A stretch of DNA of 64,000 nucleotides from Sulfitobacter aestuariivivens. GTDB taxonomy: Bacteria; Pseudomonadota; Alphaproteobacteria; Rhodobacterales; Rhodobacteraceae. The DNA is taken from assembly GCF_014763045.1 (NCBI RefSeq), contig NZ_JACTAG010000001.1, positions 930,001 to 994,000 on the forward strand. The letters run 5' to 3'. Shown here one piece after another: positions 1 to 64,000 of the stretch (position 1 is the first letter of the stretch; every line of letters begins with the position of its first letter). The position numbers and the translations under genes are program-made. Under the pieces are notes generated by a model. The model searched no databases, was not told the origin of the DNA, and saw nothing but the letters and a program-made list of their open reading frames with translations.

Positions 1-257
1 GTCTCGCGGGGGGTGCTGGTCTGCCAGCGACAGTTATACCTTTCCTGCTGCGGGGCGTGAACCTGCTCGGCATCGACAGCGTCATGCAGCCCTATGAAAA
101 CCGGCTGCGCGCCTGGGAACGGATTTCCCAGGATCTGCCGATGGACAAACTCGAAGCCATGGTGCAGCCCGCGACGCTGACGGATCTGCCTAAGTTGGGG
201 GCGGACATCCTGAAAGGCCAGGTCAAAGGCCGCGTGGTCGTCGACGTCAACGCATGA
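1..257 (+). CDS. acuI: Acrylyl-CoA reductase AcuI, C-terminal part
   Basis: This is the last 85 or so residues of a medium-chain zinc-independent dehydrogenase of the YhdH/AcuI group; the start lies before the window. The open frame runs from base 3, with the family's glycine-rich stretch ending in GLP followed by ATVIPFLLRG and LLGIDSV, then a C-terminal GRVVVDV strand. AcuI reduces acryloyl-CoA to propionyl-CoA with NADPH and detoxifies acrylate formed during DMSP breakdown. In roseobacters it often follows dmdA, so dmdA may lie just upstream; that is inference. The stop overlaps the next start (ATGA), which suggests co-translation. Another YhdH-type quinone reductase is possible, but the conserved tail fits AcuI well. 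Confidence 0.85.
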   Translation, partial: LAGGAGLPATVIPFLLRGVNLLGIDSVMQPYENRLRAWERISQDLPMDKLEAMVQPATLTDLPKLGADILKGQVKGRVVVDVNA

Positions 258-742
258 TTGCGCGCGCTGTCCCCGTGCCCCTCGATGCGCTCTTGCAGCG
301 CTATGTGGGAAACGGGGATACCTATACCGATGCCTTTGAAGTGATGTCGCCCTATGCGGTTGATCTGGAGGCCTTTATCGAGGCCTTTTATACCACCTGG
401 CTGTTCCGGCTGGAGCGGTGGGTGCTGACGCTGACCCTGCGGAGACGGATCAGAGACAGCGATGTCGTTGCATTGGCATCAGGGGCCGACCGTTTCGCAG
501 CTTGGCGTGTAGAAGCGCGGGAGGCCGGGCAGATCCTGCTTTGCGATCACTCCGGTGCCACGCGGTCCTGGCTTGCGGTCTCGCCAAAGGATGGTGGGGC
601 GACACGCCTGATTTTCGGATCAGCGGTGGTCGCCGCCGAAGGAAAAGGTTTGGGCCGTCTCGTTTGGCTGCTGATCCCGCTACACCGCTTGTATGCGCGC
701 GCCCTTTTGCGGCTGGCCGAGCAGCGCTTGCGCTTTACCTGA
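254..742 (+). CDS. Uncharacterised protein cotranslated with acuI
   Basis: A 162-residue protein whose ATG overlaps the acuI stop. I do not recognise the family. The sequence shows no signal peptide. The first half is acidic and aromatic (YTDAFEVM, AFIEAFYTTW), and a hydrophobic stretch near residues 134-150 (LVWLLIPLHRLYARALL) could be amphipathic or membrane-associated. The central part alternates short hydrophobic strands (QILLCDHS, TRLIFGSAV), which suggests an alpha/beta or SRPBCC-like sheet, but this is only an impression. Overlap with acuI suggests a role in acrylate or DMSP handling, with no direct support. Confidence 0.75.
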   Translation: MIARAVPVPLDALLQRYVGNGDTYTDAFEVMSPYAVDLEAFIEAFYTTWLFRLERWVLTLTLRRRIRDSDVVALASGADRFAAWRVEAREAGQILLCDHSGATRSWLAVSPKDGGATRLIFGSAVVAAEGKGLGRLVWLLIPLHRLYARALLRLAEQRLRFT

Positions 743-782
743 TCGCGGCCTTATCTATCGACACGATGCAAGGAGAGCACCG

Positions 783-1202
783 ATGCCTGCCTACGATGAT
801 GACAATATCTTTGCCAAGATCCTGCGCGGTGAGATTCCCAGTTTCAAAGTCTACGAAGACGATGACACCTTTTGTTTCATGGACATCATGCCGCGTACCG
901 ATGGCCATTGTCTGGTGATCCCCAAGACACCTTGTCGCAATATTCTGGACGCCACGCCCGCGCAGCTAGCCGCGTGCATGGCAACGGTCAGCAAGGTCGC
1001 CAACGCCGCAAAGGCTGCGTTCGGGGCAGACGGAATAACGTTACAGCAGTTCAGCGAGGCCGCGGGCGGGCAGGAGGTGTTTCACCTGCACTTTCACATT
1101 CATCCGCGTCACGAGGGTGTGCCCATGCGGGCCCCAGGCACCATGGGTGATATGGACACGATCAAGGATCACGCAGCGCAGATTGCCGCGGCAATCTCTT
1201 AG
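783..1202 (+). CDS. HIT family nucleotide hydrolase
   Basis: A 139-residue histidine-triad protein. It carries the HIT fingerprint near residues 99-106 (HLHFHIHP; the middle and last His form the active site) and the N-terminal IFAKILRGEIP typical of Hint/HinT-like proteins. Such proteins hydrolyse purine nucleoside phosphoramidates or dinucleoside polyphosphates in the cytoplasm; the physiological substrate cannot be told from sequence. The start is set by GGAGAG a few bases before ATG 783. Longer in-frame starts upstream would run into the preceding gene. It sits 40 bases after the unknown gene and is followed by a two-way terminator. Confidence 0.92.
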   Translation: MPAYDDDNIFAKILRGEIPSFKVYEDDDTFCFMDIMPRTDGHCLVIPKTPCRNILDATPAQLAACMATVSKVANAAKAAFGADGITLQQFSEAAGGQEVFHLHFHIHPRHEGVPMRAPGTMGDMDTIKDHAAQIAAAIS

Positions 1203-1260
1203 GAACGTCTTTGCACCTGAGCGCGCAGTGCGGCCAGAAAAGACCAGACAGCAGTGTGTG

Positions 1261-1297
1261 AAAAAAAGTCGGCGCCCGGTTCCCCGGACGCCGTTTT
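1261..1297. terminator. Bidirectional intrinsic terminator
   Basis: The stem GGCGCCCGG (1271-1279) pairs with CCGGACGCC (1284-1292) with one mismatch around a TTCC loop. A-run 1261-1267 and T-run 1294-1297 flank it, so it can serve both the HIT gene from the left and the minus-strand BCCT gene from the right. Confidence 0.8.
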
Positions 1298-1317
1298 ACC
1301 TTCAAAAGCTTGCCTGA

Positions 1318-3171
1318 TTACTCGGCAGGTACAGCGTCCGCGGCCGGCGCGGTCTCCATACCGGCCTTTTCGCGGCGATAATCATTCCACAGCGCCTTGC
1401 CCAGTGAAATCATCATCAGCACCATGATGATACAGAATGGCAGCGCCCCGATAATCATCGCGTTTTGAAGCGCACCCAGTCCGCCACCCCCTGCGACCAG
1501 CAGTGTGCCAATCAGGGCGGTCATGATCAGACCCCAGATGATCCGGTGGAAAACGCCCGTTTCTTCCGCACCGCCGGACATGATGGTGTTCATCACCAGA
1601 ATGCCGGAGTCTGCCGATGTCACCAGGAAGGTCAGGATCAAAACAACGCACATGATCGTCAGCGCGCCGTAGAGCCATTCTGGCAACATCGCTTCCATGG
1701 TCACGAACAGCTTGGCAGAGTTGGACGCGGCGATGATTGCCCCATCGGCCACACCTTGCAGTTCAAGATCGATGGCAGAACCACCCAGAATGGTCATCCA
1801 CGCCCAGCACACAAAGCTCGGCGCAATGACGGCACCCAGGATGAATTCACGTACGGTGCGACCCTTGGAGATCCGTGCCAGGAACAGGCCAACGAAGGGT
1901 GCAAAGGCAATCCACCAGGCCCAGTAGAACGTGGTCCATGCAGCCTGCCAGGCAAAGAGACGCCCTTCAGTCCCAGCTGCATAAATCGCGGCCAGCTTTT
2001 CGTCGCCAAGGGCGGCTGCTGCGGCGGGGGCGCTCTCTTTGAAGCTATCGAAAGAACCCCATGGGTTCGAGCTTGCTGCACCAAACAGCGCCTCCAGATC
2101 CTCTGCACCAAGACCTTGTACATCAGAAGGCAGTGCAGCGGTAAAGGCGGCCATGTCCTGCGTGCCATAGGCGGCAAAGCTCAACGAAAAGAAGTTGATG
2201 ATGTAGTCGATCAACGCTGTGGCATAGGTCGTCATCGCAAAGAGGAAGCTGCCAAAGATGATGAAAGTCAGCAACAGGATCAATGACAGCACCAGGTTGA
2301 TGTTGGACAGCCACTTGATGCCGCGCCCCACCCCTGAGACCGCCGAAAGGATCGACAGCGCCATGATGATGCAAAGGCCGGTAATTTGACCCACAGTTGA
2401 GGGCGACGGCGCACCATCGTCTGAGAAGGTCTGCAACCAAGCCATATCGGTGACCGAATAAACGCCGTCGACAAACTGCGCGACACCAAAGCCGATCGTG
2501 ACCGACACACCAAGGATCGTTGCGACAACACCAAGCACATCAACAATATGGCCGAAGGCGCTGTTGACGAACTTGCCGAAAAGCGGTGTGAGCGCTGAAC
2601 GGATCGTCAGGGGCATGCCCCGGCGATAGGCATAGTACGCAAGTGAAAGACCCACCATCACGTAGATGGCCCAGGCGTGAAATCCGTAATGCGCAAAGGT
2701 GTAGCGATACGCCGATTTCAGTGTTTCGGGCTGGTTGGGTGCAACCTCGCCAGAGACGGTCAGTGGGTTGGATCCCCAAAGGCCCACGGGTTCTGCCGTG
2801 GCAAAGGTCATCAGACCCACACCAAGGCCCGCGCCAAACATCATTGCAAACCATGAAAAATTGGCGAATTCCGGTTTTTGTCCGGGTGCGCCAAGCAGTT
2901 GTTTGCCGGTGGTTGGAATGATCGCAATGATGAACAGGAAAAAGGCGAACAACCCGACCGATATGACATAGAAGGAGTTAAAGCTGTTCAGCAACGTGCT
3001 GTTGACGCTGGACAGCGTGGGTCCCGCGCTAAGAGGAAAGACAAGTGCCCAAAGTACAAGGCAGACAATACTGATTTTCGAAATCAGCGCGATCGGAAGG
3101 CTGTAGCCCTCATAAAATCCTTCATCTTGAGTATTGATCTCAAGATCCGTGAAAGGTGGTTTGACTGACAT
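1318..3171 (-). CDS. BCCT family transporter (betaine/choline/DMSP type), with long TM7-TM8 insert
   Basis: A 617-residue inner-membrane transporter of the betaine-carnitine-choline family, with about 12 hydrophobic segments. Family marks are the glycine motif GAGLGVG in the third helix (near residue 114 from this start) and the tryptophan box FYWAWWIAFAPFVG of the eighth helix that lines the substrate site. ATG 3171 is chosen because GGAG lies eight bases before it and because the N-terminus (MSVKPPFTDL) matches the neighbouring paralogue (MSIKPPLSDL). Compared with that paralogue it has about 50 extra residues, Ala-rich, at residues 339-407 between helices 7 and 8, expected to be periplasmic. 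Substrate is not proven; quaternary amines or DMSP fit the acuI neighbourhood. Confidence 0.93.
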   Translation of the reverse strand: MSVKPPFTDLEINTQDEGFYEGYSLPIALISKISIVCLVLWALVFPLSAGPTLSSVNSTLLNSFNSFYVISVGLFAFFLFIIAIIPTTGKQLLGAPGQKPEFANFSWFAMMFGAGLGVGLMTFATAEPVGLWGSNPLTVSGEVAPNQPETLKSAYRYTFAHYGFHAWAIYVMVGLSLAYYAYRRGMPLTIRSALTPLFGKFVNSAFGHIVDVLGVVATILGVSVTIGFGVAQFVDGVYSVTDMAWLQTFSDDGAPSPSTVGQITGLCIIMALSILSAVSGVGRGIKWLSNINLVLSLILLLTFIIFGSFLFAMTTYATALIDYIINFFSLSFAAYGTQDMAAFTAALPSDVQGLGAEDLEALFGAASSNPWGSFDSFKESAPAAAAALGDEKLAAIYAAGTEGRLFAWQAAWTTFYWAWWIAFAPFVGLFLARISKGRTVREFILGAVIAPSFVCWAWMTILGGSAIDLELQGVADGAIIAASNSAKLFVTMEAMLPEWLYGALTIMCVVLILTFLVTSADSGILVMNTIMSGGAEETGVFHRIIWGLIMTALIGTLLVAGGGGLGALQNAMIIGALPFCIIMVLMMISLGKALWNDYRREKAGMETAPAADAVPAE

Positions 3172-3541
3172 GTGTTCTCCGTCCCTGTTTCCGGACCGCG
3201 TTTTGCGATCTCTTCTGGATGTTACAGGGAACACTTAGAAACCTTTCATGCCCCCTGATCGCACGTGCAATACGTCGAATTGCCCGAACTGGTCTTATGG
3301 ACCTTCATGGAATTGGCCATAGCGCAGTGGTTCTCGTCCGACGTTCACCCGCCAAATGCGACATTTCAGGGTCGCCAGCCGAGCCAGAAAGCTTCGTTTC
3401 GCACGTAATACGGTAGTCCACATACCAGAAAGCAGGGTTTGAGTAAAATTGGCCTGGCCATAGCTCTGGACTTATCCTTTTCGCTTTGTGCCAGCGGTGG
3501 ATGGTCCTAGGCTTGCACCACATAAAAAAGGGACAACAGGA
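3172..3541. promoter_or_regulatory. Divergent intergenic region between the two BCCT genes
   Basis: About 370 bases with outward-facing transporter genes on both sides, so it must hold both promoters. The ten-base word TGGCCATAGC occurs twice in the same orientation (3314-3323 and 3455-3464), in both cases preceded by an AT-rich AATT, and a short CACGTG palindrome lies near 3260. These are possible regulator sites. I cannot assign -35/-10 boxes with confidence. Confidence 0.45.
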
Positions 3542-5218
3542 ATGTCAATCAAACCTCCTCTCTCGGATCTTCCGATCAAAACGGCGGATTCCGGGTTCTA
3601 TCGAGGCTTCAGCGTCAATGTGACGGTGGTCAGCAAGATCATCATCAGCGTGCTTGTGGTCTGGTGTATCGTATGGCCGACGCAGGCCGGGAACGTTCTG
3701 GGCAACTGGAACTCCGCCATTCTCGCAAGTTTTGCGGCGTGGTACATTTGGGTCGTAGCGGCTTTCGTCATTGTGTGCATCGGACTTGCGCTCTGGCCGG
3801 CAGGGGGCAGATTGAATCTTGGAGCCGACGGTGAAAAGCCGGAGTTCTCCAACTTTTCATGGTTCTCGATGATGTTTGGCGCCGGTATTGGTGTCGGCAT
3901 GCTGACATGGGCGGTGGCTGAACCGGTTGCACACTTCAAGAACAACCCGGCAGTGATCCAAGGCGTAACTACCGCACTGGACGCCAACAACGTGCGCGAA
4001 GCCTATGTCTGGTCGTTCCTGCATTGGGGCCTTGGCGCATGGGCATGCTATGCTATTGCCGGTTTGTCTCTGGCCTTCTTCAGTTATCGCCGTGGATTGC
4101 CGTTGACGATCCGATCCTCCTTGACGCCGCTTTTTGGCAAAGCGCTCTCAGGTACCCTGGGGCATGTCATCGACATCGTTGCTGTGGTCGCGACCATTCT
4201 CGGCGTGGCACAGACCCTGGGCTTTGGTGTTGAACAGTTTGTGGCGGGCCTGACCCGCATTGGTATCGGCGGTTTGGCCAATGAAGATGGCACGGCGACA
4301 TCCATGGGCATTGTTATCGCGCTTCTGGTCATCATGGGTGCCTCGACGCTGTCAGCACTTTCGGGCGTTGGAAAGGGCATCAAATGGCTGTCGAACATCA
4401 ATATGGTGCTGTCGATTGTCCTCTTGGGCTTCTTTATCATTTTCGGTGCGACTTTCTTTGGCGCAACCGCGTTCTTTGTCGGCATCTGGGATTATCTGAT
4501 TTCGCTGCCCTACCTGAGCTTCAATGTCTACAGCTCTGATGGTGTCGATGGATCGCAGTCCTTCCTGCTGACGCAGTGGCAGGGGTGGTGGCCCGTGTTT
4601 TACTGGGCATGGTGGATCGCTTTTGCACCCTTCGTAGGCCTTTTCCTCGCGCGGATCTCGCGGGGGCGGACCATTCGCGAATTTGTGCTGGGTGCCATGA
4701 TCGTACCGTCGCTGATGTGCTTTGTCTGGTTCTCTTGGGCCGGCGGCACCGCGATTGATCTAGAGCTCAATGGTGATGCAGGTGGCGTGATCCTGGATGC
4801 GGCAAACGGCGACAAGATCTTTGCCATGACGGAATTCATGCTTGCACCGATTGCAGATGCGCTGGCATGGGGCATGGCGGTGTTGATTGTGGTTCTGTTG
4901 ATGACGTTCCTTGTAACATCTGCTGACTCTGCCGTTCTGATCGTGAACACGATCAATGCGGCGGGCGATGAAGGTCCCAAGGCACGTCCGCACATCATGT
5001 TCTGGGGTGCGGCCCTTGCCCTTGTTGTGGGCGGCTTGCTGATCTCAGGCGGCACCGGTGCCATCCAGACAGCTATGGTGATCGGCGCCCTGCCGTTCTC
5101 TGTTGTGATGGCGCTGATGTGCGTCGCACTTGTAAAGGCGATCTGGAATGACGGGCGCCGAGAGGCTGCCGGGGTTCAATCAGTAACCGTTGATCCTGTG
5201 GTAGCGCCCGCCGAATGA
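3542..5218 (+). CDS. BCCT family transporter
   Basis: A 558-residue paralogue of the divergent transporter at 1318-3171, sharing the N-terminal tag (MSIKPPLSDL then FYRGFS), the glycine motif GAGIGVG and the box FYWAWWIAFAPFVG. It lacks the long insert between helices 7 and 8 and has only a short loop there. The start at 3542 is picked by the shared N-terminus and a purine-rich AGGGACAACAGGA just upstream; a longer frame from 3488 has no such support. It probably imports betaine-like compatible solutes or DMSP driven by an ion gradient. Two similar but not identical carriers side by side suggest different substrates or affinities. A strong terminator follows. Confidence 0.94.
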   Translation: MSIKPPLSDLPIKTADSGFYRGFSVNVTVVSKIIISVLVVWCIVWPTQAGNVLGNWNSAILASFAAWYIWVVAAFVIVCIGLALWPAGGRLNLGADGEKPEFSNFSWFSMMFGAGIGVGMLTWAVAEPVAHFKNNPAVIQGVTTALDANNVREAYVWSFLHWGLGAWACYAIAGLSLAFFSYRRGLPLTIRSSLTPLFGKALSGTLGHVIDIVAVVATILGVAQTLGFGVEQFVAGLTRIGIGGLANEDGTATSMGIVIALLVIMGASTLSALSGVGKGIKWLSNINMVLSIVLLGFFIIFGATFFGATAFFVGIWDYLISLPYLSFNVYSSDGVDGSQSFLLTQWQGWWPVFYWAWWIAFAPFVGLFLARISRGRTIREFVLGAMIVPSLMCFVWFSWAGGTAIDLELNGDAGGVILDAANGDKIFAMTEFMLAPIADALAWGMAVLIVVLLMTFLVTSADSAVLIVNTINAAGDEGPKARPHIMFWGAALALVVGGLLISGGTGAIQTAMVIGALPFSVVMALMCVALVKAIWNDGRREAAGVQSVTVDPVVAPAE

Positions 5219-5245
5219 CGGCAGGTCAGGCCCTGTAATAAATGA

Positions 5246-5276
5246 GCCTTCGGCGCTTGCGCGCCGGAGGCTTTTT
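5246..5276 (+). terminator. Intrinsic terminator after the second BCCT gene
   Basis: An 11-bp stem (5246-5256 with 5261-5271, one G-U pair) around the loop TTGC, followed by five T. It lies 28 bases past the transporter stop. Confidence 0.9.
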
Positions 5277-5291
5277 CGCAAGTGTCGCCAC

Positions 5292-6515
5292 ATGACACTT
5301 GATACAAACTGGGTGCGCTCCCAATTCCCCGCTTTTTCGGAACCATCCCTGCAGGGGCTTTCCTTCTTTGAGAACGCCGGGGGATCATACGCCTGTCAGC
5401 CCGTGATCCACCGGCTGACCCGCTTTTACACCGAGCGCAAGATGCAGCCCTACGGCTCCAGTCCGCCAAGCGAATTGGGCGGACAGGAGATGGACGAGGC
5501 GCGCGCGCGCATGTCTGCCATTCTGGGAGTTGAGCCAGATGAACTGAGCTTTGGCCCCTCAACCACGCAGAACACCTATGTGCTGGCTCAGGCGTTTGGT
5601 CAGATGATGCAGCCGGGCGAGGCGATCATCGTCACCAACCAGGATCACGAAGCGAACACCGGACCTTGGCGGCGATTGGTGGATCACGGGATAGAAATCC
5701 GCGAATGGCAAATCGATCCGGACACCGGTCACCTGGATCCCCAAGGTCTGGAACATTTGCTTGATGAAAACGTCCGCCTTGTATGCTTTCCGCATTGTTC
5801 AAATGTCGTGGGCGAAGTGAATCCGGTCGCGGAAATCACCGCCCTGGCGCATGCCGCGGGTGCGTTTGTCTGCGTCGATGGTGTCTCCTACGCGCCGCAT
5901 GGCTTTGTGGACGTAGGTGCGCTGGGACCCGACATTTATCTCTTTTCCGCCTACAAGACCTACGGGCCACATCAGGGTTTAATGGTGATGCGCCGCACCT
6001 TGGGCGAACTGCTGCCCAATCAGGGGCATCACTTTAACGGCGGGACGCTCCACAAGCGCTTTACACCTGCCGGGCCGGATCATGCACAGATCGCTGCCTG
6101 TGCTGGAATGGCGGATTATATCGACGCGTTTTATGCCCATCACGTGGGCGGCGATGCGGGACCGGCGGCGCGGGCGGACGCGGTTCACGGGTTGATGCGC
6201 GCGCATGAAACCAGGCTGTTGCAGCCGCTCCTGGACGCAATGAAAGATCGCAATTCAGTCAGGTTGCTGGGCCCCGATACCGCGACCGACCGCGCGCCAA
6301 CGGTTGCCCTTGCGCTGAACACACCCGGCGAAAAAGCGGCAGAAGACCTGGTCGCGCATGGCATCATCGCCGGCGGCGGAGACTTTTACGCGGGCCGTGC
6401 CTTGGATGGGATGGGCGTGGAAGAAAGCCGGGGGGTGCTGCGCCTTAGCTTTACGCATTACACAACTGCTGACGAGATCGATAAGTTGCTGAATGCCTTG
6501 GATGATGTCCTGTAG
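5292..6515 (+). CDS. Cysteine desulfurase-like class V aminotransferase
   Basis: A 407-residue PLP enzyme of the class V aminotransferase fold. The PLP-binding lysine is K222 in SAYKTYGPHQG, the aspartate contacting the pyridine nitrogen is D196 in VDGVSYAPH, and H119 (NQDHEAN) is where SufS/NifS enzymes place the stacking His. It lacks a clear active-site cysteine loop of the SufS type, so sulfur transfer is unproven; the isopenicillin-epimerase or kynureninase-like branches are alternatives. It stands alone between a terminator and the photolyase gene, 83 bases upstream of it. The substrate cannot be named from context. Confidence 0.85.
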   Translation: MTLDTNWVRSQFPAFSEPSLQGLSFFENAGGSYACQPVIHRLTRFYTERKMQPYGSSPPSELGGQEMDEARARMSAILGVEPDELSFGPSTTQNTYVLAQAFGQMMQPGEAIIVTNQDHEANTGPWRRLVDHGIEIREWQIDPDTGHLDPQGLEHLLDENVRLVCFPHCSNVVGEVNPVAEITALAHAAGAFVCVDGVSYAPHGFVDVGALGPDIYLFSAYKTYGPHQGLMVMRRTLGELLPNQGHHFNGGTLHKRFTPAGPDHAQIAACAGMADYIDAFYAHHVGGDAGPAARADAVHGLMRAHETRLLQPLLDAMKDRNSVRLLGPDTATDRAPTVALALNTPGEKAAEDLVAHGIIAGGGDFYAGRALDGMGVEESRGVLRLSFTHYTTADEIDKLLNALDDVL

Positions 6516-6598
6516 CGCAGACGAACTGTTTTGAAGTCAATGCCTTGATTGCACCTGTAACGGACTAGATTACGGCGCAACGAAGCAGGATTTGAAAT

Positions 6599-8023
6599 GT
6601 GAGCGACACCTCCCCGATCATTCTATGGTTCCGCCGCGATCTGCGGCTCAGCGACCATGCAGCGCTCACGGCTGCCTGTTCAACGGCCAGACCCGTGATC
6701 CCGGTATTCATCCACGACGGTCTGGTCGAGGAATTAGGCGCGGCACCCAAGTGGCGTCTGGGATTGGGGTTGGCACATTTTGCCGATAGCCTTCGCGAAA
6801 AGGGCAGCCGCCTGATCCTGCGTGCCGGTCCAAAAGCGCTCACCGAACTGCAGGAGCTGGTCAAGCAGACCGGGGCATCTGCTGTTTACTGGACACGCGC
6901 GTATGATCCCGCCAGCAAGGCGCGCGATACCGCGATCAAGGATGCATTACGGTTGGACGGGATCGACGCGCGGTCCTTTGGCGGCCATCTGATGTTCGAG
7001 CCGTGGACGGTAGAAACCAAGACAGGCGGATACTACAAAGTCTATACGCCCTTTTGGAACGCGGTGAAGGGCAGGGGCGTCGATACCCCGCATGCCGCGC
7101 CGGGCAAGATACCAGCACCTGATGACTGGCCCGCGTCGGACACCTTGGATGACTGGCAGATGGGTGCGGCGATGAACCGTGGCTCTGAGGTGGTACGCGA
7201 TTACGTCCAGTTGGGCGAGGACGCCGCACAAGCCCGGCTGGCGCATTTTTGCGATGAAATTATCGCGAATTACAAATCCCTGCGCGATATTCCGGCAGCG
7301 GACGGCACATCGAACCTTTCCGAAAACCTAACCTATGGTGAAATCAGTCCACACCAATGCTGGCATGCCGGCGTGCGTGCAATGGAAGAGGGCAAGGCCG
7401 GGGCAGAACATTTTCTCAAAGAACTCGTCTGGCGTGAGTTTGCCTATCACCTGATGCACCACACCCCCCATATCCTGGACACCTCCTGGCGCAAGGAGTG
7501 GGAAGCATTCCCCTGGAAGAAAGACCAGCGCGACGCCGACATCTGGGCATGGAAAAAAGGTCGGACAGGGATACACTTTGTCGACGCCGCCATGCGCGAA
7601 CTTTACGTGACCGGCACGATGCACAACCGCTCGCGCATGATCGTGGCCAGCTACCTGACCAAACACATGATGACGGATTGGCGGGTTGGTCAGAAGTGGT
7701 TCGAGGACTGCCTGATCGACTGGGATCCGGCCAGCAACGCAATGGGCTGGCAATGGACGGCAGGCTCGGGCCCAGATGCGTCGCCTTACTTCCGGGTTTT
7801 CAACCCAGCGACGCAACTGGACAAATTTGATGCAGATGGGGCCTACGTGAACCGATGGCTGGCCGAGGGCTGCGAGAATCCGGGCAGGGATGCACTGGCC
7901 TTCTTTGACGCGATGCCGCGCCATTGGCGTCTGGCGCCGGACGATCCATACCCCGACCCGATCGTTGCGCTTGATGAGGGACGCAAGCGCGCCCTTGCGG
8001 CCTATGGTGACCGCGACTTTTAG
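6599..8023 (+). CDS. phrB: Deoxyribodipyrimidine photolyase (class I CPD type)
   Basis: A 474-residue cryptochrome/photolyase. The N-terminal Rossmann antenna domain starts with IILWFRRDLRLSDH; the C-terminal FAD-binding helical domain contains the family signatures TGIHFVDAAMREL, MHNRSRM and DWDPASNAMGWQWTAGSGPDA. It repairs UV-induced cyclobutane pyrimidine dimers using blue light. The start is GTG 6599, with AGGA eight bases upstream; the overlapping ATG at 6598 reads directly into a stop. It precedes cfa by 67 bases. In Rhodobacter sphaeroides phr and cfa homologues belong to the singlet-oxygen/sigma-E response; a similar role here is inferred. Confidence 0.94.
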   Translation: MSDTSPIILWFRRDLRLSDHAALTAACSTARPVIPVFIHDGLVEELGAAPKWRLGLGLAHFADSLREKGSRLILRAGPKALTELQELVKQTGASAVYWTRAYDPASKARDTAIKDALRLDGIDARSFGGHLMFEPWTVETKTGGYYKVYTPFWNAVKGRGVDTPHAAPGKIPAPDDWPASDTLDDWQMGAAMNRGSEVVRDYVQLGEDAAQARLAHFCDEIIANYKSLRDIPAADGTSNLSENLTYGEISPHQCWHAGVRAMEEGKAGAEHFLKELVWREFAYHLMHHTPHILDTSWRKEWEAFPWKKDQRDADIWAWKKGRTGIHFVDAAMRELYVTGTMHNRSRMIVASYLTKHMMTDWRVGQKWFEDCLIDWDPASNAMGWQWTAGSGPDASPYFRVFNPATQLDKFDADGAYVNRWLAEGCENPGRDALAFFDAMPRHWRLAPDDPYPDPIVALDEGRKRALAAYGDRDF

Positions 8024-8090
8024 TTATTGTTTCTCCGGCCTTAAGCGGTAAAGTTGTCGCGGCCATCAAAAATCCCAGGGGAGTGGGCAT

Positions 8091-9299
8091 ATGTTGACCG
8101 ATACGCAGGGACAAGAGAACCTGCCACGATACTTTGCCCGCGTCTTTGCGATGGCAAGCGACATGAACCGGGGAAGAATTGAGTTTGTTCTCCCCGATGG
8201 GCGCCGTTTCCGTGCCGAAGGACGCAATCCGGGACCGGTTGCAGAACTGCACATCCATAACGATGATCTGTTCGCGCGTTTGATCCGTGAGGGGGATCTG
8301 GGATTTTGCGATGCCTATCTGGACGAATGGTGGTCCACGCCTGATCTACAGGCCTTCATGGATCTGGTACATGCCGGAAACGAAGACCTATATGACGGTT
8401 TTCCCGGTCAAGGACTGGTGCGCGCGTTCGAACGGTTCCGCTTTTGGCTCCAGCGCAATCACAAGGCGCAGGCAAAAAAGAACATCAGCTATCACTATGA
8501 TCTGGGTAATGAATTTTACGGCCTATGGCTGGATGAAACCATGACGTATTCTTCGGCTCTCTTTCCGGAAGACGCGCAGCTGTCGCTCGAGGCCGCACAG
8601 ATCGAAAAGTATAAAAGCATGGTCGATCAAATGGGCGTGGAGCCCGGCGATCATGTGCTTGAGATCGGGTGTGGCTGGGGCGGATTTGCGGAATATGCTG
8701 CAAAAGAGCGCGGGCTGCGAGTGACGGGGCTGACCATCAGCGAAGAGCAGTTCAAATACGCGAAAGAGCGCATTGATAAGGCAGGGCTTTCGGACAAGGT
8801 CGATTTCAAGCTGCAGGACTACCGTGATGAGCGTGGCACCTATGACGGGATCGCCAGCATCGAGATGTTCGAGGCGGTCGGCGAAAAGTATTGGCCGGTT
8901 TATTTCGACACCCTGCGTGAGCGGCTGAAACCGGGCAAGGCGGCCACACTGCAGATCATCACCGTCGATCATCGCCGTTGGGATGTTTACAAGCGCGGTG
9001 TGGACTTCATCCAAAAGTACATCTTTCCCGGCGGCATGCTGCCCAGTCCGGTCGTATTGCGCCAGCAGGTTGAAAAGGCGGGCCTGATTGTCGACAAATC
9101 CGTGGATTTCGGAAAATCTTACGACATCACGCTGCGCCGCTGGCATGAGACATTCAATGCCAAATGGGATCAGATCACCCAGATGGGCTTTGATGAGCGG
9201 TTCCGCCGTATGTGGAATTTTTACCTCACTTCCTGTGCGGCGACATTTGACAGTGGAAATTGTGACGTCACGCAGATTACGGTAAGGCGACCTGCCTGA
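8091..9299 (+). CDS. cfa: Cyclopropane-fatty-acid-phospholipid synthase
   Basis: A 402-residue SAM-dependent enzyme that adds a methylene bridge to unsaturated acyl chains of membrane phospholipids. Evidence is the family motif YHYDLGNEFY at residues 134-143, the SAM loop VLEIGCGWGGFAEY at about 189-202, the region EMFEAVGEKYW, and the C-terminal RRWHETFNA. Length matches the Cfa family. GGGGAG precedes the ATG. It lies between photolyase and trgA, all on one strand with short gaps, so coexpression is likely; membrane hardening would suit a photo-oxidative or tellurite stress unit. Confidence 0.94.
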   Translation: MLTDTQGQENLPRYFARVFAMASDMNRGRIEFVLPDGRRFRAEGRNPGPVAELHIHNDDLFARLIREGDLGFCDAYLDEWWSTPDLQAFMDLVHAGNEDLYDGFPGQGLVRAFERFRFWLQRNHKAQAKKNISYHYDLGNEFYGLWLDETMTYSSALFPEDAQLSLEAAQIEKYKSMVDQMGVEPGDHVLEIGCGWGGFAEYAAKERGLRVTGLTISEEQFKYAKERIDKAGLSDKVDFKLQDYRDERGTYDGIASIEMFEAVGEKYWPVYFDTLRERLKPGKAATLQIITVDHRRWDVYKRGVDFIQKYIFPGGMLPSPVVLRQQVEKAGLIVDKSVDFGKSYDITLRRWHETFNAKWDQITQMGFDERFRRMWNFYLTSCAATFDSGNCDVTQITVRRPA

Positions 9300-9330
9300 G
9301 CACGCAGGTACGGGCAAAAAGGACAAACAA

Positions 9331-9771
9331 ATGCCTACCGCTGCGCGATTGATGGCTGCCGTATGTCTGGCGGCTCTTGCTTTTTTGTTGTCGGGCGTGG
9401 TCATGCCATTGATGCCTGAAAGCACTGATTTCGGATATTTTGTACCTGTTAACATTGTCCTCGGGCTATTGGCTGGATGGTTCGTGATGGGCAAGCGGGC
9501 CGGACGGGGCACAACGGCGGCAATCAACAACGGGCTGACGGGGGTCTTCGTGCTGGTTCTTTGGGCGCTATTTGTCCAATCCTGCAACGAGATGACCCGC
9601 CTTGCCATGCGCAACCGCTATGACGACGCGTTTGAAGCCATTGTCGCGATATTCGAAATTGGCGCGGAATGGGCCTGGACGATTGCAACGTTCGATTTCA
9701 TGGTCATCGCCATCATCGGTGCTGTGCTCAGCGGTCTTGCCACGGAATTTGCTGAGAACCGCTGGCGGTGA
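9331..9771 (+). CDS. trgA: TrgA family membrane protein
   Basis: A 146-residue protein with about four hydrophobic segments (near residues 5-25, 31-50, 68-85 and 117-140) and little else, matching TrgA, first described at the tellurite-resistance locus of Rhodobacter sphaeroides. Its biochemical role is unknown. The order trgA-trgB-cysK here is the same as in that organism, which supports the identification. Its stop is one base from the trgB start, so the two are probably translationally coupled. Confidence 0.88.
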   Translation: MPTAARLMAAVCLAALAFLLSGVVMPLMPESTDFGYFVPVNIVLGLLAGWFVMGKRAGRGTTAAINNGLTGVFVLVLWALFVQSCNEMTRLAMRNRYDDAFEAIVAIFEIGAEWAWTIATFDFMVIAIIGAVLSGLATEFAENRWR

Positions 9772-9772
9772 A

Positions 9773-10879
9773 ATGACCCATCTGTTCTTTTACGGGACGT
9801 TGCAGCACATTCCCTTGCTTGAGATCGTGCTGGGGCGCAACGCTCATGAAATTGATTTCGCGCCCGCAACGCTGCCCGGCCACCGTGTCTATGCAGTTCA
9901 CGAAGGCCCATTTCCAACCATTCTGATTAAGAATGGCGCCAGTGCAAAAGGTTTGCTGGTGCGTGGGCTGACGGCAGAAGATATCGGACGGCTCAACTTT
10001 TACGAGGGCAGTTTTGACTATGATCTGACGCCGGTCACTCTTACTGACGGTCAGTCAGCCCATGTCTACTTATCTGCGCCCGACAGGTGGACGGCGACAG
10101 ATCCCTGGTCCCTTGCAGGCTGGATTGACGCACATGGCGCGATGACATTGCACGCCGCCCGCGAGGTGATGGGCTATTATGGCGTCAAGACGCAGGCTGA
10201 GGTTGCCCCACTTTTTCCGCGCATTCGCGCACGGGCAGCCGCGAAGGTACGGGCGGCCCAGACCCGGCATGGCGCAAGAACCTTGCAAGGCAAGGTCGAG
10301 ATCGACACGTTGACGCGGGCCTATGCCGGGTTTTTCGCGCTTGACGAGATGACACTGCGCCATGCGCAATTTGATGGCACGATGTCGCGTGGGCAGGACC
10401 GCGCCGTATTTGTGGTGTCTGACGCGGCGATCCTGCTGCCATACGACCCGGACCGCGACAGGGTGTTGCTGGTCGAACAAATCCGAATGGGCCCTGTCTT
10501 GCGAGGAGATCGAAGGTGTTGGCAGTTGGAAGCAATCGCTGGCATGGTCGACGCGGGCGAGGAACCTGCCGACACCGCACGCCGCGAAGCGCAGGAAGAA
10601 GCAGGATTAACGTTAAAGAGCCTCGAACCCGTAGCAGAGGTTTACGCCTCTCCCGGCAACTCAACCGAATTTTACTATATATACGTTGGCCTTGCCGATC
10701 TTCCAGACGGCACTGAAGGCACTGGCGGTCTCGATAGCGAAGGCGAAGATATCCGCAGCCATCTGATGTCCTTTGACGATCTGATGGACTATGTGGATAA
10801 CTTTCACGCGGCCAACACGCCATTGGTGTTGTCGGCCTATTGGCTGGCCCGGCATCGTGAACGCTTGAGGTCGGGCTAA
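9773..10879 (+). CDS. trgB: TrgB: gamma-glutamylcyclotransferase-like plus NUDIX hydrolase fusion
   Basis: A 368-residue two-domain protein. The N-terminus is an AIG2/GGCT-like fold (HLFFYGTLQ at residues 3-11, with FYEGSFDYDL later). The C-terminal half is a NUDIX hydrolase with a full Nudix box, G-x5-E-x7-REAQEEAGL, resembling ADP-ribose pyrophosphatases (NudF). The start is ATG 9773, directly after the trgA stop; the frame is open upstream but only as a shadow of trgA. In R. sphaeroides trgAB contributes to tellurite resistance. How a glutathione-type cyclotransferase domain and a nucleotide-diphosphate hydrolase cooperate is not known. Confidence 0.9.
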   Translation: MTHLFFYGTLQHIPLLEIVLGRNAHEIDFAPATLPGHRVYAVHEGPFPTILIKNGASAKGLLVRGLTAEDIGRLNFYEGSFDYDLTPVTLTDGQSAHVYLSAPDRWTATDPWSLAGWIDAHGAMTLHAAREVMGYYGVKTQAEVAPLFPRIRARAAAKVRAAQTRHGARTLQGKVEIDTLTRAYAGFFALDEMTLRHAQFDGTMSRGQDRAVFVVSDAAILLPYDPDRDRVLLVEQIRMGPVLRGDRRCWQLEAIAGMVDAGEEPADTARREAQEEAGLTLKSLEPVAEVYASPGNSTEFYYIYVGLADLPDGTEGTGGLDSEGEDIRSHLMSFDDLMDYVDNFHAANTPLVLSAYWLARHRERLRSG

Positions 10880-10920
10880 GCCGCCGCTACACCAGAGGCA
10901 ACGTTACTGCGGGGGATGAC

Positions 10921-11955
10921 ATGCACGTTGCGAAAGATATGGCTGATGCCATTGGGAATACACCGCTGATCCGCCTGAAAAAAGCCAGCGAAGAAACCGG
11001 CTGCGACATATTCGGCAAGGCCGAGTTCATGAATCCCGGCCAGTCGGTCAAAGATCGCGCTGCACTTTTTATCATCCGCGACGCAATCGCCACAGGGGCG
11101 CTCAAACCCGGTGGGACGATCGTAGAAGGAACCGCCGGGAATACCGGGATCGGTCTGGCATTGGTCGGGGCATCGATGGGCTTCAAGACCGTCATCGTCA
11201 TTCCCGAAACCCAAAGTCAGGAAAAGAAGGACATGCTGCGCCTAGCGGGTGCGCAACTGGTTGAGGTGCCCGCCGCCCCATATCGCAATCAGAACAACTT
11301 CATTCGCTACTCCGAACGTCTGGCCAAGGAACTCGCGCGGACAACGAATGAAGGCGTGATCTGGGCCAACCAATTCGACAACGTCGCCAACAGACAGGCG
11401 CATATCGAAACAACGGGGCCGGAAATCTGGGAACAGACAAAGGGCAAGGTTGACGGTTTCTGCTGTGCAGTGGGATCGGGCGGGACACTTGCGGGAGTGG
11501 CAATGGCGCTGCAGCCCAAGGGTGTCAAAATCGCGTTGGCCGATCCGGATGGCGCGGCCCTGCACAGTTACTACAGCACGGGTGAATTAGCGAGCGAGGG
11601 GGGCTCCATCGCTGAAGGGATCGGGCAGGTACGGATCACCAAGAACCTCGAAGGGCTCAAGCCGGATTTCAGCTATAACATTCCCGATAGCGAAGCTTTG
11701 CCCGTCGTCTTTGACATGCTTGAGCACGAAGGTCTGTGTCTGGGGGCATCATCGGGCGTAAATGTCGCGGGGGCGATGCGTCTCGCCCGCGATCTGGGGC
11801 CAGGCCATACCATCGTGACTATCCTGTGTGATTTCGGGACACGCTATCAATCGAAACTCTTCAACCCTGACTTCCTGCGCGAAAAGGGCTTGCCGGTGCC
11901 TGGGTGGCTCGATCGGGCTCCGGCGTCGATCCCCGGGGTTTTTGAGGACGTCTGA
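10921..11955 (+). CDS. cysK: Cysteine synthase A (O-acetylserine sulfhydrylase)
   Basis: A 344-residue PLP enzyme making cysteine from O-acetylserine and sulfide. The PLP lysine is K44 in NPGQSVKDR; the substrate loop appears as EGTAGNTGIG (TAGNTG where many homologues have TSGNTG); the glycine loop binding PLP phosphate is GSGGTLAG. The C-terminus is longer than the E. coli enzyme by about 20 residues. It follows trgB by 41 bases with a GGGGGATGAC leader, and its stop overlaps the next start (TGATG). Linkage to trgAB fits a thiol-based resistance module, since tellurite consumes reduced thiols. Confidence 0.93.
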   Translation: MHVAKDMADAIGNTPLIRLKKASEETGCDIFGKAEFMNPGQSVKDRAALFIIRDAIATGALKPGGTIVEGTAGNTGIGLALVGASMGFKTVIVIPETQSQEKKDMLRLAGAQLVEVPAAPYRNQNNFIRYSERLAKELARTTNEGVIWANQFDNVANRQAHIETTGPEIWEQTKGKVDGFCCAVGSGGTLAGVAMALQPKGVKIALADPDGAALHSYYSTGELASEGGSIAEGIGQVRITKNLEGLKPDFSYNIPDSEALPVVFDMLEHEGLCLGASSGVNVAGAMRLARDLGPGHTIVTILCDFGTRYQSKLFNPDFLREKGLPVPGWLDRAPASIPGVFEDV

Positions 11956-14288
11956 TGCGGATGGTCCGGCACTTCCTATGGATATTGGCACTGCTTGCCA
12001 GCATGTCGGGCCTTGCGGTGGCGCAAGACACCCTGCTCAAGGATATGGAGCGGTGGGATAATCTCGCGAACCGGACCGAGACTGCGGTGGATGCACCCGA
12101 TGCGAACCGAATTGTTCTTGAAGCAATGCGGGTCGAAATCGTTGAGTTTCGTGAGGAATTCGACAGCGCACGCAATCTGAATGCAGGCCGGATCGCCACC
12201 TTGCGCGAACAGATCGCCGCTTTGGGTACGCCGCCCGAAGGCGAGGGGGCACAGCCTGAACCCGTCGAGGTGACGGCAAAACGCGATGAACTGACCAAGA
12301 CGCTCAACACGCTGTTGGCCCCGGTTCAGCAGGCCGAAGCCGCCTATCTGCGCGCTGACAGTCTTGTCGCGCAGATCGACGACCGCTTGCGAAATGAACA
12401 GACCCAGCGCCTGTTATCCTTAAGCCCCTCACCACTGAACCCGGTGAACTGGCCCGTTGCGCTGCACGATATTCGCCAAAGCCTGGCAGCCGTTGCAACA
12501 GAAACCAAAGGCGTCAGCATAATGCCCGGCGGACAGGCCCGGGAAAACCTGCCCCTGGTTGTGGTGATGACACTTCTGGGGCTTGTGCTGATCATGCGCG
12601 GGCGCACCTGGTCGGCCCAGATCGTCAGGCGATTGCGCACAAATGCGACACGCGGATTCGGTATCTGGCAATTTGTGGCCTCACTGCTCCGTGTCATCCT
12701 GCCGGTTGCCGGTATCGCGTTATTGCTTGGTGCAGTTATCCAACTTGCTATCCTCGACAAACGTCTGACGGAACTGGCCTATGTGGTGGCAGGGCTGGCC
12801 GCATTGATGCTGTGTTTTCGATGGGTTTCGGAACGGGTGTTCCACCGCGACGAAGACATCGCGCTGATTTCCCTGCCGGACGAGACCCGCCGCCGCGCCC
12901 GGTTCTATGTCGCGTTTGTGACCATCGTGGTGGTGCTTAGTGGGTTGGCGCTGGGTCTTCTGCAAACCGGCGAGACCAATCCCGCGACACTGCCCGTCGT
13001 CGCCTTCCCGTTCTTTATCGCGATCAGTTTCGCACTTTTTCGGTTGGGGCAGTGCCTGCGCGGCTACCGCGAAGAGATCGAAACACCCGATCCCGATACC
13101 GAAAACCGCAGCTCTTCGCTCAGTCGGTTTGTGCGCGGATTGGGGACAGGCGCAATGGTCGTCGCCTGTATCGCGCCGCTGCTGATGGCGGCGGGCTATT
13201 TTGAACTCGCCTCCGCCATCCAGCGCCCCTATATTCTCAGTCTTGCGGTGCTGGGTCTCGTGCTGGCGCTGCAGCGCTTTTTGGCAGATATCTATGGCGC
13301 TATCACCGGGCAGGGGGCTGCGGCGCGGGATGCCTTGATGCCGGTCCTGCTGGGCATGTTACTGGTGTTGCTATCCCTGCCTGTGCTTGCGCTGATCTGG
13401 GGTGCGCGGATCACTGACCTGAGCGAGATCTGGACGTCGTTCAGCAGAGGATTCAGCATCGGCGACAGTCGAATATCGCCCACTGATTTTCTGTATTTCG
13501 TCGTCATATTCGCGGTCGGCTACGTGGTCACGCGTATCGTTCAGGGCACGCTGCGCACAAACGTCCTTCCGAAGACGAAGATCGATATCGGCGGGCAGAA
13601 TGCAATCGTGTCCGGCCTTGGCTACGTCGGTATCTTCATTGCCGCGCTTCTGGCGATCACAGGGGCAGGCATCGACCTGAGTTCCCTGGCAATTGTTGCA
13701 GGCGCACTTTCCGTCGGCATCGGCTTTGGGCTTCAGAACATTGTCTCGAACTTTGTCTCTGGCATTATCCTGCTGATCGAGCGCCCGATTTCAGAAGGGG
13801 ACTGGATCGAGGTCGGCGGGCAAATGGGGTATGTGCGCGATATCTCTGTTCGTTCCACACGCATCGAAACGTTTGACAGAACCGACGTCATCGTTCCCAA
13901 CGCCGATCTGGTCAGCGGGACCGTCACAAACTACACGCGCGGCAATACGGTAGGGCGGGTCATTGTCGCCGTTGGCGTGGCCTACGGCACGGATACGCGG
14001 AAGGTTGAAAAGATCTTGCGCGAAATTGCCGAAGGTCAGCCCATGGTGCTTGCCACTCCTCCGCCAGGGATCCTGTTTGTCAATTTTGGCGCCGATGCCC
14101 TTGAGTTTGAGATCCGGGCCTACCTTCGTGACGTGAACTGGATGATGGTGGTCAAGAACGAGATCAACCACGCCATCGCCGCACGATTTGCCGAGGAAGG
14201 CATCGAAATACCTTTCGCGCAGCGGGATCTGTGGCTGCGCAATCCCGAAACGCTGCGACAAGATCCCGGATCGGAGGAGACCGAATGA
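11955..14288 (+). CDS. DUF3772 / mechanosensitive ion channel family protein
   Basis: A 777-residue inner-membrane protein. It begins with a signal peptide (cleavage likely after GLAVA, near residue 23), continues with a helical periplasmic region up to about residue 190 that corresponds to DUF3772, then about ten hydrophobic segments, and ends with an MscS domain. The MscS pore and beta regions are recognisable in GIGFGLQNIVSNFVSG, ERPISEGDWIEV and IVPNADLVSGTVTNYT. It should open under membrane tension and release solutes in osmotic downshock. The ATG overlaps the cysK stop; an alternative ATG lies two codons in. It overlaps alaX at its 3' end. Confidence 0.9.
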   Translation: MRMVRHFLWILALLASMSGLAVAQDTLLKDMERWDNLANRTETAVDAPDANRIVLEAMRVEIVEFREEFDSARNLNAGRIATLREQIAALGTPPEGEGAQPEPVEVTAKRDELTKTLNTLLAPVQQAEAAYLRADSLVAQIDDRLRNEQTQRLLSLSPSPLNPVNWPVALHDIRQSLAAVATETKGVSIMPGGQARENLPLVVVMTLLGLVLIMRGRTWSAQIVRRLRTNATRGFGIWQFVASLLRVILPVAGIALLLGAVIQLAILDKRLTELAYVVAGLAALMLCFRWVSERVFHRDEDIALISLPDETRRRARFYVAFVTIVVVLSGLALGLLQTGETNPATLPVVAFPFFIAISFALFRLGQCLRGYREEIETPDPDTENRSSSLSRFVRGLGTGAMVVACIAPLLMAAGYFELASAIQRPYILSLAVLGLVLALQRFLADIYGAITGQGAAARDALMPVLLGMLLVLLSLPVLALIWGARITDLSEIWTSFSRGFSIGDSRISPTDFLYFVVIFAVGYVVTRIVQGTLRTNVLPKTKIDIGGQNAIVSGLGYVGIFIAALLAITGAGIDLSSLAIVAGALSVGIGFGLQNIVSNFVSGIILLIERPISEGDWIEVGGQMGYVRDISVRSTRIETFDRTDVIVPNADLVSGTVTNYTRGNTVGRVIVAVGVAYGTDTRKVEKILREIAEGQPMVLATPPPGILFVNFGADALEFEIRAYLRDVNWMMVVKNEINHAIAARFAEEGIEIPFAQRDLWLRNPETLRQDPGSEETE

Positions 14289-15004
14289 CCCGGATGTTAT
14301 TCCGCGATGACCCTTACCTGCGCGATGCGTCGGCCATTGTTCAGGGCCACACTAACGAAGGGGGTGTTATCCTTGATGGCAGCGTCTTTTATCCAACAGG
14401 CGGCGGTCAGCCCGGCGATTCAGGTTGGCTTGACTGGGATGGGCAACGCTTGGTGGTCGCTACAGCGGTTAAAGGCACGGCTGATCAGATCGTGCTTGTT
14501 CCGGCCGAACCACGGTCTTTGCCGCCGATTGGTGCGCATGTGACGCAATCGCTCGATTGGGACCGCCGCCATCGCCATATGCGCCTGCACACGGCGCTGC
14601 ACCTTTTGTCTGTTGTGATACCTTTTGGTGTGACTGGCGGGCAAATCTCAGCAACCCACGCGCGGCTCGACTTTGACATGCCTGAAGCGCCTGAGGACAA
14701 GCCGGCATTGGAAGCAGCACTGAATGACTACGTCGCGATGGATGCACGCGTGAGCGATGGCTGGATCACTGCCGCAGAACTGGAGGCCGCGCCGCAACTG
14801 GTCAAGACCATGGCGGTTCAGCCGCCCAAAGGTGTGGGCGACGTGCGATTGGTCCGCATCGGCGAGGAGGACGACTGGATCGATCTGCAGCCCTGCGGTG
14901 GCACTCATGTCGCGCGAACGGGTGAAATCGGTCAGGTGCGCCTAGGCAAGATCGAGAAAAAAGGGCGCCAGAACAGGCGCGTCTACGTGCATCTGGACGG
15001 CTGA
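14285..15004 (+). CDS. alaX: Alanyl-tRNA editing protein AlaX
   Basis: A 239-residue free-standing editing domain that hydrolyses mischarged Ser- or Gly-tRNA(Ala). Both zinc-binding signatures are present: HTALH (the HxxxH motif near residue 100) and CGGTH (the CxxxH motif, around residue 204). The glycine-rich FYPTGGGQPGDSG near residues 35-47 is typical of the AlaX-M and AlaRS editing domains. The start at 14285 forms an ATGA overlap with the channel gene. The longer frame from 14231 is unlikely. It is followed by tRNA-Ser(GGA). Confidence 0.92.
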   Translation: MTRMLFRDDPYLRDASAIVQGHTNEGGVILDGSVFYPTGGGQPGDSGWLDWDGQRLVVATAVKGTADQIVLVPAEPRSLPPIGAHVTQSLDWDRRHRHMRLHTALHLLSVVIPFGVTGGQISATHARLDFDMPEAPEDKPALEAALNDYVAMDARVSDGWITAAELEAAPQLVKTMAVQPPKGVGDVRLVRIGEEDDWIDLQPCGGTHVARTGEIGQVRLGKIEKKGRQNRRVYVHLDG

Positions 15005-15063
15005 AACAGCGGTACGATTTGCTCTTGCAAACGGCGCGCCGCGCGCGGTAAACCCGCGCTCAC

Positions 15064-15153
15064 GGAGAGGTGGCCGAGTGGTCGAAGGCGCACGCCTGGA
15101 AAGTGTGTAGGCGGGAGACCGTCTCCAGGGTTCGAATCCCTGTCTCTCCGCCA
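15064..15153 (+). tRNA. tRNA-Ser (GGA)
   Basis: A 90-base type II tRNA with a long variable arm. The acceptor arm GGAGAGG pairs with TCTCTCC, discriminator G and an encoded CCA follow (15150-15153). The anticodon loop reads CTGGAAA, giving GGA, which decodes UCC and UCU. The T-arm loop TTCGAAT is intact. Confidence 0.97.
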
Positions 15154-15174
15154 CCCACCCGTTGAGTGCTGTCG

Positions 15175-15999
15175 TTATCGCCGCCGTGCGGCATACCGCA
15201 GGCCCCCAACCAGACCGCGTGCCAGATACCCTGCCATTTTGTCATAAAAGACCTCGATCCCTTCGTAGGCCGTCGCACCATGAACCTGCTCGTACGCCAT
15301 TCGATTGTCGCGAAAGGCGTCGAGACGCGCAGCAGTGAACGCAGTCCAATCGGTCGTCATATCGGTCATTTTCACAAGGTCAAAGCCTGCGGACTCAAGG
15401 GTGTCGCGATAGGTGTGCAAGTCGACCAGTGAGTTTGGAAAGAGATGCCGGTTAAAATCCGCCTGCTCTTCACCCGGCGGCGGCGTTATCTGATAGAGAT
15501 CTTCGACGAAAAGGATGCCGCCGGATTTGACCGCATCCGCGAGCTTTGCCAGATAGTCTGCGCGCTTTGGAATATGAAAGAGCGCCAGCCAGCTGACCGC
15601 ATAATCATAACTGTCAGGGGCAATCTCATGCTCGAGAAAGTCGGCATTCACATGGGTGACACGATCTGCCAGAGCCGCTCGCGCGGTCAGGTCCTGACCC
15701 ACTGCATGATAATCCGCCTGCAACTCAACGGCTGTGATCTGCGCGCCGGTTCTATGCGCAAGATATCGCGCGCACCCACCCCAGCCTGAACCAACCTCCA
15801 GTACCTGATCGCCCTCGACCATGCCGATCGCATCGATGGCCACATCAAGCGCATCGGTCCCGTGGTAGTGCAGTTGATCGTATTGGCTCAAAACATCAAC
15901 CGGAACAGGCGCACCGTCGGGGTAACCGAGACTTTGCAAATCTGCATAGATGCGCTGCGCGCGCGGGTAGAGCTGCATGCTTTTGATCGCGTCAGTCAC
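15175..15999 (-). CDS. SAM-dependent methyltransferase, sarcosine/dimethylglycine methyltransferase-like
   Basis: A 274-residue class I methyltransferase. The SAM-binding loop is [16 protein letters not shown] (near residues 67-82), followed by AVELQADY and NADFLEH. The upstream segment [15 protein letters not shown] resembles the substrate region of sarcosine/dimethylglycine N-methyltransferases of glycine-betaine synthesis. The start is GTG 15999, supported by AAGGGAGA eight bases before it. It lies 71 bases after soxG on the same strand, so it is probably the last gene of the sarcosine oxidase operon. Methylating sarcosine beside an enzyme that demethylates it would be a futile pair, so another substrate is quite possible. 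Confidence 0.85.
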
Positions 16000-16070
16000 G
16001 GCGGCTCTCCCTTCAATCCCCCAACTCCATTATGGCCCCATAGCAGGCGATCAGGCCAAGGAAATCTGCT

Positions 16071-16637
16071 TCAGAGGGCCGAATGCATCGCCGTTAGCAG
16101 CGCGTGATGCAACGATCCTGCGCTGGCGCGCGGTCCCAGAATCCGGACAAACGCATCCGGCTCTCCGCACACGACAAAGCATCCAAGATGATGGATTGAG
16201 GTGCGCGTTGCATCCCCTGGCTCCATCCGCCGGTGGTCAATATTGCACAGAAGCTCCATCACCATCTGAATGCCCGCTCCAGACAGATCAAAGCACACCC
16301 AGGCATCAGATTGCTCGGTGACTGATGCGCTGGACTTCAGCACGTCCTTGCAGGTCTGCGCCAGAGTTTCATGCGCTTGGTAGTCCGCACCGATCATCCA
16401 TTGATCCGGGCCCATCCAAACTGCGGATAACGGATCAGACAACAGTGCCTTGCCGGGGGCAGGCGGGGCAGCGCCCAGTAACCTTGTCAGGTTTTCGGCG
16501 CAGGTTTCTTCTTGGCCGAGGCGCGCAGCGACGCTGGACAGCGCAAGGTCGCTGTTTTCCGCAAGCGTCACGCCGCCGTGCCTGTCAACTCGCGCCTCTG
16601 CGCCGCCAAGCGCTGTTATTGCTGTCAGATCATGCAC
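16071..16637 (-). CDS. soxG: Sarcosine oxidase subunit gamma
   Basis: A 188-residue GcvT/YgfZ-like subunit of heterotetrameric sarcosine oxidase. It opens with HDLTAITALGG, the usual start of this subunit, and contains WMGPDQWMI and FDLSGAG, both typical of SoxG. The start is taken as GTG 16637, which overlaps the soxA stop by eight bases; a longer frame reaches 16664 but lies inside soxA and lacks homologous sequence. The subunit does not hold the flavin; it helps assemble the complex. Confidence 0.88.
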   Translation of the reverse strand: MHDLTAITALGGAEARVDRHGGVTLAENSDLALSSVAARLGQEETCAENLTRLLGAAPPAPGKALLSDPLSAVWMGPDQWMIGADYQAHETLAQTCKDVLKSSASVTEQSDAWVCFDLSGAGIQMVMELLCNIDHRRMEPGDATRTSIHHLGCFVVCGEPDAFVRILGPRASAGSLHHALLTAMHSAL

Positions 16638-19575
16638 GCAACCGCTCCCCCTTTGGATCGACAAAGTGGGCTGAGACCACTTCTACCGAAATGGTCAGAT
16701 CGGTAAGGGGCGACACCAGCCGCAGCGTTTCGCCCAACCGCTCATCCCCTTGTTTCAACAGGGCCAGACCGATCATGCTGTTCATTGCAGGCGAGAACGC
16801 AGCCGACGTCACGTAGCCTTGATCATGCGCGGCATCCACGGGGCCATCCGCCCGCATCAAATGCCCTCCCGCCGTTATCTTGGTTTCCGGGTCGAGGGGT
16901 TTGAGACCGACCAGCTTGAGCGCGTCCGCCTCATTTAGGCCAGGGCGTCGTGACAAGGCCGCACCGATAGTGTCCTTGGCCGTGCTGACCATACGCCCCA
17001 GACCAAGGTTGAGTGCCGTTGTGGTGCCGTTCAGTTCGTTACCTGCGGCGTGGCCTTTTTCGATACGCATCACCCCCAAAGCCTCGGTTCCGTAGGGCGT
17101 TACACCGAATTCTTCACCTTGTTGCATCAGCTTGCGCATCAGCGAGTCGCCATAGCGTGAGGGCACCGCGATCTCAAAGGCCAGTTCACCCGAAAAGGAG
17201 ATGCGGAAAAGCCGCGCGCGCAGGCCGCCGCAGACCGTGATGTTCGCGCAGGCCATGAAAGGAAACGCGTCGTTTGAGATGTCGTGGTCGGCATCGACAA
17301 TCTTTTCCAGCAATTTCCGTGAGTTCGGCCCGGCAACGGCGTATTGTGCCCAAGCCTCGGTTGTGGAAATCAGCTGCACATCGGCATCCGGCATCAGACA
17401 CTGGCGGACAAACTCCATGTGCTGATATACCTTGCCGGCGTTGGCTGTCGTGGTGGTGACCACAAAATGATCTTCCTCTAGGCGGGCGGCGGTACCGTCG
17501 TCCATGACAATTCCGTCTTCGCGCAGCATCAGACCATACCGGGTCTTGCCAACAGGCAGCTTCGCCATGCCGTTGGCATAGACAAAGTTGAGAAACCGTG
17601 CAGCATCAGTGCCTTGCACGTCAATCTTGCCAAGGGTCGTACAATCGCACACCCCCACCGACGCGCGGGTCTGTCGCACCTCACGGTCCACGCTTTGCCG
17701 CCAGTGCGTCTCGCCGGGGCGTGGAAACCATTGCGCACGGAGCCAGTTGCCAACCTCGACAAAGACTGCGCCCTGTTCCTTTGCCCAGTTGTGCGACGGC
17801 GTCAGTCGGGTGGGGTGAAACTCGGTCCCCCGCATCCGCCCGCCAAAGGTGCCAATAGGTACGGGCGTGTAGGGCGGACGAAAGATCGTGGTCCCTGTTT
17901 CGGGGATCGATTTTCCCGCAAGCTCGGCCATGATGGCAAGACCGCCCATGTTCGACGTCTTGCCCTGATCGGTCGCCATGCCCAGCGTGGTATAGCGTTT
18001 GAGATGCTCGACGCTGCGAAAGCCTTCCTGATGGCTGAGTTTCACGTCCTTGACGGTGACGTCGTTCTGCTGATCGAGCCAGCCGCGTGTGGTGCCTTTG
18101 ACATACCAGAATGGGGTCATGTTTACGGGCATGTCTTCGGCGTCTGCCACCTTTGGCGCGCGGCCCTTGAGACCAAGCGCCTTGCGTGCGGCCTCTTTTC
18201 CCGTAACCAACGCCTGATGGGTCGACAACGCCCCCGTTGCAGCCCCCGCAACGCGCATTCCCATCGGCAGGATACCGCCCGGCACAAAGGCAGCAATGTC
18301 GTCTTGCCATGCCGGCCGTCCGCGTTGGTGACAGGTCAGATGAACGTTCGGATTCCATCCGCCAGACACCCCCAAAGCACCGCATTCCAATGTGCGTTCT
18401 GATCCATCCGCCAGCTTGACCTCGGCAAAGGTCAGGCCAAGACGGCCTTTGGTATCAATCACTTGAGCGCCGCGCAGCACTTGATAATCGGTGCTGAGGG
18501 CGGCGTCGGGGCGGGTGTCGACAACGGCGGCAATCTGGACGCCGCAGGCTTGCAGATCCCGCGCGGTGCGGTGCCCGTCGTCATTGTTGGTAAAGATCGC
18601 AATCCGCTTGGCGGGTGTGGCCGCAAAACGGTTGGCGTAGGTGCGCAGAGCGCTGGCCAGCATCACACCGGGACGGTCATTGTTGTCAAAGGCGATGGGT
18701 CGCTCGGTGGCACCGGCACACAGGATTGTTTGCCGGGTGGTGATCCGCCACAGGATCTGGCGCGGTTTGTCTGCATCGGGCATGTGCAGATGGTCGCTGA
18801 TACGTTCCACAGCACCATAGATGCCGTGATCAAAGGCGCCGATGATCGTGGTGCGGGGCATCAGCCGCACGTTGGGCAGGGATGAGAGTTCGGCCACCGC
18901 AGACGCGGCCCAGTCCGCGCCGCTTTGCCCAGAAATTTCAAAGGTTTCCGCATTCAGGCGGCCGCCCATTCTGAAGTCTTCATCAGCCAAAATGACATCC
19001 GCGCCCGCGCGACCGGCGGTGAGCGCGGCCATCAGTCCCGCGGGGCCCGCACCGATGATCAGCAGGTCGCAATGGCGGAAACCCTTGTCATAGACATCAG
19101 GGTCTTCGCGGCCTGACAGTGCGCCCAGACCTGCCGCTCTGCGGATAATGGGCTCGTACAGCTTTTCCCAGAACGCTTTGGGCCACATGAATGTTTTGTA
19201 GTAGAACCCGGCGGTCAGGAAGTTTGAGAACCGGTCGTTGATCGCCATGGCATCAAAGGCAAGGCTGGGCCAACGGTTCTGGGAATGGGCGACAAGACCG
19301 TCATAGAGCTCTGCCGTGGTGGCGCGGGTGTTGGGCTCGCGCCTGGCGCCGCCGCGTAGCTCTACAATCGCGTTTGGTTCTTCTGAACCTGCGGTCAGCG
19401 GCCCACGCGGGCGGTGGTACTTGAACGACCGGCCCATAAGCCGCACATTGTTGGCCAAAAGGGCAGAGGCCAGGGTATCCCCTTCAAATCCCTGATAGAA
19501 TTTTCCGTCGAACATGAACTTGAGCGGCCGATCTCGGTTGATCTGGCCGCCTTGCAAACGGTTGATCTGGGTCAT
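16630..19575 (-). CDS. soxA: Sarcosine oxidase subunit alpha
   Basis: A 981-residue subunit, the normal size. The N-terminal part has FEGDTLASALLANNVRLMGRSFKYHRP-like sequence (a ferredoxin-like plug domain), then the dinucleotide fold LLIIGAGPAGLMAALTAGRAG from about residue 171, then a C-terminal aminomethyltransferase (GcvT) domain from about residue 590 with NFVYANGMAKLPVGKTRYG and the THF-binding region. It transfers the methyl group of sarcosine to THF as 5,10-methylene-THF, with H2O2 produced from the beta-subunit flavin. The start overlaps the soxD stop (ATGA). Confidence 0.95.
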   Translation of the reverse strand: MTQINRLQGGQINRDRPLKFMFDGKFYQGFEGDTLASALLANNVRLMGRSFKYHRPRGPLTAGSEEPNAIVELRGGARREPNTRATTAELYDGLVAHSQNRWPSLAFDAMAINDRFSNFLTAGFYYKTFMWPKAFWEKLYEPIIRRAAGLGALSGREDPDVYDKGFRHCDLLIIGAGPAGLMAALTAGRAGADVILADEDFRMGGRLNAETFEISGQSGADWAASAVAELSSLPNVRLMPRTTIIGAFDHGIYGAVERISDHLHMPDADKPRQILWRITTRQTILCAGATERPIAFDNNDRPGVMLASALRTYANRFAATPAKRIAIFTNNDDGHRTARDLQACGVQIAAVVDTRPDAALSTDYQVLRGAQVIDTKGRLGLTFAEVKLADGSERTLECGALGVSGGWNPNVHLTCHQRGRPAWQDDIAAFVPGGILPMGMRVAGAATGALSTHQALVTGKEAARKALGLKGRAPKVADAEDMPVNMTPFWYVKGTTRGWLDQQNDVTVKDVKLSHQEGFRSVEHLKRYTTLGMATDQGKTSNMGGLAIMAELAGKSIPETGTTIFRPPYTPVPIGTFGGRMRGTEFHPTRLTPSHNWAKEQGAVFVEVGNWLRAQWFPRPGETHWRQSVDREVRQTRASVGVCDCTTLGKIDVQGTDAARFLNFVYANGMAKLPVGKTRYGLMLREDGIVMDDGTAARLEEDHFVVTTTTANAGKVYQHMEFVRQCLMPDADVQLISTTEAWAQYAVAGPNSRKLLEKIVDADHDISNDAFPFMACANITVCGGLRARLFRISFSGELAFEIAVPSRYGDSLMRKLMQQGEEFGVTPYGTEALGVMRIEKGHAAGNELNGTTTALNLGLGRMVSTAKDTIGAALSRRPGLNEADALKLVGLKPLDPETKITAGGHLMRADGPVDAAHDQGYVTSAAFSPAMNSMIGLALLKQGDERLGETLRLVSPLTDLTISVEVVSAHFVDPKGERLRA

Positions 19576-19850
19576 TTTCGCCGCTCCAGTGCAACGTCGC
19601 GGGCAAGCGCGACATCGGTGATTTCATGCGTCGTTGTATCGCGGGTGACGACCAGCCAGGAGCGGTCGCCGCCCTCGTGGAACCACAATTCGCGATGCGG
19701 CCCCGCGGGGTTGTCACGCAGGTAGGCGTAGGCGTGCCAGTCGTCCGGTGTGGCCGTCTGTGGGTCAGGCCGATCAAGGAGCGTGGCAGCGCCCAGATAG
19801 ACAAATTCAGAGGCGTCGCGGGGACCCAGAAGGGGGTGGTGGATGATCAC
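19572..19850 (-). CDS. soxD: Sarcosine oxidase subunit delta, variant lacking the usual zinc cysteines
   Basis: A 92-residue protein in the soxD position. The core matches SoxD: YLRDNPAGPHRELWFHEGGDRSWLVVTRDT. Classical SoxD begins with a CPYCG zinc pair and has a further His-x3-Cys; here the start reads IIHHPLLGPRDASEF and the later Cys is replaced, so the canonical Cys ligands are absent. Two N-terminal histidines might substitute. The start is GTG 19850, supported by GAGGG about nine bases upstream; an open frame to 19952 passes through an 11-bp tandem repeat and into soxB and is probably not translated. Confidence 0.83.
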   Translation of the reverse strand: MIIHHPLLGPRDASEFVYLGAATLLDRPDPQTATPDDWHAYAYLRDNPAGPHRELWFHEGGDRSWLVVTRDTTTHEITDVALARDVALERRK

Positions 19851-19868
19851 GGAAAGACCCTCAAAATC

Positions 19869-19912
19869 AACGTCGGTATAACGTCGGTATCGTGTCGGTA
19901 TTGCGTCGGTTT
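19869..19912. repeat. Four 11-bp tandem repeats between soxB and soxD
   Basis: On the + strand the units are AACGTCGGTAT (19869-19879), AACGTCGGTAT (19880-19890), CGTGTCGGTAT (19891-19901) and TGCGTCGGTTT (19902-19912). The core GTCGGTAT is nearly invariant. The last unit touches the soxB stop, and the repeats end 18 bases before the soxD GTG, so they sit in the leader of soxD in the sox mRNA. Confidence 0.9.
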
Positions 19913-21162
19913 CAATGCAGATTGGGCTGATTGCCCACTCCCTTTTCGTCAATCATGTGTCCGGTGCGAAAACGGTCGAACCGATAAGCGGTGGCAACGT
20001 GATGCGGGGTGTCGGTGGCCAGCAGATGGGCGAAGGTATAGCCCGAGGCCGGCGTGGCCTTGAAGCCGCCGTAGCACCAGCCGCCGTTGAAGTAGAGCCC
20101 GTCGATATGAGTGCGGTCGATGATCGGCGAGCCGTCCATCGACATGTCCATGATCCCGCCCCACATGCGCAAAAGCCGGGCCCGCCCGATCATGGGCATG
20201 ATCGCCATGCCCCCTTCGCAGACGTCTTCGACGACTGGCAGGTTCCCCCGTTGGGCGTAGGAGTTGTACCCGTCGATATCGCCGCCAAAGACCAGGCCAC
20301 CCTTGTCCGACTGGCTGACGTAGAAGTGTCCCGCCCCGAAAGTGATGACGCCTGGTAGGATCGGTTTGAGCCCTTCGGAGACAAAGGCCTGCAGAACGTG
20401 AGATTCGATCGGCAAGCGCATATCGGCATGGGCCATCAGTCGACCGGAGGAACCGGCAACCGCGCAGCCTACCTTGGTGGCCCCGATAAATCCGCGCGAG
20501 GTTTCGACGCCGGTGCAGGTGCCGTCCTGAATGCGAAAACCCGTCACCTCGCAGTTCTGGATGATATCGACGCCGCGACTGTCGGCTGCACGTGCAAATC
20601 CCCAGGCGACCGCATCATGGCGCACGGTGCCGCCGCGTCGCTGGGCAAGGCCGCCCTTGATAGGAAAACGCGCGTCACGGAAGTTGAGATAGGGGTATTC
20701 ACGGCGCACGGCGGCCTCATCCAGCAATTCGGCGTCCGCACCGTTGAGGATCATTGCGTTGCCGCGCCGGGTAAAGGCGTCGCGTTGCGCGTCTGAGTGG
20801 ATCAGGTTGATGATCCCGCGCTGACTGACCATGGCGTTGTAGTTCAGATCCTGCTCCAGCCCCTCCCATAGCTTGAGGGAAAACTCGTAGAAGGGTTCAT
20901 TACCGTCCAGCAGATAGTTGGAGCGGATGATGGTCGTGTTGCGGCCCACGTTGCCACCACCGATCCAGCCTTTTTCGAGCACAGCCACGGATTTTTGCTG
21001 ATAGACCGACGCCAGATAATGCGCCGTTGCCAGACCGTGTCCGCCGCCACCAATCACGATGATGTCGTAGTGCGCCTTGGGCTCGGGCTCGCGCCAGGCC
21101 GGACCCCACCCGCGATGGCCTGTCAGTGCTTCCTTGATGATCCTGAATCCGGAGTACCGCAT
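19912..21162 (-). CDS. soxB: Sarcosine oxidase subunit beta
   Basis: A 416-residue flavoprotein, the family's usual length, which oxidises sarcosine. The FAD fold is at about residue 36 (DIIVIGGGGHGLATAHYLA), and the region QRRGGTVRHDAVAWGFARA contains the His that binds FMN covalently in characterised homologues. The C-terminus holds FNGGWCYGGFKATPASG. ATG 21162 is chosen over the open frame to 21198 because family members start with MRYSGF and because AAGGCGG precedes it. First gene of soxBDAG. The promoter must lie in the region shared with nagA. Confidence 0.95.
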   Translation of the reverse strand: MRYSGFRIIKEALTGHRGWGPAWREPEPKAHYDIIVIGGGGHGLATAHYLASVYQQKSVAVLEKGWIGGGNVGRNTTIIRSNYLLDGNEPFYEFSLKLWEGLEQDLNYNAMVSQRGIINLIHSDAQRDAFTRRGNAMILNGADAELLDEAAVRREYPYLNFRDARFPIKGGLAQRRGGTVRHDAVAWGFARAADSRGVDIIQNCEVTGFRIQDGTCTGVETSRGFIGATKVGCAVAGSSGRLMAHADMRLPIESHVLQAFVSEGLKPILPGVITFGAGHFYVSQSDKGGLVFGGDIDGYNSYAQRGNLPVVEDVCEGGMAIMPMIGRARLLRMWGGIMDMSMDGSPIIDRTHIDGLYFNGGWCYGGFKATPASGYTFAHLLATDTPHHVATAYRFDRFRTGHMIDEKGVGNQPNLH

Positions 21163-21335
21163 GATGATCCGCCTTTTGTCACCCGCATCCTGTCGCATCC
21201 CGGTGGGCTGGTCCCACCCGAATCCGACATCGGATCAGCAGCTTCGGACCTTTTTTGGCGTCGACCTGAGCGGATATGTGTTGGATAGTAGATTGCCGGA
21301 GGTTTCTGGTGCTGCAACGTGAAGGAATTGGCGAA
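21163..21335. promoter_or_regulatory. Divergent soxB-nagA promoter region with two inverted repeats
   Basis: Two short perfect inverted repeats lie 3 bases apart: GGTGGG-5-CCCACC at 21202-21218 and ATCCGA-2-TCGGAT at 21222-21235. They are centred about 50-65 bases before soxB and about 110-125 before nagA, a normal place for operators. No regulator gene is adjacent. Confidence 0.5.
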
Positions 21336-22472
21336 ATGACACCTCGCACGGCGGTCATCGGCGCACAGATCTTTGATGGAAGAAAGCTGCATGACGGGGC
21401 AGCCCTGATTGTTGCGCCCGATGGCACAGCTGACGTGGTTAAGGCCGCGGATGTGCCCACCGATCTGCATGTAGTCATCTTGAAGGGTGGCTTTATCTGC
21501 CCGGGATTTGTTGATCTGCAGGTCAATGGTGGTGGGGGCGTGATGTTCAATGATGCGCCCCGCGTTGACACGCTGGCGCGGATGGCAGAGGCGCATCAGA
21601 CCCTTGGCACGCACGCGATGTTGCCGACATTGATTACCGACACCCCTACGCAGACGCGCGCGGCAATTGATGCTGTGATTCAGGCGATGGCACAGGGCGT
21701 TCCGGGGATTGTCGGGCTGCACCTTGAAGGACCTCATCTGGCGGTCGCTAAGAAGGGCGCACACGATGGTGCGCTGATCCGACCCATGGACGAGGCGGAC
21801 CTCGCGATGCTGCTAGCGGCGTCAGAACATCTTGAAAATCTTGTGGTCACGCTTGCCCCCGAAGCGGTGAGCGTGCAGCAGATCAGTGCGTTGGCCAAGG
21901 CGGGCGTGATCGTTTCCATCGGTCACAGCAACGCGGGCTATGATGTTGCCATGCGCGCCTTTGATGCGGGTGCGACCATGGCCACCCATTTGTTCAATGC
22001 GATGAGCCAGATCACCGCGCGTGATCCCGGTGTCGCCGGTGCAGCGTTGCGCCATGGCAATGTGTCGGTCGGGCTTATTGCTGATGGCCTTCATGTGCAT
22101 CCTGCGGTGATGCGGATGGCCTTGAGTGCCAAAGACGCCGGGGTTTTTGCCGTGACCGACGCCATGGCGCCGGCGGGTACTGGGATGTCCACGTTCCCCT
22201 TGGGTGGCAGGACCGTCACGCGGTCAGAGGGGCGGTTGACCTTGGATGACGGCACACTGGCAGGTGCTGATGTGGATTTTCCACGCGCCATCAACGTGTT
22301 GCTGCGGGATGTTGAGGTCCGCACGGCGCACGCGCTGGCGATGACCACGTCGACGCCCGCGTCGATCCTGCGTGGAGCGGATCGGTTGGGTCGGTTTCAA
22401 GGCAGGGTCGCGGGGCTGATCCATTTTGATCCCGAGGGTGGTACTGCACGGGATTTGACCGATCTGAACTGA
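21336..22472 (+). CDS. nagA: N-acetylglucosamine-6-phosphate deacetylase
   Basis: A 378-residue amidohydrolase that deacetylates GlcNAc-6-P to glucosamine-6-P. Metal and catalytic motifs are visible: GLHLEGPHL (metal-binding Glu), SIGHSNA and ATHLFNAMSQ (metal His), and VTDAMAPAG (catalytic Asp). The start at 21336 has AAGGA ten bases upstream; the open frame back to 21276 has no site. No other amino-sugar genes (nagB, transporter, regulator) are near, so it stands alone here, divergent from soxB. It may serve murein recycling or chitin-derived sugar use. Confidence 0.92.
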   Translation: MTPRTAVIGAQIFDGRKLHDGAALIVAPDGTADVVKAADVPTDLHVVILKGGFICPGFVDLQVNGGGGVMFNDAPRVDTLARMAEAHQTLGTHAMLPTLITDTPTQTRAAIDAVIQAMAQGVPGIVGLHLEGPHLAVAKKGAHDGALIRPMDEADLAMLLAASEHLENLVVTLAPEAVSVQQISALAKAGVIVSIGHSNAGYDVAMRAFDAGATMATHLFNAMSQITARDPGVAGAALRHGNVSVGLIADGLHVHPAVMRMALSAKDAGVFAVTDAMAPAGTGMSTFPLGGRTVTRSEGRLTLDDGTLAGADVDFPRAINVLLRDVEVRTAHALAMTTSTPASILRGADRLGRFQGRVAGLIHFDPEGGTARDLTDLN

Positions 22473-22519
22473 GGGCTTCTCCGGCCTTTGCGCTCAATTC
22501 GCTTTATTTTGACGCGAGC

Positions 22520-22538
22520 CCTTAAGTCGGACTTAAGG
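22520..22538. promoter_or_regulatory. 19-bp perfect palindrome upstream of cheB
   Basis: CCTTAAGTC and GACTTAAGG flank a single G, giving a perfect 9-1-9 inverted repeat between nagA and cheB, about 80 bases before the cheB start. No T-run follows, so it does not look like a terminator and is better read as an operator for a dimeric regulator. Confidence 0.55.
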
Positions 22539-22617
22539 CGGGTCAGACATTTTCTGGCGCATGAGACGCAGGTGCCCGAAACGTTTTGCCTTCCCCGTCA
22601 CGGCGGCGGCCCTTTGA

Positions 22618-23691
22618 ATGGTTGGCACTGCGGCACCACCGGCAAAGCGGGTCGTGATTGTAGACGATTCACAAACCATGCGCCTGTGGCTGGCGCATGT
22701 TCTCAATCAGGATCCACGGCTTGAGGTTGTCGGGCAGGCCGCCAACGCGGCAGAGGCCAGACGGACCATCAGGGACCTTAGGCCGGACGTGATCACACTT
22801 GATATCGAAATGCCGGGCATGGATGGTCTGACCTTTCTGGAGCGGCTCATGGTGCGCGATCCTTTGCCGGTGGTCATGGTCGCGGGGCAGACCCGCCAAG
22901 GGTCGGCGACGGCCATTCGCGCGCTTTCACTCGGCGCGGTCGATTGCGTGATGAAGCCGGGCAATGCGCTTGATCTCAAGGCGCAACGCAGTTTGGTACG
23001 ACAGGTCTATGCTGCTGCTTGCAGCCAGGTGCGCCCCCTGCAAGGAACCCATCAGACCGTTACTGCGCAATTCCCGGCGGCGCAGGTTGGCCCGCAACCG
23101 CTCGTGCTGATCGGGGCGTCGACAGGCGGCGTGACGGCGCTTGAGCGTATTCTGCGTGATCTCCATCCTGCCGGGCCACCCGTCGCAATTGTGCAGCACA
23201 TGCCGGGCCCGTTTCTGAGCAGTTTTGCACACATGCTCAATCGCAATCTGCCGCAGATGGTCGGCCTGATGCGCGATGACGCGCCGATGGAGGCGGGGCA
23301 GATCTTGCTCGCACCCGAGCTGGGTCGTGATGCGACGGTTTCACGCCTGTCCGGACGGTGGGTGGGGCATTTGACGACATCCGCGCAGACGGCGGCCCAT
23401 TGCCCGTCGATTGACGCCTTGTTCACATCCGCTATGCCGTATGCCGCAGATGTGATCGGGGTGATCCTGACGGGGCTTGGTCGGGACGGGGCGCGGGCCT
23501 TGCAACATTTGCGGGCGGGTGGGGCGCATACGATTGGACAGGATGCGGGAACCTCGGTGGTCTACGGCATGCCACGCGCGGCCTTTGAACTGGATGCGGT
23601 CACCGAACAACTTCCGCTGGACCGGATCGGACCAGCGATCAACGCGGCCGTGGCTGATTATCTGGGCGGTCGCGGGAAGATGAGGGGGTGA
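22618..23691 (+). CDS. cheB: Chemotaxis protein-glutamate methylesterase/deamidase CheB
   Basis: A 357-residue response-regulator esterase. The N-terminal receiver (residues about 11-120) has VVIVDDSQTMR and the phospho-acceptor in LDIEMPGMDG; the C-terminal esterase domain has the catalytic Ser (GASTGG), His (QHMPGPF) and Asp (LTGLGRDGA). CheB removes methyl groups from chemoreceptors. Unlike the other che genes here it is on the + strand and converges on them, so it has its own promoter, with a 19-bp palindrome in front. No receptor gene is near. ATG 22618 lacks a strong ribosome site. Confidence 0.93.
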   Translation: MVGTAAPPAKRVVIVDDSQTMRLWLAHVLNQDPRLEVVGQAANAAEARRTIRDLRPDVITLDIEMPGMDGLTFLERLMVRDPLPVVMVAGQTRQGSATAIRALSLGAVDCVMKPGNALDLKAQRSLVRQVYAAACSQVRPLQGTHQTVTAQFPAAQVGPQPLVLIGASTGGVTALERILRDLHPAGPPVAIVQHMPGPFLSSFAHMLNRNLPQMVGLMRDDAPMEAGQILLAPELGRDATVSRLSGRWVGHLTTSAQTAAHCPSIDALFTSAMPYAADVIGVILTGLGRDGARALQHLRAGGAHTIGQDAGTSVVYGMPRAAFELDAVTEQLPLDRIGPAINAAVADYLGGRGKMRG

Positions 23692-23815
23692 ACACGGAGC
23701 GTGCGGCGCGATGAACGGTTGATTTAGGAGGTTTCTATTCTGCGAAAAAAACGACAATAGCATTAGTATCAATGGAGTATGCCGTTAACCTAATGTCGAT
23801 CAAGCCTGTGAGAGG

Positions 23816-24214
23816 TCAGCTTGGATCTGCGCTTGTGGTATCGAAAAGATACGCGATGCCGGTTTGTGCCGGTAGATGCGGGGCTGGGGTGTCTGAACTC
23901 AGCAACAATCTGCGGGTCGATTCTAACTTGAGCTCTGCACTCCAAGCCTTTGACAGGTCAGTGGGAATTGGATCGGTGTTCGACAGGGCGCCGATCTGTC
24001 GCGAAAGCCGGGCGAGGTCTTGCAGTGACTGGTGAAGGTGATCCAATGCCTGCAATTCCGCGACCAAATCAGAGTGCAGGTGGCTCATTTCGGTCAATCG
24101 TCTTCCCGCGACCAGGTCCAGGCGACGCACATCAGCACCCATCGCATCAAGTCGTGCCGCGAGGTCAGTCATCAAACCGGGAACCGTTTGTGCGGGTTGT
24201 CCCGGGTCGGTCAC
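23816..24214 (-). CDS. Helical protein ending the che operon, possible CheZ-like phosphatase
   Basis: A 132-residue protein I do not recognise by family. It is mostly predicted helix, with heptad-like leucines at residues 18-80 (LAARLDAM, VAELQALDHLHQSLQDLARL). Within that helix, D58-HLH-Q62 has the D-x-x-x-Q spacing of the CheZ active site, which places Gln and Asp next to phospho-CheY. The start is a GTG that overlaps the stop of the CheY gene before it, so the two should be made together. The C-terminus ends in a hydrophobic patch (GIAYLFD) after a Pro-rich link, loosely like the CheY-binding tail of CheZ. Function is inferred. Confidence 0.7.
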   Translation of the reverse strand: MTDPGQPAQTVPGLMTDLAARLDAMGADVRRLDLVAGRRLTEMSHLHSDLVAELQALDHLHQSLQDLARLSRQIGALSNTDPIPTDLSKAWSAELKLESTRRLLLSSDTPAPHLPAQTGIAYLFDTTSADPS

Positions 24215-24597
24215 AGCCGACCCACGACCGCTTCAATGCAAATCTTGAGTTGTGTGACCTCAAAGGGTTTCTTGATGAAGTTGTTCATCCCCAGTTTCTT
24301 GCCATGATCGATGATTTTCTGCTCGGCTTGGCTTGTGATCAGGATAAAACCAACGCCCTTTGTTTTTTCGCCAGAGCGCAGGTGCTGCAACAGGTGCAAT
24401 CCGTCCATCTCCGGCATGTTGTAATCCGAGATCACCAGATGCACCGGCTTTTTTGCCAGTAGCGCCAGCGCGGCCTTTCCGTTTTCGGCGCTTGAGACAT
24501 TCCGGATACCAAAACTGTCCAGCGCCTGCGTCAGCAGGCCCCGGCTGGTGGACATATCATCGACCACCATGATCTGAAGTTGGTCACGCAGGGACAA
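24211..24597 (-). CDS. cheY: CheY-like response regulator (second of the cluster)
   Basis: A 128-residue single-domain receiver. Conserved sites are the acidic pair VVDD (residues 12-13), phospho-acceptor Asp in ISDYNMPEMDG, Thr in LITSQ and Lys in IKKPF. It has no output domain, so it should act on the flagellar motor or as a phosphate sink. The frame starts at TTG 24597, well supported by AAGGAG nine bases upstream. Its stop overlaps the next gene, the possible phosphatase. Confidence 0.92.
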   Translation of the reverse strand: MSLRDQLQIMVVDDMSTSRGLLTQALDSFGIRNVSSAENGKAALALLAKKPVHLVISDYNMPEMDGLHLLQHLRSGEKTKGVGFILITSQAEQKIIDHGKKLGMNNFIKKPFEVTQLKICIEAVVGRL

Positions 24598-24632
24598 GGG
24601 TTGGTCTCCTTATTGTTGATGTCGCATAGAAA

Positions 24633-25484
24633 TCACGACATGAGGGGCCGATACGCCGTTGCCCCGGCGATATCAAAGCCAACGCGGGCAGGGTCGGTGA
24701 TCCGCTCCGAATGGCCAAGAAACAACAACCCACCGGGACGCAATGCATCGCGAAATCGCGGCCAAAGCCGGGCTTGGGTCATCAGATCGAAATAGATCAC
24801 AACATTTCGACAGAATATGATGTCGAACGCGTTGCGCATGGGCCAATCGCCTAGAATATTAAGTTCATTGTAGCGGATCAGTCGCATGACATCGGGGCGG
24901 GCCTGAAACGCGAGGTCGCCTTTGGCCGACCTGCGCGGGGTAAAATGCCGCTGCCTCACATCCTGGGGCAGCCCTTCGATCATTTTTTCGCTGTAGGTTC
25001 CCGCCCGGGCAAAGCGGATCACCTGGCGGTCGATATCTGTGCCAAGTATCCGCAGATCGAATTCACCGATGCACGGAAAACGCTCCAGCAGAAAGAGGGC
25101 TGCGGACAGGCTTTCCTGTCCATTTGAGCAACCGGCTGACCAGATCCGCACCCGATCGCCTGCCTGCAGCGCAGAAAGGCGTGATTGCACTACCTCGCAC
25201 ATCATCTCGAAGTGGTGCTTTTCACGGTAAAAATGGGACACGTTCGTTGTGAGGGCACAGATCAATTCGCGCCGCTCTGGCTGGCCCTCCTCAGAGGTTA
25301 AGAATGCGGTGTACTGCGCGAAATCACCGATCCCAAGCGCGCGCAGGCGATGCCGCAACCGCGACTGGATCATGATCGCCTTTTCCTCAACCAGTGTCAG
25401 ACCGCTTTCGCGATAGGCAAGTGCCGCAATGGTCCGGAAACTTTCGCCGTCGAGCGTTTGGGTCGGATCAGTCTGGCGCATCAT
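24633..25484 (-). CDS. cheR: Chemotaxis protein methyltransferase CheR
   Basis: A 283-residue SAM-dependent enzyme that methylates receptor glutamates. The N-terminal helical domain is followed by LTTNVSHFYREKHHFE, the SAM region IWSAGCSNGQESLSAA, LGTDIDRQVIRFARAGTY, and DIIFCRNVVIYFD, all CheR hallmarks. The start overlaps the cheW stop (ATGA). Its presence with CheB shows the pathway uses methylation-based adaptation, although no receptor gene is in the window. Confidence 0.95.
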   Translation of the reverse strand: MMRQTDPTQTLDGESFRTIAALAYRESGLTLVEEKAIMIQSRLRHRLRALGIGDFAQYTAFLTSEEGQPERRELICALTTNVSHFYREKHHFEMMCEVVQSRLSALQAGDRVRIWSAGCSNGQESLSAALFLLERFPCIGEFDLRILGTDIDRQVIRFARAGTYSEKMIEGLPQDVRQRHFTPRRSAKGDLAFQARPDVMRLIRYNELNILGDWPMRNAFDIIFCRNVVIYFDLMTQARLWPRFRDALRPGGLLFLGHSERITDPARVGFDIAGATAYRPLMS

Positions 25485-25936
25485 GCGGCGGGTCTTTCCA
25501 TATCGTCGAGCGTCGCCGTCAGATCCAGAACGCGGACCATCTTGTCCTCGATGACCGCCAACGCGGTCACCATTGATTTGCTGCTTTTTGACATTGTGGG
25601 CGGGGGGCGCAGATCGTCCGTTGCAAGTGTCACGATGTCAGAGACGGCATCGACAAGAAGGCCTGTAAGGCGATCTTCAAGCGCGACCACAATAATCACG
25701 CTGCGGTCATTGTGCGCACTTGGGGGCAGGCCAAGTCTTTCACCCAAATCAATCACCGGCAGCACGGTGCCGCGCAGGTTGATCACACCTTTCATGCAGG
25801 CCGGTGATTGCGGCAATGGCGTTGCGTGGGTTGATCCGCGTATTTCGCGGACCGATGTGATTTCGAGGGCGTATTTCTGGTCTGCGAGCTTGAACGTGAG
25901 CAGTTCAATTGGTTCGGCTTCGGTGTCACGGGTCAT
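25481..25936 (-). CDS. cheW: Chemotaxis coupling protein CheW
   Basis: A 151-residue CheW-domain protein that links receptors to CheA. The fold is marked by LLTFKLADQKYALEITSVREI at the start, the NLRGTVLPVIDLGERLGL segment and IIVVALEDRLTGLLVDAVSDIV. The size is normal. It overlaps cheA upstream and cheR downstream by four bases each, so the unit is tightly coupled. Confidence 0.94.
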   Translation of the reverse strand: MTRDTEAEPIELLTFKLADQKYALEITSVREIRGSTHATPLPQSPACMKGVINLRGTVLPVIDLGERLGLPPSAHNDRSVIIVVALEDRLTGLLVDAVSDIVTLATDDLRPPPTMSKSSKSMVTALAVIEDKMVRVLDLTATLDDMERPAA

Positions 25937-28062
25937 GCGGGCTCTCCTTGTGGGGCAGGGGCCGTGTGCGGCACCCGTGGCGTGTCAAATGCCCCGCTGA
26001 CAAAATCGGACGGATCGAGGATAAGGGCGATGTGGCCATCCCCAAGGATGGTTGCCGCAGCGATCCCCGGCGCGCGGAAAAAACGGTCGTCGAGGCCCTT
26101 GATGACCACCTGACGCTGATCAACGATGTCGTCTATGAGCAGCGCCGCGCTGGTGCCGTCCGCAAGGGCAACAAGCAGCACGATGCCACCCTCGAAGGTT
26201 TCGATCAGAGGGCGATAACCAAGGTGATGGCCCAGATCAATAAGTGGGAAAAACCCATCCCGTGCACGAACGACATGACACCCCGGGCGCAACAATGACA
26301 CGTCTGGCGCGGTCAGTGTCAGGGTTTCAATCACCAGACTGATCGGTAAGACCAGGGTTTCATCGGCGACACTAATGACCATTCCGTCCAGCACGGCGAG
26401 GGTGAGAGGGAGCGAGATCGAGAACGTTGTGCCGCGCCCAGGTGCCGATTGGATTGAGACGCGCCCGCCGAGGGCCTGAATTTCCGTGCGCACCACATCC
26501 ATCCCGACCCCCCGACCCGACAGGTCGGAGACGGCGGGCGCGGTGGAGAAGCCCGGCAAGAACAACAGAGCGTCGATGTCGCTGTCTGACAGGACCGCAT
26601 CGGCAGCGATCACTTGTTTTTCGATGGCTCTTTGCCTGACGCGGGGGCGATCGATGCCCGCGCCGTCGTCGCCGACCTCAATATGCACCCGCCCGGACCG
26701 ATGTGCCGCACTGAGCGTGATTGTGCCCTGCGCCGGCTTTCCGGCCGCGCACCGTGTCGCCGGGTCTTCCAGACCATGATCGATGGCATTACGAATTAGA
26801 TGGGTCAGGGGGTCGGCAAGCCGTTCAATGACGGTCTTGTCCACCTCGCAGCACTCGCCCAACATGCGCAAGCGCACGTCCTTGCCGAGCGCGCCCGAGG
26901 CCTCTCGGACGATGCGGGACATGCGTTGGAACAAGGCCTTAACCGGTTGAGCACGGATCATCATGACACTGTCCTGAATGTCGCGGGTCAGCCTTTGAAA
27001 CTCCTCAACTCCGTGCATTGCGTCGGAATGTGGTGACAATCCGGACTGATCCAGACTTTGGCTGAGCATGGCCTGATTGATCACCAGTTCACCGACCAGA
27101 TTGACCAAACGTTCCACTCGGTCCAGCTCGACACGCACAACGGGTTTTTGGACGGGTGGAGTGGGCCTGCCCGGTTTGACCTGACGGCCGGTTGTCGGCC
27201 GCGATGGGGCCGCGGTGTCATTTCGGTATTGCGGCGGCTCTGATTGATGGGCTGGGGTGGGATCGGCACTGGAGACGCTCTCCAGCTCGATGTTCAGGTG
27301 GCACAACCCTTCGACGAATTCGAAAACTGATTGCACTTCTGCCAGATCGGCCTGGGTCTCAAGTGTGATGTCCCAGCGCAGATGGGGTATGTCAGGCACC
27401 AGTTTCTCGAAGGGCGGGAGGTCGGATAAATCGCATGAGGTCGAAGCATGGCCCAATGCGTGCAAATGGCGCAACAGCACGGCAGGTTCGTTGCCGGTCT
27501 CGAACAGCTCTGCGAAGGGTTGGAAGGTTATTCGGAAATGTCGGATTTTGGATGTGGTGTCCGGCACATGTGCCTGGTCTTTCGGCGGGTCAGAAGGATC
27601 AAGGTTTAGCGTGATCTTTTCGGGCTCAAAGTCGATGTCACTTTGGTGGGTTGTCTTGGGGGCGGGATCGCCGATCAGCTGATCGATTGCGTCACAGATG
27701 GCCAGGGTATCGGTTTCGGGCAATGGTGCGTCATCGCGTGAAAGTTCCACGATATCAGCCAGATGGTCTGTGGCGCTGAGCAATGTTCTGAGCACATCTG
27801 CGCTTGGGGCAAGGGTACCTGCGCGCAGTGCGTCCAGTACTGTTTCAAACCGATGGGAGAACCGTACCAAACCGTCAAGGCCAAACGCACCCGCGCCGCC
27901 CTTGATGGAATGGACCGCACGGAAGATCACATTGATCGTCTCAGAATCTTCCTCACCGTTTTGCATCGCCATCAGACCGTCCTGCAGAACATCCAAAAGC
28001 TCCTCGCACTCATGGAAAAAGGAGGCTTTGATCTCTGCCATGGGGTCGTGGGGCGCGGGCAT
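25933..28062 (-). CDS. cheA: Chemotaxis histidine kinase CheA
   Basis: A 709-residue kinase. The N-terminal Hpt domain has the phosphorylation site H51 in HSIKGGAGAFG. A middle region at about residues 170-270 resembles a receiver-binding segment (FRITFQPFAELFETGNEP). The dimerisation domain begins near residue 310 (VRVELDRVERLVNLVGELVI). The ATPase domain shows the N box HLIRNAIDHGLEDP, G1 box GDDGAGID and G2 box GRGVGMDVV. The C-terminal CheW-like regulatory domain follows (FSISLPLTLAVLDGMV on). It phosphorylates CheY and CheB. Its stop overlaps the cheW start. Confidence 0.96.
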   Translation of the reverse strand: MPAPHDPMAEIKASFFHECEELLDVLQDGLMAMQNGEEDSETINVIFRAVHSIKGGAGAFGLDGLVRFSHRFETVLDALRAGTLAPSADVLRTLLSATDHLADIVELSRDDAPLPETDTLAICDAIDQLIGDPAPKTTHQSDIDFEPEKITLNLDPSDPPKDQAHVPDTTSKIRHFRITFQPFAELFETGNEPAVLLRHLHALGHASTSCDLSDLPPFEKLVPDIPHLRWDITLETQADLAEVQSVFEFVEGLCHLNIELESVSSADPTPAHQSEPPQYRNDTAAPSRPTTGRQVKPGRPTPPVQKPVVRVELDRVERLVNLVGELVINQAMLSQSLDQSGLSPHSDAMHGVEEFQRLTRDIQDSVMMIRAQPVKALFQRMSRIVREASGALGKDVRLRMLGECCEVDKTVIERLADPLTHLIRNAIDHGLEDPATRCAAGKPAQGTITLSAAHRSGRVHIEVGDDGAGIDRPRVRQRAIEKQVIAADAVLSDSDIDALLFLPGFSTAPAVSDLSGRGVGMDVVRTEIQALGGRVSIQSAPGRGTTFSISLPLTLAVLDGMVISVADETLVLPISLVIETLTLTAPDVSLLRPGCHVVRARDGFFPLIDLGHHLGYRPLIETFEGGIVLLVALADGTSAALLIDDIVDQRQVVIKGLDDRFFRAPGIAAATILGDGHIALILDPSDFVSGAFDTPRVPHTAPAPQGEPA

Positions 28063-28071
28063 GGAAGGGAC

Positions 28072-28437
28072 CTATCCCGCGACCATGTGGAGTGCTTTGA
28101 CCAGTTTCGCAGGGTCGAAGGGTTTGACGATCCATCCGGTTGCGCCTGCCATGCGGGCGCGCTCTTTCAACTGTGGGGCGGCCTCGGTGGTCAGCACGAG
28201 GATCGGCGTGGTGCGGTGCTGGTCGGTTCCGCGCACGGCGTCGATGAACCCAAAACCATCCAACCGTGGCATGTTGATATCGGTGATGATCGCATCGGGT
28301 TGCAGCCCTTCGAGCACTTCGATCCCATGCACGCCGTCCTCTGCGGTGTGGACATCGAATCCTTCGGGAAGCAAGGCCAGGCGGATGACATCGCGCATTG
28401 TTGGGCTGTCATCTACGGCGAGTATTTCAAGTGTCAT
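28072..28437 (-). CDS. cheY: CheY-like response regulator (first of the cluster)
   Basis: A 121-residue receiver with AVDDSPTMR (acidic pair), phospho-acceptor Asp in TDINMPRLDG, the Thr of LTTEA and the Lys of IVKPF, all intact. It lacks an output domain. It starts eleven bases inside the STAS gene and ends nine bases before cheA. It is closer in sequence to classical CheY than the second regulator of the operon, so it may be the motor-binding one; that is a guess. Confidence 0.93.
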   Translation of the reverse strand: MTLEILAVDDSPTMRDVIRLALLPEGFDVHTAEDGVHGIEVLEGLQPDAIITDINMPRLDGFGFIDAVRGTDQHRTTPILVLTTEAAPQLKERARMAGATGWIVKPFDPAKLVKALHMVAG

Positions 28438-28708
28438 TGCACCCCTCCGTGATCCGTTCCGGGGTCAGGCCCATCACGCTGAATTGCCTGAGCAGAGTGT
28501 CGCTGACGTTGCTGAGCGACAGGCGCCGGTTGGTCGCGCGCAAGTGAACACCGGCGGCAATCAAGACCTGTGCGCACAGGGCACCAACCTGCGATACGTG
28601 CGTCAGGTCCACCTCAACGTCGACATCATTTGCCGCCGATATCTGCGCGTAAAGTGCGGGAACGGCTGTGAGGTCCAGCTTTCCCTGAGGGGCGATGACG
28701 CTATGCAT
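28427..28708 (-). CDS. STAS-domain protein, first gene of the che operon
   Basis: A 93-residue protein with a STAS fold (LDLTAVPALYAQI, VEVDLTHVSQVGALCAQVLIAAG, LSLSNVSDTLLRQF). STAS proteins bind partners and are often controlled by phosphorylation of a Ser in a DSS motif. That motif is replaced by VGALC here, so phospho-control is doubtful. Small STAS proteins at the head of alphaproteobacterial che operons are known but have no clear role. The ATG has only a weak ribosome site. Confidence 0.82.
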   Translation of the reverse strand: MHSVIAPQGKLDLTAVPALYAQISAANDVDVEVDLTHVSQVGALCAQVLIAAGVHLRATNRRLSLSNVSDTLLRQFSVMGLTPERITEGCNDT

Positions 28709-28844
28709 CTGATAGACAAGGGGCGGTCAGCGGGTTGATGGACACAGGCAGCACTCCGATTGTGGGGTTCTGCCTGTCTAGGCCGGGGGATGTTAAGACC
28801 GGGTTACCTGCCTTGCATTTCATCCCGTGCGGCTGGCCTTGGAC

Positions 28845-28877
28845 AAAACAAAAAAGGCCGCTCAATCGAGAGCGGCC
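28845..28877 (-). terminator. Intrinsic terminator of the methyl-THF operon
   Basis: The stem GGCCGCTC (28856-28863) pairs with GAGCGGCC (28870-28877). On the minus strand it is followed by a run of T, interrupted once (28845-28855). It lies 30 bases past the methyltransferase stop and separates that operon from the che operon promoter region 28709-28844, where I see no clear promoter boxes. Confidence 0.88.
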
Positions 28878-28906
28878 CTTGTCTGTTCTGTCTGTCGTGG
28901 CGCGCT

Positions 28907-29989
28907 TTAACCGCGGCGACGACGTCCGCCAGTGCGGCCCGCACGACCGCGGCCCTCGTGACCTGCTTTGGGCGCGACCTTGTTGAATTCGATCCATGCC
29001 GATCCGTGTGGATCGCGGTCAAAGAGGAAGTTGGCGGCGCGGATGGCTTCCATTTCCTTGCCCGCACGCGCCTTGGTGGAACCCATGCCGAACATCTGCA
29101 CAAAGGTCTCGTCGTCCATACCGTCGGGGATCATGATACCGGCTGCAATCACTTCGGCCTTCTTTTCCTCGATCCGCTTGGCGTTCACAGGCAGGGCAAC
29201 CGGATTCATGATCGCAGATGTCATCCCGGCGCCCATCGCCATAGGCAAAAAGGCGTTATTGATGCCGTGGCGGTTGGGCAAGCCGAAAGAGATGTTCGAT
29301 GCGCCACAGGTCGTGTTCACGCCCAGTTCCTCGCGCAGGCGGCGTACGAGGGTAAAGACCTGATGACCGGCGGTCGCCATGGCACCGATGGGCATGACCA
29401 GCGGGTCCACGACGATGTCATGGGCCGGAATACCGAAATCAGCGGCGCGTTCCACAATCTTTTTGGCGACAGCAAAGCGCACGTCGGGGTCTTCGGAAAT
29501 ACCGGTGTCATCATTGGAGATGGCCACCACCGGCACATTGTATTTTTTGACCAGCGGCAGCACCATTTCCAGCCGTTCTTCTTCGCCGGTAACAGAGTTC
29601 AGCAGGGGGCGCCCTTCGGCGGCGGCCAGACCGTTTTCCAGTGCGCCGGGAACAGAGCTGTCGATGCATAGGGGCACATCGGTTATTGCCTGTACCTTTT
29701 CAACCAGTTCCCGCATCAGGGGCGGTTCAACAAAGTTGTTGTCGGCATAACGCGGGTCTTCGGCCATCTTGTTGGAAAAGACCGCACCTGAGTTGATGTC
29801 AAGGATGTTCGCCCCGGCAGCGACCTGCGCAAGCGCATCCGCCTCAACACGGCTGAAATCGCCGCGCTCAAGCTCTTCTGACAGGATCTTGCGGCCTGTG
29901 GGGTTGATCCGTTCGCCGATGACACAGAAAGGCTGGTCAAAGCCGATGATCGCGGTCTTGGTTTTGGATTCGACAACAGTTCTGGTCAT
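28907..29989 (-). CDS. Methyltetrahydrofolate:corrinoid methyltransferase (pterin-binding family)
   Basis: A 360-residue TIM-barrel enzyme of the pterin-binding family. Typical stretches are GERINPTGR, ILDINSGAV, CIDSSVPGALENGL and NSVTGEEER. It should move the methyl group of methyl-THF to a corrinoid protein. There is no cobalamin-binding domain on it and none encoded nearby, so the partner is elsewhere. Roseobacters can split methionine synthase into separate parts, and this may be its folate part; glycine-betaine or DMSP methyl transfer is the alternative. The last 18 residues are rich in Arg and Gly, unusual for this family. ATG 29989 has AGGA upstream. Confidence 0.88.
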   Translation of the reverse strand: MTRTVVESKTKTAIIGFDQPFCVIGERINPTGRKILSEELERGDFSRVEADALAQVAAGANILDINSGAVFSNKMAEDPRYADNNFVEPPLMRELVEKVQAITDVPLCIDSSVPGALENGLAAAEGRPLLNSVTGEEERLEMVLPLVKKYNVPVVAISNDDTGISEDPDVRFAVAKKIVERAADFGIPAHDIVVDPLVMPIGAMATAGHQVFTLVRRLREELGVNTTCGASNISFGLPNRHGINNAFLPMAMGAGMTSAIMNPVALPVNAKRIEEKKAEVIAAGIMIPDGMDDETFVQMFGMGSTKARAGKEMEAIRAANFLFDRDPHGSAWIEFNKVAPKAGHEGRGRAGRTGGRRRRG

Positions 29990-29997
29990 GATGGGTC

Positions 29998-30927
29998 CTA
30001 AAGGCTTGCGTTTGCAGGGACGGTAGAGGCGCCGCCGTTTTCGATTGCCCAATTGGCATTGGTTTTGATGCCGCCCAGCGGGAAGAAGTGAACGTGGCTG
30101 ATATTGAAATCGGGGTTTGCGGCCTTGTGGGCGGCTAGTTCTGCGACAACCTCGGTCGGCTCGTATGGCAAGAGCAGCTTGGTCACATCCATCGCGCGCT
30201 TTTGCAGAACTTTCAACGACGGGCCAACACCGCAGGCGATGGCGAATTTGATCAGGGTCTGCAGCTTGGCCGGGCCTGCAATCCCGATGTGTACGGGCAG
30301 AGTGATACCTGCATCCCTCAGGCCATCAGCCCAGGCGATGATCGGCTTGGCCTCAAAGGCGAACTGCGTGGCGATGGCCATTTCTGCGTCTGTCCGGGTC
30401 TGGAAATCGTTCTTCCATTTCAGCGCTGCATCCACGTTGGCAGTCCCTGTGGCGTCGATGTCGCGGTTGCCTTCGGGGTGACCTGCAACGTGCAGACGCT
30501 TGAAGCCCGCGTCGTCAAAGAGACCCGTTTCCATCAACTGCATGGAGTCGCTGAATTCGCCGTGCGGTTCAGCCACGCCACCGGCGAGCAGCAATGCCTG
30601 GTTTACGTCCGCTTCGCCTTGGTACATGGCGATCCAATTGGCGAGCGTCGCGCGGTCCTTGATAATACGCGCGGGAAAGTGCGGCATGACCTTGTAGCCA
30701 TCTGTATTGAGGCGCTTTGCCGTTGCGACCATGTCTTCGATGGGCGTGCCTTCGATGTGGGCGATATAGACGCGGGTGGCCTCGGGCAGCAGATCGCGAA
30801 AGTTCTCCACCTTTTCGGCGGTCCGGGGCATCACTTCGATCGAGTAATCCTTGAGGAATGCTTCGACCTGGGGGCTGTTTGCCGGCGCGGCGGGCGCGTC
30901 TTTGCGGCGGAAATTCAGCAGGGACAT
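29998..30927 (-). CDS. metF: Methylenetetrahydrofolate reductase-like protein
   Basis: A 309-residue member of the MTHFR family, a flavin TIM barrel that reduces 5,10-methylene-THF to methyl-THF. Recognisable parts are EVMPRTAEKVENFRDLL near the start, the VMPHFPARII region, LLLAGGVAEPHG and the C-terminal HFFPLGGIKTNANW. It diverges from E. coli MetF and may be a special form. ATG 30927 is supported by AAGGA nine bases upstream. It lies eight bases before the pterin-binding methyltransferase, so the pair likely channels methyl groups from methylene-THF to a corrinoid. Confidence 0.85.
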   Translation of the reverse strand: MSLLNFRRKDAPAAPANSPQVEAFLKDYSIEVMPRTAEKVENFRDLLPEATRVYIAHIEGTPIEDMVATAKRLNTDGYKVMPHFPARIIKDRATLANWIAMYQGEADVNQALLLAGGVAEPHGEFSDSMQLMETGLFDDAGFKRLHVAGHPEGNRDIDATGTANVDAALKWKNDFQTRTDAEMAIATQFAFEAKPIIAWADGLRDAGITLPVHIGIAGPAKLQTLIKFAIACGVGPSLKVLQKRAMDVTKLLLPYEPTEVVAELAAHKAANPDFNISHVHFFPLGGIKTNANWAIENGGASTVPANASL

Positions 30928-30957
30928 GATGTTATCCTTGAGAGAGGGCACGGGCGT

Positions 30958-31254
30958 TTACGCCCAGCCGTCGTTGTCGATAAGGGTCTTGATCCGGGTC
31001 TTGTCGTATTCTGCGTCCAGGCGGGCGGCTTCGGCGTCAGCGACGGCATCTGCGTCACCCTCGACCACGTAAGGGTCTGCTTTGCGAAAACCCGACATAT
31101 AGGCATCGCTGTCGGCGGCACCCACCTTCATGGCGGCGCGGTCAATGGCCTGTTCGAACCGTTCGGGCAAGGGGCGTTTGGAGCCGCGACGGCCCTTGCC
31201 CACGATCACCTGCGCGGGGATATCGCGCCAGTATACGATTGTAACGTCCACCAT
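30958..31254 (-). CDS. Small PF13769-type ('virulence factor') protein
   Basis: A 98-residue protein starting VTIVYWRDIPAQVIVGKGRRGSKRPLP, which matches the small domain annotated as virulence factor (PF13769). The name is historical and gives no function. The gene heads the operon, 30 bases before the MetF-like gene, with a strong GGAGGA nine bases before its ATG. Its fixed link to folate methyl enzymes suggests a part in that pathway, possibly supporting the corrinoid, but this is inference. Confidence 0.85.
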   Translation of the reverse strand: MVDVTIVYWRDIPAQVIVGKGRRGSKRPLPERFEQAIDRAAMKVGAADSDAYMSGFRKADPYVVEGDADAVADAEAARLDAEYDKTRIKTLIDNDGWA

Positions 31255-31601
31255 GATCTGATTCCTCCCTCAGCCTTGCCGCTGTCTACGCGGTGCGCTC
31301 CTGAAAACACTGCCGGTTTTCGACACCATGCGCCCTGTGAGCGACCTTGGTGTTTCTTAACGCGCATGCCGGGGTCGGGCGAGGGGCGCTGGCCCCCATA
31401 ATTTTCACGATGATTGTGAGTGCGACCCTGATCCTGTGCATCGGCAGGGTCTGCCGCGATGCAAGCCCTCCGGGTCGTTCCGATCACAGTGCCGCGGGAA
31501 TATACGCGCGCAATCAAGGCGCGTTGACTTTGCACCGCCAAATTGGGCACGCTTGATTCAGCTCTGACGAAGACCAAGGTTGATCGTTGTTGTTTGATGG
31601 T
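31255..31601. promoter_or_regulatory. Intergenic region upstream of the methyl-THF operon
   Basis: About 350 bases without a convincing gene. It must hold the promoter of the minus-strand operon. A GACCCTG / CAGGGTC inverted repeat with a 14-base loop sits at 31424-31451 and a nested GGCAG-3-CTGCC at 31443-31455; these can form alternative hairpins. No promoter boxes could be assigned. Confidence 0.35.
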
Positions 31602-31637
31602 TGTTGAGTTGAACTGCCCGCTTATCGTCTGGCCTAT

Positions 31638-32264
31638 GTGCCCCTGCCCAAGGCCGCTTGCACAACGATCAAACACGTCTTCTCCCAGATTGACCCCCAT
31701 TTTGACACCAAGGCGGCCGCACTTGCATTCGAGGGAACAGAGCTGTTGCACCATGTTTACCGGACAAAGCGGTTCAACGCGAATGACTGGCAACGCTATG
31801 CCACCGGATGGCATCGGTTCTGCATAATCCGTGACCCGCTGGCGCGCGTCCTGTCATGCTATACCAATCGGGTTGTTGCCCACCGCGACCTGCACAAAAG
31901 CCCACGGTTGCGTACGCAAAAGCCGGATTTGCCAATGGATCCGGACCCCGATTTCTTTTTCGCACATATCGGCGACTATGCATCGAACGCGTCAGTCATC
32001 CGCCACCATGTATTGCCCGTGGATCGGTTTTTGGGCATTCGACATGCGCAATACGATCAGGTGTACCGCATCGAAGAACTGGATGCGTGCATCACTTTTC
32101 TAGAAGCGCGGGCCTACCGGAAGGTGACGCGCGAGGTGCGCAATTCGAGCACCACGAAGCTGTCGATTGATGATCTGTCAGGCGCTACCAAAAAGCATCT
32201 CTCGGCGTTCCTGGCGCAGGAATACCGCGATCTGGCGCCGTGGTACGACAATCCGTTTTTATGA
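31638..32264 (+). CDS. Sulfotransferase family protein, start uncertain
   Basis: A 208-residue (from GTG 31638) PAPS-dependent sulfotransferase-like protein of the carbohydrate/Sulfotransfer_2 type. The 5'-phosphosulfate loop is PKAACTTIKHVF at residues 4-15, and the 3'-phosphate motif is FCIIRDPLARVLSCY near residue 61. Homologous-looking sequence (VELPAYRLAYVP) continues upstream in frame to 31608, directly after a TGA at 31605, with no ATG; a neighbouring frame has ATG at 31597. So the true start is either a rare codon, GTG 31638, or the gene has lost its start by a small indel. The substrate is unknown. Confidence 0.75.
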   Translation: MPLPKAACTTIKHVFSQIDPHFDTKAAALAFEGTELLHHVYRTKRFNANDWQRYATGWHRFCIIRDPLARVLSCYTNRVVAHRDLHKSPRLRTQKPDLPMDPDPDFFFAHIGDYASNASVIRHHVLPVDRFLGIRHAQYDQVYRIEELDACITFLEARAYRKVTREVRNSSTTKLSIDDLSGATKKHLSAFLAQEYRDLAPWYDNPFL

Positions 32265-32332
32265 CGATCGTGCTTGCGCGAACGCGCGCGGCGCAATAGC
32301 TTGATCTCAACTCGATATGAAAGGCGCGAAAG

Positions 32333-33454
32333 ATGGCGCCAAAGCGTCCCCAAGGTGCGGGCGCGCTCGATAAGGACAAAAAGCCGGCTCTGAGCCCCGC
32401 GCCAGTTCCGTCCAGATCGTCCGAGCTGTATGCGGCCCTCGATCTGGGCACAAATAGCTGCCGTATGTTGATCGCCCAGCCCAAGGGCAGTGGTTTTCAT
32501 GTGGTCGACAGTTTTTCCAAGTCCGTCCAGCTGGGCGCGGGGCTGGAAAAGACCGGGCGATTGTCGCGCGGATCGATGACGCGCACCATTCAGGCCCTTC
32601 GGATTTGTCAGCAGAAACTCAGACGCAACAAGGTGCGCCAGATGCGACTTGTGGCGACCGAGGCATGTCGGCGGGCGCTGAACGGGGATGAGTTTATGAA
32701 GCGCGTGACCCGGGAGACCGGGCTGCGGCTGGACATCATCACGCCCGAGGAAGAGGCGCAACTGGCGGTGATTTCATGCGCGCCGCTGGTCAGCGAGAAG
32801 ACCGAGAACTTGCTGGTGGTCGACATTGGCGGAGGATCGACAGAACTGGTCTGGATCGATGTCTCAAAGGTACCACGCAAAGACCGCACACAGGCGATCA
32901 TGCGTCTGCACACAGGGTTCAAGCAGGCCAAGACTGACCTGCCTGCGGCAAAGGTCGTCGATTGGATCAGTGTGCCACTGGGGGTCGCGACCCTGCGCGA
33001 TCAGTTCAATGATGTGGAGGACGATGCGGCGCGCTTTGCCCTGATGAGCTGGTTTTTTGAGGAAAACCTTACCGACTTCACCCCTTACCAATCCGCCCAA
33101 CCGCAGGAACGGTTTCAGATCGTCGGGACTTCGGGCACCGTCACCACGGTAGCTGCCAGCCATCTGGGGCTGCGGCGTTATGACCGGACAAAGGTCGACG
33201 GGTTGCGCATGACATCAGACCAGATCGACAAGGTCATTCATTCCTATTTGGCGATGGGCCCCGGCGGCCGGCGTGTCGATCCGCGCATCGGTCAGGATCG
33301 GTCCGCGCTGATCATGTCGGGGGCAGCCATCCTTCAGGCGTTGATGCGATGCTGGCCCACGGACCGGCTGAGCGTCGCAGATCGCGGTCTGCGCGAGGGG
33401 CTGCTCTATGCGCAGATGACCGAAGACGGCGTGTTGGAGCAGGGGCCCTATTGA
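32333..33454 (+). CDS. ppx: Ppx/GppA family phosphatase
   Basis: A 373-residue exopolyphosphatase/pppGpp phosphatase-like protein of the ASKHA fold. Motifs are ALDLGTNSCRMLIA (phosphate 1), VDIGGGSTELVW (phosphate 2) and GTSGTVTTVAA. The catalytic Glu region TPEEEAQLA is present. It lacks the extra C-terminal domains of E. coli Ppx, as is usual in alphaproteobacteria. The first 30 residues are a basic, Pro-rich tail. It should break down polyphosphate or the alarmone pppGpp. rlmE follows on the same strand but is set apart by about 650 bases and a gene on the other strand. Confidence 0.92.
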   Translation: MAPKRPQGAGALDKDKKPALSPAPVPSRSSELYAALDLGTNSCRMLIAQPKGSGFHVVDSFSKSVQLGAGLEKTGRLSRGSMTRTIQALRICQQKLRRNKVRQMRLVATEACRRALNGDEFMKRVTRETGLRLDIITPEEEAQLAVISCAPLVSEKTENLLVVDIGGGSTELVWIDVSKVPRKDRTQAIMRLHTGFKQAKTDLPAAKVVDWISVPLGVATLRDQFNDVEDDAARFALMSWFFEENLTDFTPYQSAQPQERFQIVGTSGTVTTVAASHLGLRRYDRTKVDGLRMTSDQIDKVIHSYLAMGPGGRRVDPRIGQDRSALIMSGAAILQALMRCWPTDRLSVADRGLREGLLYAQMTEDGVLEQGPY

Positions 33455-33516
33455 GGCGAGTTTTCCGTGACCACGCAGGTGCCGCCCGACGACTAGCAGG
33501 TCGCCTGTCGTAACGA

Positions 33517-33741
33517 TCAGGCGCAGCAGGACGTGCCTTGCTGGATCGGCGGGCAGGGCACGGTGGCGTAAGAGCAATAAACGCAGCAGTCACCCTTTTG
33601 CGGTTTGAGGACGGTGTGGCAGGCGTTGCACTCGTAAAACCACTGGCATGCATCCGTCGGCATCACTTCCGTCTCTGCATGGCCGCAGCATGGACATGTG
33701 AGGGTAGAGTGTAGGATTACCGGTGTTTCTTCTGTCGCCAT
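33517..33741 (-). CDS. GDCCVxC-domain cysteine-rich small protein
   Basis: A 74-residue protein with ten cysteines: CPCC near residue 16, CNAC near 38, GDCCVYC near 50-56, a CP further on, and a CC near the end. It matches the small GDCCVxC family, where some members carry selenocysteine; here the residue is an ordinary Cys. The pattern suggests metal binding (zinc or a soft metal) or redox work. AGGA precedes the ATG. It is placed antisense between ppx and rlmE. No mercury or arsenic gene is nearby. Confidence 0.85.
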   Translation of the reverse strand: MATEETPVILHSTLTCPCCGHAETEVMPTDACQWFYECNACHTVLKPQKGDCCVYCSYATVPCPPIQQGTSCCA

Positions 33742-34111
33742 GGCCCATATCCTGTCAGCAATAGAACGCCCGTCAACGCGGGTCGCAGAACCGCACAGCT
33801 ATAAAGTACCGTCAATGTCCGGGTAAGGCCAACGTCGATCCGCGCAATGGGCAAAAGCGGTGTGAAAGACCCTGGGGCAGAAGTGACACCACCATCGACG
33901 CCGAGGGCAAGAAATTTGGCATCTACGCCCACAGGGTACACGAGATGACAAAAATTGCGGCGCGATAAAGCGCGTCGTACGCAGGGCTGATCCGTCAGTG
34001 TGACGGTGGGACAGTCACATCCCGACGCCAATTCGGGGCAGCCGGAGCCCGGCCTCTGGCGAAATGCGCTGCATCTGCTTATGTCTGCCCCAACCAATGC
34101 AAGGCAATACC
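33742..34111. other. Intergenic stretch between the GDCCVxC gene and rlmE
   Basis: About 370 bases in which I find no convincing gene, RNA or terminator. A minus-strand open frame (33717-34124) crosses it but has no family resemblance and overlaps both neighbours. It must hold promoters for the two diverging genes. Confidence 0.4.
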
Positions 34112-34828
34112 ATGGCCAAGACACCCACCGGCAAAAATACTTCGGGGCGCGGACAGCGCGATCTGAAGGTCAAAGTGAAATCCGCCCGCGGGCGCAAGCT
34201 AAGCTCGACCCGTTGGTTGCAGCGGCAGCTAAACGATCCATACGTCAAACGCGCGCAGGCCGAAGGTTATCGCGGTCGCGCGGCCTACAAGATCATGGAA
34301 CTGGATGACAAATACCGCTTTCTGGTGCCGGGCGCGCGCGTCGTGGATCTGGGATGTGCGCCGGGGGGCTGGTGTCAGGTGGCAGTCAAGCGCTGCAATG
34401 TGCTGGGCGACAAGGGCGGCAAGGCGCAGGGCACCATTCTGGGGATTGACCTGCAAGAAATGGAGCCGATTGCGGGCTGCGACCTCTATCAGCTGGATTT
34501 CATGGAGGATGACGCCGACCTCAAGGTCAAGGAGTGGCTAGGTGGTAAGGCCGATGTGGTGATGTCGGACATGGCTGCGTCGTCCTCCGGGCACAAGCAG
34601 ACCGACCACCTGCGCATCATCGCGCTGTGCGAGGCCGCAGCCTATTTCGCCTTCGATGTGCTGGAGGAGGGCGGCACCTTCGTTGCGAAGGTGCTTGCGG
34701 GCGGCGCAGAGGGAGATCTTCAGAAGATCCTCAAGCAGCGCTTTGAAAAAGTGGGGAACATAAAACCCCCCGCAAGCCGCGCCGACAGTTCCGAGAAGTT
34801 CGTCGTGGCGACGGGGTTTCGCGGCTGA
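34112..34828 (+). CDS. rlmE: 23S rRNA (uridine-2552) 2'-O-methyltransferase RlmE/FtsJ
   Basis: A 238-residue RrmJ-fold enzyme that methylates U2552 of 23S rRNA in the ribosomal A-loop. The SAM site is [15 protein letters not shown]; catalytic residues of the K-D-K-E set appear in SRAAYK-like [16 protein letters not shown] and GGTFVAKVL. An N-terminal basic stretch of about 30 residues is typical of alphaproteobacterial members. ATG 34112 follows AAGG. Loss of this enzyme slows 50S assembly in E. coli. Confidence 0.95.
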
Positions 34829-34849
34829 CAACCCCTTGCTATTTCAGGG

Positions 34850-34864
34850 CATTGTGAGACAATG
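34850..34864. promoter_or_regulatory. 15-bp palindrome before the first luxR-type gene
   Basis: CATTGT-GAG-ACAATG forms a perfect 6-3-6 inverted repeat, ending 23 bases before the LuxR-type start at 34888. Position and symmetry suit an operator, possibly for the adjacent regulator itself. Confidence 0.5.
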
Positions 34865-34887
34865 GCGGTGTCTCGGGGGGGATTTGA

Positions 34888-35658
34888 ATGACGGAACAGA
34901 CCACGTCGCCGCGCTTGCGCGGCACGGTTGCCGATATCCTTGCTGCTGAAACGGTCCAGGCCGCATGGAACAGCTGTGCCGACGGGCTGGAGAGGCTGGG
35001 GTTCATCAACCTGCTCTATGGCGCGACCCGGGTTCCCACTTGGGGCATCATCGGAGATGGACAGGATGCGCTGATCCTGTATCGGGGGCCACAGGCCTAT
35101 GCTGATGTCTACCTGGGCGAGGAGCTGTACCTCAATTCACCCACCTACCAATGGGCAGAGCATCACGAGGGGTTTGTCAGTTGGGCAGACGCTGTGACGC
35201 AAAATGGCGCGATCCCCACGCCAGAGCAGCTGAAGATCGTGCAGCTCAATATCGAACATGATTGTCTTGCCGGTTTTGTCGGCAGTCTCAACCATATCGT
35301 CCCGGGCATGCGCGGTGTGATCGGGTTAAGCCCCGGTCGCAAGATGATGCAACCTCAGGCAGACGCGCTTTGGGCCGAGGTTGGCAAGGATGTGGAAGTG
35401 CTGTGCCAGCTTCTGCACCTGCGGGTCGCGTCGCTGCCGCAGACCCCGCAGCGCCGCCCGCTCACCAGCCGCCAGCGCGAGGCGCTGTCATGGTGCGCGC
35501 AGGGAAAGACCATGCAGGATGTGGCCACGATCATGAATCTCAGCATTGCAACAGTTGAAAAGCACCTGCGGTTGGCCCGCGAAGCACTGGATGCGCAGAC
35601 CACTGCCCATGCTGTTCAAAAGGCCACGTCGCTTAACTTGTTGGTCGGCGCGATCTGA
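34888..35658 (+). CDS. LuxR family regulator (autoinducer-binding domain), orphan
   Basis: A 256-residue regulator. The N-terminal half looks like an autoinducer-binding domain (Y at 79, W at 94 and the FVSW near 102), and the C-terminal half is a GerE/LuxR HTH (LTSRQREALSWCAQGKTMQDVATIMNLS, then ATVEKHLRLARE). There is no luxI gene in the window, so it is a LuxR solo. In canonical LuxR the ligand pocket has an Asp-Pro; here the equivalent reads NSPTY. A paralogue with near-identical HTH lies at 50713-51468. It may respond to a non-AHL signal. Confidence 0.9.
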   Translation: MTEQTTSPRLRGTVADILAAETVQAAWNSCADGLERLGFINLLYGATRVPTWGIIGDGQDALILYRGPQAYADVYLGEELYLNSPTYQWAEHHEGFVSWADAVTQNGAIPTPEQLKIVQLNIEHDCLAGFVGSLNHIVPGMRGVIGLSPGRKMMQPQADALWAEVGKDVEVLCQLLHLRVASLPQTPQRRPLTSRQREALSWCAQGKTMQDVATIMNLSIATVEKHLRLAREALDAQTTAHAVQKATSLNLLVGAI

Positions 35659-35872
35659 GTCGAAACGTCGATGCGATGGCCGAATGCGGCCGGGGCACAC
35701 GCAAAGAGGCAATGGCGTCGCGCTTCAGGGCCTGCACAAGATCGTGCGAATTCGGCTCACTCAGGCGCGGCTGCGCCAAACGGGTCGACGTGATCTCGGC
35801 CTGATGGGATTGTCTGAGCAATTCGAACATCCGCGCATGACGGGCATCCAATGATATGATGTCGTGTTTCAT
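35633..35872 (-). CDS. Possible small protein overlapping the luxR-type gene end
   Basis: A 79-residue frame on the minus strand starting MKHDIISLDARHARMFELLRQ. Its N-terminal half looks helical and charged; the rest is Arg- and Ser-rich. It overlaps the end of the LuxR gene by 26 bases, tail to tail. I see no family resemblance. GGG-rich bases precede the ATG, which is weak support. It may not be a gene. Confidence 0.3.
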   Translation of the reverse strand: MKHDIISLDARHARMFELLRQSHQAEITSTRLAQPRLSEPNSHDLVQALKRDAIASLRVPRPHSAIASTFRLRSRRPTS

Positions 35873-36106
35873 GATCCCAAGTTGCCCTTTCAATAGGGCG
35901 TGGCTGAGGCATCAGAGCGGCAATTGAACGACAGATGACAATTGGACGCCGCTGTCTGGAAAAGACCGCGCTGGCGTTTCAATGTTCCAAAAATATGCAT
36001 CTAAACAGTGCATTATGAGAGCCACACTTGCGTTCAACACTATGGTTGTCAGACCAGGCCACAGACCACGCAGAAGGCGTCTAATACAGCGACACCACAG
36101 GCGCGC
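35873..36106. other. Gene-free stretch before tRNA-Ser(CGA)
   Basis: About 230 bases (280 up to the start of the tRNA body) without a supported gene. It is AT-richer than its surroundings, especially at 35980-36050. No integrase, attachment site or repeat of the tRNA end is visible. Confidence 0.4.
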
Positions 36107-36196
36107 TGGCGGAGAGACAGGGATTCGAACCCTGGGTAGGCTTGCACCCACAACGGTTTTCGAGACCGCCCCGTTCGACCACTCCGGCACCTCTCC
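36107..36196 (-). tRNA. tRNA-Ser (CGA)
   Basis: A 90-base type II tRNA on the minus strand. The acceptor GGAGAGG pairs with TCTCTCC and an encoded CCA ends the gene. The anticodon loop CTCGAAA gives CGA, decoding UCG. The long variable arm and the TTCGAAT T-loop are present. The acceptor stem matches tRNA-Ser(GGA) at 15064. Confidence 0.97.
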
Positions 36197-36343
36197 GCGG
36201 GGGTCTGAGGCGCTCGTTTAGGGTCATTTAGGATGCGGGGCAAGAGGACAATCGCGCAATGGCAGGCTCACACGGGAAATTTGATTGCCCCTGCGCCGGG
36301 ATGACCTAAGCTTGCAAGCAACCCCATTCATCAAGGAGAAATC

Positions 36344-37192
36344 ATGCCTCAACTGTTCCGGACCCCGCTTGTCGGTTTGTGCCTGTCATTGGCCTTCGTT
36401 GTGCTCAGTGCCATGCAACCGGCACATGCGGCGGCAGATCGTACCAAGGTTGAGGCTTTTCTGGAGGTCACCGGCTTTGATGTCGCACTTGAAAGCATCC
36501 GGCTTTCAGCCGATTCAGCCCCAGCCATGCTGGGCATTCAGGCGGATGCCTTCGGGTCGGAATGGTCCCGCCTCGTGGGTGAGGTTTTTGCCACCGAAAC
36601 CATGCATGAGATGGCAATTGATATTCTCAGCCAAACGCTGACCGAAGAGCTGTTGAGCCATGCGGCCGATTTTTACGCGAGTGATCTGGGCGTGCGGCTG
36701 GTCGCCGTCGAGAACAAGTCACATATGGAAGAAGACGACGCGAATAAGACCGAAACAGGCGAGGCGATCATCGCCGGGTTGGTGCGTATCGGCAGCCCGC
36801 GAGTGGAGATCCTCAATCGGCTGAATAGCGCCTCAAGCACCGAAGACAACGCCGTACGCGCCATTCAGGAGGTGCAGGTGCGGTTCCTGATGACGGCGGC
36901 GGCAGCAGGGGTGATAGAATTGCAGATGGACGAGGCCGACCTGCGCGCGTCGATGCGCAGTCAGGAGGGCGAAATGCGGCGGGCGATCCAGGCAAATGCG
37001 CTGGCCGGATCTGCCTATACCTATCAGGCCTTTTCCGATGACGAGGTCGCGGCCTATGCCGAGGCGCTTGAGCATCCCAAGATGCGCCGCGTCTATGAAT
37101 TGATGAACGCGGTGCAATACGAGATCATGGCCAATCGGTTCGAGGCAGTCGCGCGCCGCCTTGCGGGCATGCAGCCAAGTCAGGACCTCTAG
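36344..37192 (+). CDS. DUF2059 secreted protein (first of a tandem pair)
   Basis: A 282-residue protein with a signal peptide (cut likely after HAAAD-preceding Ala, near residue 30). The remainder is almost all helical and acidic and contains two DUF2059-like segments (ELLSHAADFYASDLGVRLVAVENK near 103-126; YTYQAFSDDEVAAYAEALE near 228-246), in which a helix is followed by a Tyr-rich turn. The function of DUF2059 is unknown. AAGGAG precedes the ATG. Its TAG shares one base with the GTG start of the next, related gene. Confidence 0.85.
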   Translation: MPQLFRTPLVGLCLSLAFVVLSAMQPAHAAADRTKVEAFLEVTGFDVALESIRLSADSAPAMLGIQADAFGSEWSRLVGEVFATETMHEMAIDILSQTLTEELLSHAADFYASDLGVRLVAVENKSHMEEDDANKTETGEAIIAGLVRIGSPRVEILNRLNSASSTEDNAVRAIQEVQVRFLMTAAAAGVIELQMDEADLRASMRSQEGEMRRAIQANALAGSAYTYQAFSDDEVAAYAEALEHPKMRRVYELMNAVQYEIMANRFEAVARRLAGMQPSQDL

Positions 37193-38007
37193 TGCGCGCG
37201 CGTGTCCTCTGGCCGCTTATCGCGGTTCTGACTTTGGCGCAGCCCGTGTGGGCGGATGCGCGGATGACCATCCTCATCGATTTTCTCAGGCTGGAAGAAG
37301 CCGCACAGATTCTGGCGGATGAGGGCAAGCTGCAGGCAGAGGAGTTGCAGCAGGAAATGCTGGATGGCCACGGCGGCCCGTTCTGGACCCTGCAGGTGAA
37401 TTCCATTTATCGCAGTACGCTGATGGTTGAAGCCGTGCGCGCGTCCTTGGAGCAGTCCCTGAATGCGCCCGACCTGGAAGAAGCGATTGCCTTTTATGGC
37501 TCTGAGCTGGGACAAAGAATTGTTACTTTGGAAAACGCAGCGCGTGCCGCGATTATTGATAAGGCCGTCGAAGCCGCTGCGCGCGCGCGCTACACCGCCC
37601 TGACCGGTGAGGATGATCCGCGTCTCGCGCTGATCATCGCCTTTGCCGAAACCGGGGACATGATTAACCGTAATGTCACCTCATCCATGAATTCCAGCTA
37701 CCAGTTCATGCGGGGCATGGCCGAAGGCGGCGCGCTTGAGATGTCGGAGGATGAAATACTGTCGGATGTTGCCGCCGATCTGGACGACATTCGCACCGAT
37801 ACCGAAGAATGGCTTTATGGCTATTTCCTGATGGCCTACAACCCGCTGAGCGATGAGGATTTGCGCCGTTACATTGCCTTTAGTGAAGGCCGGGCAGGGC
37901 AGGCGTTGAACCGTGGCCTTTTCGATGGTTTTGGTCAGGCATACGAGACGATATCCTACGTTTTGGGCCAGTCCGTGGCACGCGCCATGCTGGCCGAAGA
38001 ATTGTAG
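37192..38007 (+). CDS. DUF2059 secreted protein (second of a tandem pair)
   Basis: A 271-residue paralogue of the preceding protein, also with a signal peptide (VLWPLIAVLTLAQPVWA, cleavage near residue 20). DUF2059-like segments are EEAIAFYGSELGQRIVTLENAA and LSDEDLRRYIAFSEG. The start is GTG 37192, overlapping the preceding stop by one base. The pair looks like an old tandem duplication kept as an operon. It ends ten bases before the rplU promoter. No partner suggests a function. Confidence 0.83.
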   Translation: MRARVLWPLIAVLTLAQPVWADARMTILIDFLRLEEAAQILADEGKLQAEELQQEMLDGHGGPFWTLQVNSIYRSTLMVEAVRASLEQSLNAPDLEEAIAFYGSELGQRIVTLENAARAAIIDKAVEAAARARYTALTGEDDPRLALIIAFAETGDMINRNVTSSMNSSYQFMRGMAEGGALEMSEDEILSDVAADLDDIRTDTEEWLYGYFLMAYNPLSDEDLRRYIAFSEGRAGQALNRGLFDGFGQAYETISYVLGQSVARAMLAEEL

Positions 38008-38017
38008 CCAAATGCGC

Positions 38018-38046
38018 TTGACATAAAGGGCGCAACCCCCGATAAG
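38018..38046 (+). promoter_or_regulatory. Promoter for rplU-rpmA
   Basis: TTGACA (38018-38023), a 17-base spacer and GATAAG (38041-38046) fit the housekeeping sigma pattern. The leader to rplU is about 130 bases and includes short GC hairpins (CCCGCATCCCGGCGGG) that may matter for leader structure. Confidence 0.6.
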
Positions 38047-38182
38047 CCCGCATCCCGGCGGGTATCCGCATTCGGGATAGATATGTAATGACGCCCCAAC
38101 GGGCGCGCTGTTCGAGGTGGCCCAGTGGCCAAAACGCCCCATCAGGGGGACCACAGGACGCGGTAAAATAAAGGAAGACGCA

Positions 38183-38947
38183 ATGTTTGCGGTCATCAAG
38201 ACTGGCGGTAAGCAATATAAAGTAGCCTCCGGCGATATGCTGCGGGTGGAACGTATTGCGGCAGATGCCGGTGAAACTGTTCTTTTTAACGAAGTTCTGA
38301 TGCTTGGCGGTGACAGCCCCAAGGTCGGTGCGCCGCTGGTGGACGATGCCGGTGTCGAGGCCGAAGTGGTCGACCAGATCAAAGGTGAAAAGGTCATCAA
38401 CTTCGTCAAGCGCCGCCGCAAGCACAGCTCGAAGCGCACCAAGGGCCACCGTCAGAAGCTGACATTGGTCAAGATCGGCGATATCCTCGCCTCCGGCGCT
38501 GGCAAGTCCAAGGCCAAAGCCGCAATGGGCACAGGGTCCGTTTCCGCCTCTATCGTGGCGGCCATGGAAGAGCGCTATACCATGAACCGTGGTGATCAGG
38601 CGGAGATGAAAAAGCGCGTGGCCACTGGTGAGGCACCTGAAAAGTCAGCCAAGCCCGTAAAAGCCAAGAAGGCAGAGGCCCCTGCAAAGGCTGAAAAGCC
38701 TGCTGAGGAAAAGAAAGCTGCACCCAAAGCCAAGAAGGCAGATGCGGGCGCGGACGATCTGAAAGAACTCAGCGGTGTAGGCCCGGCACTTGAGAAAAAG
38801 CTGCATGCAGCGGGTGTCACAACCTTTGCGCAGATCGCGGCGTGGACTGAGGCCGATGTGGCCGACATGGACGAGAAACTGTCTTTCAAAGGCCGGATCG
38901 AGCGTGAAGGCTGGGTCGCACAGGCTCAAGAAAAGACAAAAGGCTAA
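38183..38947 (+). CDS. rplU: 50S ribosomal protein L21 with long C-terminal extension
   Basis: A 254-residue L21, against about 103 in E. coli. Residues 1-103 are the ribosomal part ([14 protein letters not shown], then [25 protein letters not shown]). Residues about 145-195 are a Lys/Ala/Pro-rich linker, and the end is a helix-hairpin-helix domain ([31 protein letters not shown]). Rhodobacterales share this tail; its role is unknown. AAGGAAGACG precedes ATG 38183. rpmA follows by eleven bases. Confidence 0.96.
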
Positions 38948-38958
38948 GGAGAGACCAA

Positions 38959-39228
38959 ATGGCACATAAAAAAGCAGGCGGCTCATCCCGTAACGGGCGC
39001 GACTCAGCTGGTCGTCGTCTTGGCGTGAAAAAGTATGGCGGCGAAGCTGTCATCCCCGGCAACATCATCGTGCGCCAGCGCGGCACCAAGTTTTGGCCCG
39101 CCAACGGCGTCGGCATGGGCAAGGATCACACGATCTTTGCCACGGTTGAGGGTTCCGTTACCTTTCACAAGGGCCTGAAAAACCGCACCTTTATCTCGGT
39201 TCTGCCACAGGCGGAGGCCGCTGAATAA
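38959..39228 (+). CDS. rpmA: 50S ribosomal protein L27
   Basis: An 89-residue protein that reaches toward the peptidyl-transferase centre with its N-terminus. It opens [27 protein letters not shown] and contains [23 protein letters not shown], both invariant in L27. No N-terminal extension is present. AAGGAGAG precedes the ATG, and a strong terminator follows. Confidence 0.98.
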
Positions 39229-39259
39229 GCCCTTCCCCGATAGGTTTGAGAAAATTCAG

Positions 39260-39286
39260 GGATCGGCGGAAACGCCGGTCCTTTTT
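39260..39286 (+). terminator. Intrinsic terminator after rpmA
   Basis: GGATCGGCG (39260-39268) pairs with CGCCGGTCC (39273-39281), with one G-U pair, around a GAAA tetraloop, followed by five T. Confidence 0.93.
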
Positions 39287-39306
39287 CATTTTTGAAAGAC
39301 GGTCCC

Positions 39307-39807
39307 ATGACTGAGACCATCCATACCAGGCGGCTTACCCTCAGGCCGATCGCCCCCGACGATGCGCCGCAGATCACGGCGCTGATCGGGGATTATGATG
39401 TTGCGCGGTGGCTGACGCTGGTGCCGCATCCCTATGCGCTGTCGGACGCACAAACGTTCATTTCAAACATCCGCAACCTTGGACAGCATTGGGCCATTGT
39501 TGCGGATGCGTCGTTGATAGGTGTCGTCTCTATCAGGTCCGAACTGGGGTATTGGCTTGGCAAGCCATATTGGGGCCGGGGCTACATGACCGAAGCCGCG
39601 AGCGCGGTGGTGTCGGACCACTTTGACGAGACAAGCGCGCCGTTGAATTCGGGGTTCCATCTTGGCAACGCGGCTTCGGCGCAGGTGTTGCGCAAGCTTG
39701 GCTTTGTGGCGGGCGGAACGCGGACGGCTTTCTCAAGCGCATCGAAAGAAGAGGTCACCATTCAGGAAATGACGCTGACCCGTGCCGATTGGCAGGCACG
39801 GCCATGA
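39307..39807 (+). CDS. GNAT N-acetyltransferase
   Basis: A 166-residue RimJ/RimL-like acetyltransferase. It begins with IHTRRLTLRPIAPDDAPQI, has the acetyl-CoA segment YWGRGYMTEAASAVV and the NAASAQVLRKLGFV motif. Its target (a protein N-terminus or a small amine) cannot be told. ATG 39307 is used since the longer TTG frame starts within the terminator. Its stop overlaps the LysE gene start (ATGA). Confidence 0.88.
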   Translation: MTETIHTRRLTLRPIAPDDAPQITALIGDYDVARWLTLVPHPYALSDAQTFISNIRNLGQHWAIVADASLIGVVSIRSELGYWLGKPYWGRGYMTEAASAVVSDHFDETSAPLNSGFHLGNAASAQVLRKLGFVAGGTRTAFSSASKEEVTIQEMTLTRADWQARP

Positions 39808-40406
39808 GCATCGCCCTTGCCCCCCTCATCGTCTTTGCGGCCTCCCAGATTGGCACGCCCGGTCCGGCCAACATGGCGCTGCTGGCTACCGGCGCGCGCT
39901 TTGGCTTTCGCGCGGCACTGCCCTTTGTCGCGGGCGTGGCACTGGGCAAGCAGCTGATCATCTGGCCTATCGGCTTTGGCCTGATGGAACTGGCTGACCG
40001 GGTGCCGATGCTGTTCGAGGTGCTGAAATACGTCGCGGCTGCCTATATCTGCTGGCTTGCCTGGAAGGTCGCCAATCTGCGGCTGAGACCCGGGCAGGGC
40101 GCGGCCAAGGCGCCAGGGTTCGCTGCCGGGTTGATCGTGCATCCGCTCAATCCCAAGGCCTGGGCCATGATCGTGGGCAGTTTCACGGCGTTTGTCGCCC
40201 CACAAACGCCAGCTTTGCTTGCTACGGCCACAATTGCGGCCGTGTTGCTGAGCTGCCAGATCATCATGCATCCCATCTGGACACTTGCGGGTGATCGAAT
40301 TGCCAAAACCGTGGCGGGAACGGCCGCGGAACCTTATCTGATGTGGACATTGGCGGCGCTGACCGTGGCCTCTGTGCTCTTTGTTTTGTTCGGAGGAGGA
40401 ACATGA
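39804..40406 (+). CDS. LysE family amino-acid exporter
   Basis: A 200-residue membrane protein with about six hydrophobic helices. The N-terminal GTPGPANMALLATGARFG motif and the central NPKAW match LysE/RhtB exporters of amino acids or homoserine lactones. The flanking genes are both GNAT acetyltransferases and each overlaps it by four bases, so export and acetylation may serve the same compound. Substrate unknown. Confidence 0.88.
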   Translation: MSIALAPLIVFAASQIGTPGPANMALLATGARFGFRAALPFVAGVALGKQLIIWPIGFGLMELADRVPMLFEVLKYVAAAYICWLAWKVANLRLRPGQGAAKAPGFAAGLIVHPLNPKAWAMIVGSFTAFVAPQTPALLATATIAAVLLSCQIIMHPIWTLAGDRIAKTVAGTAAEPYLMWTLAALTVASVLFVLFGGGT

Positions 40407-40951
40407 CGATGCAAATGCAACAAATCGTAAACCAGCCGGTGATCGAGACCGAACGCTTTGATCTGCGCCCCTTGCGGCGCTCTGATCAGGGGCTGATCGA
40501 GATGTATGCCGGGGACGCGCGGGTTGCCAAAAACACCACCACAATTCCGCATCCTTTGCCGCCCGGTGTGGTCGAGGCCCTTATTTTGCGGGCGGTTGCC
40601 GAAGCGCGCGACGAAGATGTCTGGGCCATGGACGGCACCAAATCAGACGGCGGGGAAGTCATGGGGCTGATTTCGCTTACGCGGCTGGACCGCAATCAGT
40701 GTGAAGTGGGCTATTGGGTCGCTCCGGCGTTCTGGAACACGCATCTGGCGAGTGATGCCGTGGCAGCACTGGTTCAGGCCAATCCGCTGGGCAATGACGC
40801 GATGTTTGGCACGGTCTTTCAGGACAACCCGGCCTCAGCGCGGGTGCTGACCAATGCGGGCTTTGTCTATCTGGGGGACGCGGAAAGCTATTGTGTGGCG
40901 CGCGATGCCGCCGTACCTACCTGGACGTACAGCTGCAAACTTGTCGCGTGA
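40403..40951 (+). CDS. GNAT N-acetyltransferase (second)
   Basis: A 182-residue RimJ/RimL-like acetyltransferase. It has IETERFDLRPLRRSDQGLI at the start, the conserved beta-strand VGYWVAPAFW, and FQDNPASARVLTNAGFVY. Its acetyl-CoA loop is degenerate (NTHLASDAVAAL in place of the usual GxGxA/G), so activity may be altered. GGAGGAGGAAC directly before ATG 40403 gives a strong ribosome site. A second ATG lies two codons in. Confidence 0.87.
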   Translation: MTMQMQQIVNQPVIETERFDLRPLRRSDQGLIEMYAGDARVAKNTTTIPHPLPPGVVEALILRAVAEARDEDVWAMDGTKSDGGEVMGLISLTRLDRNQCEVGYWVAPAFWNTHLASDAVAALVQANPLGNDAMFGTVFQDNPASARVLTNAGFVYLGDAESYCVARDAAVPTWTYSCKLVA

Positions 40952-43095
<2,144 letters not shown>

Positions 43096-43119
43096 GCGTC
43101 ACCAAAAGGACCACGGACC

Positions 43120-44385
43120 ATGAAAGATCTTGAAAACATTCCTGCGCTGATGTCCGACATCGGTTCCCGCGCCAAAGCCGCTGCCGCCACCCTCGCAACC
43201 GCCCCGTCAACGCGCAAGAAAGCTGCGTTGGTCGGTGCGGCTGAGGCCGTCTGGTCAAGGCGTGCCGAAATTCTGGAGGCCAATGAAAAGGACCTTGCGT
43301 ACGGGCGGGACAAGGGGCTGAGCGACGCGATGATGGACCGCCTGATGCTGGACGAGGGGCGCATACAGGGCATGGTCGACGGATTGCGATCTGTGGCAGA
43401 ACAGGACGATCCGGTGGGCGAGGTTCTTGCCGAATGGGACCAGCCATCGGGTTTGCATATCAAACGCGTGCGGACGCCGCTTGGCGTGATTGGCGTGATA
43501 TACGAATCGCGCCCCAATGTTACGGCAGATGCCGGCGCGCTATGTCTGAAAGCGGGGAATGCGGTGATCCTGCGCGGCGGATCAGAAAGTTTTCATTCGT
43601 CGCAGGCGATCCACGCCTGTCTGCAACAGGGTCTGCACGATGCTGACCTGCCCGAAGATGCGGTGCAGCTTGTCCCGACGCGCGACCGCGCTGCGGTGAG
43701 CGAGATGCTTACGATGACGGAAACCATTGATGTCATCGTGCCGCGCGGCGGGAAAGGATTGGTGGGGCTGGTGCAGCGCGAGGCCCGTGTGCCGGTCTTT
43801 GCCCACCTGGACGGCATCGTGCATATCTACATTGATGCCGAGGCCGACCCCGAGAAGGTTTTGAAGGTCGTTCTCAACGCCAAAACGCGGCGCACAGGCA
43901 TTTGCGGCGCTGCGGAGTGCCTGTTGATCCACGAGAAAGTTGCCGCAACCATCGGACAGGGTGTCATTCGGGCGTTGCTCAATGCCGGTGTTGAAGTTCG
44001 GGCCGACGATACGCTTGCCAGAATAGAGGGCACAAAGCACGCCGCTGATGACGATTGGGGTCGTGAATATCTGGACATGATCATCGCTGCGCGCACTGTT
44101 CCTGACATGGATGCGGCGATGGCACATATCCGAACGCACGGGTCCAACCACACCGATTGCATCATTACCGAAGACCCGCAGGCGGCGGCGCGGTTTATGA
44201 CCACGCTTGATAGCGCCATTATCCTGCACAATGCCTCGACCCAGTTTGCGGATGGCGGAGAATTCGGGATGGGCGCCGAGATCGGGATCGCGACCGGCAA
44301 AATGCATGCGCGGGGCCCGGTGGGTGCAGCACAGCTGACCAGCTTCAAATATCTGGTAACAGGCGATGGCACGGTGCGGAGCTGA
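43120..44385 (+). CDS. proA: Gamma-glutamyl phosphate reductase
   Basis: A 421-residue NADPH enzyme, second step of proline synthesis. The aldehyde-dehydrogenase-like active site is the Cys in [17 protein letters not shown]; other landmarks are [19 protein letters not shown] and VPRGGKGL. The length is normal. It ends two bases from the stop of the convergent chpT gene. Confidence 0.97.
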
Positions 44386-44387
44386 CA

Positions 44388-44984
44388 CTAGAACCGCAAG
44401 GTAAGTTTACGGTCGTCAGACATTACCTTAACCCGACGGCCATCCGCCCTTGCGAGAAGGGGCAGCAGGCCAAATTGAACCTGTGATGGTTGCAACAAAT
44501 GCGGATCCGGTTCGCCTGTCAGGTGTTTCCATAAATCCGCGTGCTTGCTGATTTTGTCTGCTGAACCTTCAAGCGTCCATTCCATATCCTGTGCGGAAAT
44601 CTGCGCGCGCCCGCCGTAGGGCATCGCCGTTTCCAGGCACAAGAGTCCCAGAAATGCCAGCCGCACTGCTGCGCGTGGCTGGGGCTCCGTCGGAGCCCAT
44701 GTGATATCCAGCCTGCTTTTGTCATAGAGATCGCGCAGAATCGAAGAGACCTCGGCGGCACCTACCAGTTGATCACCGGCCGCGCCGAAAGCGATGCGGA
44801 AGAACCGGATGCGGGCACTGGCGTTGCCGACGCTTTCCCCGATCAGGGTCATCTCCGGCCCATCCAGATCGCCCGACATGCCCAACAGCTCCAACCCGTT
44901 GTTGATTGCGCCAATCGGCGATATCAGGTCATGACAGATACGACTGCCAACCAATGCGGAAAAGGCTGCGCTGCTGGCCGTCAC
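44388..44984 (-). CDS. chpT: Histidine phosphotransferase ChpT
   Basis: A 198-residue protein whose N-terminal helix SRICHDLISPIGAINNGLELL contains the phospho-His of ChpT. The C-terminal half resembles a degenerate histidine-kinase ATPase domain. ChpT passes phosphate from CckA to CtrA, the alphaproteobacterial cell-cycle, motility and gene-transfer-agent regulator. The start is uncertain: GTG 44984 gives an N-terminus like known ChpT, while the frame is open to a TTG at 45014. The divergent DUF3553 gene starts at 45014, so the gap is only 29 bases. Confidence 0.87.
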   Translation of the reverse strand: MTASSAAFSALVGSRICHDLISPIGAINNGLELLGMSGDLDGPEMTLIGESVGNASARIRFFRIAFGAAGDQLVGAAEVSSILRDLYDKSRLDITWAPTEPQPRAAVRLAFLGLLCLETAMPYGGRAQISAQDMEWTLEGSADKISKHADLWKHLTGEPDPHLLQPSQVQFGLLPLLARADGRRVKVMSDDRKLTLRF

Positions 44985-45013
44985 AGGATGTACCGCACGC
45001 CGGAGGGGTTCCA

Positions 45014-45211
45014 ATGGATGATCTCAATGCGCTTTTGACCCCCGGTATGCTGGTTCGCCACCCGGGCCGGCCCGAATGGGGTGTGGGCCAGGTTCAAAGC
45101 AACATTGACGGCAAGCTTACCGTAAACTTTCGCGACGAAGGCAAGATGGTGATTGACAGTTATCGCGTCGGGTTGGACCCCGTCTTTGGCAGGGATGTTG
45201 GGCGGCATTAG
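45014..45211 (+). CDS. DUF3553 small protein
   Basis: A 65-residue protein with MLVRHPGRPEWGVGQVQSNI and KLTVNFRDEGKMVID. It resembles the CarD/RNA-polymerase-interacting Tudor-like fold, which DUF3553 has been likened to, but no function is established. GGAGGGG precedes ATG 45014. It diverges from chpT with a very short shared promoter region. Confidence 0.8.
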   Translation: MDDLNALLTPGMLVRHPGRPEWGVGQVQSNIDGKLTVNFRDEGKMVIDSYRVGLDPVFGRDVGRH

Positions 45212-45303
45212 CATTACGTGTGTTTTTCCATTTAGATCAACCTAAGCGACTATAACCGATCACGCGGCTCAAGCAAGGATTGCGCTGGCAGGGCCAATTG
45301 CAT

Positions 45304-46122
45304 ATGAGGCTGCAAACCTACAGTTCTGATCCAAAGTTGAAGAGGCCAGAACCGTCCATGGCCCAGGGCACCACCATCGGTTTTGAGACACGTCTGGCGC
45401 GCACTCAGGAAGAGATGCGGGCAGCGCAGTGCCTGCGGTATGAGGTGTTTGTTGAGGAGTTGGGCGGCAGTGGGCCGCTGGTGGATCATGCCAATCGGCT
45501 TGAGCGTGATCAATTCGACCCCCACTGCGACCACCTGATGCTGATCGATACGCAAACAGATGCCGTTGTGGGGGTTTACCGTCTGATGCGGCGCGAGATG
45601 GCACAGCGGGCAGGGGGCTTTTACTCTGCGGCTGAGTATGACCTTGGGCCCCTGCTGACTTCGGGTCGCAGATTGCTTGAGCTGGGCCGATCCTGCGTGC
45701 ATCCCGATTATCGTGGTGGTGTGGCGATGCATCATCTGTGGACGGCGCTGGGCCGCTATGTGACGGATCACAAGATCGACATTCTGTTCGGAGTGGCCAG
45801 TTTCCACGGCACTGATTTCGCGGCCCTCGCGCAGCCCTTGTCACTGCTGCATCATCGCCATCTGGCACCCCCAGAGCTTCGTGTGCGTGCGTTGGAAAAA
45901 TCATTTCAGGCCATGGGGTTGGTGGCACCAGATGATCTGGATCGCAAGGCCGCGATGGTGCAGATGCCCAGTCTGATCAAGGCCTATTTGAGGCTTGGGG
46001 GATGTGTGGGCGAGGGGGCCTTTGTCGATCATGCGTTCAATACAGTCGACGTGTGCCTGATCATGGATACCGCACTGCTGAGTGCGCGGCAAAGGCGGAT
46101 CTATACGGTACAAGGTTCATGA
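45304..46122 (+). CDS. olsB: Ornithine N-acyltransferase OlsB
   Basis: A 272-residue acyl-ACP-dependent acyltransferase that makes lyso-ornithine lipid. Evidence is FETRLARTQEEMRAAQCLRYEVFVEELGG near the start, ERDQFDPHCDHLMLID, and RLLELGRSCVHPDYRGG, all typical of OlsB. ATG 45304 is used; ATG 45358 also suits homologues, and neither has a strong ribosome site. Its stop overlaps olsA (ATGA). The spacer upstream shows no CTGTCAT-type Pho box, although ornithine lipids commonly replace phospholipids in low phosphate. Confidence 0.92.
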   Translation: MRLQTYSSDPKLKRPEPSMAQGTTIGFETRLARTQEEMRAAQCLRYEVFVEELGGSGPLVDHANRLERDQFDPHCDHLMLIDTQTDAVVGVYRLMRREMAQRAGGFYSAAEYDLGPLLTSGRRLLELGRSCVHPDYRGGVAMHHLWTALGRYVTDHKIDILFGVASFHGTDFAALAQPLSLLHHRHLAPPELRVRALEKSFQAMGLVAPDDLDRKAAMVQMPSLIKAYLRLGGCVGEGAFVDHAFNTVDVCLIMDTALLSARQRRIYTVQGS

Positions 46123-46952
46123 GCCCGACATGGGACAATGGCGAAGTGCCGGCCTATCCGCCGATCACCGGTTTGGGGGGGGTCAGGGTTTTGGTGCGCG
46201 GGCTGGCACTGGTCGGGGTGATTTTCGGTGGCCTCATCGTCCTGCTGCTCGTGCGGTTGATTGAACGACCGCTCAATGGCCTGCACAGGCCAGTTACCCC
46301 CTACATCACCCAAGGGGTTTGCCGGGCCAGTCTGTTTATCCTCGGGCTGAGGCACCACATCCGCGGCACACCGATGACGGGTAGGGGGGCGATCGTTGCC
46401 AATCACAGTTCCTGGTTGGATATTCTGAGCCTCAATGCGGCCAAGAGGATCTATTTCGTGTCCAAATCCGAGGTCGCTCAATGGCCCGGGATCGGATGGC
46501 TGGCGCGGGCAACGGGCACGGTATTTATCGAACGCAACCGTAGTCACGCACGGTCGCAGACGGCATTGTTTCAACAGCGTCTGCTGGCCGGTCACAAGCT
46601 TTTGTTCTTTCCGGAAGGGACAAGCACCGATGGCCAGCGGGTGCTCGGGTTCAAATCCACGTTGTTTGAGGCATTTGTCACACCGGATCTGCGCGACAAG
46701 ATCTGTGTGCAGCCGGTCAGCGTAATCTATGCCAACCCCGCCGGAACAGATGCCCGGTTCTATGGATGGTGGGGGGACATGGATCTGGGGCCGCATCTGT
46801 TGCAGATGCTGGCGCGCAGGCAGCATGGCAGTGTCACGGTGCAGTACCATGCGCCGCTGAAAGTGTCGGATTTTGACAATCGGAAGGCACTGGCGCTGGC
46901 CTGCGAACAAGCGGTGCGCGCAGGCCATCAGGCGGTATCAGGGCAGGGGTAG
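46119..46952 (+). CDS. olsA: Lyso-ornithine lipid O-acyltransferase OlsA
   Basis: A 277-residue PlsC-like membrane enzyme that adds the second acyl chain to lyso-ornithine lipid. An N-terminal membrane helix at about residues 25-48 is followed by the acyltransferase motif NHSSWLD (HX4D), GTVFIERNRSH, FFPEGTSTDG and VQPVSVIY. It starts inside the olsB stop. Position after olsB decides OlsA over a general PlsC. It ends four bases from the next convergent gene. Confidence 0.92.
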   Translation: MSPTWDNGEVPAYPPITGLGGVRVLVRGLALVGVIFGGLIVLLLVRLIERPLNGLHRPVTPYITQGVCRASLFILGLRHHIRGTPMTGRGAIVANHSSWLDILSLNAAKRIYFVSKSEVAQWPGIGWLARATGTVFIERNRSHARSQTALFQQRLLAGHKLLFFPEGTSTDGQRVLGFKSTLFEAFVTPDLRDKICVQPVSVIYANPAGTDARFYGWWGDMDLGPHLLQMLARRQHGSVTVQYHAPLKVSDFDNRKALALACEQAVRAGHQAVSGQG

Positions 46953-46956
46953 TGGA

Positions 46957-47529
46957 TCAGCCTGCCGAATGGGCGAAGACCCCGTCCGGAACCGGCTCCA
47001 TCTCGCCGTCAACGCTCCAGTCCATCATAAGGCAGGCCGACCCCTTGCGCTGGAAATACGTGGCTTCGAATTCGTACCAACCCGCCTGAGGCACCTCAAC
47101 GGTGACGGACCCGGCTGGCTCACAGCCATGGACACCGTCAAAAAGCGCAACCTGTTTGCCGCCGATCTTAGCCTTCAGCCCGTCGTTGCTGAAAAAGTCG
47201 ACCTCAAAGGTACCGGCCTTGTCAAAGCGGATGTAGCCATCAATGGCGGCGGCAACCTTGTGCGCCTGTGTAGACGTCAGTGTCTTGTCCCCATCGTTGC
47301 CATCAAGATACGACAGACCTTGCAGCGGCGTGCCTGGCTCGGCTTTTTTCAATCGATCCTCGGCTTCCTTGAGCGTTCTGCCACCGCCGCCATAGGCGTA
47401 GGACACCGCAAGGCCCGGTAAAAGTTGGCCGGTTGTGGGTTGCGGGTTGGCTGGCGTCAGCGATAGCGTCTCTGCCCAGGCGGCGCCGGACAGGGTCAAG
47501 GCCACAGCGGCACTCAGTACAAACTTCAT
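46957..47529 (-). CDS. Secreted PA14-like domain protein
   Basis: A 190-residue protein with a signal peptide (MKFVLSAAVALTLSGAAWA, cut after residue 19). Its second half has the PA14 beta-barrel pattern GYIRFDKAGTFEVDFFSNDG, LFDGVHGCEPAGSVTVEV and GWYEFEATYFQRKGSACL, with a cysteine pair that may form a disulfide. PA14 domains commonly bind carbohydrates; no enzyme domain is attached. ATG 47529 has GGGAG upstream, and an open frame to 47652 would overlap the rpsB promoter. Confidence 0.83.
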   Translation of the reverse strand: MKFVLSAAVALTLSGAAWAETLSLTPANPQPTTGQLLPGLAVSYAYGGGGRTLKEAEDRLKKAEPGTPLQGLSYLDGNDGDKTLTSTQAHKVAAAIDGYIRFDKAGTFEVDFFSNDGLKAKIGGKQVALFDGVHGCEPAGSVTVEVPQAGWYEFEATYFQRKGSACLMMDWSVDGEMEPVPDGVFAHSAG

Positions 47530-47644
47530 CTTGGCATTCTCCCAAAAATAGATTTCCCGGCAGTTTGCGATATGACCGCGCCCGGTGTCCAATGAATAAA
47601 ATGTAAGTGTTTTGTGACCATCTCTGTCGGGTTGTGAAATCTGC

Positions 47645-47673
47645 TTGCACATGGCGCGCGCGGGGCCTATACG
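47645..47673 (+). promoter_or_regulatory. Promoter for rpsB-tsf
   Basis: TTGCAC (47645-47650), a 17-base spacer and TATACG (47668-47673) fit a housekeeping promoter. The 5' leader to rpsB would be about 115 bases and includes paired GC segments; S2 autoregulation through a leader is possible. Confidence 0.6.
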
Positions 47674-47796
47674 CGCGGCACTTAAACCCGCAGTCGGGGT
47701 TGGGCCTTTGGGGGAGAAATCCCTGAACGTCCGCCGGTTGGCACGCAGATGCGCGTCATACCCCCGATGAGGCTAAACCGGAAAGGTAATAACGAC

Positions 47797-48696
47797 ATGG
47801 CTCTTCCTGAGTTCTCCATGCGCCAACTGCTTGAAGCAGGCGTACACTTTGGCCACCAGACGCAGCGTTGGAACCCCCGTATGGGTCCGTTCATCTATGG
47901 CGCGCGCAACGGCATTCACATCATGGACCTGACGCAGACTGTTCCTATGCTGGATCAGGCGCTGAACGCGATCCGTGACACCGTCGCCAAGGGCGGCAGC
48001 ATTCTTTTTGTCGGCACCAAGCGTCAGGCGTCTCAGCCCATCGCCGAAGCCGCAGAGAAATGCGCGCAATACTACATGAACCACCGCTGGCTTGGCGGTA
48101 CGCTGACCAACTGGCAGACCGTGTCCAAGTCGATCAACCGTCTCAAGCACATCGACGAGCAGTCCGAGATGGGCTTTGAAGGTCTGACGAAGAAAGAGCG
48201 TCTGGGCATGGAGCGTGACCAGGGCAAACTGCAGGCATCCTTGGGCGGTATCCGCGAAATGGGCGGCCGTCCTGACCTGATCTTTGTGATTGACGTCAAG
48301 AAGGAAGCACTGGCCGTGGCCGAAGCCAACAAACTGGGTATCCCGGTTGTGGCTGTGGTTGACACCAACTGCTCGCCCGATGGCATCGACTATATCATCC
48401 CCGGCAACGATGACGCGGCACGCGCGATTGCGCTGTATTGCGATCTGGCATCGCGCGCGGCCCTTGATGGCATGTCGGCCCAACTGGGTGCGGCAGGCGT
48501 TGATCTGGGTGCCATGGAAGAGGCCCCTGTCGAGGAAGCGCTCACCGAAGAGGCACCGGCGGAATCGACCGGTATCGAGGTTGGCAACGCCTCATCCGAG
48601 ACCGTCAGCGATGACGTGATGTCCAAGGATGCGCCGCTGGATCTGGAATCCAAGAAAGAGACCGAAGCCAAGGCTGAAGAAAAAGCCGAAGGCTGA
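47797..48696 (+). CDS. rpsB: 30S ribosomal protein S2
   Basis: A 299-residue S2. The start [29 protein letters not shown] and the segment [14 protein letters not shown] are invariant. Compared with E. coli it has about 55 extra C-terminal residues, acidic and rich in Glu, Ala and Ser, as in other Rhodobacterales. ATG 47797 follows GGAAAGG. tsf follows 75 bases later with its own site. Confidence 0.97.
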
Positions 48697-48771
48697 TCGT
48701 CACATTTGGCTGAGATACGGGGGCAGGGACACACCTGCCCCTGACAGGCATTTCATAAAGGAGAACCGAAG

Positions 48772-49647
48772 ATGGCTATCACGGCATCAATGGTGAAAGA
48801 ACTGCGCGACAGCACGGGCGCGGGCATGATGGACGCCAAGAAGGCGTTGACAGAAAATGACGGCGACATGGAAGCAGCGGTCGATTGGCTGCGCACCAAG
48901 GGCCTGGCGAAAGCGGCCAAGAAATCTGGCCGGACGGCTGCCGAAGGTCTGGTTGCGGTCAAGGTTGACGGCGGCAAGGGCGTTGCGGTCGAAGTGAACT
49001 CCGAGACCGATTTTGTCGGCAAGAACGCGGATTTCCAGAAGATGGTTGCCGGTATTGCAGATGTGGCCATTGGTCAGTCTGATGTGGACGCGCTGAAAGC
49101 TGCGGACATGGGCGGCAAAACCGTCGAGCAGACGGTGACAGACGCGGTCGCGGTCATCGGCGAGAACATGTCCGTGCGGCGTATGTCCGTGCTTGAGGGC
49201 GAAACGGTTGTTTCCTACGTGCACAACGCAGCCGCGCCCGGCATGGGCAAGATCGGCGTTCTGGTCGCGATGACCGGCGGCGACGAGGGCTTTGGCAAGC
49301 AGGTTGCAATGCATATTGCGGCTGTGAACCCGGCGTCCTTGTCAGAGGACGATCTGGATCCGGCGGTTGTCGAGAAGGAAAAGCAGGTCCAGATGGATAT
49401 CGCACGCGAATCCGGTAAGCCCGAGCAGGTCATCGAAAAGATGATCATCGGCCGGATGAAAAAGTACATGTCCGAAGTGACCCTGCTGAACCAGCAGTTC
49501 GTCGTGAACCCCGACCACACCGTGGGCGAGGCGGCCAAGGAAGCTGGTGCAACGATCTCTGGCTTTGTGCGTCTGGAAGTGGGCGAAGGCATCGAAGTGA
49601 TTAAGGAAGACTTTGCTGCTGAGGTTGCAAAGGCCGCCAAAGGCTGA
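48772..49647 (+). CDS. tsf: Translation elongation factor Ts
   Basis: A 291-residue GDP/GTP exchange factor for EF-Tu. Its N-terminal UBA-like helix [20 protein letters not shown], the [12 protein letters not shown] motif and [15 protein letters not shown] are all family constants. AAAGGAG precedes the ATG. It forms an operon with rpsB, as in most bacteria. Confidence 0.98.
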
Positions 49648-49667
49648 AGACTACAAAACATGACGAC

Positions 49668-49701
49668 AAACGGGGCGGTGCAGGGATGCGCCGCCCCGTT
49701 T
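49668..49701 (+). terminator. Hairpin terminator after tsf
   Basis: AAACGGGGCGG (49668-49678) pairs perfectly with CCGCCCCGTTT (49691-49701) around a 12-base loop. The downstream tail is short in T, so termination may be leaky; the stem itself is very strong. Confidence 0.75.
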
Positions 49702-50107
49702 CGCTTGGGTGAAGAAAACAGGCAGGCTTGGTTGAACCAAGGCCTGCCCATTGCGCCCAATGACGGATGCTCGGGGAGGAGCAGGGCGTAATTCACCCCG
49801 GCCAGCCGGATCGAGCAATAGATCCAGCTGAACCCGGAACCCTTACAGAGCCTTGCAATCACAAGGGTTTAAGAGCTGTCGTCCCCTTGGTTTAACCAAT
49901 CTTGGGGAACAGGTTAACCTTGCGGCATGCCGGGCCCGTGCGCCAGTCAGGGATTCCTTACCTTACCTTCAACCATGACGGGAGCCTAAGATAAGACACG
50001 TCTGATGCTTTGAGAGGGTCAGCGATCGTGTGCCAGATTTCGTCACACGTCAGACCCCCGAATTGGGTATCCGGCGCATTTTTGAAACCAAATTTGAGGA
50101 CATACCG
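49702..50107. promoter_or_regulatory. Gene-free region with two TTGGTTNAACCAA palindromes
   Basis: About 400 bases without a supported gene. At 49721-49748 GGCAGGC and GCCTGCC flank TTGGTTGAACCAA (49728-49740), making a long near-perfect palindrome with one bulged G. A second copy, TTGGTTTAACCAA, lies at 49887-49899. A GTTAACC follows at 49913. The core TTGGT-3-ACCAA is like the operators of FadR/PdhR-type GntR regulators. It precedes the unknown gene at 50108. Confidence 0.5.
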
Positions 50108-50677
50108 ATGAAGAAATTCAACGATAAGAACGCCGTCATTCCACTCGAAATTGTCACCCTCTTTGGCACCGTCGCGGTAAGCCGCATTGCTGCGATGAAG
50201 ACAAAAGCGGTGCTGGATCAGATGCCGGATGTGCGAAAGGCACTTGATCAACTGCCAAAGGAGCGGGGGCAAACTAAATCTCTTGGACGGTTTGACGTGG
50301 AAAACGGCGGGATGGAAGATGAATTTGAGGAATTCATGACCCACGGGTTCGAGACTCTGATCCCAGATTTTCGCAATCCGCCAACCAAGTTTCCTGTGCC
50401 GGAAATCCCAGAAAACGTGCTTTTGTGCGCTCGTGTTCTACGCGCGCTGCGCGACGCGGTCGAAGAGCAGCGGATCCAGAGGGAAGCTGTCGAAGATCTG
50501 CAAAGTCTCGTTGATGGTCTGGGCAGCAGTGCGCATCCACTGATTCAGATTTTTGTGGCCCTGTTCAAAGCCGGGCTGTCGGAGGCGCAGGCGCGGCTGG
50601 ATGAGTTGAACGATCTGATTGCCGGCCTGATCCGCACGGCAAACAACAACGATTGTGAAATTCCGGCAACATTTTAA
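50108..50677 (+). CDS. Uncharacterised protein
   Basis: A 189-residue protein of no family I know. It is charged and mostly helical, without signal peptide or membrane segment. A central stretch is Pro-rich (FRNPPTKFPVPEIPEN) and the C-terminal part has coiled-coil-like helices (LRALRDAVEEQRIQREAVEDL, SEAQARLDELNDLIAGLI). ATG 50108 has GAGGA nine bases upstream; an open frame to 50030 is less likely. It is isolated between tsf and a LuxR-type gene on the other strand, with two palindromic operator-like sites ahead of it. Confidence 0.72.
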   Translation: MKKFNDKNAVIPLEIVTLFGTVAVSRIAAMKTKAVLDQMPDVRKALDQLPKERGQTKSLGRFDVENGGMEDEFEEFMTHGFETLIPDFRNPPTKFPVPEIPENVLLCARVLRALRDAVEEQRIQREAVEDLQSLVDGLGSSAHPLIQIFVALFKAGLSEAQARLDELNDLIAGLIRTANNNDCEIPATF

Positions 50678-50712
50678 AGCGTAGGGGGGCAGCGCGGTTG
50701 CCGCGTTGCCCC

Positions 50713-51468
50713 TCAGGTATCCAGCACAAACATCTGATTCGCGAAAGCGGCCTTCATCACGGCCTGTGCCGTGGTTTCGACCGCCAGCGCCTCACGCGCA
50801 AGGCGCAGGTGTTTTTCCACAGTCGCAGATGTCAGCCCCATCAGGATGGCGATATCCTGCATTGTCTTGCCGTCGCCAACCCATTCCAACGCCTCGCGCT
50901 GGCGCGGCGTGAGCGCGCGGTTGGGGGTATTATAGGGCAGGGTGAGGATCTTGAGGTGCACGATCTCATTCATAAGTTGGATGTCATTGCCATGCTCAGC
51001 CCAGACCGCATCGACCTCTTCCTGGCTCATGCCGTCACGCGCTGTCAGGGCAATCGCCCCCTTTGAACGGGCCGAGATGGATTTGAAGCTGATGCTATAG
51101 CCTGCCACCACACCCATGCGCCGGTTGAAATCCACCACCCGTTGTTCTGACGGGCTCATCGCGCGTTCTGCCGCCATTTGGTGCATGACCGTCCAGCTGC
51201 AGGCACCGTCATGGGTCAGGGCCCAACGAACCATCGGCGCATGCTGATAAAGGCCACCGCCCAGAAACTCATCGGTGTAGGCGCGGCTGTGGTTGGTCAG
51301 AATGATGAAATCTTCCGGATCGCCAAGCGACGTCGTCGTGCGATAGCGTGTGAAGCCGTAGATAATCCGATCAAAGCCATATTCCGCCATCTTTTCGCAA
51401 TGGGGTTCCCACAGGTCCTCCATCGTGGGGCGGTGCGCGATTGATCGGAGATATTTACGCAAACTCAT
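50713..51468 (-). CDS. LuxR family regulator (autoinducer-binding domain), orphan, coupled to aroQ
   Basis: A 251-residue LuxR solo. The N-terminal ligand domain has YGFTRYRTTT and LYQHAPMVRWA, in which the normally conserved Asp-Pro of AHL receptors reads HAP. The C-terminal HTH (LTPRQREALEWVGDGKTMQDIAILMGLTSATVEKHLRLAREAL) is nearly the same as that of the regulator at 34888. Its ATG overlaps the aroQ stop, so its translation depends on aroQ. No luxI is present. It may sense a molecule other than a standard AHL. Confidence 0.9.
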   Translation of the reverse strand: MSLRKYLRSIAHRPTMEDLWEPHCEKMAEYGFDRIIYGFTRYRTTTSLGDPEDFIILTNHSRAYTDEFLGGGLYQHAPMVRWALTHDGACSWTVMHQMAAERAMSPSEQRVVDFNRRMGVVAGYSISFKSISARSKGAIALTARDGMSQEEVDAVWAEHGNDIQLMNEIVHLKILTLPYNTPNRALTPRQREALEWVGDGKTMQDIAILMGLTSATVEKHLRLAREALAVETTAQAVMKAAFANQMFVLDT

Positions 51469-51905
51469 AGGCTTGCGAGCCGTTCTGAAAGTGCATCAAG
51501 CGCCATGGTATAGCCTTTGGCCCCAAAACCACAGATCATCCCGACCGCAACGCCAGAGATATAGGACGTATGGCGGAAGGTTTCGCGCGCGTGAATGTTG
51601 CTCAGGTGAACTTCGACGGTTGGCAACTCAACAGCGGCAATCGCATCCCTGATCGCAACGGAGGTGTGCGTATAGGCACCAGCATTGATGAGGATCGCGT
51701 CGTAAGTCCCTTTGGCAGCGTGAATTTGTTCGATCATCGCGCCTTCGTGATTGCTTTGCTCAAACGCGATACTCAGGCCAAGTTTGCGCGCCGTTTCCTG
51801 GCACATCGTCTCGATATCCGCGAGCGTGGTCGTACCGTAGACGTCAGGCTGGCGCGTGCCGAGCAAGTTCAGGTTGGGGCCGTTCAGGATCAATACAGAT
51901 GGCAT
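51465..51905 (-). CDS. aroQ: Type II 3-dehydroquinate dehydratase
   Basis: A 146-residue enzyme, third step of the shikimate pathway. The active-site Tyr is in LNLLGTRQPDVYGTTTL, and the catalytic His is in EVHLSNIHARETFRHTSY. The size fits the dodecameric type II enzyme. It heads a two-gene unit with the LuxR-type regulator, overlapping by four bases. Upstream bases 51906-52089 hold AT-rich sequence and the promoter, but boxes are not obvious. Confidence 0.96.
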   Translation of the reverse strand: MPSVLILNGPNLNLLGTRQPDVYGTTTLADIETMCQETARKLGLSIAFEQSNHEGAMIEQIHAAKGTYDAILINAGAYTHTSVAIRDAIAAVELPTVEVHLSNIHARETFRHTSYISGVAVGMICGFGAKGYTMALDALSERLASL

Positions 51906-52089
51906 TTTGCACGTCTCGCACGAAAAAGGGTTGGTTCAATTAACGATCTGTGCGCTGCGGTGTCCAGCATTGCGCCGGGAAGGGCGTGCTATTCTGGCGT
52001 TTTTTTCCGTATCCATTAGTCCTATAATCAGTATTATGTAATTAATGAATCTGTGGAAAGCCCGTAAAACATGGGAATACTTACGCAGA

Positions 52090-52779
52090 TCAACCCAACG
52101 CGTAGCCAACCCCCCGCACGGTCCGGATCGGATCGTCGTGGCCATATTGCATCAACGCCTTGCGCAACCGTGCGACGTGGACGTCGACCGTACGCGCGTC
52201 GACATAGACGTCGCGACCCCAAACCTGATCCAATAGCTGATCACGGCTGAAAACCTGCCCAGACCGTTCCATCAGTTTGACAAGCAAACGATATTCCGTC
52301 GGCCCCAGCTTGAGTGAGACACCCGCGCGATTGACACGGTGCTTGATGGTATCGACCTCAATGTCCTCGTGGCGCAGGACCTGCCCCGTCGCGGCAGGTG
52401 TACTGCGTTTGAGTTGCGTGCGGACACGCGCCATCAGCTCCCGCATCGAATACGGCTTGACCACGTAGTCGTCCGCACCGGTCTCAAGGCCGCGCACCGT
52501 ATCGACGTCTTCGGACCGCGCCGAGAGCATGATGATCGGAATGCCGCGTGTCTCATCACGCACCTTGAGCTGTCGGCACACCTCGATGCCGCTCATCAAC
52601 GGCATCATCCAGTCCAGAATGACGAGATCGGGTGCCGCCTCTGACACCAGCAACAAGGCCTCTTCGCCATTCTCGGCACGGTGCACATCGTAGCCTTCGG
52701 ATTCGAGGTTATAGGCCAGCACCTCGCGTTGGGCAGGCTCGTCCTCGACCAATAGAATCTGAGGTGTTTGTCCGGTCAT
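52090..52779 (-). CDS. phoB: Phosphate regulon response regulator PhoB
   Basis: A 229-residue OmpR-type regulator. The receiver has LLVEDEPAQREVL, the phospho-Asp in LVILDWMMPLMSG and the Lys in VVKPYSM; the winged-helix end has RVQLKRS, LMERSGQVFSRDQLLDQVWG and TVDVHVARLRKAL. It binds Pho boxes such as those ahead of pstS. It is the last gene of pstSCAB-phoU-phoB, six bases after phoU. Confidence 0.96.
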   Translation of the reverse strand: MTGQTPQILLVEDEPAQREVLAYNLESEGYDVHRAENGEEALLLVSEAAPDLVILDWMMPLMSGIEVCRQLKVRDETRGIPIIMLSARSEDVDTVRGLETGADDYVVKPYSMRELMARVRTQLKRSTPAATGQVLRHEDIEVDTIKHRVNRAGVSLKLGPTEYRLLVKLMERSGQVFSRDQLLDQVWGRDVYVDARTVDVHVARLRKALMQYGHDDPIRTVRGVGYALG

Positions 52780-52784
52780 CGCGT

Positions 52785-53492
52785 TCAGCCTTTGGCGACA
52801 TTTGATGTCTTGTCTGCTTTTGGGCGGTCTTCTTCGGGGTGCTCTCCGGTCACGAGATAGACGGTCTGTTCTGCAATCGATGTCACGTGATCACCCATAC
52901 GCTCTGTGTTCTTGGCGATAAAATGCAGGTGCATGCAGGCGGTGATATTGCCCTGATCCTCCATCATATAGGTCAGGAACTGCCGGAAGAGCGCATTGTA
53001 CATCTGATCCACATCTTCGTCTCGCGCAATAACGTCCATGGCGAGGTCGGCGTCGCGTTGGATATAGGCGTCCAGCGCGTCCTTGAGCATTGCCTCGACA
53101 GACCGGGCCATGCGCCGGATCGCGCCGGCACTGTCGTTGACCGGCGGGATCTGGGACAGAACGTGGGTGCGTTTGGCCATGTTTTTGGCATAGTCACCGA
53201 TCCGTTCAAGGTTTGCGCTTATCTTGATGACACTCAGGACCAGCCGCAGATCAATCGCCGTCGGCGCGCGCAGTGCGATCACACGGGCCGCCTGTTCGTT
53301 GATCAGCTGTTCCAGCGCATCGATGCTCTTGTCGGCGGTCCGCACCTTTTCGGCCAGATCGGCATCGCGCGTCTCAAGGCTTTGGGCGCTCAGGCGAATG
53401 GCGTCTTCGACCAGCCCGCCCATCTTCATGATCTGCGCCTGTACCCCTTCGAGATCGCGGTCAAAGGCGGATGCAATATGTTGATCTGACAT
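52785..53492 (-). CDS. phoU: Phosphate signalling protein PhoU
   Basis: A 235-residue protein of two three-helix PhoU repeats (residues about 16-105 and 118-205), with metal-binding acidic clusters such as ANLERIGDYAKNMAKR and KNTERMGDHVTSIAEQ. PhoU restrains PhoR when phosphate is plentiful. ATG 53492 is chosen because family members start MSDQHIASAFDRDL; the frame to 53621 overlaps pstB and is not likely. It sits four bases after pstB. Confidence 0.94.
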   Translation of the reverse strand: MSDQHIASAFDRDLEGVQAQIMKMGGLVEDAIRLSAQSLETRDADLAEKVRTADKSIDALEQLINEQAARVIALRAPTAIDLRLVLSVIKISANLERIGDYAKNMAKRTHVLSQIPPVNDSAGAIRRMARSVEAMLKDALDAYIQRDADLAMDVIARDEDVDQMYNALFRQFLTYMMEDQGNITACMHLHFIAKNTERMGDHVTSIAEQTVYLVTGEHPEEDRPKADKTSNVAKG

Positions 53493-53496
53493 GATA

Positions 53497-54294
53497 TTAT
53501 CCAATGCGTCCGGTGATGTAGCTTTCGGTGCGGGGGTCTTCTGGCGACGTGAAAATCTTGTCTGTGTCGCCGAATTCAACAAGGTTCCCGAGGTGGAAGA
53601 ACGCGGTTTTCTGGCTGACACGCGCGGCTTGCTGCATGGAGTGCGTGACGATCACCACCGAATAGTTGCGGCGCAGTTCATCGATCAACTCTTCGACCTG
53701 CGCTGTGGCGATGGGATCGAGGGCGGAACAGGGTTCGTCCATCAGCAACACTTCGGGTTCGGTGGCAATGGCGCGGGCGATGCACAGGCGTTGTTGCTGC
53801 CCCCCGGACAGGCCAGTGCCAGGAGCCGCGAGCCTGTCTTTGACCTCGTCCCAGATCGCGCCGCGGCGCAGGGCCTGTTCTACGATATCATCCAGTTCGG
53901 CCTTGGTGCTGGCAAGACCGTGGATCCGCGGGCCATAGGCGACATTGTCGTAAATGGATTTGGGAAAGGGGTTGGGCTTTTGAAAGACCATGCCCACCTT
54001 GGCGCGCAACTGCACCGGATCAACCTTTCGATCATAGATGTCTTCGCCGTCGATCCGGATATCGCCCTGGACACGGCACACATCAATTGTATCGTTCATC
54101 CTGTTGATACAGCGCAAGAAAGTGGACTTTCCACAGCCGGAAGGACCGATGAAGGCGGTCACGGTCTTGTCCTCGATATCAACATCCACATCCTTGATCG
54201 CGTGGTTGTCGCCATAGAAGACCTGCACATTGCGGGCCGATATTTTTGCGTCCGTCACAGCGCCGTCCTTTGCTGAACTGAAGTTGTCTTTCAT
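53497..54294 (-). CDS. pstB: Phosphate ABC transporter ATPase PstB
   Basis: A 265-residue ATPase of the high-affinity phosphate importer. Walker A is [10 protein letters not shown], the signature LSGGQQQRL, Walker [14 protein letters not shown] and the switch His is in [10 protein letters not shown] 54294 has AAAGG upstream; a TTG start at 54327 would overlap pstA. Confidence 0.97.
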
Positions 54295-54310
54295 GGTCTG
54301 TTTACCTTTG

Positions 54311-55669
54311 TTACCAGCGACGCTCAAACCGGCGGCGCAAGAGGATGGCGATCAGGTTCATGGTTAACAGGAAAACCAACAGGATGATGATCCCGCCCCA
54401 AGCCCGTTCGTAATAGGCCGGGTCAGCCCGCTTGGCCCACTCGAAGATCTGCGCGGGCATGGCAGAGTTCGGATCAAGAAATCCCGACGCCACGCCTTCG
54501 GGATAGTTCGTCGCGATGTAGCCGACCATGCCGATCAGCAGAAGCGGTGCGGTTTCGCCCAAAGCCTGCGCAAGACCGATGATGGTGCCTGTAAGGATAC
54601 CGGGCATTGCAAGTGGCAGGACATGATGGAACACCGACTGCATCTTGGAGGCCCCTACCCCCAATGCAGCATCGCGGATCGACGGCGGCACCGATTTGAG
54701 CGAGGCGCGCGTGGAGATCACGATTGTGGGCAGTGTCATCAACGTGAGGGTCAGCCCGCCAACAATCGGCGCTGATTGGGGCAGATGCGCGAATTGGATG
54801 AAAACCGCGAGGCCCAATATCCCAAAGACGATCGATGGGACGGCTGCGAGGTTTGATATGTTGACTTCGATAAAGTCGGTAAAGGCGTTTTGCGGTGCGA
54901 ATTCCTCAAGATAGATAGAGGCGGCCACGCCGATGGGCAGCGACAGAACCAGCACCACAAGCATCATGAAGAATGATCCCAAGATCGCGACGCCCATTCC
55001 GGCCTGCTCTGGTCGGCTTTCCGAGGCATCAGCGCCCGTTATGAAGGCAAGATTAAACACGCGGTCAATCGCGCCATTGGCCACCAGCCCGTCCACGATA
55101 TCGAGATGCGCCGGGCTCAGATTTGGGTCGCGTGCCAGGCTTTCGCGATCAACCCGGCCTTTCATGTAGCCATCGACACGCGACGAGGTCAGCACCGTAA
55201 AATCCTGCACCGATCCGATCAGCTCCGGGTTTGCGATGACCACGTCGCGGATCTGGGCCGCTGCACCGCTGGACAACATATCGCGCAGATCTTTGCCCCG
55301 GGTGATCTCTGTCTCGATGCCCGCCTGCGCGACCGCCTTTTCCAGGGCCGTGTCGATCAGGGGGTTATAGCCAAAGGTCGATACCTTTTTGATATCGTCG
55401 ATGTCGCGATTACCATTTTTGTCGAGCTTTTCAGCCAGCAGTTCGACCTGCACCGTCATATAGGTTTGGGTGAAAGCAGGGATGCCATTGCGCACGATGG
55501 CAAACAGCAAGGCTGCGAGAAAAATCAGCCCCACGCCCACCGCGCACATTCCATAGATGCGGAACCGCTTTTCAGCGGCGTTGCGGCGTTTGGTGCGCGG
55601 CGATTCCTCAAGCAGGGAGCCAAATCGCCGAGGCGCGGCACCGGTCGGTGCATTGGTAAGGTCGGTCAT
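54311..55669 (-). CDS. pstA: Phosphate ABC transporter permease PstA, extended
   Basis: A 452-residue permease, about 150 residues longer than E. coli PstA. After a cytoplasmic leader of about 35 residues and a first helix ([19 protein letters not shown]) comes a large hydrophilic stretch, about residues 60-210, likely periplasmic. The usual six-helix core follows, with [29 protein letters not shown] and the coupling loop [23 protein letters not shown]. The ATG overlaps the pstC stop. Such extended Pst permeases are seen across alphaproteobacteria. Confidence 0.94.
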
Positions 55670-57147
55670 TCGTATTGCTCCCGATACCGCCGGACAATCC
55701 AAAGGGCGATCACATTCAGGCCCAGCGTGATGACAAACAGCGTTATCCCAAGCGCAAAGGCCACCAATGTCTCAGGGCTGTTGAATTCGCCATCGCCGGT
55801 CAATTGGCTTACGATCTTGGCGGTAACGGTGGTCATGGCCTCAAAGGGGTTCATTGAAAGGGCTGCAGCGGCCCCTGCGCCCATCACCACGATCATGGTT
55901 TCGCCAATGGCCCGCGACGCGGCCAGCAATATCGCGCCAACAATGCCCGGCAGTGCTGCGGGCAGCACCACCTGTCGCAGGGTTTCAGATTTCGTGGCCC
56001 CAAGCCCGAAAGAGCCATCGCGCAGCGCCTGTGGCACCGCATTGATGATGTCATCCGACAGCGAGGACACGAAAGGGATCAGCATGATCCCCATCACCAG
56101 CCCTGCGGTAATGGCCGCCGTGCCCCCCGACATCCACGTCACACCCAGCACACCGTCGCGGCCGAAAACGTCCATCAGTAGCGGACCCACGGTCAAAAGC
56201 GCAAAGAGGCCATAGACGATTGTGGGGATGCCTGCCAGGACCTCCAGCAAAGGTTTGGCGATCGATCGAACGGGGTTGGAGGCGTATTCGGACAGGTAGA
56301 TCGCCGAGAACAGGCCCAGCGGTACCGCCACGATCAGGGCAATGCAGGAAATAAAAAGTGTGCCCCAAATGAGCGGCAGAAACCCCAATTGCGAATCCCC
56401 GCCGCGACCGGAAAAGCTTGGCTCCCAGGTGGTGCTGAAGAAGAAATCAGCCGCGTGGTAGCGCGAGAAGAAATCCACCGTATTGAAGATCAGGGAGAAC
56501 ACGATGCCGATGGTCGTCAGGATCGCAACAGAGGCCGCTGCAATCAACAACAGCAGAATGGCGCGTTCCACGAAAGGCCGCGCGCGAAAGTCCTTGTTGG
56601 TCATCCGGTAGGCAACAGCAAAGCTCAGGAAGGCGACCAGCAAGATCACGACCGCACGCCACATGTTGCCGGTATCGGTGGCAGCCCGATAAGTTTGCGC
56701 CAGCGCGAGAGTTGCTGCGTCCACCTCTGATCCGAGGGCGACACCGACCGTCCCCAAAAGCGCACGGACGTCGGTTTCAGTGCTCTCGATTATCCGGCTT
56801 TGATCCATGGTTAAGGCGCCCTGGCTGACGGCTGCATCAAGGCCATCGGCGATCCGGCGCACATCCGCCATCGCCAAGGAGCGTTCCCCCGGAACGGCCC
56901 GGATCTCTGCCGGCAGATTACTTGAGACAAAGGTATCAATTGCGATGGGTTGAAGGATCATCCATCCCATCAGAATAAAGAGCGCAGGTGCGGCCGCAGC
57001 CATGGCGGCGTTGCCGCCGTAATAGCTGGGCAAGGAGTGCAAGGCACGGCGGTTGCCACCTGCCGATTGCAATGCCTTGTTGCGGGCCATGACATATCCG
57101 ACCGCAGAAAGCGCCAGAACGATCAGAAGGATCCAAGTTGCGGGCAT
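55666..57147 (-). CDS. pstC: Phosphate ABC transporter permease PstC, extended
   Basis: A 493-residue permease, longer than the 319 residues of E. coli PstC. It has two N-terminal hydrophobic helices (residues 1-20 and about 50-70), a soluble region at about 75-160, and the core permease helices after residue 185, with SAIYLSEYASNPVRSIAKPLLEVLAGIPTIVYG and the coupling loop FGLGATKSETLRQVVLPAALPG. It is separated from pstS by 111 bases that hold hairpins. Confidence 0.94.
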   Translation of the reverse strand: MPATWILLIVLALSAVGYVMARNKALQSAGGNRRALHSLPSYYGGNAAMAAAAPALFILMGWMILQPIAIDTFVSSNLPAEIRAVPGERSLAMADVRRIADGLDAAVSQGALTMDQSRIIESTETDVRALLGTVGVALGSEVDAATLALAQTYRAATDTGNMWRAVVILLVAFLSFAVAYRMTNKDFRARPFVERAILLLLIAAASVAILTTIGIVFSLIFNTVDFFSRYHAADFFFSTTWEPSFSGRGGDSQLGFLPLIWGTLFISCIALIVAVPLGLFSAIYLSEYASNPVRSIAKPLLEVLAGIPTIVYGLFALLTVGPLLMDVFGRDGVLGVTWMSGGTAAITAGLVMGIMLIPFVSSLSDDIINAVPQALRDGSFGLGATKSETLRQVVLPAALPGIVGAILLAASRAIGETMIVVMGAGAAAALSMNPFEAMTTVTAKIVSQLTGDGEFNSPETLVAFALGITLFVITLGLNVIALWIVRRYREQYE

Positions 57148-57179
57148 CCAAAGCAGGCCTTTGCGGTTCGGGGTGGTGC

Positions 57180-57246
57180 GCCGCCCCTGCTGTATGTGCG
57201 GCAGGGGCGGCTGGCAGTTTTGGTGGTGCCGGGAGGAAAGCCCGGC
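57180..57246 (-). promoter_or_regulatory. Two hairpins between pstS and pstC
   Basis: GCCGCCCCTGC (57180-57190) pairs perfectly with GCAGGGGCGGC (57201-57211). A second stem, GCCGGG / CCCGGC, spans 57228-57246 just past the pstS stop. On the minus strand neither is followed by a clear T-run. They probably shield the pstS mRNA end or attenuate reading into pstC, so that the binding protein is made in excess. Confidence 0.6.
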
Positions 57247-57258
57247 GTGGGGCTTGCT

Positions 57259-58290
57259 TTAGGGCAGCGTGGTTTCGTTGCTGACCGCATCCTGTGTCAT
57301 CACCAGTTCCGGATCGGCAACAAGACCATAGTCAGAGAGCGGACCATCCGGGCCTGCGATGTCATCCAGCACGAAGAATTCGGCATATTCCTTGAGACCC
57401 GGGATCACACCGATATGTGCCTTCTTGATGTAGAAGAACAGCGGACGGGATACCGGGTATTCGCCGGTCGCGATGGTCTCGGTCTTGGGTTCGACACCAC
57501 CAACCGTTGCCACCTTCAGCTTGTCGGTGTTGTTTTCGTAAAACGCGAGGCCGAAGACGCCGATGCCGTTGGGGTTGCTGTCAACACGGGCCAAGGTTTC
57601 GGTATAATCACCATCGATATCCACCGTCACGCCGCCACCACGGACGGAGATGCAGGCATCTTCTGCCGCGTCTTCATCCATGCCGCCATCCATCATGGCC
57701 TGCATCGCGCCGGTGTCTTCGCAGCCCTGCAGCAGAACCTTGTCTTCAAAAACCTCGCGGGTGCCATGCTTGGTCCCCGGAATGAAGGCGAGGATGTCGG
57801 CAGCAGGCAGGTCGGCGTTGAAATCCGCCCATTGGGTGTGCGGGTTCTCGACGATGGCACCGTCGACCAGAACGTTCTCAGCCAGCGCGTTGAAGATGTC
57901 GGCGGGTTCAAATGCGGTGAACGCCGGGCCGTCAAGCTGGCTTGCAAAGACGATCCCGTCATAGCCAAAGCGCACCTCGATGATGTCTGTTACTCCGTTG
58001 GCGGTGCACACCTCGATATCGCTCTCGCGGATCGGGCGGGAGGAATTCGCAATGTCGATCGTGTTCTCGCCGACGCCCTCGCAGAACCGTTTGAGACCCG
58101 CCGATGACCCACCGGATTCCACCACCGGCGTCGGGAAATCAAAGTTTTCGCCAAAAGCTTCAGCGACGATGGCGGCATAGGGCAGCACGGTAGAAGAACC
58201 GGCAACCTGGACCTGATCTCGTGCGGCAGCTGTGGTGGCAGAAAGCGCGGCGATGGCCAGCGCGGATGTGGTCAGTTTTGTGAAAGACAT
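57259..58290 (-). CDS. pstS: Phosphate-binding periplasmic protein PstS
   Basis: A 343-residue solute-binding protein with a signal peptide (MSFTKLTTSALAIAALSATTAAA, residues 1-23). The phosphate-site sequences are VAGSSTVLPY near residue 29, ESGGSSAGLKRFCEG and IANSSRPI; a four-cysteine set may form disulfides. ATG 58290 has AGGAG nine bases upstream. It heads pstSCAB-phoU-phoB and lies downstream of tandem Pho boxes. Confidence 0.96.
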   Translation of the reverse strand: MSFTKLTTSALAIAALSATTAAARDQVQVAGSSTVLPYAAIVAEAFGENFDFPTPVVESGGSSAGLKRFCEGVGENTIDIANSSRPIRESDIEVCTANGVTDIIEVRFGYDGIVFASQLDGPAFTAFEPADIFNALAENVLVDGAIVENPHTQWADFNADLPAADILAFIPGTKHGTREVFEDKVLLQGCEDTGAMQAMMDGGMDEDAAEDACISVRGGGVTVDIDGDYTETLARVDSNPNGIGVFGLAFYENNTDKLKVATVGGVEPKTETIATGEYPVSRPLFFYIKKAHIGVIPGLKEYAEFFVLDDIAGPDGPLSDYGLVADPELVMTQDAVSNETTLP

Positions 58291-58365
58291 GACGTCTCCT
58301 GTCAGAAGTGAAGCTGATTCATCTCGAATCTGATGCCCGTGATAAGCAGCCTGCACGGCGCTTTT

Positions 58366-58394
58366 GTTACGGTTCCGTTACAGTTTTATGACAG
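58366..58394 (-). promoter_or_regulatory. PhoB box array upstream of pstS
   Basis: On the minus strand CTGTCATAAAACTGTAAC (58394-58377) matches the enteric Pho box in 15 of 18 bases. It overlaps CTGTAACGGAACCGTAAC (58383-58366). Together they form three seven-base half-sites (CTGTCAT, CTGTAAC, CCGTAAC) at 11-base spacing, enough for more than one PhoB dimer. The array is 76-104 bases before the pstS ATG. Confidence 0.88.
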
Positions 58395-58428
58395 TGCTCT
58401 TAGTGGGCCCGCAGTGCAGCACTGCCGG

Positions 58429-59481
58429 TTATCCTTCCGGCGGTTTTGCATCAATTGGCAACACCACCGCGAACTGCGCGCCCTCGCCATAGGTCGATGT
58501 AATGCGCAACCGGCCCCGGTGCCGGTTGAGGATGTGCTTCACGATCGCGAGCCCCAGACCTGTGCCGCCCAACTTACGGCTGCGGTGGCTGTCGGCCCGG
58601 TAGAACCGTTCCGTCAGGCGCGGCAGGTGCTGTTCTTCAATACCCTGACCGTGATCGGCCACCATAATCCGTACACCGGGGCCGCGCAGTTCGGGGGCCG
58701 GGTCTTCGAATTTGGCGGTAATGTCCACCTTGCCGCCTTGCCCGCCGTATTTGATGGCATTTTCAATAAGGTTGGTGAAAACCTGCTGCAACTGGTCGCT
58801 GTCGCCACGGACATAGATTGGCGTATCGCCAAGATCGATCTGCAAAACCACATCCGCTTCAACGGCGAGAGGATTGATATTGCGCGATGTTCTGATCAGC
58901 ACGTCAATCAGGTTAATCCGTTCAGTTGGGCGGACGCGCTCTTGGGCTTCTAATCGACTGAGCGACAAAAGATCGCCGATCAGACGGTTCATCCGATCGG
59001 CTTCGGCCCCCATGGTTTCGAGGAAGCGGGCCTGTACCGTAGGATCGTCGCGCGCCGGACCACGCAACGTTTCGATGAATCCGATGAGAGAGGTCAGCGG
59101 CGTGCGCAATTCGTGGCTGACGTTGGCCACGAAAACTTTGCGCATCTGGTCCGCTTGGGTCACTGCCGTGACGTCCTCGAAACTCAGAACCACGGCGCCG
59201 TGGCCGGCCATGCGTTGCAGATGTACGTCGTAGGTCAGATCGCTTGAGGCGTCGCCCGCCAGGTACGTCGCGGTTCGCGGGATATCATCCTGCAGGCAAT
59301 GCTCGACCGCTTCTGCCAAGGCGGGTTGGCGCAAGACGGTGATAAAAGGGCGCGCCTTTGCGCCCTGCCCCAAAAGGCGCACGGCCCGTTCATTGATCGC
59401 GGCCACCTTTTCGTCGGCGTCCACGATCAACGCCGGAAAGGGCAGCGCTGCGATCACCGCGTCAAAGAGCGTTTCTGGCAT
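58429..59481 (-). CDS. phoR: Phosphate regulon sensor kinase PhoR, without membrane segments
   Basis: A 350-residue histidine kinase. A PAS domain (LIVDADEKVAAINERAVRLLG) fills residues 10-110, the H box is FVANVSHELRTPLTSLIGF near residue 120, and the ATPase boxes are NLIENAIKYGG, DHGQGIE and GGTGLGLAIVKHI. E. coli PhoR starts with membrane helices; none is visible here, so this protein may be soluble or recruited through PstSCAB/PhoU. It is the last gene of the yicC-gmk-carbonic anhydrase-phoR unit, so it lies upstream of the Pho boxes and is probably not PhoB-induced. Confidence 0.92.
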   Translation of the reverse strand: MPETLFDAVIAALPFPALIVDADEKVAAINERAVRLLGQGAKARPFITVLRQPALAEAVEHCLQDDIPRTATYLAGDASSDLTYDVHLQRMAGHGAVVLSFEDVTAVTQADQMRKVFVANVSHELRTPLTSLIGFIETLRGPARDDPTVQARFLETMGAEADRMNRLIGDLLSLSRLEAQERVRPTERINLIDVLIRTSRNINPLAVEADVVLQIDLGDTPIYVRGDSDQLQQVFTNLIENAIKYGGQGGKVDITAKFEDPAPELRGPGVRIMVADHGQGIEEQHLPRLTERFYRADSHRSRKLGGTGLGLAIVKHILNRHRGRLRITSTYGEGAQFAVVLPIDAKPPEG

Positions 59482-59485
59482 GCGA

Positions 59486-60007
59486 TTAACGGGTTTTCAG
59501 CTCTCTGCGGAATCGGGCGGCGTTTTCGGTATAGTGCAGGGCGGATGCCGTCAGCATTTGTATGGCCGCGGGATCAAGGCTGCGCACAACCTTGCCCGGC
59601 GCGCCCATGACCAGACTGCCGTCTGGAATTTCCTTGTTCTCAGTGATCAGCGCGCCTGCCCCGATAAGGCAGTTCTTGCCGATCCTGGCCCCGTTTAGGA
59701 TCGTTGCCCCCATGCCGACAAGAGAATTATCACCGATGGTGCACCCATGCAGCATTACCTTGTGGCCGATCGTGCAGTTTTCGCCAATGGTGAGGGGAAA
59801 GCCCAGGTCTGTGTGGAAAACACAGTTTTCCTGAACGTTCGATCCGCGACCTACCTCGATCACTTCATTGTCGCCCCGCAACGTGCTGCAAAACCAGACA
59901 GAGCTGCCTGCCTGCAATACAACGTTGCCGATCACATTGGCGTCCGGTGCTACCCAGGCACCAGGATCTATCTGTGGATTCAAATCTCCTAGAGCGTAGA
60001 TTGTCAT
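59486..60007 (-). CDS. Gamma-carbonic anhydrase family protein
   Basis: A 173-residue left-handed beta-helix protein with hexapeptide repeats (for example [22 protein letters not shown] and [16 protein letters not shown]). The metal-binding His residues are in VFHTD and IGHKVMLHG. Members include active carbonic anhydrases, respiratory complex I subunits and CaiE/PaaY-like proteins; activity is not proven here. Its start overlaps the gmk stop (ATGA) and phoR begins four bases after its end. Confidence 0.9.
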
Positions 60008-60645
60008 GACATTCCTTCGAATTCGGATTGCAGATTGCGGACATGTTCGTTGAGCCAGGGTTGCTGCAGCCGTCTAAGCCGTGTCGCCTGAACGATCGTT
60101 TTCAACTGCGCTTCGGTCTTGTCCAGATCATCGTTGACCAGGACATAATCATAACCACCCCAATGGCTTATTTCGTCCCAGCTTTTCTCCATGCGTCGGC
60201 TGATCACTTCCGGGCTGTCCTGATTGCGCTTTTCCAGCCGCGTGCGCAGCTCAGCGATTGATGGCGGCAGCAGAAAGATAGACAGCGTGTGGGCCCCCAG
60301 CGCGGAGTTCGTGATCTGCTGGGCACCTTGCCAGTCGATGTCAAAAAGCACGTCACGGCCCGCGTTGATGGCCCCTTCGACCGGGGCGCGAGGCGAGCCG
60401 TAGAAATTTCCGAACACGTGAGCGTGCTCAAGCATGTCGCCCGATGTGACGTGATCCTTGAACGTTTTTTCCGACATGAAGTGATAGTGCTGGCCGTCGA
60501 TTTCGCCAGCCCGCATCGAGCGCGTGGTGGCTGAGACTGAGAATTCCAGCCCGTCATCCCAAGCCCGCAACCGCCCCGCCAGCGTTGATTTGCCGGCCCC
60601 CGACGGCGAGGAAAGAATGATCAGCAATCCACGGCGGTCAGTCAT
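60004..60645 (-). CDS. gmk: Guanylate kinase
   Basis: A 213-residue enzyme that phosphorylates GMP to GDP. The P-loop is [11 protein letters not shown], the GMP site includes [17 protein letters not shown], and the lid has IDWQGAQQI. The length is normal. It is three bases from yicC and overlaps the carbonic anhydrase gene. The yicC-gmk pairing is common in proteobacteria. Confidence 0.97.
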
Positions 60646-60648
60646 CGG

Positions 60649-61539
60649 TTACTCCACATTCTGCACTTGCTCGCGCATCTGGTCGATCACGGCCTTGAGC
60701 GCCAGACCAACTGCGGTCAACCCGGCATGCTGGGCTTTTGAGCACAGCGTGTTGGCCTCGCGATTGAATTCCTGCATCAGGAAATCCATCTTGCGGCCCA
60801 CCGGACCGCCCTGCCCCAACAGATTACGGGCTGCGGCCACGTGGGTGGTCAGGCGATCAATTTCTTCGGTCACGTCTGCCTTTACGGCGATCAGTGCAAG
60901 TTCTTGCGCGATCCGTGTCTCATCAGCGCCATCTGCGTTTTCCAGGATGCGCCCCAGGTTGCGTTTCAACGTAGCGGCGATATCACCCTTGCGCGTTTCG
61001 GCGATCCCGGCTGCCTCGGCGGTCAGCCGGGACACTTCAGCAAGCTGACTGTCGAGCACGTCTGCCAGTGCCTGTCCTTCGCTGGCGCGCATCGCGTCGA
61101 AATCGGCAAGGACAGTCTCAAAGTCGGCCAGGAGCGTGTCACGCAGGGCATCGGTGTCGTCTTCCTGCGTTGACTGTTCCAGCACGCCGCGCATGGTCAC
61201 GATGTCGCTGGCTTTGGAGGGGGCAAGCGAGACCCCGGCATCCATCGCTTGTGCCTCAATCTGATGCAAAGCCTCGAGGATGACGGACAGCTGCGCTTTA
61301 TTCACTTCAAGCGTGCTGCCGCCCTCTTCCCGATTGAGGCGCAGATTGCAGGTGACATTGCCGCGCGCGGCGGCCGCGCCAAGGCGCTTGCGCAATGCCG
61401 CTTCCAGCCCGTCGATCCAATCGGGCACCCGCAAGCGCAGATCCAGGCCCTTGCCGTTGACGCTGCGCAGCTCCCAGCCCCAGCTGAAGGGGGCATCGGC
61501 ACCGCTGGCAGAGGCAAAGCCTGTCATGGACTTGATCAT
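60649..61539 (-). CDS. yicC: YicC family endoribonuclease
   Basis: A 296-residue protein with the family's IKSMTGFASASG start, the ELRSVNGKGLDLRLRVPD segment and the end EVQNVE with MDFLMQEFNREANTLCSKAQHAGLT. YicC is an endoribonuclease in E. coli; alphaproteobacterial function is not tested. ATG 61539 has GAGAGG upstream. A longer frame to 61677 lacks family sequence. Confidence 0.93.
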   Translation of the reverse strand: MIKSMTGFASASGADAPFSWGWELRSVNGKGLDLRLRVPDWIDGLEAALRKRLGAAAARGNVTCNLRLNREEGGSTLEVNKAQLSVILEALHQIEAQAMDAGVSLAPSKASDIVTMRGVLEQSTQEDDTDALRDTLLADFETVLADFDAMRASEGQALADVLDSQLAEVSRLTAEAAGIAETRKGDIAATLKRNLGRILENADGADETRIAQELALIAVKADVTEEIDRLTTHVAAARNLLGQGGPVGRKMDFLMQEFNREANTLCSKAQHAGLTAVGLALKAVIDQMREQVQNVE

Positions 61540-61823
61540 AGATGCTGTGCCTCTCGCGCCAGTGGTTGGGGCAGACTTAGGGGTAAAACCCACTGGGGGG
61601 CAAGCCCCGGCATGGCCTGAGAGGCGGATCCGGGGACAGATTTCGGAGGGGATCAGGAGATGTGAGTGATTAACCAAATTGCCGGATAATGGAAGAATTT
61701 GGGGAAAATTCTGGCTATTCAGATCTTGCTAACGTTGCCGCCTGTGGGGGGTGGATCGTGAGGTATTTCAGGCTGGCTTAACCGCCTTGCCGGGCAGATT
61801 GGTTCAACCAGAGGTGGTCTTAC
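61540..61823. promoter_or_regulatory. Divergent region before yicC and the PAS gene, with TTGGTTCAACCA site
   Basis: About 280 bases without a gene. TTGGTTCAACCAG (61799-61811) lies 12 bases before the PAS gene ATG, and TTAACC words occur at 61670 and 61779. The first is a third member of the palindromic class seen near 49.7-49.9 kb. The TTAACC words also look like half-sites of CtrA. Confidence 0.45.
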
Positions 61824-62534
61824 ATGGACAAGTCATCGCAGAAGGCGCAGAATATCATTTCAATGACAGATTTTAGGCCAGACCCCGGCTTTGCCGCAGT
61901 TTCTCAGGTTGAAGCGTACTGGGAGGCATTACGCGCGGGTCGGTTATTGCCCAAGCGATCCGACATAAACCCGCGTGGCATTGAGAAGGCGTTGGAAAAT
62001 GCCTTTATTCTGGAGCGTGTCGCGGCGGGGGTTGCGCGGTTGCGTGTGGCAGGGAGCCATCTGAACGATTTGATGGGGATGGAAGTGCGGGGCATGCCGC
62101 TGACGACATTTTTTGCACCTGACCAGCGCCGCCGTGTTGCAGATGCGCTGGAAGAGATGTTTCAGACCCCGGCCACCTGCGCGCTGAGCCTGCATGCGCC
62201 TGCTGCCTCCGGACGGCCGGAGATCACGGGCAAGCTGATCCTGCTGCCGCTCAAAAGTGATCTCGGCGATGTAAGCCGCGCTTTGGGGTGCCTGGTGACA
62301 CAGGGTGATATCGGCAGAACACCGCGTCGTTTCGAGATTGAAACGCAACACTTCAACCCTCTGGTACCTGGCCATGCGCCCGTCACCTTGCCACCGCAAT
62401 TGCCCCCATCACGGGTGAGCGACCCTGCCGCCCCGGATAGGAACCCTGGATTTGCGGATGCAGCGCACAGGTTCGACGGGTCCGGCGCAAAAAAGCGCCC
62501 GCCCTATCTGCGTTTGATAAAATCGGACGACTAA
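61824..62534 (+). CDS. PAS-domain protein (PF07310-like)
   Basis: A 236-residue protein. Residues about 18-160 fit the alphaproteobacterial PAS_5 type domain: YWEALRAGRLLPKRSDINPRGIEKALENAFILERV, then RVAGSHLNDLMGMEVRGMPLTTFF. The C-terminus is Pro-rich and probably unstructured. No catalytic or DNA-binding domain is present. In other alphaproteobacteria such proteins are linked to cell-cycle or stress signalling, but no partner is visible here. Confidence 0.85.
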   Translation: MDKSSQKAQNIISMTDFRPDPGFAAVSQVEAYWEALRAGRLLPKRSDINPRGIEKALENAFILERVAAGVARLRVAGSHLNDLMGMEVRGMPLTTFFAPDQRRRVADALEEMFQTPATCALSLHAPAASGRPEITGKLILLPLKSDLGDVSRALGCLVTQGDIGRTPRRFEIETQHFNPLVPGHAPVTLPPQLPPSRVSDPAAPDRNPGFADAAHRFDGSGAKKRPPYLRLIKSDD

Positions 62535-62543
62535 GCGGGCCCC

Positions 62544-62582
62544 AAATCAAAAGGGCACCGCACGACGCTGCGTGCGATGCCC
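62544..62582 (-). terminator. Intrinsic terminator of the DAHP synthase gene
   Basis: A 12-bp stem (62553-62564 with 62571-62582, one G-U pair on the minus strand) followed by TTTTGATTT at 62552-62544. It lies 22 bases past the gene's stop. Confidence 0.85.
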
Positions 62583-62604
62583 TGTAGTGTATCGGGACTG
62601 ATTG

Positions 62605-63975
62605 TTATCCCGCTGCCTTGGCCGCTTCTTGCCCCCGACGCGACGACAATTCTTCAGCGACGAGAAATGCCAGTTCAAGTGACTGGCTGGCATTGAGACG
62701 CGGATCACAGGCAGTATGATAACGATCTGACAGGTCTTCATCAGATACGGCGCGCACGCCGCCAGTGCATTCGGTTACATCCTGCCCTGTCATTTCAAAG
62801 TGGACGCCCCCCGGTACCGTACCTTCGGCCGCGTGAACGCCAAAGAATTCGCGCACTTCACGCAGGACCGCGTCAAACGGGCGGGTCTTGTAGCCCGAGG
62901 ACGACTTGATTGTGTTGCCGTGCATCGCATCGCAGGTCCAGACCACGTTCGCGCCCTCTTGCTTGACCGCCTTGATCAGACGCGGCAGGTGGTCGCCAAC
63001 CGATCCAGCGCCAAAGCGCGCGATCAGGGTCAGGCGGCCCGCCTCGTTTTCCGGGTTCAGGGTCGCCATCAGTTTCTTGAGGTCATCCACTTCCATCGTC
63101 GGGCCGCACTTGAGGCCGATGGGGTTCTGAACGCCCCGGGCGAATTCCACATGCGCCCCGTCTGGCTGGCGCGTGCGATCGCCGATCCAGATCATGTGAC
63201 CGGAGCCCGCCAGCCATTTGCCGGAGGTGGAATCAAGGCGTGTGAGTGCCTCTTCATATTCCAGCAGAAGGGATTCGTGGCTGGTGTAGAATTCCACGGA
63301 CGAAAACTCGTGCGTGGTGTCACCGGTAATGCCAGCGGCCGCCATGAAGTCGATCGTGTCCTGAATGCGGGTCGCAATCTGGCTGTATTTTTCGACCTCA
63401 TTACTGTCGGTAAAGCCCAAGGTCCATGAATGCACGTGGCTCATGTCGGCAAAACCACCTGTGGAAAAAGCGCGCAACAAGTTCAGCGTGGCGGCGGCCT
63501 GTGTATAGGCCTGCAACATGTTGGCGGGCGCAGGAATGCGCGCCTCGGGCGTGAAATCGAGCTTGTTGATGATATCGCCCCGGTAGCTTGGCAATTCCAC
63601 ACCATCAACGGTCTCTGTTGGGGCGCTGCGGGGCTTGGCGAACTGGCCTGCCATGCGGCCCACTTTGATCACCGGAACCTTGGCACCATAGGTCAGCACC
63701 ATCGCCATCTGCAGCATCACCTTAAACGTGTCGCGGATACCGTCCGAGCTGAACTGTTCAAAACTTTCGGCGCAATCGCCTCCCTGCAGCAGGAAGGCAT
63801 CGCCACGGCTGGCTTCGGCGAGATGAGCCTTGAGGCGGCGCGCTTCGCCCGCGAATACCAGCACCGGATACCGCGAAAGCTGTGCCTCGACCGCGTTCAG
63901 GGCGTCCTGATCGGGGTAGTCGGGCATCTGGATGCGCGGTTTGTCACGCCAGCTTGATTTGCTCCATTGAGTCAT
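62605..63975 (-). CDS. aroG: 3-Deoxy-7-phosphoheptulonate synthase, class II
   Basis: A 456-residue plant-type DAHP synthase, the first enzyme of the shikimate pathway. Family marks are [50 protein letters not shown], and CDAMHGNT with a metal His; the C-terminal [15 protein letters not shown] is also typical. The length is normal for class II. The start lies 25 bases from the window edge. With aroQ it is one of two shikimate genes in the window, but they are 11 kb apart. Confidence 0.96.
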
Positions 63976-64000
63976 TTGCCATCTCCGCGTCGACGTGGCG

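Follow-up and report, generated by a model that had tools for sequence, protein, structure and literature searches.

CheT has been described in S. meliloti by Agbekudzi et al. 2024 (doi 10.1111/mmi.15303), as reported in PMC12654446. According to that review, the protein carries a DXXXQ motif, has a predicted CheZ-like structure, speeds the dephosphorylation of only one of the two CheYs and forms a complex with CheR; in the Agrobacterium cluster, CheS and CheT are given as atu0515 and atu0522, respectively. The corresponding S. meliloti operon (CP090106.1) encodes a globin-coupled sensor, a STAS protein, CheY1, CheA, CheW, CheR, CheB, CheY2, CheD and a 124-aa hypothetical protein, which we identified as CheT by its position in the operon and which carries the sequence LQGIDLAVQ.

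A 64,000-nt stretch of the Sulfitobacter aestuariivivens genome, here called the window, contains a che operon of the order STAS-cheY-cheA-cheW-cheR-cheY, as assigned by Pfam and NCBIfam searches on the cluster proteins, with an ORF of 132 aa as its final gene (Table 1). The position of this ORF at the end of the operon and the overlap of its GTG start with the stop of a cheY gene had been pointed out in a sequence-only reading of the window, and both were confirmed. The overlap comprises 4 nt, read as GTGA at 24214-24211, and suggests translational coupling to cheY2. The same reading had described the protein as unrecognised. This holds for its annotation and for Pfam and NCBIfam, in neither of which a credible family was found for the ORF, but not for the literature, where the protein already appears as CheT. 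A Pfam match to MerR_2 was rejected as a chance match (13.8 bits versus a cut-off of 29). Judged from translations only, the che cluster is flanked by sarcosine oxidase subunit-like and methyltetrahydrofolate/folate reductase-like genes (window 16071-21198 and 28907-30951), and its neighbourhood looks like one-carbon metabolism.

Table 1. Positions of the che genes and of cheT sequence features in the window.
Feature	Position	Strand	Remarks
cheT orthologue, 132 aa	23816..24214	-	GTG start overlapping cheY2 stop (GTGA)
Codons of invariant motif Q55-A-L-D58-H-L-H-Q62	24029..24052	-	Invariance in 84 orthologues; synonymous codons mixed
Degenerate copy of conserved C-terminal tail, GIAYLF (residues 119-124), then 8 extra residues	23843..23860	-	Alignment
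cheY2-type response regulator	24211..24597	-	43% identical to S. meliloti CheY2
cheR methyltransferase	24633..25484	-	
cheW	25481..25936	-	
cheA	25933..28062	-	
cheY1-type response regulator	28072..28437	-	57% identical to S. meliloti CheY1
STAS protein, CheS-like	28427..28708	-	31% identical over 70 aa to S. meliloti STAS protein
cheB, convergent with cheT	22618..23691	+	

As judged from profile comparisons and gene order, the 132-aa ORF is a CheT orthologue, the marine-roseobacter version of the protein, and as such a new, unannotated member of a known and published kind. When the whole host genome was searched with a profile of rhizobial CheT, the ORF was the single match (E 2e-6), and a profile-profile alignment with rhizobial CheT by hhalign resulted in a probability of 99.6% (E 1.8e-24). 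Using an HMM built from Rhodobacterales sequences only, S. meliloti CheT scored 45.9 bits. A similar family profile was run against the PDB as a control, and the best chance coiled coil scored 23.3 bits; the keratin and designed coiled coils obtained in this search (up to 23 bits) were set aside as coiled-coil background and kept as the control. Direct pairwise BLAST of the ORF against S. meliloti CheT gave no match, so that the link between the two rests on profiles, synteny and motif; for the same reason, the gene is missed by annotation. Both proteins are encoded by the last gene of a che operon, share LQxxDxxxQ and profile homology, are of similar length (124 aa in S. meliloti, 132 aa here) and are accompanied by a STAS protein, two CheYs, CheA, CheW and CheR. 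The two CheYs of the window pair one to one with those of S. meliloti. Apart from the lack of detectable pairwise similarity, the locus differs from that of S. meliloti in that cheB is separate and encoded on the opposite strand, no cheD was found in the genome, and the C-terminal tail of CheT is degenerate and extended (TGIAYLFDTTSADPS versus AAGDFEAF). The range of CheT is thereby widened from the rhizobia to a large marine group in which the protein is annotated only as hypothetical, and the family signature, LQxxDxxxQ together with a tail of the form G-[DE]-hydrophobic-[DE]-[LF]-F, could seed a Pfam/NCBIfam model.

Modelling with AlphaFold2 on 62 aligned sequences predicted a hairpin of two helices (model residues 10-40 and 47-75) together with two short helices, at a mean pLDDT of 84 and low confidence in the tail. 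D58-HLH-Q62, previously noted to lie in a long helix, has the residues as claimed and falls within predicted helix 2. Across 84 aligned sequences, whose pairwise identity averages 22%, Q55, D58 and Q62 are the only invariant positions; a search of the homologues for loss of D58 or Q62 found both residues kept in 84/84 orthologues. All three invariant residues point to the same side of helix 2, at 145-175 degrees from the hydrophobic face as calculated from alignment-averaged hydrophobicity, and are therefore probably exposed. Fold searches of the PDB by Foldseek and VIA-align returned only generic helical hairpins among the matches listed (best Foldseek E 1.4, Z 8). These were WXG100 proteins, designed bundles and kinase DHp domains; CheZ was absent from them, which excludes nothing.

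Our main reading, to which we assign a probability of roughly 0.8, is that the gene encodes a CheT that would dephosphorylate one partner CheY by a CheZ-like D/Q mechanism and probably would bind CheR as well. Phosphatase activity, substrate and CheR binding of the window protein are all proposed by analogy with characterised proteins. In the predicted hairpin, Q55, D58 and Q62 are carried by the outward-facing side of the second helix. By analogy with CheZ and S. meliloti CheT, D58 and Q62 would be inserted beside the phospho-aspartate of the partner CheY, the glutamine would place the attacking water, and dephosphorylation would thus be accelerated. The likelier substrate would be the CheY1-type regulator, in view of the selectivity of S. 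meliloti CheT for a single CheY. In the 2024 study, this substrate was reportedly CheY1, and the rate enhancement is said to have been only about two-fold. CheY1 of S. meliloti acts as a phosphate sink. Through its probable binding to CheR, CheT would also link signal termination to adaptation. The cluster had been proposed to be devoid of CheC and of a recognisable CheZ, and Pfam and NCBIfam searches bore this out: neither CheZ (PF04344) nor CheC (PF04509) was matched by any of the cluster proteins, the cheT product included, or elsewhere in the genome. Since the genome has neither, CheT, a phosphate-sink CheY1 and the STAS protein would be the likely route of termination, and CheT may explain how che systems of roseobacters without CheZ or CheC turn off CheY signals.

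The protein may instead be CheT by descent but chiefly bind CheR or another adaptation protein to tune methylation, with dephosphorylation of CheY being minor or absent. We consider this unlikely, since the sole invariant residues are the exposed QxxDxxxQ set, for which a pure adaptor would have no use, and since the tail of the window copy is degenerate. The reportedly small rate enhancement by S. meliloti CheT is nevertheless in line with such a role, as is the resemblance of conserved CheT tails to the CheR-binding pentapeptide of receptors described below. Complex formation of S. meliloti CheT with CheR, as given in PMC12654446, points in the same direction.

Most CheT orthologues end in G-[DE]-[VLI]-[DE]-[LF]-F or near it, and 64 of the 112 CheT sequences have the pattern hydrophobic-[DE]-x-F within their final 14 residues, compared to 1.5 expected from shuffles. 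Nearly all CheD proteins in the fetched loci share this form of tail (e.g. GDLELF and GELELF); the tail common to CheT and CheD is a new side observation. CheD also has the tail in those Sphingomonadales loci at which no CheT was seen behind cheY. In these genomes, the C-termini of the receptors have the form of a CheR tether. In published receptor pentapeptides, the second residue is Trp, the fifth is Phe and the others are acidic (PMC7390727). Similar to this CheR-binding pentapeptide (NWETF, xWxxF), the tails of CheT and CheD are acidic and have a hydrophobic residue three positions before the final Phe; in contrast to it, Trp is never present at this position in those CheT tails that match the pattern, its place being taken by one of V, L, I, F and C. 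The likeness suggests that the CheT tail may dock to CheR, but docking to CheY, as is known for the C-terminus of CheZ, would fit about as well. More speculatively, and with a rather low probability, the common tail G-[DE]-hydrophobic-[DE]-[LF]-F of alphaproteobacterial CheT and CheD might mimic the receptor pentapeptide and dock both proteins on CheR. If so, a single tether site would be contested by signal termination, deamidation and methylation. The tail also provides a testable idea of how CheT and CheR come together. For the window protein, a C-terminal hydrophobic patch had been proposed. The patch exists as GIAYLF at residues 119-124 and represents the degenerate form of the tail, but it is not terminal, as eight residues (DTTSADPS) come after it.

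A CheD profile had no match anywhere in the host genome (G000) or in that of a relative (G013), while CheD was found in 23 of the 30 genomes searched. In relatives, cheD is usually located between cheT and cheB, and it is missing from this interval here (window 23692-23815). The host genome contains a single clear full chemoreceptor signalling domain (G000:C1:221282-221752, L220), and the protein ends in DGWEEF, a tether of the CheR type; two further short receptor matches look partial.

By sequence, the cheT product is not CheZ, although it may act in a CheZ-like way. The two have in common a D-x-x-x-Q in a long helix, a gene that adjoins cheY and the proposed mechanism. They differ in that no profile similarity was detected, the hhalign probability against 34 alphaproteobacterial CheZ sequences being 3%, that the CheZ consensus FQD[IL]TGQ has its Gln at D-1 while LQxxDxxxQ of the CheT family has it at D-3, and that the CheT chain is about half as long. 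The ORF is therefore very unlikely to encode a divergent true member of the CheZ family, even though its DxxxQ sits in a long helix and CheZ genes follow related cheY genes in other Alphaproteobacteria, too (loci L038-L040). Of the CheZ-type phosphatase proposed by the sequence-only reading, the D-x-x-x-Q motif was upheld, with both residues invariant among the orthologues, but membership in the CheZ family by profile was not. Phosphatases of the CheC/CheX/FliY type take phosphate off CheY, as CheT would, but have another fold and another motif, and CheC has no match in this genome. When the whole class was searched with the family profile, matches were obtained in 12 of 241 genomes, 7 of which were convincing by motif (L206-L210, L212, L213). 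None of the seven is listed with a CheZ match, but this sample is too limited in size, and its members are too closely related, for us to claim that CheT and CheZ exclude each other.

Loci were fetched around relatives of the neighbouring CheY, and the ORF behind each cheY was then read. An ORF with QxxDxxxQ lies behind cheY at 68 of the 69 Rhodobacterales-type loci that resemble the window most closely (L041-L109); at the remaining one, the contig stops just after cheY. The choice of ORF made use of the presence of DxxxQ, while Q55 was not a criterion, and such an ORF was present at almost all intact Rhodobacterales loci. In shuffles of the protein sequence of the window ORF, DxxxQ was present in 52% and QxxDxxxQ in 3%. 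Hence, the spacing alone is not significant, and it is the invariance among orthologues that makes the motif so. At each of the sites of Q55, D58 and Q62, both synonymous codons are in use, so that the constraint acts on the protein. The small gene is real and conserved. A spurious ORF, or a chance motif in a helical protein with a different role, might be suspected from the frequency of DxxxQ in shuffles and from the low pairwise identity, but is refuted by the set of orthologues, with its near-complete retention of the ORF, its three invariant residues with mixed codons and its orthology to a characterised gene, and has a negligible probability. At four loci from genomes of the same genus (L033-L036), the main pair is replaced by a more distant cheY-cheT pair with a CheY identity of 45-52%.
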